From Pseudovirgaria hyperparasitica (Eukaryota; Ascomycota; Dothideomycetes; Acrospermales; Acrospermaceae), in contig NW_022985550.1 of the NCBI RefSeq assembly GCF_010093815.1, forward strand, positions 1,191,074 to 1,255,073: DNA of 64,000 nucleotides, read 5' to 3'. The first letter of the stretch is position 1. Each line of letters begins with the position of its first letter. The notes under the pieces are model-generated. The model ran no database searches. It worked only from the letters and a program-made list of their open reading frames with translations, and had not been told where the DNA came from. The position numbers and the translations under genes are program-made. This document shows positions 1-64,000 of this stretch, in pieces.

Positions 1-651
1 ATCTAGTACCTCTATGTAGGTAGGATATTGCCCCCACGCCGTGAAGATCTCCACGAGTCATGGCTTATAGTACATATATAGTTACCACGTGTGGGGGTCA
101 TGTCATGTAGGGTTATAGATAGGTATTTTATTCGAAGTTTTGTGTGGATTGCTTGCGTAGGTATTTTTTGGGTCTGTGTAGATAGATATAACTAAATACT
201 GTATTGATGCGGATAGATTTGAAGTAATTTATCTGATGATAGGGTATATGGTGTATATATAAGACCTTTAGATAGGTGTCACATGGTATGATATCGATGT
301 TTAGATCTAGACTGTATGAATTTGATCTTTTGGCTTGGTTTGTTGTATCTACCTGCAACTTCCTTGCTTTAATCTTGTGTATACGCTAATATTTAGGACT
401 GTTAATATCTTTTGGCGGAGAAGGTATGGTTTGCTTCTTCGCTGGATGGGCTACCTAGAGAGATTCGTCATGTGTCGTATTATTCGTGGCGTCATCTCGG
501 CATATCTATTGATGTAGGCCTTTGCGTTGCATCGTAGATTCATGGCCATCAATGCCACTCGTTGGGTAATTTACGCAAGAGCATTCCGCTGCTTGAACTG
601 TTTTGGACGAGTACGTCCTTCGCGAGATGTACTGCTGACCCCAGACCAACC
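1..651. other. AT-rich intergenic sequence downstream of VPS37
   Basis: No supported gene. The first half is AT-rich with scattered TATA/GATA-like stretches, then the sequence becomes C-rich just before the VPS37 stop. Short open frames here have no recognisable family and no convincing splice partners. It probably includes the VPS37 3' flank. Confidence 0.6.
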
Positions 652-1422
652 TCACCTCCACCCCCCAACCCTGCCCTCATCCCACCTCTCCTTCCGCTCC
701 CTCCTCAACCACGCCGTCTTCCGACCCTCCCTATACCTCCTCACAAACTCTCCCACCTCCCGCTCACTAGCCAAGCCCTGCTCGTCAAGGAAGCTCTCCT
801 CTAGCCCGCGGCAAAGCGCATCCTGTTCGCCCGCCGCCGCGCTCAAACGCTGATACAGACTCGGCGGACTGAACTCTTGCAACGCCGTGTCCTGCTCAGC
901 CTGCTTTGCGCGCCATTGTCGTTCGAGTGCACGTAGTGAGAGGAGGCGTGATTGCGTGCTTTGCCGCTGGTGTGAGAGGCGCGACTCGAGATCTTTGAGA
1001 GAGGAGGCGAGGGAGAGGTTTGCGGAGAGGAGGGCGCGGATGGGCTGTGCGGAGGCGGGGAGGGAGGGGTGTGTTGTATCGGGAGACTGGGCGAGGGCGG
1101 CGAGGAGGTCTGGGTCGGAGAGGAGCGTGTGAAGGTCGGTTGTGGTTTTGTCAGTTAGTGAATTGGGGAGCCAGCCTTCTTCGGGGCGTTGGATGATGGG
1201 TGTGGATTCTTGGGGTTGTTGGTAGATTTGAGGATGGCTCTGGGTGGGAGGAGCGGTGGAGTCGCATCGTGATGATTGTTCGGGGGGTGGAGGAGGTAGA
1301 GGAGGGCCGGATAGAGGTGTTGCTTGGCCGCTTGATTGCACGGATGGCTTTGGTGGTGGAGGTGGAGGCGGAGGAGTTGAGGGATCGTGGAAGTGAGCAG
1401 GATTGGGTGATTGGTAGGACAT
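652..1422 (-). CDS. VPS37: VPS37-like ESCRT-I subunit (Mod(r) domain)
   Basis: A single 256-codon exon. The first about 65 residues are rich in proline, including runs of 7-8 prolines. From about residue 85 to the end the protein is a charged helical Mod(r)-type domain with the arginine/lysine-rich end typical of fungal Vps37 (FVRRYREGRKTAWLRRERKE). Vps37 is a subunit of ESCRT-I, which with Vps23, Vps28 and Mvb12 sorts ubiquitinated membrane cargo into multivesicular endosomes. I take the first ATG because the proline-rich leader is common in fungal homologs. No intron is needed. The gene is divergent from the coiled-coil gene that starts at 3624. The family call rests on the C-terminal pattern only, so another coiled-coil Mod(r)-like protein is possible. 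Confidence 0.8.
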   Translation of the reverse strand: MSYQSPNPAHFHDPSTPPPPPPPPKPSVQSSGQATPLSGPPLPPPPPEQSSRCDSTAPPTQSHPQIYQQPQESTPIIQRPEEGWLPNSLTDKTTTDLHTLLSDPDLLAALAQSPDTTHPSLPASAQPIRALLSANLSLASSLKDLESRLSHQRQSTQSRLLSLRALERQWRAKQAEQDTALQEFSPPSLYQRLSAAAGEQDALCRGLEESFLDEQGLASEREVGEFVRRYREGRKTAWLRRERKERWDEGRVGGWR

Positions 1423-3623
1423 GATCGTGCAGTTTCTGATATGGTCCGAAGTGAGTAGGTCTTCTAGAAGGCTGAATAATGGAATGCTTCGTTACGTGTC
1501 TATCCGCACAGTGTTATGGCGTCTTATGATTGGTGCGCATTGTCGGAGTGTATATGACGCTTGAGTGCTATAGCTGGCCAGTCGGCTTATCGTTGATCCT
1601 GACCCGAATGCGCGCACGTTCCCTCCCGAGAAGCTAAGCTTTCAGCACGGATGCAGGCTTACCGCATCAAGTGCACAAGAACTCACAACAACAGTGCTGC
1701 ATACTTCAGAGAGAATCGTGACCGTTTCATGCTCCGAGCTTCCTGTATGCCGCGGATGTCTCCATAAATGATTGTTACTGGCATCTGGGCAACTCAGGGG
1801 TTTTCCGTTTGTCTGTCTGGCGAGTGACCCATGGAACTGATCAATGTACATCGCCCATTAATGGAACTGGAACCCTTGGGCGATGACCTACACATCTTTA
1901 CTACTGTGGAGCGTCATAGCAGGAGGACCTTATAGAAAAAACGTGACTAACAGCTGTAGATCAGCAAGTATGAAGCCGTCACATGTCTTGCGAGGCGCTA
2001 TGACAACGGACCGCAAGCAGAAATGAAGACGTGCGTGCGCCAACGGATGCCCAGGGGCCCATGTCCATCTTTATGATCCATAGTCCATATTGCTGCTGTC
2101 GTTGATCTGCTGCTCAGCAATGCTAGCCGCCCCTGGAAATTATGCCTCGCTACTCCATTATGTACTACTGAGTAGTACAAGGGTAGTGTAGGCACAAGAG
2201 AGGGGTGCAGACATGACTACTCGTAGGGTTTCATGACCTGCAGGCGCCACGTCGGTCGGAACGCCTGAGACATTATGTCGTAGGTGTATCTCTTACGGAG
2301 GCGCATAGCACGTGGGAGTTGAATACGAAAGAGAGACGTCTGTGTGGTGTGAGTGAATATAATTGAAGCTGAGTGCTGCGCCAACGTCGACCAATTGTCA
2401 GAAGACGAGAGAGTCGAGGGCAAGGCGAAAGCGGCACGGGCGAGATGACCACAAATCTCACTACTCCATGCGACGATGCGATTTGAGCTCCAGTGCGCAA
2501 GTAGGAGATGAAGAGAGGACTGATCGATACTTAATTGGTGATGGGCCAATCGTGTAGGCGCGTCGCTTGGCTTTTGGAGGATGCGCAAGGGGAGGGGGGT
2601 GTATAGGTAGTGGAGGCAGCAGATGGCGCACTTGTAGGTCTCGGCAGCGCGTTCCTGCATAAGACCATGAGCAATCAATTCATCGTTATATCCATATATA
2701 CATTGAACGTCCTGAATTATTGAAGGCAATAGTTACTGTGTATGAAGATAAGGCGCCACACAGTATGCGCTCTGAGGAAGAAGCCATAACGTCACGTCGC
2801 GATGCGCTGGCGAGGGAATATGTCGAGGTCCTGCGCACGAATCAGCGCGTAGCAGTGAGCGCAGAAGTGCAGACGGGACAATTCTGAAACGTCCAGCGAG
2901 GATGATGTGTTTATCGAAAATAATTATGCCGACAGCGATGCACCCAAAGTCCCCGAACAACCAGCATCCAGCAATAATATTGGCAACTGGGAGCCAGGTA
3001 GATGTATTAGCACGGTACAGAGTCATTTGCATCCCAGAAACAGGAGAAATGGGGGGGTTGTGTGTGCTCAGAGTGCCTGAACTCCAAGGGGGATTCTCAG
3101 GGTCTGACTGGCGCCCTCTACCACTATTCACTGGGCGGTATTCGGTGGTTTTCCCCTGGCTAGGACAGACAAGTGCGGACGACTACAACTACTACAGGTT
3201 TAGTCTCGCCGGTCCTGAGGCTGGTACTGATACTTGGCGAGGGATAGCTAGTGAGAGCCGCCTAAACGATGTTCCCAGCGAAGCCTTGCGGAGGCACTTT
3301 GTTGCTGTTGTAGGGGAGTTTGGCGCGCGGCCAGCTCTACTTACGCCAATCATTCACCACCGCCTTCGTCCTATTGATGTCTGGCGCACTCACCTCCACC
3401 ACCACCACAACACCCCCCCCTGGCACATTTCCCCAAGCCATCCCATCCCCTTTACTTCGCCATTCCCAAATCGCTCCATCAGCCTTCTGTCTTTGGTCGA
3501 AACTCGAAAGTGACTGGCAAGTCCTATCTCCCATACACACACTCACACACTACTACCATTGTCTCTTTGTGCAAACCATGCCACATGCCCTCCAAGACGC
3601 TATAGCCTTAAGATAAGCTCACA
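1423..3623. other. Divergent intergenic region with unassigned open frames
   Basis: This 2.2 kb separates VPS37 (-) from the coiled-coil gene (+). Open frames exist at 2217-2729 (-), 2733-3131 (-) and 2902-3513 (+), but they overlap or abut, show no recognised motif, and I could not join them into a convincing gene. The last about 200 bases are CT- and CA-rich, as expected for a leader or start region in filamentous fungi. Confidence 0.5.
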
Positions 3624-6600
3624 ATGGAATCCCAACATCCTCACCCTCCCTCATCCTCTCATCAACCTCCTTCGCGCTCTGCTCCGCGACACAAAGCAAC
3701 CTCTCTTTCTGGCCTCCAACCTGCTTCTTTTGCGGCGATTCGTGCGCAGAACTCACAGGTCCCTTCCCCTGTTCGTCGCAAGCCATTGCCTGGACAGCTA
3801 TCACCTCAGACCACTCGCTACTCCTCCATCGACATCTTTCACAGCCACAAGCCAGACGACAGGTACTCGAAGCGGTGGCATTCTGTCGATAGCCCTACCT
3901 TGCCAGACCTGCACCACGGACGCTTCAACCAGTCCTTGCCACCGGTGCCAGATCCAGGAAGTCCAACAGAGGCCACATTCCCAGACGCAGACACGTAAGA
4001 CAAACCGCATGATTATGTACCTCCATCATTCACTGACTGTCAGCATCAGACCCGCTCACGTCCGCGATAACTCGCTAGCCGCCAGGTTAGACGACTTCCC
4101 GACCCCTCCATCGTCACAACCATCAAGATCACGGACTCGTGCCCGAACATATTCCAAGGAGCCTGCGCGGCATGACATAGAGAGCGATAGCGACTACGGT
4201 GCACACGATTTGATCTTCGAGGAGGAGGAACCGGCAGAAGAGCCTACTCCTCAGCCTCAACGCCAGTCCCAGACTATGCCCAACTATTACGCCGGTGCTC
4301 AGCCTGCTCTCGACATACAATTTGATGACTTCCTAGACGATTACAACACGTCTCCTCAAAGTTCGCCGCCACGAAAACTCAAATCTCCGAGTGAGAAACT
4401 CACCTCCTTCTTCGGCTGGAGCAAGCCGAGACAGTCATCTGTCGAGGAGCGATCGTCAACAACAACATTCTCAGAGAGGTCGGCATCGCCTACAAGTTCG
4501 CCCATGTATGCTCGCCAGAATGGTGACAGTGCTCCTCACAATAAACCTACACCTGCTGCCCTGGACATACCAAAGGCCAACGCCTCAGACGGAGGTTACT
4601 TCAACGTCCCAGGCACACCTCTGCTATCACTCTCACCACACATGAACGCTCACGTCGAGGAGCTTGAGCGCGAGCTCAAGCATATCAGCTCTGAACTCGC
4701 AGCATCGATACGACGCGAGATGGAACTCGAAGACGAGGTCGAGCGTTGTAAAAATGAAATACCGGCCACGGCCACGGAGCGGCGAACGAGCGATTACTAC
4801 TCCGACTCCGGAGCAAGTTCGACTAGATATCCTTTTGGTGACAGCGAAACCAAGCTTGATGAGCTGGAGAAGCTGAGGCGGAAAGCTGAGCAAGAGAAAG
4901 CTCAGATAAGATCTGATATGGCCTCAAGGATACAAGAAGAGTTGCGTCGCCGTCGGGACTTGGAAGCTCAAGTCCAGAAACTGGAAGAGCAACATCACGG
5001 ATCGCGAAGAGGTTCACAAGAGGTGCCGTATCGAGAATTAGAATCACAACTTGAAGATGCGAAGAGGAGACTTGTTGAGGAGAAACAGGTCAAGGAGAAC
5101 TTCGAAGACTTACTATCCGCGCTACAAAAAGATCTGGAACTCCACCGCAATGAGCGAGACAACCTGCGAGACGAGGTCGTCCCTGCACTCAAGGCTAGAG
5201 TTGAAGGACTTGAAGCACAGGCCGCAGAGTCTCAAGACGCCACGTATGAAATGAGCCGTATGCAACAAGAGATGGCCCATATAAAGAAGCAAAGAGGATT
5301 CAGATCGATCGCTGAGGAAGACGACGGCTCCACGTCACCTCGGATGGGTTTAAGTCGCTCAAATTCTCTTGCCCGTCACTCGATCACAGGTGGCAAAAGG
5401 GGCTCTCTTACTAGGTCGAACTCAGTGAAAGAACTTGCCAAGTCCGAAACGAAAGAGGTGTTATCTGAACGTGTCAAAGATATTGAAGAACAAAGGAATG
5501 CACTGCACCGTGCTTTGAAACATTTGATCATTAGACACGAGTCACAGTCAAGGGAACACTCAAAGCGGATAAGGATACTGGAGATGGAGCGTGATGCTGC
5601 CTTGAATGCGTCGCCCCGCCGTACCGCCTTCCACAAAGAAGTAACCAATCTTAGAGACGAAGTCAATCTTCTTCGACGGCGCGCAGACGATGCTCTCGAC
5701 CAGAAGTGGCAGGTCGAGAAGGGACTAGGCGGTCTCAAAATGGACCTGGATCGAGCTCAACAAGAGACGAGCTCGTTACGACAAGTTCTACAAGAGCATG
5801 ATATCTCAGTTCCGGAGTTGACCCTAGGTGCTGAAGACAGCACTGCCTCTCCTCTCGACAAGGCTTATAAGGAATTACAGACAACACATGCACTCTCCAT
5901 CGCAAGGATCCGAGAAATGAATTCTAATGATCATGCGGACAATGATGATGCTCTAGGCCTCCTCATCCAGAGCATTTCGGATGCTGAGGCTGAGCGCGAT
6001 GCCGCCCACACGGAAGCTGAGCGGTATCGTTCGCAAGCACGCGCATTACAACAGTCCGAGTTGGCTCACTTGAGCAAAGAACAGAGTCTAGCTTCCGATC
6101 TGTACGCTGCCGCTCAGCGTATGGACGAACTCAGCGGTAAAGTTGAGCGACAATTGAGCGCGAATAAAACCCTCCGTGAACGTCTCACCAAAGCTGTCGC
6201 TCGTGGTGATGAAGAGCAAAAGGCTTCTGCTGCTAAAATCATCCAACTCGAACGGAAGCTTATGGCCGAGGAAGACTTGGTCATGAAGGCCCAGTCCCAG
6301 TCTGACGATGTCATTGCTCGTCATGAAGACGAGGTGAAGGCTCTCAAGGAGTCGTATGGTGCCCAACTCCAGCGTATGAAGTCTGGCCTCAAGTCTCCGA
6401 TGGGACACCCTTCACCCCTGAGCCCTCTTCTCCTGAAGAGCCCAAGACTCGACAAGACAACGAGCGGACTAGGCGTGTCATTCAACGAGGCCACCCAGGC
6501 TGACTCTCTCGAGAAGCAAGTCAAAGATCTTGAGAAGGCTCTCCGTGACGCCGACCGCGAGATGGAAGAAGTCGTTGGCCGCATGAACAAGGCGCAGATT

Positions 6601-6711
6601 GAAGTTTTCGAGCTCCAAACCGACAGAGATGAAGCTATGCGCCAGACCAAGAAGCTACAGGCTGCGATGCAAGCAGAGCGTGAGAAGGTCAAGGCTCTGA
6701 TGAATGTATGA
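3624..6711 (+). CDS. large coiled-coil protein, function unknown
   Basis: Two exons, 3624-3994 and 4050-6711, separated by a 55 bp intron (GTAAGA...CATCAG). An alternative acceptor at 4043 keeps the same frame. The spliced protein is about 1010 residues. The start at 3624 (CACAATGG context) gives a basic, Ser/Pro-rich N-terminus. The first ~300 residues are low complexity with a short conserved-looking SFFGWSK motif. From about residue 330 to the end it is almost continuous heptad-like coiled coil rich in E, K, R, L and Q, broken by two Ser/Pro/Arg-rich linkers. A stretch near the middle (KDIEEQRNALHRALKHLI) resembles fungal coiled-coil proteins of unknown function. A cytoskeletal or spindle-pole/septal scaffold role is plausible from architecture alone, but I cannot assign one. 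It is convergent with NAR1. Confidence 0.85.
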
Positions 6712-6842
6712 TTTCCCTGGAAATAGAACATACCCTGGACGACCATTACTGGACCCTGGTTCACGATCTTGGTCCTACGTTCGTTCCGTGGTACACCAAA
6801 CCGCCCCAGTACCCAGATCTTGTCCGTCATTACACGAACTGC

Positions 6843-6877
6843 CTGTCACTTGTCACCTGTCATTTGTCACTTGTCGC
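6843..6877. repeat. 7-bp tandem repeat, five copies
   Basis: Five consecutive heptamers of the form YTGTCRY (CTGTCAC, TTGTCAC, CTGTCAT, TTGTCAC, TTGTCGC) lie in the 3' flank of the coiled-coil gene. Confidence 0.85.
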
Positions 6878-7267
6878 CTCCACTTGTACAAACCGGTTCT
6901 AGAAACTGCATATACCCGTCTTTCTTGACAAAGGTCCTTGGCGTTCACGAAATCTCATTTAAGCCGAATCAACTGTCACCACACCCGGCACACTAATCCT
7001 TACGATAAACCTCACGAACCGAAACTAATTATCTCTCTTTAATATGACCCGGTTCGCCCGGTATGTCGCTTGCGTCTTCTGTTCCCATAATCACAGCATT
7101 CTCCCATTCGAACCTGCTTGACGAGCCGGATAAATACCTCAGGCCTTCTTATCACCACCAACCACTGCCTCCGTCCGAAGTGCTCGGGCCGGCGCCTATT
7201 CCTTCTTCTTCATTATCATTATTCTTGACCTCACGCCGCTGGATGAAGTTTTTTCTTTAGTGTTTGA

Positions 7268-7287
7268 CATGCATGCATGCATGCATG
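7268..7287. repeat. (CATG)5 microsatellite
   Basis: Five perfect CATG units, self-complementary, in the intergenic region between two convergent genes. Confidence 0.9.
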
Positions 7288-7746
7288 GGATTAAATGCAT
7301 GATTTGCGAGCGAGCGAGTCTCGTGCGTTTGGTTGACAATCGCTTCTTGCCTTTTTTTGTTTTATTGCTCTGCTCTTATTCTGGAGACGCGTGTCCATTG
7401 CAGGAGGAAAATCAAAGAGATATCTTCTTTGCTTGCTTGCTTGATTGCTTGCCTTGTATCATCAGTTCGTTGAGTAAAGATTTTGTTTTTTTCACTGCGG
7501 AAGAAAGCTTTCTGGAATTCTAGATGCTTAGATGGGCTGAGGGTGACGCAATCAATGGAGGGAGAGGAGAGAGATAGAGGAGATAGAAGGGCGGTGAATG
7601 GGTGGGAATTGTAAAGATAGAGAGAATTCAAGATGAAGTAAGATTTGATCGAAGACGCGGACTTTGCTGTGTGTATGTGTACGGTGATCGTCTTGATCAG
7701 TTTCTGGTCTACTACTAATTTCCACTGTTGTGTGTGTGTATCGTAT

Positions 7747-9787
7747 CTACCATCCCCCTCCTATACTACTCGCCAGCCCAGCTACACGCTCGACATCGCT
7801 GACTTTCTTCGCTTTGCCCTTCCTGCTGTTGTTGCCGTTGTTGCCGTTGCTGCCTACATCACTCTCGACCTCGCGATAGCTCGTGAAGACGAGCTTGTCA
7901 AGGGGTATCTGCGTGACGTCCGCCCAATGCTGCAGTACCTCGTGTATATACCGATGCGAAATGCCGTTTACTACTACGTCTACCTCGGAATTCAGAATCT
8001 CGGTTGTGGCTAGATTTTGTGCTCCGCCTCTTCCTCTTCTTGTATCGGCGTCCATGTCTACATCCACATCCATAGAATCTCCGGGTCCAACATCGTCCCT
8101 GTCCTCGCCTTCTGACGAAGACGACGACGACGACGACGCAGAATAATACGCCTCGTCGACGCGGGCCAACCACTCCTTTTGCTCTTTCACGCCTGGCTTG
8201 ACCTGCACTCCTTCCATACCACTCATACCATCCGCAACACCCAGACTATTATCTCCTCGTACATCCGCCACCTCACTGACTTTGATCTGACCCCCGCCAT
8301 TCGTGCACCCGCCGGGACAAGCCATGACCTCTACATAGGCGAACTCATCCGCCGCGCCAGCCCCACCGCTATGCGACGACGATGATGCAGCAATCTGACG
8401 CGCCGCGGCCCCCGGAATACGACTTGCGCGCTTCGGCTTAAGCCGGCGCACGAGGTTTTGGATATTGCGGAAGCCGTAGAAACGTGCTGTTTTGAGGACT
8501 GTAGCGCCGGTGGCGCGGTCGACCAAGGCGTGTTCGAGCACGTCGGCGTTGCGACCGCGCGACGTGGTGATTGTGAGGTGAGGTGAGGTATGTGCTAGCG
8601 TGGACATTATGTGGTGCAGGTAGCCGCCGGAGGAGCCTGCGGCGGGAGAGCCATTGGCTTTGGGAGTTGAGGGGAAGAGAAAGGAGGAGAGTATTGGATC
8701 GGGAAATGGGATATGTGCGATGGGAGTCAAGGGGAGAGATGAAAGGGAGATAGAGCGGGAAGCGGCAAGGTGGACGAGTTCGCGAGCGGTGATGACGCAG
8801 TCGACGTCACGGACCGGCTGATGTTCGAGTGTCTGGGCGGATTGGGGGATCCAGGATGCGGATGTGAGTTCAGAGCGGGAGGCTTCTAGTTTCTTATCGA
8901 AGCAGGGCATTATAGCAAGGTGCCAGATCCTGCTTGGGGAGATGTTGAGTTTCTGGCTCAGGACTGACTTGACGAGCGTGCCAGCTAGAGCTTGGGGGCT
9001 CTTCAGTCTTGATAGATGCGGGAGGACGTATGGATGTGTTTTCTCGGCATAGCATATCCATCCAGGACACGCAGACGTCAAAATTGGTTTCTTGGGTGTG
9101 TCGGAAGAACAGCGTAGGGACGCCTGAACCTCGTCTGCAGCGAGTACGAGTGCTGCTTCTCGAAGGGTGTTGGTATCGAGTACCCAAGTGAAACCACTGC
9201 GGTATGTACCACCGCTCTTCAGTCCTTGAGGGCCCGAGAGAAGTTGCGCCACCAGATTACCAGCCTGTCTTTCCGTTATATTGTACGTCGCAGCAAGGCT
9301 GGCACGGGCTTGTGGACTCATACTCGCAACAAAGACCAACGATTCTGCATCTGATATGCCTACTGTAGTGTTCACGCCATCTAGCGCTTTCCCCGTCCCA
9401 ATGACCCCTCCGTTCACCAGGCCTCTTTTACAGTCCTCAGCACTTTGTGCTAACTCTAACGACGGATGTGCGTTGAGGGTATTTGCAACCTCAGTATGAC
9501 TTTGGAGGCTCACGAGCACTGCTTCAGCAGAAGTAACACATCCTGAGCAAGCAAGGCAATCGGTCAGAGAAATCGAAGCGGGAGGCGCATTCAAGGCGGC
9601 GACTTTATCTTCGGTAGTGACTTCATAAGGATTCTGGAGTCCGCAATCAGCATCGGACCATGACTTTGAAACATTAGAAACGGACCTCATTACTTGTTTC
9701 CTTAGGAAGAGTCTCTATGGGTTTTATGCAAGCAACGCCGGGCGAAATGAAGTCATTCAGATCGTCAGAGGACAAGATCGCGCTCAT
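7747..9787 (-). CDS. NAR1: cytosolic Fe-S cluster assembly factor NAR1
   Basis: Two exons, 9787-9686 and 9633-7747, with a 52 bp intron (9685-9634, donor GTCCGT). The spliced protein is 662 residues. NAR1 is an iron-only-hydrogenase-like protein of the cytosolic Fe-S assembly (CIA) machinery and links the Nbp35/Cfd1 scaffold to the Cia1-Cia2-Met18 targeting complex. The first exon supplies the conserved start ([19 protein letters not shown]). Cys20 with C60, C63 and C66 (DCLACSGC) forms the N-terminal cluster site. The H-cluster-like cysteines lie in [15 protein letters not shown] and [13 protein letters not shown]. The C-terminus ends in an IGGGW tail, matching the aromatic end that binds the targeting complex in this family. 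A Ser-rich then Asp-rich insert ([17 protein letters not shown]) precedes the last domain. Without exon 1 the protein would lack Cys20. Divergent from RPC10. Confidence 0.97.
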
Positions 9788-10176
9788 GGTGGGATGCGAC
9801 CGGAACAAAAGGCACAAGTGGGATAGACAGGAGCGCTCCGGTCATATACAAAGGATTCAGTGTCCGGCACTGTAAGTAGAAAGATGGAAGAGCATTGGGG
9901 CGACATGAGGGATCAAACGCGACGAGTAGAAGCGAAGTGATTATAAACGCAAACAAATCAGACCAGGCGATAGCGGAGCGGAGAAAGAAATGTGACTTGA
10001 TGTGGCGGAATCTGGAAACATGGCAGCTGGGGCCTCTTTGAGGCATCAAGGCAGTATTTTAGCCTTCATTAATTTCACCAAGTCACACCGCGTCCGCAAC
10101 GTCCTCTGCACAACCACCACTTGACTCTCGACTCACAAACATATCAAAGACACGCAACGTTCGAATACGCGCAAAT
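9788..10176. promoter_or_regulatory. shared NAR1/RPC10 bidirectional promoter region
   Basis: These 389 bases separate the start codons of two divergent housekeeping genes and must hold both promoters. I see CA/CT-rich sequence just before the RPC10 start but no motif I can name with confidence. Confidence 0.6.
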
Positions 10177-10471
10177 ATGTCTGGCTACCAACCCACGTCT
10201 GGACCGGCTTTCAACGCCCAGCCCACGAACAACAGCGAGTACGAAACCAAGCCGGTGAACTACGTCTGCGGCGATTGCGATGCGACGGTGTCGCTGAAAG
10301 CTGGCGATGCTATCCGCTGCAGAGAGTGTGGGCATCGTGTACTCTACAAGATGCGGACCAACAGGTAAGGTCAAGCTGGCTCAGAATGAGTCGTGGTGTT
10401 TTTTAGGCGTGTTCTGTCAAATTTGCCTGCTAACATGCCTCCTTAGAATGGTTCAGTTTGAAGCGCGATGA
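10177..10471 (+). CDS. RPC10: RNA polymerase I/II/III subunit ABC10-alpha (RPC10/RPB12)
   Basis: Two exons, 10177-10364 and 10447-10471, with an 82 bp intron (GTAAGG...TTAG). The spliced product is 70 residues, the same length as yeast Rpc10. This subunit is shared by all three nuclear RNA polymerases and binds one zinc. The zinc ribbon is plain: CGDC at residues 31-34 and CREC about 14 residues later, followed by GHRVLYKMRTNR. The tiny second exon adds MVQFEAR, the universally conserved C-terminus of the family, which fixes the splice. The N-terminus is a short Ser/Pro/Asn-rich tail. The gene is divergent from NAR1 and convergent with the COT1 kinase gene. Confidence 0.97.
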
Positions 10472-11073
10472 TGGCAAATAGGGCGGAACATTGATCTGGT
10501 GAATTCACACGGCGTATAATACGGATGATGGGAAGTTGGGAGTCAAGGCGCATGTTTTCAGGTTATAGCTGAACAAGAGAGAATGCAGCGAGTAATCCTG
10601 CAACGGCTCTGCTATCACTGTTAAGCCATAAGGACTATCTCTACACGATCAGGAAACGTCACGAGCCGAATGATTTTGAGGCAATCTCCTTGGTTGCATT
10701 GTTTCATGCAGCATCTACATGACTGCTACATCGTGCGTCTAAACCGCGCTCAACCATTCATAATCCATTCCTTCGTTTCGTCGGCTCCAGCCGAGTAGTA
10801 TTGACATGCTTCCCAACGCCCACACGAATAATCTGAAAATGCTAGGCTCGCTGCAGTCTTCGAAGACAAACATGTAGAGTAATATGAGCAGCTAGAAAGC
10901 ATTTCACAATCGCCGTGCTAAGAGCACTATAGCTTGGTAAGAAAATGACATGAGAAGTCTTTCAATTCTGTTGCTGTTCACTCGCTTCTAATTTCGTTCC
11001 TTTGATTGGTGCGTTCGGCGTCGGACAAGTCTTGGTGCACTCAGGGAGCTCTAGAAGACCCCCGGAACCATAT
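10472..11073. other. 3' intergenic region between RPC10 and COT1
   Basis: About 600 bases between two convergent genes. I see no open frame or repeat worth naming. It presumably holds both 3' UTRs. Confidence 0.6.
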
Positions 11074-13195
11074 CTAGGATCCCCTGAATGCATCAAATCG
11101 CTTGTAGGTGTATCCAATAAACGGCAGGTTCATCTCGGCGGCCGCATCCTCACCTTGCTGCGCAGTCTGTGCGCGGAGGACCGCGCTGGTGTCATTCTGA
11201 TCGATCTCGTCGATGGGAAAGTACTGCGTGTCAATGGCGGACTGTAACTTGGGCTCGAAAGGCGCGCGAATGCGTCGTAAGCCGTCCCATTGCACGCCAC
11301 GGAAGAAAGGGTGTTGCTTGATTTCGTGGGCACCACCGATACGCCCAAGACGATCATCGGCTGCGCAAATAAGCCTTGACATGGCGTCAGTATATGGAAA
11401 CCAACTCCACAAACTCCCACTCACCTTCGAATAAAGTCGAGAGCATCTGGACTTAATTTGCAATCGGGAGGAAAAGAAAGATATCTTTGCCATTCGACGA
11501 TCTTGCGATACGTGTCTGGTGGCTCTTCCGCACAGAAAGGTGGCCAGCCAACCAAGCACTCGAACATGATAGTGCCAACAGACCACCAATCGCAGCCAAA
11601 ATCGTATCCATTGCCACTGAAAATTTCAGGTGCAATATAATCGGGAGTTCCGACCGTCGAATATGCAAGCTGTCGCCTCGACTTGCGCCAAGTATTGATC
11701 TGCGTCCGATTTGAGACGGTCAGCTGGATCTGGTCCAGATTCATGGAGTTTCGGTTATCGCGTGCTGACTTGTGTGCTCCAGCGCCTGTCATCAAGGTTT
11801 TATAATACCCAGCATCATGTTCTTTGTGAAATCCTGTAGACAGACCAAAATCAGTGAGCTTGATGTGACCTCCTCTATCAAGTAGGATATTGTCTGGTTT
11901 GATATCACTGGGACTTGTCAGCCATGATGAATGTACATTAGGTGGCTGTTCTTACCGATGTATAAAGCCAAGCTTATGAACAGCTTCTATAGCCAAAGCA
12001 ATTTCAGCCATATAGAATCGAGTTATATCTTCCGTGAAGACTTCATACTTGATAAGCATAGTCATGAGATCACCACCAGGGAGGAACTCCATAAGCATGT
12101 ACAGGAATGTGTTGTCCTGGAAAGTGGTGTGAAGCTTCACGACCCAGGGACTATCAGATTCAGCAAGGATATCACGTTCAGAGCGTACATGAGCCAGTTG
12201 CTCTTTCTTGAACTTCAAAAGTTAGTCTCAAAAGTGTCATGTTGATATATAGATGCCCATACCATCTCGGATTTGACAAGTGATTTCAGGGCGTAGACTT
12301 TGCCGTCGTTTCGACGCTGCACAAGCTTGACCTCACCGAATGCACCCTTGCCAATGATTTTCAGGGTTTGGAAATTCTCAGGCTTCTCCTTTGTGCGAAG
12401 GAAACGCAGAAAGTCAGATTCGGCCTGCTTCATCGCGAGACGTTTCGACTCTTTCCTGTTGCTGCTGATGCTCGGCTCTTTCATAATATGTTCGAGCTCC
12501 AGAGCTCTAATTCCAGAGTCAGTATCTCTGTCACGTTATTGAGGCAGGTTACCAATTCACCTTTGGTTACGATCACGCGCGCGCTGCACGCTGTCTTTGA
12601 AGAAGGTGCTGACGAGGCCAGTAGAGACTTTTGCTTGACGCACAATGTTATCCCCGTATTTCTCATTGCTCTTATCCGGAGGCGTTTCATCGTAGACTGA
12701 AGGCTGGCGGGGCATGGGAAACTGCGAGCCCATGTAGCCGCCATATTGTTGCTGTCCAGTCGCACCAGCAGTCCTCGGTCGCTGGCTACTCGGTGAAGGC
12801 TGTCGTCCGTACGGACTGCCTGATCGTGCAGCTCCACCGAGGTGTTGATTCGACAATTGATGAGCCAGACCATTCGCCTGCTCGTGGTATCCACCAGCGC
12901 CACGGTAGGCAGCTCCAGGTTGCTGGAGGTTAGCAGGTTGCTGGTACTGTGACGGATAACCGCCACCACCAAAAAATCCCTGACCGTACCCAGGCATATT
13001 CTGTTGTGCTCCCCATACTTCTTGTTGACCGGCCTGATTTGGAAAAACGGGCTGAGGAAAGGTAGAAGGGGTCGTAGGGAAGGCGCGTCCCTGGTCTGGA
13101 GCGAAGTTGCGATCCTGTGGGCCGAAATTCAGATGAAGGCGGTTCGGGTCTCTATTCTGCTGTTGTTGTCCCTGTCCCTGGCCATTGTAATTCAT
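11074..13195 (-). CDS. cot-1: NDR-family AGC kinase, COT1/CotA ortholog
   Basis: Five exons (13195-12561, 12506-12263, 12212-11956, 11907-11425, 11374-11074) with introns of 54, 50, 48 and 50 bp give 639 residues. COT1 is the MOR-pathway NDR kinase that sustains polarized hyphal tip growth. Residues 1-~200 are Gln/Gly/Pro-rich. The Mob2-binding N-terminal regulatory helix region follows. The kinase domain runs from about 256, with the Gly loop GKGAFGEV, catalytic HRDIKPDN, DFG in LTDFGLS, and APE in DYIAPEIF. The NDR-type basic insert sits between DFG and APE (NTWRKSRRQ). The activation-loop site is in [10 protein letters not shown] and the hydrophobic motif is FIGYTYKRF near the end. The stop follows FRGS. 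All exon phases agree and every kinase motif is intact. Confidence 0.97.
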
Positions 13196-15112
13196 GGTGA
13201 ATGTTCAAAGCCACTAAGAGCCTGCGAAGAAAGAGGTGTCAGTGTGTTTAGAGGCACAACTCAAAGAATGGTACGTACAGCTGATGTTTGGTGCTGCTCG
13301 AGTATCCTCGCGTGTCTGCCTGCTCTCTTCTGCCGTGCCAACGAATGCGCCGCACCCAAGAAGCGGTGAACGGACGATTGCAGATCAGGTAGAAGGAAAG
13401 GATCCAGACCGACAACAACACACAATTTAGGACTGGAGGAGGTGAGACCTTGCAGAGGAAGCAGGAGTCTACCTAAGGTAGTTCAGAGTCGTTCGAAGTG
13501 CACTAGTAGGGTGGGGTGAAGCTTGGGAAAAGGAGGGAGTGGAGTGTTTCAGGCTTGCTCCCAGCAGAGAGACGGTCTGGCCTGAGTCGCGGGCTAATAC
13601 TGCGTACAAAAGGGGGTGCGAGGTATTTCTACACTCACATAAGCCGACTACGTTCGATCATGACTTGATTTCGCTGGCCATCCATACACTGAATCACGAG
13701 TCTGAGGAAAGTGCAAAGTATCAAAAGTAAAGCGTTCTCTATCGTTCGCATGGCGCGGCTGTTTCGTATCGATTAATGCATTATTAGTCGCGACGACTTG
13801 TGTGTGATAGAAAGAGCGGGTGAATCGATAATATTTAGTGTACCGGCCCAGTCTGTCCGAACCGCGCACGAACACTACGCGATTTTACGCTCTCCGCAAT
13901 GATGGGGTACGCATATACCAGCCCTGTCGTGGTACTTCTAGGAACGCTTGTCAGCATGTGTGGTGCTCCAGTTTAACTGGAGCAGGATCCCTGACTACTT
14001 GTTGCCCAGATCTAATACTTTATCGGGCCTAGTATATATTCTTTACCAAAACACCTGCTGCCTAGACTGCCTTCATGCCTTTGTGCCTTGATGACAGTTA
14101 CAGGAGCCCGTCTTCACCTGCACCCCTCCACATTGTCAGCCATGAAGTAATCTAAAATGTTGTAGACTTCCAGGAACACGCAGGTTCATCGATCTTCCAT
14201 GGGTGCTGGCGTGACAATACGCAGAATCCGCGTGGAACATGGTGTGGCGTTTCCTTCTCGGCGTTATCACAACCACCAGCACCTAACCTCGCCACACGAG
14301 CCGAGGCCGCCTGATATAGAAAACTGTCATCAACGTGGAAGATCAGACTAGGAACGGATACGCGCGTAGCTGTCATTAGAATAGCGGGGGTCAAAATTGT
14401 CAGAAAGTGGTACGGAATGGACGCCGGCACAAAGATCGCCATACCACTATGCCTTGACTGGCAAGTTTGGGCATCTCCAGCCCAACATCACAAAGCCCAA
14501 ATAGTCCTACTAAAGCACCAATCTGCCCGCTGCTCTTTCTCAAGATCCTGATACTTCATTCTCCACTGCTTGGATGCACGATTCTGACATCCATCTCTCC
14601 TCTCGTCCTCCCTCTATCCTCCCTTCACTCGGCTACAGTTATTCGCAGGCTTGCAGATCGACCGGTAGACACCCACCGTCATCTATCAAACCATCACCAA
14701 CGCAAATAGCATTCTCTTCGAGTTCCTGTTACCGATTCATCTTCCCGAATCCTTTCTTTACTTCCCTGTGAACATTTGGGTCGATGCTATCATCACGACA
14801 GCCTGATGATAGAATTGGTTCAGCATGATCGATCATATGGTCGATCATGCAAATGAGAAACTACATTTATCATCAACATGTCGACGCATCGACCACAAGC
14901 GTTATTCCAGCAGATTAGGCACTTTAAATAGTCAGTAGTACCAACAATGTCCCGAGGACTCTTAAACGATTTGATACTTAGTTTTCACGTCAGCCGTTGT
15001 GTTAGATATGCAGAGGGAACTTTTGTCTATAGTTGATGTTATCGTGACCATCTTCACTCTACCAATATGAACAGGCGTTTTCATTGGAAGCGCAATAAGT
15101 TCCACACTTAGT
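13196..15112. other. intergenic region upstream of COT1
   Basis: 1.9 kb between the COT1 start and the LYS1 stop, both on the minus strand. It should hold the COT1 promoter. No supported gene is visible. A 10-bp inverted repeat lies at 14823-14850. Confidence 0.55.
14823..14850. repeat. 10-bp perfect inverted repeat with 8-bp spacer
   Basis: GCATGATCGA (14823-14832) and its reverse complement TCGATCATGC (14841-14850) flank TCATATGG. It could be a dyad binding site or a small hairpin. Function unknown. Confidence 0.85.
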
Positions 15113-16378
15113 TCAAACTTCTTTCTTTTGCAGGCCTGGTGGAAGCCTCGAAACGTGCTTCTTGAACAGATCCTCTGCACGTTTCCAGACTGGCGCCGAG
15201 TCCCGGTCCTTCAGGGTGAGAAGGCTTTCAAGCAGACCCTGGCTGAACGCATCGCTTGCCTCTCTTGGCATCATTGATGGTAAGTGATCCTGTTTCTGCG
15301 TTAGGAGTGGGGTACTACATTATATGGGGAAACTCACAATTGCAATGACCGATAGGGGCAGTTCACTGCTGGGGACCTTGACCGGGAGCGTTGGCTTAGT
15401 GAAGGTCGTGAGGGTGTTGTAGATGGGTATGGGATTATGCGGATTCGATGTGTCACACGAAACATCGCATACAACAGTCAGTTTACGGTCTGGAGAAGAG
15501 AGAGTTTCTTGGTTCACGAAGGGCGGAATCGGATCGGAGAGGTAGATCTGCGCTTTATTAATTCGATTCCCTTCATGCTCAACGACAGTACCTACAGCAT
15601 TGAGGAAGATATCGCTGTCGACGATTTCTTTATACGGTCCTTGTTTGTCTTTGGTCTCGTTGAGGTCCCACTTGGTCAAATTCTCGTCTGTCAGACCAGC
15701 TCTCTTGAACATGTCTGCAGCACCGCGCCCGCATCTTCCAAGCGCTCCCAATATCATCGCATGTGGCTTGCGTCCTGCAACCTTCTCGCCAGCTGCAACA
15801 TCCTCCCGAATCTGTTGGACCAGCTCCTCTTCATTCAGATAGTAACCCCTTCCACTCGTGAAGTTTTCAACACTTGGTAGTGGTTCTGACGCGGGATGGG
15901 TTAATTGCCACGCCCACACCTTAAGTGCCAAAGCTGCACCCGCAAAGCCTGCATGATATCCAAAGGCGCTCACTCTCCTTCCCTGCTCATCTACCAGAAA
16001 CTCCAAATCGTACAAGGTGCTGCCACCACGCGGGAAGCGGCCGAGCACCTTCTCCCATCCGCCTTGGTCTTTGTAACAATGGCTGAACTGTATATGGTCG
16101 TTCTTTAGAGGGAAGTCTTCTTCCGGGAGCTCTTTCAACCCGAGTATCAAGGTGCCCTTGTCTGCGTCTGTCCAGGTATGCGTATCTACGAGCTTGGCGC
16201 CAGCATCGGAGTATTCCTGGTCCTTGAAAATGCGTTCATAGGAAGGATCGGTAGAGGAGCGCTCGACATGTACTGGGTACCCAGCAGCGACAAGCTTGCC
16301 TACAACATCAGGAGAGAATGCACGATGCTCGTAAGGCCGTTGTTCTTGACGGAGGTGGAGGACAGGATAGGATGACAT
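15113..16378 (-). CDS. LYS1: saccharopine dehydrogenase (NAD+, L-lysine-forming)
   Basis: Three exons (16378-15596, 15547-15338, 15289-15113) give 389 residues; yeast Lys1 has 373. The enzyme performs the last step of the alpha-aminoadipate pathway, oxidising saccharopine to L-lysine and 2-oxoglutarate with NAD+. Recognisable family segments are [17 protein letters not shown] at the start, [35 protein letters not shown], the nucleotide-binding loop [29 protein letters not shown], and [16 protein letters not shown] in the last exon. Both introns are 48 bp. The first (15595-15548) has no stop and is a multiple of three, so an unspliced reading inserts 16 residues between IFLNA and [10 protein letters not shown]. 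Family sequences lack that insert, so I treat it as an intron. Two Gcn4-type sites lie upstream. Confidence 0.97.
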
Positions 16379-16466
16379 CGCGCTCGTTTGATATGATCGA
16401 AGCTGGAAGGAGGTGAGCTCAAGGGATTGGGCAATTTTGGAGACACCTGGAGTTTCAATTCGTCAA

Positions 16467-16473
16467 TGAGTCA
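16467..16473. promoter_or_regulatory. Gcn4/CPC-1-type site (TGAGTCA), proximal
   Basis: An exact TGA(G/C)TCA element 89 bases upstream of the LYS1 start codon. General amino-acid control factors (yeast Gcn4, Neurospora CPC-1, Aspergillus CpcA) bind this motif and induce lysine genes on starvation. The position fits, but use in this organism is inferred. Confidence 0.65.
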
Positions 16474-16521
16474 ATCCGTCTTGGGTCAGGATGCGTTAAT
16501 ATTTTGGCGGGGTTGACGATT

Positions 16522-16528
16522 TGAGTCA
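16522..16528. promoter_or_regulatory. Gcn4/CPC-1-type site (TGAGTCA), distal
   Basis: A second exact TGAGTCA, 144 bases upstream of the LYS1 start and 55 bases from the proximal copy. Two exact copies in such a short region strengthens the case for cross-pathway control of LYS1. Confidence 0.6.
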
Positions 16529-16960
16529 TAGCGGTACGTGAGATACTGGTGAGGTTCCATATTACGTAAGGGGAAGCAGAGCGAAAGAACTTAATGACTG
16601 GCTCGCTCAGTAGCTGAAATTTCCTTTCGTAGACGTTCATTGTCGCAGAACATAGATGACAAGGGCGGAACATATGTGACTATCAACTACGAGAGACGTG
16701 ATGCAGCAATGGCGCACACCAGAGGTGATACCGTAGAACGCGAGTCATCGAGAAGCCGAATACGCAACCAGAGGTCGAAACAAATCACCAGAAATCTTAA
16801 ACCCATGCCTAGCGATAACGAAAGCAGGGTCGATTTAAATATAACCCACGTTCAGCCCATTGACTCGTCTTTGCCTGCTGTCTTGGCAATTATGCAACAG
16901 CTATGCAACGCCCTAGTGCATCTCACAGCCTTTCATTGACCGTCTCCAACAACACTCATA

Positions 16961-18742
16961 ATGCGTCTAATGAACGTTGGAACAGAGCTCCTGGAGATAT
17001 TTGTCAGTGATGTTCCAGACTATGCTATTCTTTCGCATACGTGGAGGGACGAGGAGATCAGCTTTGAAGATATGCAGCAGCAGGCTGGACTTGAGCTCAA
17101 GAAAGGATTCGCCAAGCTCCGCAATTGCTGTGCTTACGCTCGTCGCGAAGGCTTCAAATACATTTGGATAGATACGTGCTGTATCGACAAAAGAGATCCC
17201 ACTGAGCTCTCTGAAGCTATCAATTCGATGTTCCGGTGGTACTCAAACGCCGCGATCTGTTATGTCTACCTCGATGACTACGATGCAACTGGGCAAACTC
17301 CTCTTGAGAACTGTCGGTGGTTTTATCGTGGTTGGACCCTCCAGGAACTGCTTGCGCCTTATAGCGTTGTGTTTCTCGATTCTTCTTGGACGAAATTTGG
17401 GGACAAGTCATCTCTTCGAGAAAGAATTTCGGACATCACAGGCATCCCGAAGCGAAATTTGTTCGATCTGTTCGATCGGTACAATGTAGAGGTCAACGTA
17501 GGAACCAAGATATCTTGGGCGGCACGTCGAAAGACTACGAGGGTAGAGGACGAAGCTTACTGCCTTTTAGGTTTGTTAGGCATTCATATGCCTTTGCTAT
17601 ATGGAGAAGGTAAGAATGCGTTTATCAGACTCCAGGAAGAGATCGTGCGTATCAGTAACGATGAGTCTATATTCGTGCACAGTCAGTCCATCAAGCAACT
17701 AGATATTGTGCGGAGCTTATAGTGCATAGGGAACAAACACCTTTTTGCAGATGCCCCTGAGGACTTTTTTCCCAGTCAATGCTTTTTCGCCGACCAACGC
17801 ATGGATTATCGAATCACTCACAGAGGGCTATTGTTCCAGATGGCCTTGTACTATGGCACAGAACGTACTGGTTTACATCGACTGTTCGCACCATTCAATT
17901 GCGGTCCTTCCGAAAATCTTCAATGGACGTTGGAGCTTATCGGTCCAGGCCCTGAAGGGTACATCACTTCGTCGGGAGAAACAAGAACATCCTTGGCATT
18001 GCAACCAGGCACATCATTATACAAAAACCCCAGTCTAAGGCTCATGGATTATCCGCGCGATGATCACGCAGACCACAAATCTCATGCCCACCTCACGACT
18101 ACAATGGACACTAGCGATGGCTTACGTGTAGCACCAAGTTCCATCGAAGGTGTCATGAAGATGCAATCATTCTACATCGAGGCAGGTAGACGGGCTGACG
18201 TATACAAACTCCACTATGTGTATGATATACAGACGTGTAGCAACGTGAAGCTGGAGTATGCTGTACGTGTCTTCGGTAATGGTCAACGTAAAAGCCGTCG
18301 CTACAGATTATCAGGCTACCATCGTCCGGAATCTGTTGGCCGTCTAGGCCACGGCCATACTTTTGCGTATAAAGCGAGTGCGGGCGTCAAAGTCAATTTC
18401 GTCGTGTTTGTCTTTCAACAAGAGGACCACAGAGGCCCACATATCTATATCGAAAGCCATCCGTATCTGGTGGAGAAAGTAAGGAGTATAGCTAGAGGAG
18501 CTTTGCAAGAATATGATGCAACTGCATGGGCGGACGCGACTCCAGGGTTTGCTGAATTATCGTCCGGAATCACAGTCGAATTGCACCCGGGACAAGCTTC
18601 TGAAGACACGGTGAGAAGACTTTGCCTGAGTGTATGCGCACACCCTCGCACTTCTGACTGTAGCGGCACATTTCGAACGAACACGCCTGAGGATTCTGTT
18701 ACAGACGAGAAAATGCCATCTCTCTTCTTTCTCACTGCTTAA
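16961..18742 (+). CDS. HET-domain protein (vegetative incompatibility type)
   Basis: The N-terminus (MRLMNVGTELLEIFVSD) and following motifs DYAILSHTW, YIWIDTCCIDK, RWFYRGWTLQELLAP and AYCLLGLLGIHMPLLYGEG mark a HET domain over about residues 1-230. HET proteins of filamentous fungi trigger cell death after fusion of unlike strains. The 3' half continues in the same frame with LFADAPEDF, another typical HET-gene segment, but a single TAG (17720-17722) interrupts the frame. A 48 bp intron at 17682-17729 (GTCAGT...CATAG), or the in-frame alternative 17675-17722, removes it. With the first, the protein is 577 residues. No NACHT, WD40 or other partner domain is evident in the C-terminal half. If neither intron is used the gene is truncated by the stop, so the intact status is likely but unproven. 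Confidence 0.82.
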
Positions 18743-20069
18743 TTAGCTTTTGAAAACTAACGACGGATGCCTATTTTCCGTTCGCTCTCTCGTCACTTCA
18801 TCCAACATCATGCTGTTGGCATTCATAGCGCGGCGGATCACATGACTGGTTCCTACTAACCTTCACCCTGGAGTCGACCAGGCAATTGTTCTGCCTGGGG
18901 CCAGATGCTAACAAGGTTGTCAAAGCAGGCCCACGATAACGAACTGCCTGCTGACTAGATCATCTCATCTTCCCTTTTCCACCGTGATTGTATCGTGCTT
19001 GACCGACGCTTCGAGGATATGAGACTCTAGATTATGTGACTTGCTGTAAGCACGATATCTTCAATCCTGTTTTTCACTATTCGTAGTAGTGCCCGTGATA
19101 TGTGACCTGGGCTATGATACGATAAATCCATTATCATGACTGCCTCGCAAAGGTAAGTCTACTTAAGCATATACTTGCTGCACTGTTCATTCAACAGCGT
19201 CTTTAGACCATTCTCTTCCATATCCTTATATATAGTAGCAATGGCCAGCTTTGATTTTCCGTCTCACAAGAGTAAGTCGGCGTAAGTCAGGGGCACTAAC
19301 CCAATAGCGAGGCCCCCTTGCGTCCGAGTATGAATCGTGCTGTCACATGTTGTCACAATCTTGGTTGCTTATGGCTTCTATAGGGTGGGAGAAAGGCACG
19401 TCGTCGTCGTCGTCTAAGCGCTAATCCTGATTAAATTGCGCTCATAGCTTACTGAGAGTATCCAATAGAAATCCATGCTGTATAGCGGGTAGATTTCTGC
19501 ACTATTGTATAAAGTCACCACATGACGACATCATAGCCTGCATCCTGCTCTATGTGTTTCCCAATGGCGAGAACTCAGATGTCAAATGACGGCATCAATT
19601 CCAGGGACGTAGAAGAAAATATGGCTTTATAGTACCGATACCGACATCATTCCATAGAAAAGAAGTGTGACTAAGAACTAATCTCCGTCTAGTTATCTAT
19701 CTCTTATCAGCCTAGCTTTTGTAAATTCTATTGCTCTGGAAAATATCGAGCGGTATTGCTATATCGCCCTGTGCCATTGTCTGGTCATCATTTATGTAGT
19801 GACTTATTTCTTCTCATTCCTTGAGACAAAAGGCTAATCACTGGAAGAGACTGCTAAAGCATTCATTGGACTGGCAGCTGAACCTGTAACAATAAATATG
19901 CATGTCGACCAGAAAGACTCAGATGGTAGCGTTATAAGCAAGAATCCGCATAAGATCAAGATCTGTCAAATAGCATGCAGCAATACATTGACCAGAGTTG
20001 CGCTTCTAGTGTAGCTACAAAAGATGAGGTTCCAGTACCAAATATCCGATGAGATAGGGAGATGATGCA
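18743..20069. other. convergent intergenic region, HET to P-loop kinase
   Basis: 1.3 kb between two gene 3' ends, fairly AT-rich, with a short (GTC)5 run near 19400-19414. No supported gene or RNA is visible. Confidence 0.55.
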
Positions 20070-20819
20070 TTATATATCGAAGCTACGAATTCGTACATCG
20101 ACACCGGGTACTATATTCTCCTTGATCAGCCTTCCATTCAGCGTGTCATTGCTGTCGACCCTTGCAAATGCATCCCCGATCGTCTTCTCGATACCCGCGG
20201 CCACATGTCGTTGAGCAACACGTGTTCGTGCAACGTCCTCGTCCACATCGACAAATACTCGGAGGTCCATCAAAGGTCCTATTCCACGCCATATGGGTTC
20301 ATCCAGAAGAACGTATATACCCTCGATGATAACTATGTTTGTGCTTGTGGGTATCGATATTCCATCCTCGACGGGGTCTTTTGCGGCGTGGTCGAATGAT
20401 GGAGCGAATATAGGTACCTCGTCTTGACTGTCCACATACGTCGTGTCAACTTCCGTGTCTGCCCAGGCCCGGAGTCTCTGAACGAAAGCAAGGGCGCCGG
20501 CAGCATCGAATGTCCAGGGTGCACCGCGACGACGATGTGCTTCTTCCTTGTTCGGCATTTGGTCGAGAGCTGAACGTGGGAGGTGGAAACCATCCAAGCC
20601 GATGGATATTGCACGAACCGGAAGCTCTGTTTCCAGAGCGTCCTGTGCGTCTGTGGAGATGGATGTGCTTTGTTCATTGATTAATTTGACTGTTTCGGTT
20701 GCGATTGTTGTTTTGCCTGATCCAGGTGGACCTGCGATACCAATGAGTGTTCGATGACGTGGATTTGTGTGGGCGCATTCGATAATTGTGTGTGCGAGTT
20801 TCAGATATGTTTCTTGCAT
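20070..20819 (-). CDS. P-loop kinase of the uridine kinase/PRK class, YFH7-like
   Basis: A single exon of 249 codons plus stop from the ATG at 20819. An in-frame ATG 16 codons upstream (20867) exists, but the start at MQETYLKLAHTI matches the usual short lead-in to the nucleotide-binding loop. Walker A is GPPGSGKTT near residue 30. A DGFHLPR motif, the substrate/base motif of this kinase class, is followed by RRGAPWTFDAAG. A hydrophobic Walker-B-like strand IVIIEGIYVLL comes next, then the lid region with TRVAQRHVAAGIE. These fit the fungal Yfh7/YggC-like branch, whose substrate is not settled. A role in phosphorylating a nucleoside or small metabolite is inferred. No targeting signal is apparent. 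Confidence 0.85.
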   Translation of the reverse strand: MQETYLKLAHTIIECAHTNPRHRTLIGIAGPPGSGKTTIATETVKLINEQSTSISTDAQDALETELPVRAISIGLDGFHLPRSALDQMPNKEEAHRRRGAPWTFDAAGALAFVQRLRAWADTEVDTTYVDSQDEVPIFAPSFDHAAKDPVEDGISIPTSTNIVIIEGIYVLLDEPIWRGIGPLMDLRVFVDVDEDVARTRVAQRHVAAGIEKTIGDAFARVDSNDTLNGRLIKENIVPGVDVRIRSFDI

Positions 20820-21505
20820 GGTATTGAGCTCCACGGGTACAAGTATCGTGCTTGTAAGAAGATGCACGATGGATAGATAGATAGGCTAATCATCCATGGC
20901 CGAAACGAGCGCCCGGTGTCCGTCGTCTCGAGGTGGGGGTGGGGGAACGATCCTTGATCCATGGATCGTGGAGTCACGCAAAATTGTATGCGGACAAACT
21001 GTGCATGACTCGTGTAATCTAATAGTTATGCCTCTCGAACTGTGGATGGAAGCATCTATATCGACGGAGAGCTCTAGCGACGGGTAGTCTCCTATTGCAC
21101 GAAACGGCAGGTCTTGTCATATTATTGAGACGTATGCTGTGTTAACTACACGATATCCTACATACCAATATCCTTTTCATTATTTCGAGTATGCAAAAAC
21201 ACAGATCATGATCTTAATTAGCAGAAAGATTGGGCTCCGGACTACTTGTTGAGGTCTAGCGGCTGTTTGATTTATGCTGAAGTTTGTTTGATTCGACGAA
21301 TCAGAGTGCACGTACAGGTTACTATTTCTGTACATCACAACTGAGTGAGCTTGCATGCGCCGATGAGACAACTTTCGCAAATACACCCCCAATTACATAG
21401 ATCAGTGTGTATCCAATTCGGCTGCTTGATGACTTTGTACAATTAAGGTTTTCGTCATTCATTAAATTAACAATCGCTATAAAACAGAGTCAACATTACT
21501 CGCGC
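20820..21505. other. intergenic region upstream of the P-loop kinase
   Basis: About 690 bases between two minus-strand genes, containing the kinase promoter and the tyrosinase 3' flank. No further gene is visible. Confidence 0.55.
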
Positions 21506-22527
21506 TCAATATCGATAGCACAGCCTTCTATTCTGCGTCGTCAAAAGCTCTTCTACTTTGATATCGCTCGCCAGTCCCGCCATATGCAGAAGGTCAGTGA
21601 CTTGCGCTCCCGGCGGTATCACACCATCAAGCTGGTCCTGAGTTCTGATGCCTGCATACTCGCGGGTGCGCACTAAGGGTGACTCCTGCTGCCATAGCCA
21701 CCACAGCCGATCAACCTGTGCATGGTGCAAGAAGAATAACGGATCATTTGGCGCGGTTGCTGGACTCATATCGCCTCCAAGCGCTGCATGAATCGCACCG
21801 TGAGGCCCGCTCTCCAGTGCTATGCGGAAGCTGTCGTAGTCTTGGCTCTGCATCACTTGCTCGACTGCGTCAGGCGTATAATTCGGCGATAGCATATCGC
21901 CAGCATCTTCGCCGCCGGCGTTGAAGGTACGTAAAAGGCAATGAGGCTCGGCGTTGTCTCCGAAGTAGGGGAGCTGGAGATCCTTCAGAGGGCCGTCAGC
22001 GACGCAGCGTTGGGTATTTCCGTCCAACTGCATCGCTTTATCGGGAGAGCCGTTGCCACCGAAACCGTTAATGGGGGAAAACACGGGCGAGGATGGCATG
22101 GATGCTACGTCTCGTGTCCAGTCCCAGTATGTCGCGACGCCAGAATAGCCACAACCTTTCAAGGCTTGCTCGTATATGGATATGAAATAGCGATGCCACG
22201 GAAGGAATGACGCGACAAAATGTACTATACGGACACATTAGGGATGAAGAGAAAACAAATGGCTGAATATAGCATACTTTCGTTGGTAAGCTTGTTGTGG
22301 ACCCAGGGAAAGTCGTCATATAACGAAGTGGACAGCCCTATACTTGATGGCTTCTTCTTCATGCATAGAACGGCGGCGACATAGCTCTTGCGGTCTGCGC
22401 GACTGAGATCTCTCCACTCCCTGCGTAGTTGAGGCTTCGTGCAAGTTCCCCTTGATTCATCCAGTGGTAGAGCCAGGGCAGTACTCAGGCTGAGCAGCAA
22501 GAGATTGAACAGGACGGCGAAAAGCAT
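21506..22527 (-). CDS. secreted tyrosinase-like copper oxidase
   Basis: Two exons, 22527-22278 and 22224-21506, with a 53 bp intron, give 322 residues. The start at 22527 opens a clear signal peptide (MLFAVLFNLLLLSLSTALA). The intron join restores the copper-A region: WVHNKLTNE joined to IHFVASFLPWHRYF. The copper-B site is HGAIHAALGGD followed by NDPLFFLHHAQVDRLWWLWQ. YWDWTRD and DGPL motifs lie between. These are the histidine sets of type-3 copper tyrosinases, which oxidise phenols to quinones. The protein ends about 60 residues after copper B, so it belongs to the short secreted class without the long C-terminal lid domain of classical fungal tyrosinases. The substrate, and any link to pigment, is inferred only. 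Confidence 0.93.
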
Positions 22528-23391
22528 CTTCGCGACGTAAAGCGAGGACAGAGTGGGACGAGGCTTGCACAGATTTGAGAAGGTCGGTGGAGGCAAGTGA
22601 AGAGTCTTGTATGCCAGCCCGTGGCTGGTATTCGGAAGTTATGAATTGATATCGAAGTCTTGACTCGTCCGAATGCCAACACTAACACCTCAAATCGTGT
22701 CACAGCATAGTTAGTGAGACCTCCGAGAACACAAGATCAAAGATATTCCGCCTCTAGCGGCGTTGTGTTCAGTCATGTAGATGGCTTGGATTAGATAGCG
22801 ATGATGTTCCTAACAAGCAGTTAATCTAGCACCAACTGAAAATATGGATGATTCTTCATCCACGTAGCAGCAATCTCGAACCGACCTGCGAATGTACCAA
22901 AAATCAAGAAGTACTGAACTAAGATACCTGAGGAACACTGCTTGTTACTCGGAATACTTTTAATTTGAGGTGGCGTGGTGCCAGATTTGAGGTGGCAATT
23001 CGGAAGATTTGACGTCGCTAGATCTGATCATTAATAGCGGCTCGGTGAATTTACTCAATTCGGGAACTTTCATGTTTATGCTCGACTGAGGTGTCGTGCC
23101 ATGGATGTTCTAGCCTAAAGACAACAATAGAGATCCGCTCACTAAGTCATGAGCGTACGGTCTCTGAAGGTAGAACTTAGATCGCTGTTGGGTGCACACC
23201 CTGATGAATTGCTTCAGATTCTTTTTTACGATCGCAAGCAACGGCTCTGAAGCCCAATAGTCTGTAATCGTATGAAGTGAGACTATGTGGAAAATCTTCA
23301 AGCCCAGACTACGCCAAGTAGATTTGGTATCATAAGGATCATTTAAGGTCGTGAAGTCCCATGAACCGAAACGCCAGCTTTCTGTCTAATC
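22528..23391. other. AT-rich intergenic region
   Basis: Lies between the tyrosinase start and the stop of the C6 regulator (both -). Rather AT-rich, with small direct repeats of a TTTGAGGTGGC motif near 22966-23000. No gene is supported. Confidence 0.5.
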
Positions 23392-26267
23392 TCATCGAAC
23401 CAGTATCGCGTTGATGACTTTGCACCAGTATTTCCCTTCCCATTCAATCGGAGTCTCACCGATAAAGCGTGCGTTAGGTCTCTCCTCCAGCCAGGCTGCG
23501 CCAAGAGAGACTCGATTAAACCAGTCACGCACAGCGTCGTCAACATGTTCGCCGACTGGAATTATCACCCCATCTGATTGCCGTACAGCTGGTTTTGGTG
23601 GAACACCTCGCATGCGCAGTAACATTACCAGCACATCACTGAAACGCTCTCCCTGTTGGCTGTAGTAGGGAGGAGCCTTGTCAAGCGGCCAATGCTTGGA
23701 TACAAACTGTTGTTCGCTCCCCAGTAGGGTGGTTCTGAGCTCAGCTGCCGCGTCTGCAGGGACACTGGCTGTATCGGTAGATGTTTCATTACTCGTAATT
23801 TCCCACGTTTTGAAGTACCAACACATACGCTCAACACACGCCAAGAGGACGATTGAGACCAAGTAGGTTTCAAAAGGCTTTGCTTGCTGCCTCTGGAGTA
23901 GCCGACGCTCAATGTCATTCATAATTGATTTGGAAAGTGTGGCAGCACGCTTCTCAGTGGCTCCGAGTAATTGAAGCGCAATTATTTTGTAAGACTCGTG
24001 ATCTTCTGCTGGCGTGATAGGGAGTCGATTAATTGACATTTTCGAGTCGTTCTCGATATCAGAGTCTGTTATTTCAACAAGGTTGGCGCAGGCTGGAGTC
24101 GATGCATTCAGTGATATCTGCCATGTAATGTTTCGATTTGCGAGAATTGTCGTTGCGACCCACAATTCAAGGGACCTCATTATAAGATCATCCATTATAA
24201 CGTCATCCTGATAACATGCGGTATTAGAGTAGAGCATGGCTCATATCCCATGATGAACTCACCTTAAGATCCGTGCCAAACCCGGCTAGAGTTGACAAAG
24301 TGATCTGCATGAACCCAGAGCTTTCAGTTTGGTGATAAGTCTGGGCAAGTTTGCGGATGTATTGTTCCATCTTGCCCGCAAGGTCGTCAGTATCTGCGTC
24401 AAGGGCCGCAGGATCACTGGTATCCACTGTACCGTCAACTGTAGTACCAAAGAGAAGAGGATCTAATGGGGTTTTGCCCTTTAAGGGCAAGAATGTTACA
24501 TATGTCGTAGACTCAGGTATATGTTTGACCTCCATCCGACCCGGAATCTTCTGTAACTGGCTTTTGACATTTCCAAGAGCGTGAAACGCCAAAACGGTGT
24601 GAAGTCCTGTACCGACGTGTCAATTGCGATGGACTTGGTTGCTTATCATTTATTCACCTGCAGAGTATAGACCAAACTCTTCTGCAATCCTAGTCCGGAT
24701 GCAAGGGTGCCTCCACAATCTCGCACTATCGACACTGCTACATGTACCGCAAGGTGTCTCACCAGAACACTTTGAGATTAGTCGCTGTCAAGAACCTGAC
24801 ATGGTTGCAAGCTCACAGGTTTCTTAAGCATGCGGCAACGGATACATGCGCCTCTTTTCCTAACCTCCTGAACCTCTTTGCGTCGCGTATCTGAGAATCG
24901 CCCCCGGACTTTGTGTTTCCCAGGCTTTTGATCGATGCTGAAGTCCGTGGTGAAATGTGTCTGTGAAGCACTAGGTTTAAGCATATTAGACCCTAGTTGC
25001 GTTGGCGTGGTGACTGCCTTAGACTGTGTTTCTGAAACAGACACTGGTCCGGGGTTCGTTGTTTCTGTTAAAGATGGATCTATATTCTGCAAGTTCGTCC
25101 ATAATGGTCTACCTGTGGCAGGCAAGTTGAACTTATCTGACAGGACTACGTTGGGGTCTGTTAGATCGGGCATAAGATTCTGGGCAGCAGAAGCCGTCAT
25201 CATCAAAGTGGGAGATGACACGCTAGAGGTGGATACTACATTGTGTCCCAAAGGTGGGGCAGAGGGCTGAGGAGAATCGTGTGCAGTCAGAGTACTGTTG
25301 GACTGTGGGAACAAGGGGGGTAGACTGGAGACATCTAGAAGCTATCAGCTTATGTGGATAACTCATGAGTAGAACTCTGAAAGGGAATATACGCTGCCGC
25401 AAAGTTTCGAATTGCAATCCGAAATCCGCGAACGTTTCTTGCGGCTGAGTTGGTCCATGCGCATTAAAATTCTGTTCCTTATGGTGTGTGTACCTACCGT
25501 GGCGATCGGTCACTCCAATCGTGTTGAGGTCAGACCTAGAGTCGTCTGACACGAGGAAGTCTTCCAGGAGAGTTCCACCATGTTCACCAGTATTACGAGA
25601 ATGTTGTTTCTTTCCGCCTCTAGAGCTCACATGTTTTCCTGTGAGATCCAATTGTTGCCTTGAAACCTCTGCTAGTGCCTCTAATCCAGACATGCTCTGC
25701 TTCGGAGTAAAAGGTAGCCCATTTTGGATTGCAATGGAGGGTCGTCTGGTTTCTGGAAGCTCTGGAAGATCATGGAATTGTAAAAGTGCTCGTTGGCGGT
25801 CGCTAACGGGAAGCGCAGGACATTTCTTGGTTAGATGATTTATGAGGCTATCAATTCTACCCTTGGGAAACTGGAGAGCTTGTCAAGACCTGATCGCCAG
25901 AGAATTTTGCTTCACCAAACCTTCTCTCCGCAGGACTTGCAAGTGTGCTGGTATCGATTGCTCGCGTCCTCCAGTTTAGGGCCGCGCTCAAAATACTCTG
26001 TAATGAGTTGATTTGGCTTGCGGCCCATACTGTAGCGATAGCAAGGGCGAGGCCGTCAAGCTGCCGAATTCGCCTGGTTGATTGTAAGTAATTGAAAAAT
26101 GTGTGGGACAGGTTCTGCCGTTCTAAAAAGGCGGTGGCGCGGCGGGCGGTCGGAGATTGAGATGTCCAGGTGCACACAAGACAAATTAGATTTGTGGGTG
26201 TGCTACTTGAAAATGGTGTGTCCTTATTAAACTCCCAAAGTGTCCGAAAACCTCGGTCAGTGAACAT
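23392..26267 (-). CDS. Zn(II)2Cys6 transcription factor
   Basis: Well-supported exons on the minus strand are up to 25393 (5' exon), 25334-24817, 24769-24658, 24606-24263 and 24207-23392. Introns of 58, 47, 51 and 55 bp join in phase. Splicing at 24816-24770 builds the zinc cluster CIRCRMLKKP + CSGETPCGTC, with a last Cys in RHPCIR. This arrangement is common in a Dothideomycete/Sordariomycete regulator family. A conserved-looking block upstream of 25693 (RIDSLINHLTKKCPALP, then RQRALLQFHDLPELP) is open and must be coding. It reaches to about 25850. A further open exon at 26267-25857 (MFTDRGFRTLWEFNKDTPF) probably supplies the N-terminus, but it lies in another frame and I could not settle the join. 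A 58 bp intron at 25936-25879 would work by phase. The target genes are unknown. TRP4 lies just upstream. Confidence 0.82.
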
Positions 26268-26585
26268 CTATTTGCCCAACGTTGTAATACCACAGTCCTG
26301 AATCATGAAAATAGTCGTTGAATTAACATATCAATTGCAAAGTATCTTCTTCACTAACCTGCTCTGGTCTATCATATAACAATCCCTAACAAATACTTGG
26401 CGACTGAGTGGAAAGTCGTACAAGTGGAATTGTCATCAACTGTAACAGCGTAAGGAACGTATTTCCTTATATTGAAGTGACTGGTAAAATTATTCTAGCT
26501 AGAACTGATGCGCTACGCACTACATTTGATTGGTTCTAAGTATCTATGCCATAGAACAGTCCTGGGAGCCAATATCATTGGGACT
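26268..26585. other. intergenic region, C6 regulator to TRP4
   Basis: 318 bases holding the regulator's promoter and the TRP4 3' flank. AT-rich, with no distinct motif that I can name. Confidence 0.5.
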
Positions 26586-27950
26586 TCAGGTTGTCTTTGA
26601 CAACTGGTTGGTGACTTCGGTGAAGTTGTGCCATTGCTGAAGGGCAGCCCCGCTGCTTACGGCCCATCGTGCTCGTCGAAGGCCCTCTTTCCAGCGGCGA
26701 CCTCCTGGCCCAGTTTCCGTGATTACATTACCATCATCTCCTTCACCCATGGAGCTAGAGTCTGAGTCGCACAGGCCCGAAGCGACAAACAGGGCTGCCG
26801 TGTTGATTAAGACAAAGTGAAGGATTGGATCATTTGGTGGTATCTCTCCTCTCAAGATTCGCATCAATATGAGGGCATTTTCTTCTGGCTCTTTTCCAGG
26901 GCTGACCTGGCTAAGAGGATGTCGAGGGAGCCCAAAGTCGGCCGGTTCTAGCATGAAGTGCTCGATATCTACAAGCGTCCTTGGTGGCGCGTCGTCATCA
27001 CTCGTGGTATAGTCGTCGTCCGCTGCATCCTGAGAGCCTTTAAAATCTGGATTTGGTCGCTCCACTAGTTGCCAGCAAAGGGTGCGCCCGGCGATACTAA
27101 TCTCATCTAGATCCTCCTCTCCGCATACAACCAATGCTTTCTTTGCACCTGCCATCTGGAGAGCTTCAGCGAAAACCCCTCCCATATCTTTACGAGCAAC
27201 CCCGATGACACGGGCTTCGATGAGATCTTCGAGGGGGTTAGCCAAGGGTCCTAGGAGATTGAAAATAGTGCGCCAGCCCAACTCCTTCCGAATAGGTGCT
27301 ACAAATCTAGCTCCAGGATGGAAAACCGGAGCGAATAGGAAACAGTAGCCCGAGCTCTCGTATACCGCATGAACAGATGATGGAGTTACGGCAGATATAA
27401 CTGGCGCATTCGGTTTCGTCGAGCTCAAAAGATCTGCAGAGCCTGACTTGGATGTCGACGCACGATTCCCATGTTTGGCGATCATCAAAAGGGAAGAGGC
27501 GAGAATAGACGATGTAGTGCTGATGTTGAAGGTATTATGCGAGTCTCCTCCAGTCCCTACAATATCGCACTGGAATTCTTAGCATAAAGAGTAGATGATT
27601 GGTAGAGAACGCACAAGTCCCCCTCTATAGTTCCCCTCCTTTCTACCTTTAGTCTTTACCAATTTCGCCAGTGACTTTGTGTCTACTGGAGAAGAAGCAT
27701 AACGCATTGCAGCAGCACACTTCCCAACTACATCTGCTCGTCTGTCCCAGCCTGTGAAATGAAGTGCCGTAAGGAGTGCTCCCGTTTGCACAGGCGACAG
27801 ACTGTCTGTGAATATGTGTGCAATAGCATATGCAATCTCGTTTGCGGTCACGCCTTCTCCATCCGGGGATGGCCATAGACGTCGGAGCAGCGGTGTTATA
27901 GAAACTTTCGCATTTTGCTCCTCTTGATCAGAATTGATGGCCATAGTCAC
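26586..27950 (-). CDS. TRP4: anthranilate phosphoribosyltransferase
   Basis: Two exons, 27950-27615 and 27569-26586, with a 45 bp intron (GTGCGT...TTCCAG), give 439 residues. The enzyme transfers phosphoribose from PRPP to anthranilate in tryptophan synthesis. The splice restores the PRPP-binding loop CDIVGTGGDSHNTFNIST. Then follow KHGNRASTSKSGSADLL, HPGARFVAPIRKELGWRTIFNLLGPLANP and the metal-binding DEIS motif (EEDLDEIS). The N-terminal helical domain is present (ANEIAYAIAHIF). An acidic, likely disordered insert (DAADDDYTTSDDDAP) sits between the DEIS strand and the C-terminus, a length extension relative to bacterial TrpD. The start could be ATG 1 or ATG 3; I give the first. The gene is divergent from MAK21 by 309 bases. 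Confidence 0.96.
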
Positions 27951-28259
27951 AGCCGGCGTGCCTCCACGAGGGTCAATTCTGTGTAGTTGGAGCGGAAAGA
28001 TCCCATGCGCAGAAGAAGACGATCATGCGATGCTCTGCTCACCTTTTAATGCTCATGCTCGCTGTACGATTCGAGTCATAAAGGGTGGGTCGGGACTGAT
28101 ACGCTAAAGAAAGTTTCGCCTGAAGATCATTGCCGAACACGTGCAAGCGGGACAATTATCTTGGCATCCGGACGATAATTTTCTCCTCCGCAAACACCTC
28201 CGAGAGCTCAGGCACGCCAGGGCGAAGCAATTTATTTTCAAGCACAGCAAGATCTTGTA
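27951..28259. promoter_or_regulatory. shared TRP4/MAK21 promoter region
   Basis: 309 bases between divergent start codons. A Gcn4-type core (CGAGTCA, reverse complement TGACTCG, one base off the palindrome) lies at 28072-28078, about 120 bases upstream of TRP4. That would fit amino-acid control, but the single imperfect match is weak. Confidence 0.5.
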
Positions 28260-31046
28260 ATGGGGCAGAAGAGGAAACGTACGGACACTAGCCAGGAACA
28301 GGCCGTGTCCAAGCCCTTTCAGAAAAAGAAGTCGGATCTTCACAATGGCTCAAAAGGAAAAGAGAAGAAGGTCGGCGATGGGCATAAGCCTAAGTTGGTA
28401 CGTTTTTGGCGCAAGATAAGATGAAAGTTATATGCTAAGCATAGCTGTGTAGACATTTGAACCACGACCAGACTGGCACGCTGCCGAGCTCCCAGAGCTA
28501 CCTCTCGTCGATAATGCCCCAACTCCAGACTTTCACATTCTGGACGACCTGCATCGATATGGCGAGACCTTACTCGAAGCCGAGAACGCCATGTTCGAGA
28601 GTTCGAATGCAAGCTCCTCGTCCCACAAGTTCATGTACCAGACCATATCCTCGGGTACATTGGAAGACAAAGTTTCCTCATTGACGTTGCTGGTTCAAGA
28701 GTCACCAATACACACGAGGAAGGCGTTTGAAAACCTTCTTGGTCTCGCAAGCAAGAGGAGTCGTAACCAGGCTTTGATGGCGATTGCCGCGCTCAAGGAT
28801 CTGCTGGGACAAGGCGTCTTGCTGCCGCCAGACAGAAAACTGCGTGCATTCAATCGGCAACCAGCTCTTGCTGGCGCGCTAAAGGGAGTGACGACGATAC
28901 AAAAGATATCAGGGGTACCGAAACTTCCACCGGGGGTGGAGAAAGTGCATCTTATCTCCTGGACCTACGAAGACTGGCTCAAAAAGCAATACTTTGAGCT
29001 ATTGAAGACTATCGAAGTCTGGTGCAATGACGAGGTACAATACGCTCGCATGCGATCTGTCACGTTCGTTTATGAACTGTTGAAGGAGAAGCCAGAGCAA
29101 GAGGAGAATCTGCTGCGTCTATTGATCAACAAGCTAGGTGACACGGACAAGAAGATTGCGTCGCGGGCTTCATATCTTCTCTTACAACTGCAAAACAGTC
29201 ATCCTCTTATGAAGGAAGTCATTGTTAGCGTTATAGAAGCAGAGTTTCTCTTCCGACCGGGACAATCGGCACACGCTCGGTACAATGCGGTCGTCACTCT
29301 CAACCAAACTATCCTCGGCTCCAAGGAGCAAGAGGTATCAGATAAGCTACTGGAAATATATTTTAAGCTCTTTCTTGGACTTATCAAGGATCCGCATGCA
29401 AGCGAGCGTGAACAAGGTGGAGGCTCAAAGCCGGGCAAAATGGCGAAAGAAAAAGCCAAAAGGAAGGAGAGTGCAGCGGAGGTGCAGAAAGAGGCCGACG
29501 AAAAGATGATTGCTCAAATACTGACTGGAATCAATCGAGCCTTTCCCTACGCAAAGACTGATGATGAGGCGTGAGTTATGAGATGTATCGGAGCAGATGT
29601 TGATCAAAACTAACTTTGCACAGCTTCGAGTCCAAGCTTGACATGATATACAGAGTCACACATGCGTCCAATTTTAACACCAGTCTTCAGGCTCTGATTT
29701 TACTGCAGCAAATCTCCGCCACGAAACACTTCACTGCTGATCGATTCTACCGTACCCTATATGAATCTCTTCTAGATCCACGTCTCACGACTACGTCCAA
29801 ACATATTCTCTACCTCAATCTTCTGTATCGGGCCTTGAAGTCAGACATGAATCCCAAACGGGTACAGGCATTCGTCAAAAGATTGATGCAGATAATCACT
29901 CTGCACGAGCCACCATTTGCTTGTGGTGTATTGTTTCTTATCAACGAACTGATTATCACGTTCCCAAGTATACGTGAGATGATGAATTCTCCAGAGGAAG
30001 ACGACGAGGAAGAAGTTTTCATGGATGCTCCTGAGACTGAAGAAGATGCCATGGCAATGAAAAAGAAAAAGGAAACGCAAGAAGTAAAGCGAACATATGA
30101 TGGGCGCAAGAGGGATCCACAATACGCGAACGCAAACCTTGTTTGCTTGTGGGAGTTGATACCGTTCAAAATGCACTTTCATCCGTCAGTATCTCTGTTC
30201 GCATCTCGACTACTTTACGGCGAGGTGATGCCACCAAAACCAGACCCATCGCTGCACACATTGATGCACTTCCTCGACCGATTCTCATACCGCAACCCGA
30301 AAGCCAATGCACTTGAAGGAAAGGGCACATCAATATTTCAGCCTCTTGCCGGTAGCGAAGGCACGGATAGACTCATCAAAAGACGGTCTGGTGCTTTTGT
30401 GGAGACACCGCTCAATACTGAGGCGTTCTGGTCGCGGAAGGCAGCCGACGTGGCCGCTGACGAAGTTTTCTTCCATAAGTACTTCAGTCAGTCTGGCAAG
30501 AAAGTGTCGAAAGACAAGAAGGCACGCAAGAGCAAGAAGGATGACGATGAGGATAGTGAGGAAGAGGCCGGCGAGGAAGAGATCTGGAAAGCCCTTGTTC
30601 AGTCCAAGCCCGAAATCGAGGGAGACGAGGACAGTGATGATGGTGGCTTCGACGACGAAGACATGTTGTCCGATGATGATGATGCTGATGACAGCACTGA
30701 AGAAGCTGGAGGAGTCGAGCTCAACCTTGATTCAGATTCAGATGCAGAAGATCTCGACGACGCCCCTGAGATGGATGTGGCGGGAAGTGACGAGGAGGAG
30801 GATGATTTTGACATGGCTGAGCTCGAAGACGACGAAGACGACATTGTTGGGAGCGATGACGAGCTACCATCAGACTTTGAAGAAGCAGCAGAAGGCGCAG
30901 ATGAAGAAGAAGTCGAGCAAGTGTCAGACAAGAAGAAGGCAAGAGACGAGAAGAAGGCCAAGAAGCGAAAGCTGAAGAGTCTCCCAACTTTTGCTTCGGC
31001 AGATGATTACGCGAAACTGATGCAAGACGATGAAGACGGATTCTGA
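28260..31046 (+). CDS. MAK21: ribosome biogenesis protein MAK21/NOC1 (CBF domain)
   Basis: Three exons (28260-28397, 28453-29570, 29624-31046) with introns of 55 and 53 bp give 892 residues. Mak21/Noc1 pairs with Noc2 on early 60S pre-ribosomes in the nucleolus. Exon 1 is a Lys-rich tail typical of nucleolar proteins, joined to TFEPRPDWHAAELPELP. The helical repeat region includes FENLLGLASKRSRNQALMA and HLISWTYEDWLKKQYFELL. The CBF domain is around residues 500-620, with LFLINELIITFPSIREM and LWELIPFKMHFHPSVSLFA. The long Asp/Glu/Ser-rich acidic tail with Lys clusters at the end is typical for the family. Phases agree at both joins. The ATG at 28260 is in frame with a Lys-rich exon and is the best start. 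The gene is convergent with SFT2 across 5.1 kb. Confidence 0.96.
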
Positions 31047-32249
31047 TGGCGATTTCAATATGATATACGATAGACAAGGAGGTGCGAAAGAAGAATTGGA
31101 GTACACAGCCTCCTGCGATTGAATTTTTGCAGGCTACAGACACAGCGGCTACAATTGAATCATACATGAGCACCTAGCATATCAATATCCGCAAAAAAAA
31201 CACGCCGTCAAGTTCAGATAATGTACGTCTGCATGATGCTGACCCTTCTGACAGAATCTACAGCGGTCTTCAAGCAACATAACCTACGCCGCAATCCACA
31301 TGAAAATCAGCGGGGCGAGATGGGAAGTTCGAACGGACCGAGCCTGGAGGCATTAGCCATAGTCGGCCCTTGAAGTGGACCGTACGTACAATAAGTGAAC
31401 CATGGGACGCTCTACAAGACGGGAGCATGAGGGATAATTCGAAACGGAGCTCTCTTTCACGGCAAATGGCACAGAATGGAGATGAAGCGAGGAGATGGTC
31501 GTGGCGTCGATGAATTGTGGGGTGGTCTGGAAAAGAAACAAAGGGACTGATGGCGACAGCGGGGGGCGTCCTGGTGATCGTCAAGTCGGCTTGCTGCCGA
31601 CCAGCCCGAGCGTCTTGCATCAGGCAGCGGACGGGTTGCTGCAAGATGGACGGATCCCCCGCCTGTGCATCTCGCATGTTCCCGCTGTCTCCACTGACTG
31701 CTAGCTACAGCGCTGAGGAGTTCCAATGGACGAAGGCGTCTTGCCGCTGGGACTAGATATTGAAGACGGCTGCTTGAATACAACCATAGTTGACGCACGA
31801 AGCAAGGAAGACTGACGATGATAATGATGATTAGGGCCTGAATGAGGATGAGGACAGATATAGTAGGGGTTGTTTTGACGGTGTAACGCAACAAGCCAGG
31901 TGGGGGCAGGGGGGTAGAGGACAGGGCAAGAGCAGCCCGTTGACCCCCCCGCATTCCGGTCATTTGGCGCCTATCCTGCCTGATAACCCAACTAAAACCC
32001 CCTACCTTAAGCTCGAAGGTTGTCCTGTTGATCAGCCATCATCATTCATCATTCACCTCCCAGCCTCCTCTTTCTACTCATACACCACCACCTCTACCAC
32101 CTCTACCACCACCAACACCAACCACACCTCCTCTCTCTCCTCATCCACCCAGCCGTCAATAGTGCTAATACTCTCTTGTCGGACTTAGGAGAGCCGGTCT
32201 TTTTGATCAGCTGGCCGGTATGTTGACGGCCCCCCTCCCCTACGCTTGA

Positions 32250-32423
32250 ATGGCAACCCTTATCACTATCGTTGCTATTATCGTACCGCTCGTCTCGAGT
32301 ATCCGCGAGGACCACACTGACAACGGACCAATAGGTCGAGCAGTATCTGCTTTCTGGAGTCGCACGTGGAGTGGCGCCGATGTCTCGACCCTAGACCCTG
32401 CGAATTCCACCATCGCACCCTAA
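32250..32423 (+). CDS. candidate 57-residue membrane micropeptide (low confidence)
   Basis: An ATG-to-TAA frame of 57 codons whose N-terminus MATLITIVAIIVPLVSSI would make one membrane segment or signal anchor, followed by a polar tail ending STIAP. The start context (TTGAATGG) is weak. It lies between two CT-rich tracts in the gene-poor region. No family is recognised, so it may be chance. Confidence 0.2.
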   Translation: MATLITIVAIIVPLVSSIREDHTDNGPIGRAVSAFWSRTWSGADVSTLDPANSTIAP

Positions 32424-32992
32424 TAAATAAGCACAGACGATACTGGTGGATTTGTGTGCATCATGCCAAAGGCGATGCAGATGCAGATGAAGATGCAGGT
32501 TTAAGGCCGGCCGGGGTTGACACAGCTCGCCTTTTGGCTGCATGACACGCGGGACCTCCCCTGTCCGTCCAAAATCACGCTGAGCTGCTACACTATCCAT
32601 CTGGCCTCACTCAACACCCACAACACCATCGACACCTCTATTACACCACACTCTTGCCGCTTAAGGGTTAGCAATCGATCCATCACTCGACACCATTCAG
32701 CTCTGCCCTGTTTTTCTGTGCTGACTCTCGTCCGTATATCATGAGGTCTGTGCTTAGCTCTACCCACGCCTCTCTCTCTCTCTCTATCTCCATTCTACAC
32801 TGCCACTAACTACCCTGACGAGTCCGTTGACTGGCACCACTGATCGCTAACGCCCTAGTCCGACTCATGTCGCACATCGCACGTATCGTCTTCGATCTTG
32901 CTACACCCACACAGAGTGTACAGTGCCAGCCGCCGTCCAACTCTATTGTGCTCAGGCTTCCTTTTCCCTTCGAAACCGGATTGCACACCGCC

Positions 32993-33157
32993 ATGGCTAC
33001 TCGCTGCTACATATCTATACGCGTCTCATTACTCATGATCCTGCTTGTTCATCATTTCTCCAGAGTCCACTCTCGCGAATCCTTCCGACCGCACCCGTCA
33101 CCTCAAATGACATCTAGACCTGGATTCTATGATGGGAACGAATCAATGCCACCTTGA
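32993..33157 (+). CDS. candidate 54-residue secreted peptide (low confidence)
   Basis: The frame starts in a near-ideal context (CACCGCCATGGCT) and begins MATRCYISIRVSLLMILLVH, a credible signal peptide, with a possible cleavage site near RVHS. The mature part is about 27 residues rich in Pro, Ser and Arg, with one Tyr and no Cys. The same frame is open upstream to another ATG at 32867, which would give 96 residues without an N-terminal signal. It lies about 180 bases after a CT-rich tract. No homolog is recognised; it could be an orphan secreted peptide or chance. Confidence 0.25.
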   Translation: MATRCYISIRVSLLMILLVHHFSRVHSRESFRPHPSPQMTSRPGFYDGNESMPP

Positions 33158-35436
33158 CCCTAATACATGGTTCTAACACGCCTATCATGCCGCATTCCCG
33201 CTGTCCGAGCTTAATCGCTGCCGCCCTGCCAATCCCAATTGCTCGTTGATTGCGCTCACTCGCCCAATCGTCTTCTATACGCTTTCTCTTTAGATAGAAA
33301 GTCGTTAGAATGCGGACTTATATATGAAAGCACCATTCCCTGACATCAATCTCAGCACAGTCGTCCATGCAATAGATCACAACTGCGATTTGAAGAATGT
33401 ATCTATAGTTATCAGCCTTCCGGTTGCCTTTGAGAAGCCATAGACCAACATATTGGACCACCTGATCATCGTATTGAAGTCCATCCGGCATTTCCCGACA
33501 TAGCTACGTATACATTTTACGCTGGGTTCCAGTGGTGGTCAGCATGGGAAGTACCATTACGAGCTAGACGCTGCCCTGGAACAATCAGGAAGTGAGCTAT
33601 CTCCCTTACGGAGCCGAAGTTCTGAAGCCCCTATACCGAAAACTCTGATGATCTCATTTACATTACGATATTGTCTTCATAAACCATACCATACCCTGCA
33701 ATAAGGAATGGAAGGGTGCCCCATGAGTACCTATATGTAATGCTTAATATCTCTAGTGTCGCTCAGACAGACTGTGCATATCCATTCAGAGATGGATATC
33801 TATCTGCTTACTTTCAGAGCTAACTCTTAGTTGTCACCTGGGCCCCGAGCCTATTCGCTCGCATTGCGACCCTATCCTGATGCGCATGTGCACAGTTTTT
33901 TGACATCGCTGCATTGCTGCTTTCCAAACATTTGAAACAGCTGCGCAGCTGGTAATCATCAGGCTTCGAGACGGAATGCTGCTCATTTGTGGAGCATCTC
34001 CCTGCCTCAACCAACCTTGTGATGTACCATTGGTGAGCAAGGTTCGCATCTGCCGGCATACCATCATAAATAGTCTTTGACATCATCATACCTCTTGCCG
34101 CACTCCTCATGATAGACAAAGTCATCACTACCTAGTTCGAGGGGGTCCTGTGAGTTATTGCATGGCTCGTAACCATCCCTTTGACTCCTAATCACTACAT
34201 ATTGCTATACCGCGTCGCGTCATCGATGCACCGTCTAGCTTACGATTAGCCACTATGTGGATGCACACTACACAGGCTCTAGATCGCGGACGTCACCCCG
34301 AAGACCCTCACCAGCCACACTTACGTTGATCCGAGGGTTTGGAATTTATTTTCCGGGAAGTATCTCTATCAACTTCGCGGGCAAGATGTGTTCTATTGCC
34401 AAGGATCCTCGCAGCAACGCTGCCTACTTCTACGCGTCATCACTCCAGCAGATACAATATCTCTAGCAGAACGATATGAGACTCCTCTACACCATACCGA
34501 CACCTCAGAAGAGCACCGGATCTACGATTCATGAAGCTGCGTCCAGACCCTTACCTTCAATGTCCAAGACCCTGTCTCAGACTCCTCATAGCTCGAGCCT
34601 ACAGATCAGATGACTTACCGCCCGCACGCCTGTGCATGCCACCCTCAAGCGAAGCGGTCTGTATGGCTACACCGCCACTATGCCTTGCAGCAGCCCGGAT
34701 CGGCGCGCCCTGCATTCTAGCCTGTCCTTGCTGTGCGACGGCATGGAATTGAGAGCGCACCGACTCGCGTGCATGCATGTGTAGAAATGCATATCCGACG
34801 TCCGTGATGAACGTCATGAACATCAAGTTTTTCAAGTTGTCAACCAAACCAGATCAGCACCTTTCAAAAAGACCACCCCGACCATCTCCCATTATGCGGT
34901 GAGTGGTGCATAGAGCGGTCCCGTCAAGCCACCTCACGTTTTTCCAGCGGGGTCTCTCCAAGTCACCCGGAGAGCCCGCTGGCGCGTACCACATCCATCT
35001 ATCTATCCATGGTCCCGCGTCCCAGACGTCGGTCCCAGACTCCGAAGTTCTTCTCCCCCCTCCCCTCCCCTCAAACGCCCATCAATTCATCAACACAAAG
35101 CCACCTTTGTTTCCCTCTTTGCCCGCGGACTGTTATTATACCTCCGGCATCGCAAGCTGCGAACCGCACCGGGGCGCCGCTGGCGTCCCTCGCGTGCCGT
35201 GCCTTGTGACGTGCCCTGCCCTCGGTGTACCGTTTGAAATAACCCCTCCCGCCTCCCCTCCTCTCCCTTGCAGCAGGCACTGGACTGGAACTGGGACCAG
35301 ACGGGCGATATACTTGTTTTTTCGCGGTTCCACGGTTCCTTTGGGGAGCGGACTGCGCGCGCGTGTGTGTTGTGTAGTGAGGGAGGGCTTCTTGGCACTA
35401 ATTGACTCTTGGTGTGGTGGATGTGTATGTAATCTG

Positions 35437-35456
35437 CACACACACACACACACACA
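35437..35456. repeat. (CA)10 microsatellite
   Basis: Ten perfect CA units in the gene-poor region between MAK21 and SFT2. Confidence 0.95.
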
Positions 35457-35630
35457 ATTGATGGACGCACGGACAATGGCGCGGCGTGGGATTACTTTGC
35501 GGGGAAGGAAAGAGAAGGAAGAAGGAACGACGAAGGAACGAGGGGAGGGAGCTGTGAGCGCCATGGTTGCGAATTGTGATGTTGATTGATGTCTGTGAGT
35601 TACGGGACGGTTGGCGCGAAGAAGGCACAG

Positions 35631-35676
35631 CTATTCATTCAATTATTTATTTATTCATTCATTCATTCATTCATTG
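35631..35676. repeat. ATTC/ATTT tetranucleotide microsatellite
   Basis: A run of about eleven ATTC or ATTT units, six of the ATTC units consecutive. Confidence 0.9.
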
Positions 35677-36185
35677 TTGTACTGTAGTCTGGATGGATGG
35701 ATGGCTAATTGCTCTGATTGTCTTCATTCATGTCTTCTATCTCAATTTTGTAGATTCGATTTGACGACTGCAAAAGGGGTAGGCAAAGGAGAAGTAATAG
35801 AAGATTAATGAATAAGGAATAATTATATATGTTATACAATACAGCGCAACAGTATGCCATGGCACCAGAAGGACTGTGTTGGTTTAGATTCGTCCCGTCA
35901 GCCGGAGTCATTTGTGTCGTCTTTGCTGTTACATGCCCGGCCGGGACCATATCTGTCTGCGCTTTTCCAAAAAAAAAAAAAACACACCCTTTCTCCTACT
36001 CTTTTTGCCTTGCCTTGTTTGATATGTGTGTGCGCTCCCAACGTTCAGATCCGATGAGAGAGAAAGAGTCAGTCACTCTGAAGGCCAATAATCTTACACT
36101 CCTCATTCAATGAGTCCCCTTAGACCCAGCAAGAGTCCCCACAGTCACTCCTTCTACTTACTACAGCTTTAACAAAACCGAAAAT

Positions 36186-37994
36186 CTACCCATTCATCCA
36201 CGCAGCGACGCGATTCCCAGCAAAGCGCGCGCCAAACCGCAGCCCGGTACTGCCCATGGGGAAATAACTCACAGCATACCAGAGTAAAGCAACAAGTTGC
36301 ATCATGGCGGCGAAGAATGTGAGGACCGTACTATGGAGCTACAGACACCCAACAAAGGGTCAAGTCAGTCGAGTTGATTTCTTTTTGTATATTTCTGATC
36401 TTTGCCGGAGGGAAAGGGGGGGAGGGGGGAACTTGTGGAGAGAAGAAGGGGTGTTGTAGGAAAGCTGAGTCAGCGGCTGACTTTCGTCTTGCGCGCAAGA
36501 AAAAAGATGGTGTTGTGGAATTTGTGCATGTGGCCGCGTAGTCACGCGGACGCGCGAGCGAGCGCGCAACTGGCACCGCCTCTCACAAGGCCGGCCGTGG
36601 GGGTACAAGGGTCCAGTGCATAGCGCGTTTTCCACTCGCACTAGCATACAATAGACCGCTTTAACATGTTGAGGCCAGCTCTGTCACTGAGCAGACGAGG
36701 CCTAGATGTAATACTTTGGAAAAAGCCCACCAAAGTGCACAAAAGGCCACTGCAACAGCACATTTGTGGCCAGGCAGGTGGGCGCAGACGTGGGAGCGTA
36801 GAGTTTGAGGAGAATAATGCACTTACATGTATGGAGAACCACAGTGTCAGCGCGATGGATCCAAAGTATGTCGCAGTGAATGGCAAACGCGGCGCAGAGA
36901 ACAAATGTTGGACTGTGGCATGTTGGTTTAGCGAGGAGCGGAGGTAAAATCCATGGGGACGTACTGTATACCATAGGGCCCATCATGACCGCCCATGACG
37001 CTAGGAACAGAACAGATCCCATTGTCCACCTGATGCAATACTTTGTTAGCTCATTCCTAATCTTGAAAGTGAACAGTCACTGTTGCAACCTTAAGAAGGC
37101 CTATATCAAGCACATTCCATCCAATATGCAGCTTTAAATCCGCATACCAGGATGCTTGAGCATGATTGGGTGGCGAGTGAATGTCATGATGCTGATATTT
37201 GGAGGCCGCGCGCATTCAGCAACAGGATGGCGTTATTGCGTATACCGTTACAGGTCCGAGGAATATCTTCCAAGACAACTTTCGTATTGAAACAGGTTGG
37301 GGAGGAAACAGGATGTAGAAGGACAGAGGGCCCGGTGTGGAGTACAAGGTCTTCAAGCCTGAAACACAAGGAAACTTGACTCACAGAATTGGGAATTTAC
37401 GCGGCCTCAAAAGAAAGACAGGCGTAAACATCAGACCTATACAAGCCGCAAACAAGCCTATGGCTGCAAGATTGAGTCCCGCAAATATGAGGATTCGGTC
37501 CCATCGGCTGACTGCAGAGCCACGGTGGCGTACGTTAGCGCATGCTATTGTTTACTTCGAGTGATGGAGCCCTATACTGTGACTTGTGATAAGACTCATC
37601 GCATTCTGCAGTGTGAACCAGATGCATACGCAGGGTAACGGAGCACGTAAAGAAGTTCCTCACTCATCACACCCAAATGTTGATCGGCGCTGCATTGTAG
37701 CAAAGAATAAGGAGGGTATGGGGGAAATTTGCGTTGCACTGAAGGTGGCAACTTGAGAATGAGAAACTTACGCGCAAACCAAGCCTCTTCCTCCTCCCTC
37801 CTTGAAGGTGCAGGTAAAGGGGCACCTGGATTCTCTGATGTAGGCAACCTGACATAGCCGCCATCACCAAAAGGGTTCAGCGATTTCAGCCTGGACAGGA
37901 TGGGTGTGGACTGATTCGTATTGACCGGGATATCATCGTCTCTCCTCGTCCAGCCCATCGAGCTCATCTGATCCTGGAATGCACGCGCAGACAT
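36186..37994 (-). CDS. SFT2: vesicle transport protein SFT2
   Basis: Five exons (37994-37772, 37511-37385, 37029-36965, 36912-36827, 36338-36186) total 654 bases, 217 residues, matching the usual Sft2 length (yeast 215). Sft2 is a four-span Golgi membrane protein that aids fusion of endosome-derived vesicles with the late Golgi. Landmarks are SLNPFGDGGYVRLP and APSRREEEEAWFA in exon 1, LSRWDRILIFAGLNL in exon 2, FLASWAVMMGPMVY in exon 3, APRLPFTATYFGSIALTL in exon 4, and LHSTVLTFFAAMMQLVALLW then SYFPMGSTGLRF in exon 5. All phases agree. Introns are 260, 355, 52 and 488 bp, much longer than the 45-60 bp norm here. I chose ATG 37994 (MSARAFQDQMSSMGW) rather than the one nine codons upstream because it matches the family start. 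Confidence 0.93.
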
Positions 37995-38899
37995 CTTGGT
38001 AACTGAAAACGCAGGATGCACTCTGTAGTGAAGGTTATGAAATTCGTGAAGATAGTCGTTGAATGATAACGACTGAGTACTCCTTGATTTTATTCCTTCA
38101 GGATGGCAAAGCTGGTGCCTATTTGCTCCTTGACGAGCACCCCGTGTATTAACCCTTCTAGCTGCTTGCGGTAGAAGCTGGAGGAATCACCAAGGCTGCG
38201 TGAAAAGATTGGAGCTTATTTCTGACCGATGACGTACTCTGCTTAAGTCGTGACACGGCCGGTCGACGCGCAAGCAACCACTCCAATATGCGTAAGCTCT
38301 TTCGTGAATTTGAGCCTATATTGTCCAGCCTTTGACCGTGGCAGTCGAGAGGGTTGTATTGCGGAATATGAGACCCGGAATGCGGTCACCAGCTGAAGGC
38401 AGGAGCGCCTCGATATTGACCCAGTGTAGGCTTGGCAATAGATAGGCAGAAGCCAAAGGTGTTCTTCAGAAAGATCTACGAACGTTCGCGGTCCGGCTTA
38501 GCTGCTTGGATGCTCGAGGGGAGCTGCAGCGGGACGCAGCGGAGGATTGCCTGCAGGTGATCCCTGAGGATGGTCGTAGAGAGGGAGCCCAATGACAGGA
38601 TGTCTGACAGGGTTTCAGATTGGGAGGGTATGGGACGAGGCTTGTGATAGAGGGTTTGGAGACTGTCCGGCAGACCGGCGAAGCTGTCGAGACGGAGAGG
38701 GCAGTAACGGCGCGGACGGATGCGATGCAGGTGGGATCGCTATTGTGGTGGCGGACGAAGGTGATAGGACGGAGACGGGAGTGACAGGCTGTGGTGCGGG
38801 AGGGTGTGCAGTGCAGGCCTTAAGGTGTCAAGGTGTCAAGAGTAGGAAACAGTCAGAGACAACACTTTGTGCGAAGTGTGTGTGTGTATGTGCTTGCTT

Positions 38900-38901
<2 letters not shown>

Positions 38902-38968
<67 letters not shown>
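38902..38968. repeat. (GT)33 microsatellite
   Basis: A perfect alternating GT tract of 67 bases, about 900 bases upstream of the SFT2 start. It creates false open frames of Cys-Val or Thr-His repeats in several frames. Confidence 0.97.
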
Positions 38969-38972
<4 letters not shown>

Positions 38973-41886
38973 AGAGAACGACGAGTATGGACGTGGTTGT
39001 GAGCGCCGCGCGGGCTGTCGTCGGCAGTAGCGTGGATTGTGATGGCGGTAGTCCCAAACAGGATTAGATCCAACTGTTGAGTGAGTTGACAGCCCTGAAA
39101 GCTCTTGAGGAGTGCTAGACTGAAGAGTGAAGGCTGCATCAAGGTGTGGCTCACGCCTCAGGGGGGGCGGGGGCTCCCCTGCATCAAGATGTGCGGAGAG
39201 AGTCAAGAGGTCTTTTCAGTCTTGAGTCTTGGACGAGATGCTAATAGATAGTCCGGCTGCATTCCCTGCTTTTCACTAATACTACTATCGATATAGGTAT
39301 TGTTGTTGCTCCTGACTCCTGCTCCCCCACCATCATCCACACCCATCTGCACGTTACACGAACAGCTTCAACATGAATATGTACCGTCCAATGTAGTGAT
39401 AGCCGCTACCTTCGAATGTTGCTGCATGAAAGAATTCACATCGTGGCGCATCGTCTACCGGACTATCATCCTATATCTTTGCATTTCTCGTCTACTACCC
39501 ACTCAGTAGGCTGTACTTCTTTGTCCGTGAGTACGGTGGCCTCGTGTTCGCCTCGACAGGGCTGACCGAAACCAGAATCCCATCAGCATAATCGGGCCTA
39601 TCCGCTGCAAATCATGAGTATTATGGTCGACGGGCCAAAGTCCAAGAATACATGACGAAGGCTTCAGACCTAAGGGAGTCAAGTGGTGAGCTATGTCCCG
39701 TTATCGCCCTTTCGGCTCACACCTACCCCCCTCCCCCCCCCCTCGCTCAGCCTCCAATACACCCACGCCCATCGTAGTGGTGTGGTAGGAGAAGCAATGT
39801 CTACAAAGAAATCTGAGACGTTTCGTTGCTGCCCTCTCTTCGTGACCTCGACATCCACCTCCATGGGGGACCAGGGACATTATGGTGGGATCGCTCAGCA
39901 AGGAAAAAGTGGGCTTTCTTGACGAGCACTGTTTAGATGGCAAATTGATGTGATCGAAGATCGAAGACGAGGCCTAGAGAGGCTCTCCTTTGGGAATATA
40001 ACACTGCTGCTGCCCATCCCGCCCCGAGCTGATATCTGTTCTTGGTGTTGCCCTGCTTCTTCTCTATTATCTTGCCAATAACAAGCACTTTTACGCCAGA
40101 TCGCTCACAGACAGACAACCTGAAGAATATATACATACATACCTACAGCTTACCTTACACTCTCGCCCGCACCTCGACCGCCTACCTCAGTACTAGCCAG
40201 CTAACTTACTTTGACTCTGAAACAAGCCTGACCTCGAGTCTCGAGTCCGACGTTGCGCAGAACCACGAATCTGCCGTTGTGTGCGTGTACTCAGGTAAGA
40301 GACATTTTTGACTTCATCCAGTCCCACCCTTCCCACAGGTCTACCACGGTATGATGCATATTGTACTGCGCGCTTCGCCTTCTTCTTGTTGTTGTTGTTC
40401 CTTTTTCCCTCGTCGGCGCTCCGGAGCGGGACACTGGCCAACATACTGGGATTTCTGGGTAAACACTATAGTGCTGTTATGGCATTGTGGTAGACCCATT
40501 CTACGCAGGACTGGCTCCGAGCAGCGAGTCGCAGGGCTCCCTTGGGCTCGGCGAGGGCGCTGATTGGCTGCGGCGCGTCCGGCGGTCGGTCGATCGAGTT
40601 GGGCAGCCCACTGCACTCCCTACCCACTATCCACTACCCACTATCTAACTAACCAGCACTTTTGCCCACCGCCTCTTCTGGCTGCCCTTCTCCCTTCTTA
40701 TTCTTCTCCGGGCGGGCGTTTTTGCTGCTGGTGCTGCTGGTGCTGCCCGGTGCTTGCTGCCACTAATAGTGCCACTGCTCGACACGACACGGCGACACGA
40801 TCCTTCCATTCCGGGCGGGCCCTGTGGCTGACCCTTTTTCTCCCTCCCACCGCTCTCCGCTGAGAAAACACTCATCTCTTCCTTCTCTCCACTTCCTCAT
40901 CCCTTCATCTCTTGTCCGCATCTTGCACCCGCAAGAGTCACTGGGGGTTCTTGACCTTCTCCTCCGCCTGCAACTCTGGGGCTACACCCAGGTTGCCCCA
41001 CCAATTACCCTTCCGCGAGAGTCCTGACTTGTGAGGTATGTCGGCTTTCCCTGCGCTTCCCCCGCCATCCTCTCGGTGTTTCGCCTCCATGTCGCACAAC
41101 TCCCTCTTCACCCCTCCTGACGATGCTCTCGCGCAATCGGACCGTATACACTCTCACCTGGAGGGGAAAAATTGGGACTGGAGACAGCCATCTATCTGCT
41201 CTGTGGCCTCGCTCACGACCGCATCTTACTGCTGTGCTCTACCAAAGGAGAAGACTAGTCTGCAATCCTCAAGTTTGCGCCCATGGCACAAGCAGCTACC
41301 CGCACGCGCATCCTTTCCCAATCGCTGTTTATACACCCTCCGCACTGCCCTGGTCGACACAACACGGCACATGGAGTGTCGACAGTCTGAGCTTCGCCTG
41401 GCCACAGGCGATCGTTGCTATGCTAGCTAGGCCACCGTAAATGTTGTAACGCATACGCTTCGAGACACAAATAATCCGGTCTATTATACCACGGACAAAG
41501 TTCTAGCTCTGTGTGACGCCATATACACTTGACCTCACAACTTGTGGATGCCTGGAATCGTTGAGTCTGGCTTATATTCACTATGACTTGACCATGCCCA
41601 AATGTTGATCACATTAGCTTCACTTCTCACAATTAATTTAGCATTTTCAAGTTACAGCGAGCTAACAAAATATTTTGTACAGAGCTCTCAAACCCTCCTC
41701 GTTCTATAATCGACCTACACGCTCTCAACTTGAAAGCGTTATTCAGCCACTCCTCCATCTCATACCACCAAAGTCAACAATCACCGTCTCGGAATATTTA
41801 CCATAATACCGAAGTTTGTAAAGCACCTCAGCTGAGCAATATCTTCACGTCAATCACTCAGACTTGACTCAGATCGGAGGTAACAG

Positions 41887-42411
41887 GTAAGATTTGTGCA
41901 CTTTGAATGCTCGAAATATGCAATGGGCAGCAAAATGAGTGTGAACACGCAGGACTGACGCCTGAAATGCAGTTCAAAGTCGAAGCAAACAAACTCTTCC
42001 GATCTCCTACCTACATTACACACTTTCGCCTTCTGCGACCCTCGTCCACTCCATCAAACAAAGTCCACCTCTGGAGTTTGAAAGTTTGTCCACGTGCTGG
42101 CACCGCCTCCTTGACAATACTGCACGATTCTTCACAAGTGGTGTCTACGTCACGGGATTCTTAGTGTCTGTGGCTCTTCAGTGGACGGACTCGAAATTCC
42201 TCTCCAAGATTCTCCACATACACCACATACCGCATCGTTATGCCGATAGCTTGTTAGTTGCCTTTTCCTGTCGTATTAATCTGTTGTGCACGAAGCAGTA
42301 CGAAAACGTGTCTTGAGACAGGTACTCACATGCCACTTATCGTTCCATTTCGCACACGCATAAAGACTGGCGTCTTACCTTCTTCGAGCCCAAAGCTAAC
42401 AGCTAAAACAG
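41887..42411 (+). promoter_or_regulatory. bHLH leader with two introns and a short uORF
   Basis: The leader shows intron 41887-41972 (ACAG|GTAAGA...ATGCAG, branch CTGAC) and intron 42322-42411 (ACAG|GTACTC...AAACAG, branch CTAAC). After removal of both, the exon before the coding start has no ATG until 42534. The middle leader exon carries an ATG at 42240 opening a five-codon uORF (ATGCCGATAGCTTGTTAG). This supports a spliced leader and possible translational control. It is inferred from splice signals only. Confidence 0.6.
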
Positions 42412-42533
42412 CCGATACACTATTTCATCTTCCAAGTTACTCCTCTAGCACTGCGCAGAAGGGAACACCCATACCTGATCGCTTAGATTACAGTTCAGAC
42501 GACGGACTAGACGTGGACATATTCAACCAGGAC

Positions 42534-44087
42534 ATGGCAGGCTCAACGTCGCCTTTCATCAAAGACGAACCATTCGAAATGAGTTTTAACTCGCGCTTCG
42601 CCTCGAACAACGGCTTCGACATGGAGCACCAATACAGCGGCCAGCAATTCGGCCAATCTCCAAACAGTGGGAGTGTAAACCCCTCTGAACTTCAAATGAG
42701 CGGAAGCGGCATGAACAACTTTAGTTCTCACATGTCTTCCAGCTACATCATGGGCCAGGCAAATATTGGCGATGATGAGTTGCTCGATCTAGGCAACCTA
42801 GACGATCCCAACCCCCACTTCTCCAACTTCAACGAGCAACAGCGCAACCAACATTTCATACCCAACAACGGCGGTCCCGTTAGTATGACTTACTCTCACA
42901 CCCCCGAGGGTGCTCCTATTCAAAGTCCATTCGCTAGTGGGAGCTTCAACTACGGACACTTTCAGTCCTCACAAAGACCAGGACATCATCTTGGCGTCGC
43001 TACACAGGGTGCCAACATGAACAACACTGCCTTTGCTCGACCAAGAATGCCATCAAACCTAGATCGCAAGCCTTCAGATTCACGAAGCCCCATGACACCA
43101 AGCAAAGGCTTCGGTGAGCTACACATTGGCACTCCAGGATCTAGTAGTGTTAGCTCTCACGCTCATCCTTTCATGGGTCATCGCCCAACGCATCAGCGGG
43201 CACAATCTCAGGTCGAACATGTCACTCCAGGCAGTGCTGGTTCCTACCTTGACTCTCCCTTGCAATCGCCATACGGGGTATCGATGGGTCACCCACAACC
43301 ACTGCAGGAGGTCATGTCTGGTAAACACTCAAGCCTTCCCAACAAAGTTGAAGGCAATTCAGCATACCAGTCTCAGGAAGCTAAACGGAAGAAGAGACGT
43401 GAATCTCACAATGCTGTTGAGCGTCGCAGGCGTGATAATATCAATGAGCGGATCCACGACTTATCTCGTCTGGTACCGACACATCGACTCGAGGATGAGA
43501 AGGTCCGCAAGCACATCCACAACAACGGACCTTTGTCACCAACTATAGCCGCCAGTGGCATATCCCCGCCTCATGCCACATCATTGCTGGCAGGTGGCAC
43601 TGGAAGGCGCGCAGCTGGCAACATAACCACAGGTTTGCCTCTCGAGGACAAAGACAAAGGCCCTAACAAAGGCGATATTCTAAACGGAGCTGTGAGCTGG
43701 ACACGCGATCTCATGTGGATGCTCAACGAGAAGGTCCGCCGAGAGGAGGAGTTGAAAGTCCTCATTGAGAAGCTCGGCGGCACTTGGCCCTACCAGTACA
43801 ACGAAGAAGAACAACGCATGCGCAGTGAGCTCATCAAAGCTGTAGACGTCAACGGGACCGAATCCTTCACATACAGTCGTGGACACGGAAGTGGACTTCG
43901 CGTTCCCGGCCACACCAACGTGGCTGGAGAGCCTCTTGACGGGTCACCCAATGCTCTCAGCCCTGGCTTCCAAAGTGGTGGCAGTGGTTCCAACTCTGGC
44001 CAACCACAATACTGGCCTGACGACAACAACCGTGGCTCCTTCAGTCTGAAAGAAGAGGACGAGTTTGGAACCATGGAGCTATCCTAA
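42534..44087 (+). CDS. bHLH transcription factor (E-box type, GlcD-gamma-like)
   Basis: One coding exon of 517 residues from ATG 42534. The frame is open further 5', but the upstream part matches a spliced leader. The N-terminal 280 residues are Ser/Asn/Gln/Gly-rich, as in activation regions. The basic region is near residue 284 (KRKKRRESHNAVERRRRDN), with the His-Glu-Arg contacts expected for CACGTG E-box binding. Helix 1 is INERIHDLSRLVP. Helix 2 (KGDILNGAVSWTRDLMWML) starts only about 65 residues later, so the loop is far longer than usual. A short coiled segment (EKVRREEELKVLIEKL) follows. Fungal proteins annotated as GlcD-gamma or MITF/USF-like HLH share this layout. Regulation of metabolism or development is inferred. 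Confidence 0.92.
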   Translation: MAGSTSPFIKDEPFEMSFNSRFASNNGFDMEHQYSGQQFGQSPNSGSVNPSELQMSGSGMNNFSSHMSSSYIMGQANIGDDELLDLGNLDDPNPHFSNFNEQQRNQHFIPNNGGPVSMTYSHTPEGAPIQSPFASGSFNYGHFQSSQRPGHHLGVATQGANMNNTAFARPRMPSNLDRKPSDSRSPMTPSKGFGELHIGTPGSSSVSSHAHPFMGHRPTHQRAQSQVEHVTPGSAGSYLDSPLQSPYGVSMGHPQPLQEVMSGKHSSLPNKVEGNSAYQSQEAKRKKRRESHNAVERRRRDNINERIHDLSRLVPTHRLEDEKVRKHIHNNGPLSPTIAASGISPPHATSLLAGGTGRRAAGNITTGLPLEDKDKGPNKGDILNGAVSWTRDLMWMLNEKVRREEELKVLIEKLGGTWPYQYNEEEQRMRSELIKAVDVNGTESFTYSRGHGSGLRVPGHTNVAGEPLDGSPNALSPGFQSGGSGSNSGQPQYWPDDNNRGSFSLKEEDEFGTMELS

Positions 44088-46638
44088 ACACCAACAGAAT
44101 GCACGTCTTCCGTTTCCGTCATGTTTTGTGATACCCATCTGCTCCAGCATTTTCGCACTCTCCATACTCGTTCGGTCATGCATGACATGATCGTAACACT
44201 TACCGCATGATGTCCCCGAGCCTCAACACCCGATCAAAGTTCAAAATGAATATGATGGGTGTTGACTCGGGGTCGTTACTTCTTTCGATATTGCCGATCA
44301 TCAGACGAAATCTATCACACGTTGTCGGAGTCTCGAATCATTTACTTTGGCGGAGTTCCTCTACTTTGATATACTGCTGCGTCTGGTGGCGTTTGAAGGG
44401 GCACATCATCTTTCTTTGACTTTTCTTTTTTTTTCCTCCACTATGTTCTGCATTACGACGCTTGCTACCTGCTGTTCCTCTACTGCCGATACTCTTCGAT
44501 ACAGACCGCGACCAAGGCTTCGGCTGACGTCCGTCTTGGAATGTGGATTATGCTCGTCGCGCTGGCCGCAGCGTTTTTTTATTTCCACGTAGCTCATCGT
44601 TCAACGTCTTCAATGCATCTCTTGAGTGGGATAGACCGCCGACGACCTGCATTTCCCGAGTCATATATGATTACCTTCCCTATCTCTTTTGTGTGCGTCT
44701 CGTCATGGATGGTCATCATGTCGTGGATCCAGGAAATGAATGATGCGAGATAACGGACCTCCGGCCGCGGTCGAATGGTGGTGGTACTCATGGAATGGGC
44801 GTTCTCCTTTTTTTCGTTTTATTGTCGCTTTTCCTTTTTTACACAGTTCCTAGTTTCCGAGCATATATCTAATACATACAAACTCTCCACATCTCACTCC
44901 TGCAGCCGGGACCTGCGCCTCCTTATATATGTGAATTTTCTCCCCTCTTTGGCCACTGCTAGGACCCCACCCTTATCAATAATAGCTTGAACCATCCATG
45001 CCCCCTCCTTCTCCTACCTATTTTATCGTTCGCCTTCCGCGCTTTCCGATTTAAGCGTGTCACGCTGTCGCGTCTACTGTTGACGTGGGCGATGCTGATA
45101 GGGTGGGGGTTTGGCGGGGGTTATGCAGGGTCTGGGAAGCGGGAAGCGGAACGTCATGTACACTGTACACATGCGTGCTTTTCTTGCGTTGGGATGGGGG
45201 ATTTGATTACATCCTGGGTGCATGCGTATAGGGTCAGATGAGTAGTTGTTGTTGTTGCTGTGTTGAGTGCGTTGTTCAATAGATGGTGGGTGAATGGATA
45301 GATGGTGGTGGGTGAAGGTCGATTCAGATGGTCTTTCAATCAATCTCGGCGTTGGGGGCTCATTAAGTGGTCTGTATCGACATTGCATCGCATAGAAGCG
45401 CAGAGTAGTAGGTAGGATCCAGAGGTTCTCCCATCGTCCCGAACCGGCACCCCGCAAAGAAGGAGTTTGAGTGAACTCTTTGCCTCCCTCCCTTCCGCAA
45501 GCCGCCCGCTCCCCGAACCATTTTTCTCTCGCTAAGTAATCAGTAGCCGACTTGAAAGGGAAAAAAAAACAGTCGTGGTTTCTTCTCCACGCTACCATCC
45601 ATTCCTGGACATTATCATCCTCTCTGAAGGCGGACACTAACAGTATTACTTACTAACACTGCCATGCTTGCGTCGGATTGTTGGCGTACTAGAGCCGTAG
45701 CTGCAGAGGTCATATGGTGGTGATTGTAGTTCGATGTGAGGACATGGGAGGTTGAAGGTTGGGGAGGTAGGGCTGGCGATTGGTTTGGTTTGGTTTGATA
45801 CATACTGGCCAGCCCTATGTACGTAGCGAGATGGGGACTGGGATCGGGATTGGGATTGAGATCGGGGGATGGTAGAGCAGGTAATGGTAGGGTTAGGTTA
45901 GGGCCAGGTTAGGGTTAGGTTCGGTTAAGGTAGGTTAAGGGTAGGTAGGTGAAGCAATGCGATGCGTTGGCAGTGCATACATACATATCCCGTGGCCATC
46001 GCGTGTTCGTGTCTGTTGTGTCAGCCGCACCACGTGTTGTCGAGAGTTGAGACTAGGACCGTTGACAGAGGGGGGAAGGGGAGGGGGCTGAGGATGGTGG
46101 GATAGGGTTTGAAATTTGTATGTATAATTATTTGGCTGGATGGTAGGTACTGGAAGTGGGTAGGTGGAGTGAGTGTGAGTGAGTGAGTTGAGGATTTGAA
46201 TTCGAAATATTTAGTGTGCTGGCTGGCGTGAGAGCTGGTGTCTTTATCATCACCGGATGGAGGTTTCTTTTTGGAGAGCATGTTCATAGGAATATAGATT
46301 TATCATATCATCATCCAGTTCGTGTACTAGGGACTTAGCTGTTTTCCGGGTCGTTAATCCGGACACGCATAATAAATACTGTGTGACAGCAGGGGGAAAA
46401 GCAAAGAGGTCAAGGCCAAGGAGGGAAGTGCTCCGGGTAGTCCGTGCGTGCTGTGGCGCAAGACCTTGTCACTCACCGCCACACCACATCAAGACTTCTT
46501 AGCAAACTCCTAGGGTCTCTAATGTTATTGGTAGCATCGTCGTCGTCGTTGTATCTAACACTTGCACGTCTCCTACGTTCGCTAGATAACTTTTGCTATA
46601 CGCTTTCGGGGGCTCTGAGCACCCCACAATAAGTACGA
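44088..46638. other. 2.5 kb intergenic region, bHLH gene to COX19
   Basis: Holds the bHLH 3' flank and the COX19 promoter. The most distinct feature is a degenerate telomere-like tract at 45886-45950. Minus-strand open frames at 46287-46021, 45803-45615 and 45637-45074 could be parts of an unrecognised spliced gene, but no family was identified. Confidence 0.5.
45886..45950. repeat. degenerate telomere-like (TTAGGG) tract
   Basis: A 65-base tract of variants on the fungal telomere unit: two exact TTAGGG hexamers (45898-45903, 45909-45914) mixed with TTAGG, TAGGG, TTAAGG and TTAAGGG. Just before it lies a GGGATT/GGGATC-like hexamer stretch (about 45835-45870). It may be an interstitial telomeric repeat or an array of Tbf1/TRF-type binding sites. 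Confidence 0.75.
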
Positions 46639-47383
46639 ATGGGCACTCAAATGGGCGGCCCAGGCGGCGGCCGCAAGATCCAGAAACCCATCCCGTGAGT
46701 TCAATTTGTATTCCTATGTCCATCAACCCCCTAATCCCTCCCTCTCTCTTTGTCCCCATCTTCCTCTCCCGGCCAGCTTCGCTCTGCCCAAGGATGATAT
46801 AAACAAACATTTTCCTCACTCACCCGCCTTTTCGAATGAAAATAGCCCCGAACGCGGCTCCTTTCCACTCGACCACGACGCCGAGTGCAAATCCTTCATG
46901 ACATCCTACCTGTCCTGTATCCGCACGCATCGCGGGCAGAACGCGACGCCGTGTCGGCTACTGAGTAAGGAGTATTTGGAGTGTCGGATGACGCAGTAAG
47001 TTGTCTTTTTTTCTTTTTTTTTTTCTTTCTGACTTTGTATTTGCTATCTCGTGTTTTTGTTTGGGAATTTTCGAGTTTTCATTGGGCCTGCTTAGAAAAA
47101 ATTCCGTGGTTGCTTTGGTGCGTTCTGTATGGACTCTTGAACTATGGGTTTTCTTGGCATCGATTTCTGTGTTGGGAATTATATATGGGAGTGTAGAATT
47201 AACGCGTGTGGGTGCTCTAGTAACCTGATGGCACCGGACGAGATGCGGAATCTGGGGTATGGCGAGGAGTTTGAGCGGGATGTGAAGCGGATTAGAGTTG
47301 GCACGGGTGGGAGTGTATCGGATGTGGAGGCTGGGAAGCCGCCGGATAGGAAGCAGGATGATAGGCCGGAGATCAAGTGGTGA
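46639..47383 (+). CDS. COX19: COX19, twin CX9C cytochrome c oxidase assembly protein
   Basis: Three exons (46639-46694, 46846-46995, 47221-47383) with introns of 151 and 225 bp give 122 residues. Cox19 is a small protein of the mitochondrial intermembrane space and cytosol that helps deliver copper and redox state to Cox11 during complex IV assembly. Splicing gives [18 protein letters not shown], the typical Cox19 lead-in, then two CX9C motifs ([11 protein letters not shown] and [11 protein letters not shown]), followed across intron 2 by [19 protein letters not shown]. The C-terminal tail of about 35 residues is longer than in yeast. The introns are several times longer than most in this window. 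Proteins of this type enter by the Mia40 pathway and have no presequence, which agrees with the N-terminus. Confidence 0.95.
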
Positions 47384-47797
47384 TGGGGGGAGGTGGTGGT
47401 GTTGGTTGTGGTGAGAGGGAAGGGAGAGGTGGTGTTTGAGTATGGGCGTGTACGATATATCTATAGTGAGAGGGAGATGTGGATATTTGGTGTAAAATAC
47501 ATAGATGAAAGATGTGGTACGGTTAATGGTGAGATGGTGTGTCTGAAAATGTTCAACTTTGGGAGCACTGCAGTGTGGTGGAAAACAGACGTCATGTGAG
47601 TGGTTTGTAGGATTGCATTTGTTGTCTGAGTATTTGAATGTCGAGAGAATTCCCACTCTGTATCAAAGCCAAAGTTTCTATATCACGCGGATAATCCGAT
47701 CTTAATATATGCACAATCTGAATGAATTCCATGACACCCAAAACGCCATCCTTATCCAGGAACCTCGTCTAGGAACGTCATCCAAACCCCGTTTCCC
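47384..47797. other. convergent 3' intergenic region, COX19 to RING gene
   Basis: 414 bases. The COX19 side is GT/GGT-rich. No gene is supported. Confidence 0.55.
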
Positions 47798-48415
47798 TCA
47801 AATCAACCTCGTCCAGATATACTCACACAATTCCGCAATGTCCGGCGCCCACCCCTGTCCCCTATCCCCGGCCACACTCTCGATCCCATCATACCCGATC
47901 CTGACATCCCTCCGCTCCATTTCATCCAGATAGCCCACACTGATCCGATACCCATCCTCGCGCTGGCACATGTTCCGTCGACACATCGGACACTGATTCG
48001 ACATCCTTAGCCAGTCCTCAAGGCAGTCTTTGCCGAAAATGTGTCCACACGGGACCTGGACAGGACGCTGGTCACGGCTTGGGACAGCAATACTTGAGGA
48101 GTGGTGCTGCGAAGCAGGGCGTGGAGACTCGTGGCCAGATCGTTCCAAGCATGCGATACCGAGTCGTTGTTTCGGCCCTGGGGCGGTGGTTTGGAAGGGG
48201 TCGAAACAGATGTTACAAGTGCGGTCGCCGCGTGGGAGCGTTTTGATCGGCAGAGTTCGGGCGTCGAGGCTAGCGAAGAACTCCGCGTGCGGTATTATCG
48301 CAGAGGACAACGAAGTCCGAGGCGATGGAGAGCGCGAGGAGCGGTCTGGCGAAGACCGTCTGCCAAACGCAGCACGACGGAAGCGCGAGAAGTATTCTTG
48401 CTTCGGAGCACTCAT
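47798..48415 (-). CDS. RING finger protein (probable E3 ubiquitin ligase)
   Basis: A single exon of 205 residues. The N-terminus is basic and Ser/Arg-rich. The RING starts with CNICFDPF near residue 68, has a spacer of about 50 residues rich in Gln, Ser and Pro, then VPCGHIFGKDCLEDWL and CPMCRRNMC. The pattern is CX2C...CXH...C...CX2C. The usual fifth ligand (His or Cys after CGHXX) is Gly here (CGHIFG), a variant I recall in other fungal RING proteins. RING domains recruit E2 enzymes for ubiquitin transfer; the substrate is unknown. The C-terminal 55 residues have no motif I recognise. The gene is divergent from the CsbD-like gene. Confidence 0.85.
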   Translation of the reverse strand: MSAPKQEYFSRFRRAAFGRRSSPDRSSRSPSPRTSLSSAIIPHAEFFASLDARTLPIKTLPRGDRTCNICFDPFQTTAPGPKQRLGIACLERSGHESPRPASQHHSSSIAVPSRDQRPVQVPCGHIFGKDCLEDWLRMSNQCPMCRRNMCQREDGYRISVGYLDEMERRDVRIGYDGIESVAGDRGQGWAPDIAELCEYIWTRLI

Positions 48416-49036
48416 TGTGTTTGCGCGAAGAGTATGATGAGAAGAATCCGCAGTTAACGAGCCTGGTCATGGAGGCAGAAAGAGCACGCAACATATGCAA
48501 GTGAATGTGAGACTATTCACGAAGTCAGTCTTCAGAAAGATGCTTCACGCGACACGGCCAGGCTAATCATTCTGGTATGAGACATTGCACGGGCGAGATC
48601 GTCGTGACCTCGAGCGGCACCTGGCAGCGATCAGGTGAGGGGGCCGTGAGTGACCCGCTTTGCTGCCTGCGGTGATGTAAGACAGCGCAGCATTCATGGC
48701 GGTACTGGGGCTTTTCGGAGTGTATTGTGTTGTTCTGTGGTTGGTGTGGAAGATTTGGACGTGGACAGTAGTCTGGGACTGAACCGAGAACGAGAGAGAG
48801 GCCTCAGGCCTGCAGGCATCTCTGCAATAGATTCCATGGGTAAGAAGTGAATCGGGTAGTGGGGCTGAAGTGCCGAATACGTCACTATTCCATGACAGCA
48901 TCTATCTAGCTGCGATCAACAAGCGGGGGCGTCCATACTGTCTATCAATCGTGCACGCAACCTTTCCATGTAAACAGTAAATACCACCGCTCACATCTAC
49001 AAGTCAAACTCGTCAAGAACAGTCCTTCATATCACC
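48416..49036. other. divergent intergenic region, RING gene to CsbD-like gene
   Basis: 621 bases holding both promoters. CA/TC-rich sequence precedes the CsbD-like start. Open frames on both strands show no family. Confidence 0.55.
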
Positions 49037-49358
49037 ATGTCCAACGAAAACCAACAGCCCAGCCTCGTCGCCTCACATGCCAATTTTATCTCTGGCGCTG
49101 CTAAAGTTCCATCTCCCCAACACAGCACTGTCCGTATCGGCTACTGACATAAACCAGGAGACCGTCGGTCAAGCTCTCGGCTCCACTGAGTGGAAGCAGT
49201 CAGGCACTGCGCAAAAGGAGCACGCTGTGCAGGACATGAAGGCTGCTGGCGAGCAGCGCGATCCTAACAAGGACGGATGGGGCAAGGCTGAGGAGATTGC
49301 TGGCAAGGCGGCTGGGTGTGAGGGCATGGAGCAGGAGGGTGCGCAGAGTAAGAAGTGA
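49037..49358 (+). CDS. CsbD-like small stress protein
   Basis: Two exons, 49037-49105 and 49158-49358, with a 52 bp intron (GTTCCA...AACCAG, branch CTGAC) give 89 residues. The second exon has the charged, Ala/Gly/Lys/Glu-rich pattern of fungal CsbD-like proteins: ETVGQALGSTEWKQSG, then KAAGEQRDPNKDGWGKAEEIAGKAAGC and EGMEQEGAQSKK. Such proteins are abundant under stress in fungi, and some were named mismatched-DNA binders; the true role is uncertain. The first exon (SLVASHANFISGAAK) matches the usual SH...V.GAA lead-in, which supports the join even though the donor GTTCCA is unusual. It is convergent with the UPF0587 gene. Confidence 0.85.
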
Positions 49359-50017
49359 ATTGTAGTCTCATAGGTCATGTACGATATGACGAATGATGAT
49401 GTTGCGATGTATCTTGTGTTGAGATCTCACTGAAAAGAAGGCTTTGCTGTGTATGAGGTCTCTTCGCCTTGAGTGTTGAGCGTTCCAAGACCTGATGTCG
49501 CGAATATGTCCTGCATTGTGGGAAGATCCCTCTCAGTCTCTACTATCATCGCCATCCCCGCCTGGCACCCCCTATACATGCTCCCACGTTTTATCGACAA
49601 TCACGACCCGCGCTCACGCGATATCGAAGCGTACCCCAAAGCACGGCATACGAGAAAGGGAACGCACATAATCATGATCGGCGAAAGAATTCGTGGATAT
49701 TCCCCTAATGGCTGAGGCAATGGTTTCGGGAAATACGGCGATGTTCCGAACAAGGGATGAGTTAAGTTGGAAAGCCTTGCGTCTCATGTATGTGGACAAT
49801 GATACACAAGGTAGGAATTTGGTGACGTGTCTATGGGTCGAAAGGTGCATATGGAAGTTTGTTACTCGATTTCTCGGCATCCAGCGAGGGTGTTGCTACA
49901 TGAGGAGTATGGTATGTAGACAGGGAAGACGTGGATTTGATAGGCTCGACACTAGTACTTCGATGTTGACGCGCATATAGGTAGTGGAATTTGACGATAA
50001 GTTACACTCGGCTGCGA
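49359..50017. other. convergent 3' intergenic region
   Basis: About 660 bases between the CsbD-like gene and the UPF0587 gene. No supported gene or repeat. Confidence 0.55.
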
Positions 50018-50729
50018 TCATGCTCGTCGAATTTCCCACTTCATGTCGGTGATACTGACTTCTTCGCTAGCTTTCTCGTCGTAATCAAACCAGTCGCCCT
50101 CGTGTAACTCGATGCCTGTGAATTTGGTTCCTGATTCGAGACCCTTCGCGGTCCATTCGCCCTACATAACATCAGTATTTACCATGGCCGGAAGTATAGT
50201 CCTGTCATACGTCAGGTTTGAACTCGACAAATTCAAGTCCTCTACAGTCAAATTCGAGAATGTTCTGCTTCTTTGCGGCGTCCGAGTGCGGGTATGCCTT
50301 TGGCTTTTCCTTGATGTTTGCGGATTGCTCTCTCTATTCGTTCTTAAAATCAGCATTTCCCAGGCTTTTGCTTCGTCCATGTGCGCCGGTGGAGTCGCAC
50401 CTTGCAGGACTTACACCTCCAAACAAAATTGGCTTCTCCTCGGCTCCCGCTTATTTCATTTTGTTCCTGGCGACTCAAATCAGCGATGTGAACAGTCAAA
50501 GTGCCAGGGCAGACAGACAAATCGGCTCACAGTCACCCAATTAGGGTGAATCTCGCGACAAGAGGTGCATTGTACTTTGAACGTGTAGAAGAACGGATTG
50601 TCTTCAGTGTCATTGGGAAGAAGGTCGGTAACTCTGTGTACAAAGGGAATTGATATCAGCAAAAGGCCCATGCAGTCATGCAAGGTCATACCCGTTTAAC
50701 TCTGCGGTCAAGGCAAGGGCAAGTACCAT
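50018..50729 (-). CDS. UPF0587/DUF866 CXXC zinc-binding protein
   Basis: Five small exons (50729-50692, 50633-50519, 50466-50401, 50333-50211, 50161-50018) with introns of 58, 52, 67 and 49 bp give 161 residues, the usual length. The family (human CZIB, yeast YCR090C) binds one zinc through two CXXC pairs; its function is not firmly known. Landmarks in order are VLALALTAELNG, VTDLLPNDTEDNPFFYTFKV, the first pair CTSC, then after intron 2 SGSRGEANFVWRCKSC with the second pair, ILEFDCRGLEFVEFKPD, and the tail HEGDWFDYDEKASEE ending DMKWEIRRA. The exon 4 acceptor must be at 50334, because an upstream AG would include a stop. Every phase agrees. One donor is GTCTGT. No single long frame covers this gene. 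Confidence 0.93.
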
Positions 50730-51058
50730 GATGACTACGGAACGCTCGTTGCGACCGAGGATGCATTGGTGAGTGAGTGATCACAGTGGGGCTTCGAGAA
50801 GAGCTCGATTTGCGATTGCGCGGGCACATGGTGATCAGTGCGTTGCACCACCACTCTTCTCTGATCTAATACCCTACCTCTCCTCTCCCGATTCCAGAGC
50901 AGCACTACTATATCGCGTCAAGAGGTGGCATTCTGTTGGAGCTCGCGATCATCTTCCCGAAACCACACAAGCGCTTAGAATCCTGTCAGCGGATTATATC
51001 TTCCTCCTCTAGGCCACGTTGAACCCTCAGGAAGTCATCTGACAATGTTGCGGTAGCA
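50730..51058. promoter_or_regulatory. divergent promoter region, UPF0587 to PPR gene
   Basis: 329 bases between divergent start codons. No motif that I can name. Confidence 0.5.
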
Positions 51059-52912
51059 ATGCAGACAGTCTGGTCTCGAGCAGTTCAGACTCGATGTACA
51101 TGCCGATGCGCCCAATGCATCTCGAAGCCCTCGACAGCAAGTCGACGGGCTGCTTTAACAACATCAAGGAAAATCACTTTACCTGGGCCGTCCGCGACCT
51201 TCTTATACTCGACGATCTTCGCCACGGCTGTGGTAGCCGATAGCAAGGCGAAGCAAAAGAGGAGGAAACAATGGGACGACGCGATCGCAGATGTGAAAGG
51301 ACAGATCGAGGAACATAACGTTCAAACACATACAACAGAAGAGCTCCCACGGAATGACGGGGCCGAGAATCGTAGGACATTGGGACTACAAGCGTCCAAG
51401 CCCTTGCGCGCAGCTTTTGCTCCTCTTCAGGTGGGCTCCGGCTTGCCAGCCCATCTACATGACGCAGTCATTAAGCCGCACGCTTTTCTCCAACCGAACT
51501 CTAGCCTGCTGTCAGATTCCGTGAAGACTCCTCTCTCCACGTTCCAGGAACATATCGACGAGAGCAAAGAAGCAAAAGTCCCCGAACGACCACTTGAATC
51601 TAAGAGTTTAGCATCGTACTTCAATACCAGCCATACCGAAAAAACAAGATTCATGCCAGCACACACAGGACCTCGGGTGCCGCTGTGGTGTCAAGCGCCC
51701 CAATCTATATATGCAGAACCCAGACGGCGTGCGGCGTGTCACAGTAGATCATGGACTGCGAAGAAAGTTCGCATCTCCGAAGTGCAAGTTTTCATGTTCA
51801 TCCTCCATATCTTGGGTCTAGCCTCGCCATCAGAGGAGGATCTAGCTACCTGCTCACCGCAGCTCAAGACACTTGCCTCGGCAAGAACATCGCACGATTG
51901 GCACCTAGAAGAGTACCACCAGGCGGTCTTTTGCGCCACCGCGGACCTTGAAGGATTTGATAGGCCTAGACCATGGCTATGTCCACATTTCAGACTGGAG
52001 AAGGACGAGCTTCATCACGATACTTTGTCACAGCTGCATGACAACCTCAGATGTTTATTAACCTCTCCGACCTCTCCCTACGGCTCGGCATCAGTCAGTC
52101 AGCAATCCATATGTGTCCAGATTTGCGACCTCCTACTCACATCGGTCGCCGCGCCAGACGTTCGCACGTACAATATCCTACTTTCTGGTTTGGTTCGGTT
52201 GGGTCTACATGAATTCGCCCAGAAAATTATTGATTGCATCATGAACTCTCGCATTCGCCCGAACGAGATCACGTGTGCCGCTATCCTCCACTACTACATC
52301 GAGCAAGGAGATCCGGCGAAGTTCAGTGAATATATTGCCAAGATGCGCGGCCTCCACGGTGGACTTATGAAAGCCAATCCAACCATCACTATAACGGAGA
52401 TTGGTGCGCCTCGACTCATTCAAGCGGGGAATCAAATCATTCAGAAGGTCTCACCTTCCCCTATAGTCTTTTATGAGCTTATAAGGGGCGTCCTGCAATT
52501 CGCAGGATTCGAGCGCGCGCTCGAGATATACATCAACATGCACAGTGATGGCTGGGGGCTCGACGTGCGGGGCATCCGCCTGTTCCTGTACCACTGCGTC
52601 GTGCACTCGGACTTCAACATCGGCATCACGTTCTGGCACCAACTGAGGTCGCTCGTGGGCGATCGCCCAAGCGAAGTCGACATCAAGGACTTCAGCATTA
52701 TCCTCGCGCTTTGCAAAGTCACGGGCAGAACTGAAATCTACGCCAGTATCTATAGTGAGGCCGTGACCGTGCATGACAAGGGTGTCCTGTCCAATATGAT
52801 CCGCGGTCATGTGCTCAGCCTCGATCCAAATAGGTTGGACGAGACGCTGGAGGCGCGCTTTAATATCGCTAGCAAGCAAGTGCCTGTCCGGACTGCGTTC
52901 GACGAAGCGTGA
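51059..52912 (+). CDS. probable mitochondrial PPR-like protein
   Basis: A single exon of 617 residues. The N-terminus is rich in Arg, Ser, Thr and Ala with few acids, as in a mitochondrial presequence. Residues 60-230 are charged and low in pattern. From about residue 365 there are helical hairpins resembling pentatricopeptide repeats: VRTYNILLSGLVRLGLHEFA followed by IRPNEITCAAILHYYIEQGD, then further degenerate repeats (PIVFYELIRGVLQFAGFERA, DIKDFSIILALCKVTGRTEI). Fungal PPR proteins bind mitochondrial RNAs for processing, stability or translation. The repeat match is good for the first copies and weaker after that. No intron is needed. The exact ortholog cannot be named from sequence alone. 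Confidence 0.8.
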   Translation: MQTVWSRAVQTRCTCRCAQCISKPSTASRRAALTTSRKITLPGPSATFLYSTIFATAVVADSKAKQKRRKQWDDAIADVKGQIEEHNVQTHTTEELPRNDGAENRRTLGLQASKPLRAAFAPLQVGSGLPAHLHDAVIKPHAFLQPNSSLLSDSVKTPLSTFQEHIDESKEAKVPERPLESKSLASYFNTSHTEKTRFMPAHTGPRVPLWCQAPQSIYAEPRRRAACHSRSWTAKKVRISEVQVFMFILHILGLASPSEEDLATCSPQLKTLASARTSHDWHLEEYHQAVFCATADLEGFDRPRPWLCPHFRLEKDELHHDTLSQLHDNLRCLLTSPTSPYGSASVSQQSICVQICDLLLTSVAAPDVRTYNILLSGLVRLGLHEFAQKIIDCIMNSRIRPNEITCAAILHYYIEQGDPAKFSEYIAKMRGLHGGLMKANPTITITEIGAPRLIQAGNQIIQKVSPSPIVFYELIRGVLQFAGFERALEIYINMHSDGWGLDVRGIRLFLYHCVVHSDFNIGITFWHQLRSLVGDRPSEVDIKDFSIILALCKVTGRTEIYASIYSEAVTVHDKGVLSNMIRGHVLSLDPNRLDETLEARFNIASKQVPVRTAFDEA

Positions 52913-53485
52913 GGGTCTCCCTATTTAGGTTATATTTCTCCAACCAAACTTGCATCTGGCTAGCAAGGGAGAGTTTTTTATTTGTATGCTTCCCACGATG
53001 GACACTTCTGTGGAATACGAGGAGTGGCTTTGTGCATTTCTGGGGATCTTCGCTACTTACTGTGTAGCGAGAGGGCTATATGACACGCATAATCATTGAA
53101 ACAAATGAACGTAGACGCAGGAAATCTGCTGACTCTGCTTTATAACAGCAGTGTCTCGGATGCCGATCCGGGGTGGTGGATACCCTCTGGGGTCTTTTCT
53201 CTCATGAATATTTCAGGTCCCAAGCAAAGGCGTATAGAGAGACAAGTCTTCACGACTGTGTCGATAGAAAAAGCCTGCTTTCAACGCAGCATCGTTAGTC
53301 ATGAATTGTATATATATGTATGTGTGTATATATATGTATGTGTGTATATATATGTATGTGTGTATATATATGTATGTGTGTATATATATGTATAAAATGA
53401 ACAAATACCCATCGTGCATTTTTCACACGGCAAACTCCCTCTATGCTTCTATTATCCCACAACTTTTACCAACCGACTTTTATCT
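52913..53485. other. convergent intergenic region with minisatellite
   Basis: 573 bases between the PPR gene and the permease stop. An 18-bp minisatellite lies at 53307-53394. No other feature. Confidence 0.6.
53307..53394. repeat. 18-bp minisatellite, nearly five copies
   Basis: Tandem TGTATATATATGTATGTG units, about 4.9 nearly identical copies, less than 100 bases past the permease stop, hence probably in its 3' UTR. The 18-bp unit keeps frame and produces artificial Tyr-Ile-Tyr-Val-Cys-Val open frames. Confidence 0.95.
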
Positions 53486-55247
53486 TCAAAGCCACCGCCT
53501 CATCCTCTCCTTGAACGACAACGACGACGCCGCAGCCTCTTCTTCCAGCAGATCCAACTCGTCAATCTCCCGCCTGCCAGAGTCCAGATCCGCCTCCGCA
53601 GCGCGAACGAACGCGGTGCGACAGACGAGCTTATGCCCGACCCACAGCGCCACAAACAACAACAGACTGACATACGCAACGAAGAAATCCGTGACGCTAA
53701 AGGGGATAAACGCCGTGAAGCCCTGCGTGAGGATGATGAGCACGTTGAAAAACAAGCCATACCACGTCAAGTAAGGCTGCAGCGGGGCCTTGTAAGGCAG
53801 CGTGTCACGGCTCTGACCACGGGCCTTGAGCGCGTCCATGAAGCGCAGATGACAGACGCCGATACAAGCCCAGACGATGAAGCCTGCAACGGCAGTGATG
53901 TTGAGCAGCCAGTTGAAGACGTTGCCGCCGGAGGCACTGAGGTTGAGAAAGCCGAGCAGGCCGAAGACGGCGGTAGCGCAGACGGCTAGGACGGGCACGC
54001 CGCCGCGACGGGTGGTGCGGGCGAAGAAGGACGGGGCAAGGTTTTCTTTTGCGAGGCCGAGCAGGATGCGGCTGCCGGAGTAGACGTTTGAGTTTGCGGC
54101 GGAGAGGACGGCGGTAAGGAGGACGGCGTTGATGATGGAGGGCAGGACGGCGATGCCGGCGAGGTTGGCGGCGATGACGAGAGGGGAGGCGGAGGCGTCG
54201 CTTGCGTCGCTGAGGAGGGCGTCGTTGTCGGAGGGCACGAGCAGGCCGATGAAGAAGATTGTGAGGCAGAAGAGGAAGAGGATGCGGAAGAAGGTTTTGC
54301 GGACGGCGGAGGGGACTTCTTTGCGAGGGTTCTTGGTTTCGCCGGCGGCGATGGCGAGGAGTTCGGTGCCTTGGTAGGCGAAGCCTGCTTTGATGAGGAC
54401 GGCCCAGAAGCCGACGAATTTGGCGAGGGAGTCGTTGCCTGTGATGAGATAGGGGACAAAGGGGCCTGGGTGCAGCCAGTTGTGGAAGCCGAGATAGGGC
54501 TGCTTGCCGACGCCGGCGTCGACGCAGATGGCAAAGATCATGAAGCCGATGATGGTGACGACTTTGATGCTTGCAAACCAGAATTCCAGTTCGCCGTAAA
54601 AGCTTACTGGGAGAAAGTTGATTGAGGTGAAGAGAACCCAGAATACTCCAATCCAGATGCCGATATTGAGACTAGGATCCCAGTATTGAATGATGTAGCC
54701 AGCTACACTCAGCTCAAGAGCGTATGTAATGGCCCATGAAAACCAGTAGATAAATCCCATAGCAAATGCAAGAGTTGGGTCGACGAAACGACTTGCGTAT
54801 GCAGTGAAGGCGCCCGAGACTGGAAAATATTAGGATCAAGCTTAGAATAAGATGTCTGGTATGTTCACTGACCTGGGATATATGTGGTCATCTCACCAAG
54901 GGAGACCATGACAGAGTACACGATGGTCCCGACGAAGACATAGGCAATTAGAGATCCAATCGGACCAGCTGTCGCCAATGCAGAGCCACTTCCAATGAAT
55001 AGTCCAGTTCCAATTGTGCCACCTTGAAACCACAGTCAGTACCATCTTGATATAAGCACGTGAGGTCTCGATAGACCAAAAGTAGCTTACCGATTGCTAT
55101 CATTTGCAGATGACGGCTCTTGAGCTGTCGCTTCAGCTCAGTCGTTTGACCGACCATCTGTTTTTCTTCATCGCTGTGGCAGCTTGGTGGTGCCGGTCCA
55201 CGCTTGGCCGACTTGTCGATATCGCGAGTCGTAGAAGTGTCGTCCAT
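53486..55247 (-). CDS. amino-acid permease (APC superfamily, YAT type)
   Basis: Three exons (55247-55091, 55022-54873, 54819-53486) with introns of 68 and 53 bp give 546 residues, the usual size for fungal amino-acid permeases. These plasma-membrane transporters import amino acids with protons through 12 membrane segments. The cytosolic N-terminus ends in [12 protein letters not shown]. Splicing yields the TM1 signature [16 protein letters not shown], then TM2-3 with GEMTTYIP + [31 protein letters not shown], a TM6 region with [15 protein letters not shown] and [38 protein letters not shown], and [20 protein letters not shown]. The C-tail is acidic with [12 protein letters not shown]. The substrate cannot be told from sequence. 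High GC and codon bias create long empty antisense frames here. Confidence 0.95.
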
Positions 55248-56594
55248 GGCTAGTATGACGCCAATTAGGCCCTAGGATGTTTATTGACTATGTGGATCCA
55301 GCAATGTATGGTAATAGTTCCCACGGTCCAGGAATTAATAACAAACTTGGACTGAGAAATAGATTAGTACCACGGGAGAGTGTGGAAGAAGAGGAAAAGA
55401 AAGAAGACTGATGGACAGGTCGTCGGCCAAAATTTATGAAGAGTAACACTGCTACAGCAGCAGCGGCCGTACCCGCAAGTCAAAGATTTGAGGTCCCGCG
55501 CTGATGTGGGGATTTTTCACGTTTTCGCCTCCCGTCCCTCAATGTTTGACTGGAAGGTGTACACATATTTGAGTCGCAGCAAAAGAAAACTCAGCCCTAA
55601 GGATGAATGAGGTATGGCATCTCCGACGTAGACTATGTAATCCTTCAAGAATGGCCTTTGTTGATTCGTGCAACAGGGCTGGAGTGAAGGTTCTAACGCG
55701 GTATCTCTCTATGGCAAATCCGGATGGATCCATGGGCCCGGGTGGGTGCAGGGAAAATATTTGCGCATGACGATCGGGGCTATCCGAGCGAGAGCTACGC
55801 CGAACCATGTTCACGTGCCCGTCTTCAGATATACAGAGTATCTTGACATTTGGAGCAGAGGCGGTGGCACACAAATACGTGTTGCAGTCAAGAACAAGAG
55901 ATGACTTCGCGCCTCTTGACACAGTAGAGTTGCTGGTCTCACTAATTACCAAGTCTCACCCTTGGATGTTATCCATGGATGACATAGCGGGGCTAAGCAC
56001 TTAGTCTTCCAGAGCCGCGAGAACTGGCTTGCTTGCAAGTGTGTAGAGAGACCTACGAGCTCGACGTCTGTCGGGGCATGTCGATGTTATCAGATGATTT
56101 TGCTAGTGTTGACAACGAAGTCAAGTGAAAGTGAAGTATCTGCAACACCTCGGACTGCGAGCTGCGAAGACGCGCACTACTAGAGCTTCCTGATGAGGAA
56201 TAGAATGGCATAGGTAGCTTCGATGATGCGAGCTGCGAAAGGGACCGCGTGGCTCATTCGTGCAACGTGCCTCTCTGGCATCCTCAGTATTCGTCCCGTC
56301 CGAAGACATACATTTTTATAACCCATCATCAGCACCGTCGTCATCTGCGACCTTCTCTGGTACATATCAACCGTGTCTTCATGTCAAACCACCATTGGCA
56401 GCCGTAGCAGGCCGTCATTTCGTACTAAACCTCGCCGTTCCATGGACTGCACACCTTGAGAAACAGAGTTGGACGTAGCCTGTAGAAATGAAAAAATCAT
56501 GATGGCGATATATAATGCGAAGGGGCGCTGCCTCCTCAAGATAAACATCTTCACTACTTTGTTGGCAATACTCACATTACTTTTATTCACTATT
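55248..56594. other. divergent intergenic region, permease to metallophosphoesterase
   Basis: 1.35 kb holding both promoters. An open frame at 55539-55952 (-) has no recognisable family. The region near 56469-56594 is open in the phosphoesterase frame but is treated as leader. Confidence 0.5.
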
Positions 56595-57815
56595 ATGTTG
56601 CGCAAGCAGCTTCTCCTCGCAGCCAGCAGCGCTGTAGCCTGGGCAGTACCCCTTTTAGAAACTCCTACTGACACCGTACGGCCAATGCTGAAATTCACCA
56701 AGGACGGTGTCTTTCAGATTGCCGTCATGGAGGATCTGCATTTTGGAGAGGATGAGGCCACCTTTGGGCCTCCGTCTGATCAAAACACACTTCGTGTCAT
56801 GAACACGATCTTGGACGCGGAAGCACCGCAGCTCGTCGTACTGAATGGTGACTTGATCACCGGAGAGAACACTTTCAAAGAAAACTCAACAGACTATATC
56901 GACGTGATAGTCAAACCTCTGGTGGATAGGAATCTGCCCTGGGCGTCGACTTATGGAAACCATGACAATCAATACAATTTGTCAACGGAAGCAATGCTGG
57001 ATCGGGAGCAGAGCTACCACTTGTCCCTTACGCAGAAGATGGTATCGACAGAGAAGTCTGGCGTAACGAATTACTGGCTGCCCGTGTGTGCTCCTGATGA
57101 CATTGGGGACGGTGTTCCTGCCATGCTGCTCTGGTTTTTCGACAGTCGTGGAGGCGGAGAATATCAGAAAGAAAATGCCCCGATAGTCGGTGTTGTCGAT
57201 AGTACAGTTGCCGATTGGTTTTCGAGTACCAACGCCGACCTGGTCAAGAAGTATGGCAAAGTGATACCCTCACTTGCGTTCGTCCATATTCCTGCGTATG
57301 CCACAAACAGGTTCTCTAATCAGGGGGTTGACCCAAACAAGGAACCTGGCATCAACTTTGATGCAGTGTCACACCAGGGAACGGCGTGTCCTGACGGTCC
57401 TTCCAGCTGTCGTTACTTGGGGACTGATGAATCATTCATGGAATCGCTCGCGAATACGGAAGGATTGATGGCTTTATTTAGTGGACACGATCATGGTGAC
57501 GACTGGTGAGTAGCTTCGAATCCGCACCGTGATCATTAGTAAACTAATCGAGTTACAAGGTGCTTCAAATGGAACTCACAGTTACCGGATATGAAGATCA
57601 CAGGATCGGGGGTGAAGCTTTGTTTCGGTCGGCATACTGGGTATGGAGGTTATGGACAGTGGACCAGAGGAAGTCGACAAATTGTCGCTAATCTACAAAC
57701 CATTCAAGACTTGGAGGTGGAAACCTGGAATCGTTTGGAGACCCAAGCGATCAGTGGGCGTGTCACGCTCAACTCGACCTACGGCGATGACCAGTATCCA
57801 GCGGTCCAAGGCTAA
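56595..57815 (+). CDS. secreted calcineurin-like metallophosphoesterase
   Basis: Two exons, 56595-57505 and 57560-57815, with a 54 bp intron, give 388 residues. I chose the ATG at 56595 because it begins a clean signal peptide (MLRKQLLLAASSAVAWA). An in-frame start 42 codons upstream would give a longer hydrophobic leader. The metal-binding motifs are in order: EDLHFGE near residue 38, VLNGDLITG, YGNHDNQ, FVHIPAY, and SGHDHGDDW at the exon join. These match Dcr2/purple-acid-like fungal phosphoesterases. Splicing completes GDDW and continues CFKWNSQLP then GRHTGYGGYGQWTRGSRQI, a usual C-terminal block. It probably releases phosphate from extracellular or vacuolar esters; the substrate is unknown. 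Confidence 0.9.
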
Positions 57816-60800
57816 AGTTGATCTTCCGGAGGTGATGGATGTTGCATAGTCGGCAGAAGGTGTAGATTTCGTGTAGCATGCATGATCAGTAATACTATCG
57901 AGGTCAAAGAGCCTTTTCACGGCTTTCCCCGACGTGACATGTCAATTACTCTCTTCTGTGACGATATAACATTGGATAACTGTCAAAACAAGGCTAACAC
58001 GGGGCCGACGGGGGGAAGAGTGGTGGACGGCTTCAAGCAAGCCGGTTGGCGTTGAGGCCGAGTCTTGAGTCGGGCTCTGGATAGTGAGGATGTTTTCGAG
58101 CACTTGGTGTAGGATAGCGGGAGACTAAAGACATGCGCATGGGAGGTATTTCGGTGATTGCGAGTGGCTTGTGAAGGCGTCGACTGAGGCGAGTCCAGGC
58201 CTGAAGTCTAAGGCCGAGGTGGACTTTTTGCAGGACAGCGACCTCCCATTGATGTCGTGGTTACTCATTACTCATTGACTACTCCACTTTGTGTAATGCC
58301 CCAATGAAGCGTTTCGTTTCGTGTAGAAAATAAAGATGAGATATGGTAGCGTGGAGCATTAGATGCGTCATCATCGTATGATGTTATGGAACGAGGCTGA
58401 TACGAGCCTCTGTACGAGAGACGATGGTCGGAAAGGGTGTAGTGTTGTAGAAGCTAGAGAAATGCACCATCACTGGCCACTGGCCGCTGCCCATAGACCC
58501 ACCGGAACAAGTGGGCACACGAAGATGTTGTCGTTGTCGTGTCATATATTTCTATTTCGAGAATCTGGTAGACGAGTGCACGACTACCAGTGTTTCCAGA
58601 GCGTTTCGGCGCATTTGGTGAGGCGGGGAGGCTAATACTTTGGACGCGCGATGGATGAATATGGATGGCAGGCATAGGCCCGTGAAGAGTGGAGTGGCTG
58701 ATGTATGGTGCAGCGCCTCCATAATTCTCACCGACTACAGCCTCAAAACAGTATTACCATAGTGTTTTCTCCATCGGCTCGTGCCCAGAGTCATAGCCTT
58801 TATTGCTTTCTGGAACAATAGTGCTTGTTCCGCATGCGTTTGGCTGGCCTGACGAGTGATGAGTGTACGCTGAAGACCAACACCGTAATACGTACAGATC
58901 CAATAACGGTAATACTGTGCATTCGCTGAGGCTGCAATCCGTTTCGACAATCTAGCTGCGAGGAACTATTGATCATCCTGAACCCTTTTTCTGTTTGGGT
59001 AGCTTCTTCAACGCCTATTGGACGGCGCTTTAGAGATTGGCGAGACAATTACTTGCTCGGACTGGGAGTGGGGTGCGGTCGATCCCTGGAGCATGGCTGT
59101 GCAAAAGTCAATACATTGTCTGATCCTTTCGCCGTCCGTGGGCTGATACAGTATGCGCATGCTGCACGTCGCGGTTAGGTCAGTCATCATTCATCATTCA
59201 TCAGTTAATAACGGTTTACAGCCCGACAGTCCATCATATATCACCCGCTACCAGGGAACTTTGGGAAAAAGTGCCGACATATGTGATCCATGCCAAAGAT
59301 AAGCTTTGTACCACACGTGTAGTCTACTTGTCATGGAGACTGTCGGGCCCTGGTGTACCACAGCACGACGATGATTTGTTGATGTTGAGTGGGCGGTGTA
59401 TACAAGTTCAGAAACCTGCCGTGTCAAGCTGAATGTCTATGGGCCTGAGCTGGATGATTGTCTACAGTAGTTAGGAGATCTCTCATGCGGGTAATGGCCG
59501 AGTCGCGAAACCAAAAGGTGAAGATGGTGTTGAGCTAGGGACGTCGGATAGGCGGAGACAAGATCGGCAGTCCTGGGGAGCGTTACAACGGTTACATCGC
59601 CCACACGGGCCACAGAAGGTATGGTAATAGGTGAGCAGACCAATAGTACCTCTGGCTTTTCTACAGAAAGAATTGAAATGCTTATGATAGCCCAAACACT
59701 TTTAGTGTCATTGCACATAGTAAAGCGTTGAATATCTTTATAGTCTTTTCGTGTATGATAAGTGTATGTTAAATTTAAGATCAAGCTACCTCTCCTAGAT
59801 AGACTTTCACGGTTCCATAATTATTGACTACGCTACTATGTATTTACTCTATACCTGACATGTGTTTGTCTACTAGTAGTGGCACGATAAATGGACCGGA
59901 ATGTTTAGTATTCCATTGAGAGAAGGCCCAATTGTCTGCACGTGGTTACCATCAGTTTGGATCCAGTGCAAAAAGGTTGCCCTTAGCCGAGCCCACTCCC
60001 GGTCTGCTTCGCTCCTATTCTGCTGCATCATCATCATCATATCCGCTCTTCGTATCTCTTGCAAGCCTCTCCTTTTCGGTACTGACCTCGTAGCCAGGTT
60101 TCTTGTAGCGATTGTATGTTCGTCGCTCGTCGTATCGCCACTTCTAGTCTGGCCCACATCCAATGGTCGTGCAGGTGGTGTCCTACCACTCGCTCATTCA
60201 TGATATCCTCCTCTCTCTCAACTCTTCGGCGCAATCCACACCCCGCTCGCTGCAACTTACTTGTTCGAGCCTTACACAGTACAGATGGGTACTGTGTTTC
60301 AGAAGAACACTCACTGCACGTGCTCACTCTTGGGAGAAACATGCTGTAGGCTGTAGCTGGCCGCCCGTGCTGGAGGATAATCGTGGCGTCTGCATCTACA
60401 CATCTACGCTATCAGGCCGCTATCGCTAACTCGCACGACGAGGTTCATGTTTAGAGAATATGCATATGCGGTCTAGCACTCACGGTACAGTGTGAGGTAG
60501 CATTTGCATTCCCTCTACACTCTAGTCTCTAGCGGTCCGGAATGACACGTGACGCCATGATTCTATATTTGGCCTTGTCAGCTAGATCGTTCGACATATT
60601 GTCGATACTATCCACTGCTGACTGCTAACTATGCCGTTAAGGTACCGCGTTGACGGTTCCCTTCCGCCTCTTTGGGCGTCATCCACTATCGAACCCTCCC
60701 GGCGCTGTAGTGGGTTTTCCGTCTTTGGCCTGGCCAACATTTGATCATCCTGAACCAAACCCACTGCCAGTTCATACTCTATCTTGAACGGCTAAGCATA

Positions 60801-61098
60801 CTGGGATCCACTATCCCGTTCGGTCGTCTTTCTGTCTGTCCCAGCCCTGCCACCTGTGCTCATACGTCGAACTCGAGATTCAGCCTCTTTGGCGCCACGT
60901 TCCGACTCTGAGCAAATGGTCTCTATTACGTCGCTACCAGGGGTCTTATGCATTGGCCCAGGACGATCCCTAGTCCTATATTACTACATTCTGTTCTCCA
61001 TATAACACGCTCACATGCCTCCTTCAACATATCCGCATCGTTGGATCAGTCACTCGCTTAACACATTCGTTTGATAAAACATTTCAAGAACTACAACA
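57816..61098. other. 3.3 kb intergenic region upstream of the last C6 regulator
   Basis: No supported gene. Open frames are all about 115 codons or less and have no recognisable pattern. The last ~300 bases before 61099 are CT/CA-rich, as expected for a leader. The region may hold a long promoter for the regulator. Confidence 0.5.
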
Positions 61099-63264
61099 AT
61101 GTCTAGTCCATCTTCACCACTCCATGAGCTATCGTCAGAAAGGAACACCAGTACCAGTGCCAACAGTACCAGTGCTAAGGATCGTAAGAGGAGGAGAATC
61201 TACAGGGCTTGCGATTACTGTCGTTTACGAAAATCACGATGTGATGGCAAAATGCCTTGTACTGGTTGCAAGGCCATTGATCATGGTACTATGCTTTACT
61301 ACTGGATTCAGACGTCTGCCACTAACGAGCAATTGTAGAATGTTCGTACAGTGATTCTTTGAGGAGTCGGCGTGGAGGTCCACGCTACATTGAAGAACTG
61401 GAAGGAAAGATCCGCAGTTTGGAACATGCCCTGCAGACTGTCAATGCCGAGGAACGTATCGAGAATGCACATGTCAGAGCGCTTCTGGTCGAGCAGTTGA
61501 AGGATGCCGGTGGTCCTTGGAATTCAAAGTCCTCGGAATATCTCAGCAGATCTTCGGAGAATAGTCCCACGAAAGTTGTCGATGAGCTACCCGAGGAGGG
61601 CGAAGAGCTGCTCGAGACCATGATCGAGGTGAGCATCAATGGCTGCGGACTGACGCTCAGGACTGATTCCTGTCTACAGGCTACTGGTATTCTCAATATT
61701 GACATCGTTGCTACTGAGTCTGAGTATCGCGCCCAGATGCTTCCAGCTGCATACACGGGCAGTCGGCCGGAGTCGTTCGTTCGTTCTTCGCCTTTACCTC
61801 CAGACTCGCCACACTTCAGCCACCCTCAACTTGGAATTTCTCCGAATTTCTCGAGTGGTAGCTACGTAACATCGCTACCTCCAAAGAAGACTGCAATGTT
61901 TTTCATAGATGTGGCACTGAATCACCCATGCTGCTTGATGAACTTTGTCCATCGCCCAACACTCAATGAGCTTCTTGAGGAAGTGTACGAAGACAGTGAC
62001 ATGCCTATGGGGTCTCAGACCGCTACTGCTCTCATTTATGGTTTCTCTGCCATTGGAGCTCTTTTCTCGGGTAGTCACTTTGGTGCAGACTCCGAAGAAT
62101 GCACACCACCGGGGTAATTTAGATTTTCGCTTTCTATTTGGACCTTACTGATGAGCATCCGTGTAGATATCAATACTTCCAGACCTGTCAAACAATGATC
62201 GATCCACTCGCTTGTAACGACATTGTTACCATGCAAGCTTTGATATGTGCAATCCTGTATATGCAAGGCACGGGCATGGTGACGCGATCGTATTCGACGA
62301 TCTGCGCTGCTACTTCCGCTGCTGTCCGTATGGGCCTGCATCGCGCTTCACCGCCTAGCAGTCTTGATGCAATTCAACTTGAGCTCCGAAAGCGTGTCTT
62401 TTGGGTCTTGAGAACCATGGACACTTATGTCACTTCCATGCTTGGCTTTCCTCGGACGCTCGGAGAAGAAAATGTGGATCAAGAGATGCCAATCGCTCTA
62501 GAAGATCATTTTATCACAACTTCCGGCATCATCGCAGAGGGGCAATCAAGCAGTATACAGTCAAACATGGGCCCAGTCAACGCCCATACTCGGCTGATCA
62601 AGATCATGGCGCAAACCCTTCGCCAGATCTATCCGTCGAAGCGACCATCTAGCTCTGTAAACTTTGCATATGGTGTCTCTCCAACGAGCGTGTCTCAGAT
62701 TGAATCTGAGCTTGAGCAATGGTTTGAAGATTTGTCCCGATCCGACAACACTTCTGTTCCGTCAAGCTCTTTCGAGATACGGTAAAATTACATCTATCTT
62801 GTATGGTTAGATTACAGCTAACAGTTTTTAGAACTCAGCTCCTCCTTCGCATGGCGTATGGTCACGTTCAGATGGTCCTCTATCGCCCCTTTCTGCACCA
62901 CATCTTGAAGCCACGGTCTGAGGGTAACATCCAACTCCGATCCTATGCGTGTGCTTCTGCATGTATCAAAGCTGCAATGCAAATTGTTTGGTTGGCTGAA
63001 GAGTTGGATTCACGAGGGCTGATCCACGAGGCGTACTGGTTCACTTCTTACATCACGTCGTTTGCTGTGACCACGCTCTACCTATTCATCACCACGGCAC
63101 GCGATGATCCAACAAGAGAGGAGACACGACACACTGCAGAACGCGGTCGTGCCATTGTCTACAAACTGGCCAAGAGCAACCCTATGGCGGATTGGTGCCT
63201 TTCATCTCTCAACGCGAGTCCTTTTCTCCAGGACCAGGAATTCTACTTCAATCCTCCTAGTTGA
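61099..63264 (+). CDS. Zn(II)2Cys6 regulator with fungal-specific TF domain
   Basis: Five exons (61099-61285, 61339-61628, 61680-62113, 62167-62781, 62832-63264) with introns of 53, 51, 53 and 50 bp give 652 residues to the first stop. The zinc cluster is CDYCRLRKSRCDGKMPCTGC + KAIDHEC, with CX2CX6CX5CX2CX6C spacing completed across intron 1. A coiled linker (RYIEELEGKIRSLEHALQ) follows. The middle homology region typical of fungal TF domains runs from about 250 to 560 and includes YSTICAATSAAVRMGLHRAS and KRVFWVLRTMDTYVTSMLG. The 51 bp intron has no stop and is a multiple of three. The frame continues without interruption past TGA (63262-63264) to 63732. The TGA is followed by CTAG, and the extension looks like an activation tail. 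Either readthrough or a 48 bp intron (63260-63307) may extend the protein; see findings. Targets are unknown. Confidence 0.9.
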
Positions 63265-63732
63265 CTAGCCGGGGAGAGTCTGAAGTCACAGCAAGCAGCT
63301 GATGTAGGTCCATCGCACGGTGCTACAAGTAGCTCGAGCTCGAGCACCAATGCAACTCCGGATTACCGGCACAGCATTACTGATGCATCGCATCTTCGTT
63401 TCCACCCACGAGCGCCCGACCCACAACCACAAATGCAGCTGCCCTTCTCAGTCTCTCCCATCGATGACCATGCAACTGGCATGGCCATTCCAGTTACTGC
63501 AAGCGGCGAATCTCTCTACGCCATGCCTTATGTACCTCTATCGCCATTTGAGACCAAGGAGAGCACGTCCTACTTTGACGTGCAAAACACGAATTCGGAA
63601 CCTCATGATTCGCATATGTCGACGCCACAATTTGGTCACTACTATGGACCAGATGTGGCCAGTCAAATGGCTTGGGATCCATCAACCACCCAGCCAATGC
63701 CTTTCAAACTGGATCTAGACCTGATTAGTTGA
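63265..63732 (+). other. in-frame 3' extension of the C6 regulator
   Basis: After the TGA the same frame is open for 155 sense codons to a TAG-free end at TGA 63730-63732. It is Ser/Thr/Pro/Gln/His/Met-rich with phrases such as MPYVPLSPFETKE and MSTPQFGHYYGPDVASQMAWD, composition seen in activation domains. A frame this long and this well composed is unlikely to be chance in a 3' UTR. It could be reached by stop readthrough (UGA-CUA-G) or by a 48 bp intron at 63260-63307 with donor GTTGAC. Confidence 0.7.
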
Positions 63733-64000
63733 TATCGTATACGATGGCATCAAATCGCGCAGTGCGCATTTGACGCTTTGCACCTGTTTTCAGTATCATG
63801 CAATATTTTTGCCGCGCAAAAAGTCCTGGTTGTGAGCGACATGTTATTTTGTACGGGATCAAGTTTATGCGTCTTGTTACTTTTCAAATCACTTGTTTTT
63901 GTTTTATTATATATAGATCTGCTACGACTCTCCTTGAGATACCCACCAACGCAGCACGGATCGGCGTTTAGCACATGACCATATCTGTCATTATGTATTG
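63733..64000. other. 3' flank of the last gene to window end
   Basis: AT-rich, about 270 bases, with nothing recognisable beyond a likely 3' UTR. The window ends here. Confidence 0.5.

What the first reader, a model, noticed from the sequence alone, without database searches (positions are those of the whole stretch)
63262..63732. UGA-CUA-G stop context with a 155-codon in-frame extension in a C6 regulator
Seen: the stop is TGA immediately followed by CTAG, and the same frame stays open for 155 more codons with activation-domain-like composition. Known: UGA followed by CUA is the best-characterised high-readthrough context in fungi and animals, used in some fungal glycolytic enzymes to make peroxisomal isoforms. 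Inference: this regulator may exist as a 652-residue short form and an ~808-residue long form with an added tail. A rival model is a 48 bp intron at 63260-63307, in phase, with a poor GTTGAC donor. Either way the tail looks like part of the gene.
Basis: partly seen in the sequence, partly recalled or inferred. Interest (0 to 1): 0.72.

Follow-up and report, generated by a model that had tools for sequence, protein, structure and literature searches.

The report
Leaky stop in a fungal regulator
A fungal gene regulator ends at a stop signal of a type that ribosomes often slip through, and the reading frame runs on for 155 more codons that look like a real activation tail, so one gene may make a short and a long regulator, although an unusual intron could do the same.

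Summary
A C6 zinc-cluster regulator (61099-63264, 652 aa) ends TGA-CTAG, and its frame stays open for 155 codons to TGA 63730-63732. The tail looks coding: exon-like GC (0.52, then 0.41 after the second stop), coding-like codons overall, and a composition like the spliced-on tail of a paralogue in this genome.

It missed two better splice rivals. At the exact place and phase of the paralogue's last intron stands GCGAGT, a GC-type donor (in-phase GC-AG intron 63214-63291). Four bases on, GTCCTT gives in-phase GT-AG introns, one of typical length (63218-63268, 51 nt). Both would delete coding-like sequence, and neither has a good branch site. Yet a genuine GAPDH intron of this genome scores as low as the second, so scores alone do not exclude it.

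In about 235 kb, the four other coding-like extensions of at least 155 codons each have a canonical intron across the stop; this gene has none.

Best reading: UGA_CUAG readthrough (about 0.44). Rivals: splicing 0.35 (GC-AG 0.20, GT-AG at 63218 0.13, 48-nt 0.02); recent nonsense or assembly error 0.15; chance 0.06. No orthologue or RNA data were available.

The parts
61099..61285 (+). exon 1; zinc-cluster (C6) DNA-binding domain
   Evidence: gene model; PF00172 match at C2:1252277-1252348 = window 61204-61275, E 9.2e-6
61286..61338 (+). intron 1, 53 nt (GTACTA...TTGTAG), shared in place and phase with the C8 paralogue
61339..61628 (+). exon 2
61629..61679 (+). intron 2, 51 nt (GTGAGC...TACAG), not in the paralogue
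61680..62113 (+). exon 3
62114..62166 (+). intron 3, 53 nt, shared with the paralogue
62167..62781 (+). exon 4; Fungal_trans regulatory domain
   Evidence: PF04082 E 1.2e-23 in window:62123-62785
62782..62831 (+). intron 4, 50 nt, shared with the paralogue
62832..63264 (+). exon 5 up to the first stop
63262..63268 (+). TGA-CTAG: UGA stop in the high-readthrough context
   Evidence: motif as described in passages of PMC4207609 and PMC5868278
63265..63732 (+). in-frame tail, 155 codons plus second stop TGA (63730-63732)
63214..63291 (+). rival: in-phase GC-AG intron, donor GCGAGT at the homologous place and phase of the paralogue's last intron, acceptor CACAG, no CTNAY branch site in the region scanned
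63218..63268 (+). rival: in-phase GT-AG intron, 51 nt, donor GTCCTT, total score -2.34, no CTNAY branch site in the region scanned (acceptors 63298 and 63307 are also in phase)
   Evidence: donor -7.24 bits, total -7.58
63897..63915 (+). T-rich then TATATA stretch resembling a fungal 3'-end signal, about 165-180 nt after the second stop; of the motifs scanned only one TATGTA (63529) occurs in the tail

Best explanation
The gene encodes a C6 zinc-cluster/Fungal_trans regulator. Most ribosomes stop at UGA (652 aa: DNA-binding and regulatory domains, little tail). A minority decode UGA in the leaky UGA-CUA-G context as an amino acid and continue for 155 codons, adding a Ser/Pro-rich, acidic, Cys-free tail that probably works as a disordered activation region. 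Shown: the context, the open frame, a tail that looks coding overall, no canonical intron across the stop. Inferred: that the stop is kept in the mRNA, that ribosomes read through it, that the tail activates transcription, and that the ratio of forms is used for regulation.
For: TGA-CTAG exactly. UGA followed by CU is sufficient for readthrough in Ustilago maydis; A at +3 helped in human cells and G at +4 is noted as frequent and favourable (PMC4207609, passages). UGA_CUAG human genes tested in reporters all gave notable readthrough (PMC5868278, passages). Tail codon score +15.3 bits, per codon above 123 of 170 true-frame pieces and reached by 9 of 132 open wrong-frame ORFs. GC 0.521, as in exon 5 (0.514), falling to 0.41 after the second stop. 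The paralogue carries a 290-aa tail of partly like composition: Pro 11.7 against 11.6%, Ser+Thr 20.3 against 23.2%, but Gln+Asn 15.9 against 7.7%. Bases on both sides of the TGA fit a coding model better than an intron model (4.97 and 4.75 bits). The four other coding-like extensions of at least 155 codons in the survey each have a canonical intron; this one has none.
Against: A GC donor hexamer at the ancestral intron site is an uncomfortable coincidence: such sites occur at 112 of 34,314 phase-0 exon positions. The GT-AG candidates at 63218 (-2.15 to -2.37) score no worse than a genuine GAPDH intron of this genome that also hides a TGA (-2.40). The base before the stop is U (AGT TGA), associated with lower readthrough in mammalian cells (PMC12233894, passage). 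No downstream RNA structure beyond chance (z -0.42 and 0.82). The first 60 tail codons score only +2.06 bits, the last 95 +13.21. A synonymous-codon score did not separate the tail from wrong frames (above 286 of 375 wrong-frame and 27 of 75 true-frame pieces). The tail has no convincing relative in the genome and does not align significantly with the paralogue's tail. No orthologue was found to test conservation.
Confidence: 0.44

Rival explanations
1. GC-AG intron 63214-63291 (78 nt, phase 0). The ancestral last intron is kept with its GT donor changed to GC; splicing removes the TGA and joins ...CLSSLN to QAADVGPSHGATSSS.... GC-AG introns are often alternatively spliced (recalled, not tested), so intron retention could give the short form and splicing the long form.
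For: The paralogue's last intron (GTAAGC...GCTAAT...TAG) lies five residues after the conserved Cys, phase 0; the window gene has GCGAGT at the same distance and phase. The other three paralogue introns are all kept in place and phase. Donor positions +3 to +6 score 2.91 bits here and 3.4 with Fusarium frequencies. Raw intron score 2.67, without a penalty for GC, is inside the range of this gene's own introns (0.63-4.25).
Against: C at donor position 2 is 1% in Fusarium core genes (PMC5677156) and GT-AG is 98.7% in fungi (PMC7072748) (passages). No CTNAY branch site in the region scanned; only CTGAA, 8 nt from the end, closer than the branch-like motifs of the 10 homology-supported introns (10-15 nt by my reading). 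78 nt against a median of 52.5 in 34 modelled introns. Sequence it would delete is coding-like: 63220-63261 scores above 60 of 64 open intron frames (14 codons compared with 12-codon frames). The typical-length choice, acceptor 63268 (55 nt), is out of phase and meets TGA four codons on (read).
Confidence: 0.2
2. GT-AG intron from donor 63218 (GTCCTT), most simply 63218-63268 (51 nt), giving ...CLSSLNA|TGESLKSQQAADVG.... It removes the TGA in phase; the ancestral intron would have shifted its donor by four bases.
For: Typical length, equal to the paralogue's last intron (51 nt), near the homologous place. Total -2.34 and donor -2.03 are no worse than real introns of this genome: the GAPDH intron GTGGGA...TTAAC scores -2.40 and the paralogue's first intron has donor -2.25.
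Against: Phase 1, not the paralogue's phase 0. The donor lacks G at +5 and gets -3.95 bits with Fusarium frequencies. No CTNAY branch site in the region scanned; TTGAC lies only 4 nt from the end. Acceptors 63298 (81 nt) and 63307 (90 nt) are longer than typical. It too would delete coding-like sequence. None of the 34 modelled introns scores below -2, but they were selected by score.
Confidence: 0.13
3. Recent nonsense mutation in this strain, or a base error in the assembly: the true protein is about 808 aa and the TGA is not used for regulation.
For: The tail is still open and coding-like, as expected for a very young lesion; a single base difference would suffice.
Against: A random lesion would fall in TGA-CTAG with probability of roughly 1 in 500 (inference: about half of lesions TGA, times 1 in 256), so the context favours readthrough.
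Confidence: 0.15
4. The tail is an untranslated chance ORF in the 3' UTR, or part of a separate small gene.
For: 155 open codons arise by chance in 84 of 20,000 simulated sequences of this composition, and 9 of 132 open wrong-frame ORFs score as high per codon.
Against: Both would have to happen together at TGA-CTAG. The GC drop and the 3'-end-like elements lie after the second stop. Between the second stop and 64826 no ORF of at least 70 codons scores above 0.8 bits.
Confidence: 0.06
5. One reading: GT-AG intron 63260-63307 (48 nt, donor GTTGAC).
For: In phase and removes the stop.
Against: Donor -7.24 bits, below all 34 modelled introns and all 10 homology-supported ones (lowest -2.25); -8.41 bits with Fusarium donor frequencies. 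Its CTNAY motif, CTGAT, lies 5 nt from the end; several AGs precede the acceptor; GC 0.54.
Confidence: 0.02

Closest known systems
UGA CUA(G) readthrough of fungal metabolic enzymes (Ustilago maydis and others; PMC4207609, passages read)
   Same: Fungal gene, UGA followed by CUA and G, in-frame extension.
   Different: In the passages seen those extensions carry cryptic peroxisomal signals; here the extension is 155 residues of activation-like tail on a transcription factor. No conservation or reporter data here.
Human vitamin D receptor VDRx (PMC5868278, passages read)
   Same: Transcription factor with UGA_CUAG and a C-terminal extension (67 residues; 6.7% in reporters).
   Different: Animal nuclear receptor; its extension lowers the response; evidence for selection on it is weak and limited to Old World monkeys and apes.
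Drosophila Vvl/Dfr POU factor (PMC8417969, abstract read)
   Same: Readthrough adds a tail with disordered regions and stretches implied in activation to a transcription factor and changes target expression.
   Different: Animal gene; readthrough shown in vivo and conserved; its stop context was not compared here.
C8 paralogue in the same genome (L018, 971 aa as spliced here)
   Same: 40% identity over the Fungal_trans region, three shared introns, long Ser/Pro-rich C-terminal tail.
   Different: Its tail is joined by an ordinary GT-AG intron (GTAAGC, branch CTAAT), so no stop lies between domain and tail in the spliced model.

Membership tests
C6 zinc-cluster / Fungal_trans transcription regulators | Zn2Cys6 binuclear cluster near the N terminus | tested here: met
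   PF00172 at window 61204-61275, E 9.2e-6, 31.5 bits against a cut-off of 21
C6 zinc-cluster / Fungal_trans transcription regulators | Fungal-specific regulatory domain PF04082 | tested here: met
   84 bits against a cut-off of 23
UGA_CUAG stop-codon readthrough genes | UGA directly followed by CUA(G) | tested here: met
   window 63262-63268
UGA_CUAG stop-codon readthrough genes | In-frame extension with coding character | tested here: met
   155 codons, +15.3 bits; but the first 60 codons alone are weak (+2.06) and the synonymous-codon test was not informative
UGA_CUAG stop-codon readthrough genes | Stop is in the mature mRNA (no intron removes it) | tested here: inconclusive
   No canonical GT-AG intron; a GC-AG candidate at 63214 and weak GT-AG candidates at 63218 remain
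UGA_CUAG stop-codon readthrough genes | Motif and frame conserved among orthologues | not testable with these tools
   No relative found in viral contigs or genome contigs (one of two scans used); the G000 outputs say it has no relatives among the whole genomes held
UGA_CUAG stop-codon readthrough genes | Measured readthrough product | not testable with these tools
   needs reporter, peptides or ribosome profiling
GC-AG spliceosomal introns | GC donor with otherwise strong consensus | tested here: met
   GCGAGT, 2.91 bits over +3 to +6
GC-AG spliceosomal introns | Branch site at the usual distance and intron-like composition | tested here: inconclusive
   no CTNAY in the region scanned and interior coding-like; but a homology-supported GAPDH intron also lacks CTNAY there and has TTAAC, and minority motifs are published
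GT-AG spliceosomal introns | GT donor, AG acceptor, in-phase removal of the stop, branch site | tested here: inconclusive
   63218-63268 meets the first three; donor weak (-2.03) and no CTNAY branch site, but within the low end of real introns here. 63260-63307 fails on its donor (-7.24)

The most novel reading that the evidence does not exclude
A fungal zinc-cluster regulator whose activation tail is gated by translation: UGA-CUA-G makes a short form without the tail by default and an activator by readthrough, so anything that alters termination fidelity (oxygen-dependent ribosome hydroxylation, release-factor level, drugs) would alter its target genes directly.
Probability: 0.3. Interest if true: 0.72.

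Novelty: new member of a known kind. Interest (0 to 1): 0.43.

Why it matters
Readthrough of transcription factors has been shown in animals (Vvl/Dfr, VDR). My searches with regulator terms found no fungal case: searches returned 0 papers, and none of the 8 titles listed is one; nor did I see one among the titles listed (15 of 29 listed). The library lacks most subscription papers. If real, a fungal case would extend UGA_CUAG use from enzyme targeting to gene regulation in a tractable kingdom and would give annotators a class of truncated regulator models to re-examine. If a non-consensus intron is right instead, it is a gene-model error that predictors could easily make, and a caution for readthrough scans.

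Tried and rejected
48-nt GT-AG intron: judged very unlikely on donor and branch site. GT-AG choices with donor 63218: I first dismissed them on score, then found on rechecking that a GAPDH intron supported by homology scores as low (-2.40), so they are kept as a rival. All 72 in-phase GT/GC/AT-donor combinations of 40-150 nt with donor 63100-63264 were scored and the best 25 printed. RNA stimulator downstream: folding no better than shuffles. Selenocysteine: not pursued; a PMC4207609 passage says fungi lack the machinery. Tail relatives: one weak hit, C3:1621874, E 0.003, inside a 578-aa ORF that does not look like a transcription-factor tail, taken as chance. Orthologue searches in viral and prokaryote collections gave nothing, as expected for a fungal gene. 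NCBIfam and PDB sequence searches were uninformative. A more distant family member on C3 (L019) does not resolve the last intron. My first intron collector was too strict (1 unique row printed of 28 candidates) and the second too noisy (41 clusters, 16 with a canonical donor); the EM model replaced them. Positive control for readthrough in this genome: the GAPDH and PGK stops are UAG, so neither is UGA-CUA; GAPDH reaches SKL by an alternative acceptor or past its UAG. There is no species-specific proof of UGA-CUA use. No structure prediction was run.

Limits of the background set: 47 sources, 234,552 bases; 15 overlapping loci dropped beforehand, but some overlap remains (for example L012/L035 and L017/L041, seen), so counts such as 6 of 105 are not fully independent. 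The intron model was learned by EM from about 45 expected introns and leans to consensus; the 34 'modelled' introns were selected by score, so their minimum is not a fair floor. The introns of the window gene and the paralogue were placed by hand from open frames and homology. The comparison sets 14-codon pieces against 12-codon intron frames. The output was cut. The confidences are rough estimates of mine, not tool output.

Full report
WHAT IS THERE. The window lies at C2:1191074-1255073 of a 35.0 Mb genome in 59 contigs; the intron-bearing zinc-cluster/Fungal_trans genes show that it is fungal. The gene at 61099-63264 has five exons and four introns of 50-53 nt. It encodes a zinc cluster (PF00172) and the Fungal_trans domain (PF04082, E 1.2e-23). 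Its stop is TGA at 63262-63264, followed directly by CTAG. The same frame is open for 155 more codons to TGA at 63730-63732.

IS THE TAIL PART OF THE GENE? Probably yes. In a codon model trained on 96 long ORFs of this genome the tail scores +15.3 bits against wrong-frame reading. Per codon that is above 123 of 170 true-frame pieces of the same length; 9 of 132 open wrong-frame ORFs of at least 100 codons reach it. An earlier, smaller model agreed (above 368 of 375 wrong-frame pieces and 40 of 75 true-frame pieces), but a test on synonymous codons alone was not informative (above 286 of 375 wrong-frame and 27 of 75 true-frame pieces). The signal is uneven: the first 60 codons +2.06, the last 95 +13.21. 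GC is 0.521 in the tail and 0.514 in exon 5, then 0.41 after the second stop; of the 3'-end-like motifs scanned, one TATGTA lies in the tail (63529) and the rest at 63897 and beyond. The composition (Ser+Thr 23.2%, Pro 11.6%, no Cys, net charge -11) partly resembles the tail of the closest paralogue, which is richer in Gln and Asn (15.9 against 7.7%).

THE PARALOGUE. A gene on C8 (L018; 971 aa as spliced) is 40% identical over the Fungal_trans region. Three of its four introns match introns of the window gene in place and phase. Its fourth, GTAAGC...CTAAT...TAG, follows D-R-C-S-V-T-L-A, and the next exon carries a 290-residue tail. So a long tail after the regulatory domain occurs in this family; in the window gene it lies beyond a stop.

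SPLICING RIVALS. An EM model of introns from 47 sources gave donor consensus GT-A-A/C-G-T and a CTNAY branch site in 66%. It is very unlikely. But at 63214, five residues after the conserved Cys and in phase 0 just as in the paralogue, stands GCGAGT. With the in-phase acceptor CACAG at 63291 this makes a 78-nt GC-AG intron with a raw score of 2.67 (no penalty for GC), inside the range of the gene's own introns (0.63-4.25). A GC site with so strong a donor context occurs at 112 of 34,314 phase-0 exon positions, so the coincidence counts. A second candidate is GT-AG from GTCCTT at 63218, most simply 63218-63268 (51 nt, in phase, -2.34); its score is poor but a genuine GAPDH intron that also hides an in-frame TGA (L024, GTGGGA, branch TTAAC, joining GPLKG to YLGYTEDE) gets -2.40. 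So the score does not exclude it.

AGAINST BOTH SPLICE RIVALS. GC donors are rare: C at the second donor position is 1% in Fusarium core genes, and GT-AG is 98.7% in fungi. Neither candidate has a CTNAY branch site in the region scanned; by my reading the 10 homology-supported introns all have a branch-like motif (CTNAY, CTAAA or TTAAC) 10-15 nt from the end, while 63214-63291 has CTGAA at 8 nt and 63218-63268 has TTGAC at 4 nt. The longer choice 63218-63298 (81 nt) has CTGAA at 15 nt, with another AG in between. The bases around the TGA fit coding better than intron: 63220-63261 4.97 bits, above 60 of 64 open intron frames; 63265-63306 4.75 bits.

HOW UNUSUAL IS IT? In 234,552 bases, 105 stops follow a coding-like run; 6 have an in-frame extension of at least 155 codons. 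One (L019) is not coding-like (1.6 bits). The other four besides the window gene have a canonical GT-AG intron with a branch site that removes the stop (2.99-5.62); for the window gene the best GT-AG score is -2.15 without a branch site. The GAPDH case above, with an 85-codon extension, is the exception that weakens this control. The survey shows two things: introns are the usual cause of this picture, and this gene lacks the usual intron. Two of the 105 stops are TGACTA, this one and one with a 35-codon extension that scores -3.1. Some loci overlap, so these counts are not fully independent.

CONTEXT AND MECHANISM. PMC4207609 (passages) reports that UGA followed by CU is sufficient for efficient readthrough in U. 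maydis, that A at +3 helps in human cells, and that G at +4 is often present. PMC5868278 (passages) reports notable readthrough for the human UGA_CUAG genes tested, including the transcription factor VDR at 6.7%. PMC8417969 (abstract) shows readthrough of the Drosophila factor Vvl/Dfr adding a tail with disordered regions and activation-like stretches. I therefore propose that the short form (652 aa) is the default product and that a minority of ribosomes add the tail, which probably activates transcription. The readthrough itself, the function of the tail and any regulation are inferred. Efficiency may be modest: the base before the stop is U, linked to lower readthrough in mammalian cells (PMC12233894, passage), and no downstream RNA structure beyond chance was found.

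WHAT COULD NOT BE TESTED. No orthologue was found in viral contigs or genome contigs, and no fungal collection was available. Conservation of the UGA and of the tail, the key evidence, is missing. GAPDH and PGK gave no species-specific control for UGA-CUA.

VERDICT. Observation confirmed; interpretation partly supported. Readthrough about 0.44, GC-AG intron about 0.20, GT-AG intron from 63218 about 0.13, recent nonsense or sequence error about 0.15, chance or separate ORF about 0.06, the 48-nt intron about 0.02. These are my estimates, not tool output. As a readthrough gene it would be a new member of a known kind, notable as a fungal transcription factor.

Noticed in passing
L024 (C13 GAPDH), stop TAG at 2144, TAA at 2189: The GAPDH gene of this genome has a cryptic peroxisomal signal: past its UAG stop the frame ends in SKL, and an alternative acceptor 39 nt downstream (intron end 2153 instead of 2114, in phase) also skips the stop and ends GQIQDTTLSSKL. 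This fits the fungal pattern of peroxisomal glycolytic isoforms made by alternative splicing or readthrough mentioned in PMC4207609.
   Followed up: partly
L025 (PGK), end of the coding region: The PGK stop is embedded in a GTAAGT donor-like sequence (TCAAGTAAGTAG); none of the 18 alternative acceptors printed gave an SKL end.
   Followed up: partly
window 63308-63718, +: A second frame over the tail is also open for 136 codons, but it scores as non-coding (-6.3 bits).
   Followed up: yes
window 11954, - strand; L013 1929 -; L021 5237 -; L043 1990 +; L024 1867 +: Five places where an in-frame stop appears to lie inside a multiple-of-three intron between coding-like frames (modelled); naive readthrough scans would flag them.
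   Followed up: partly
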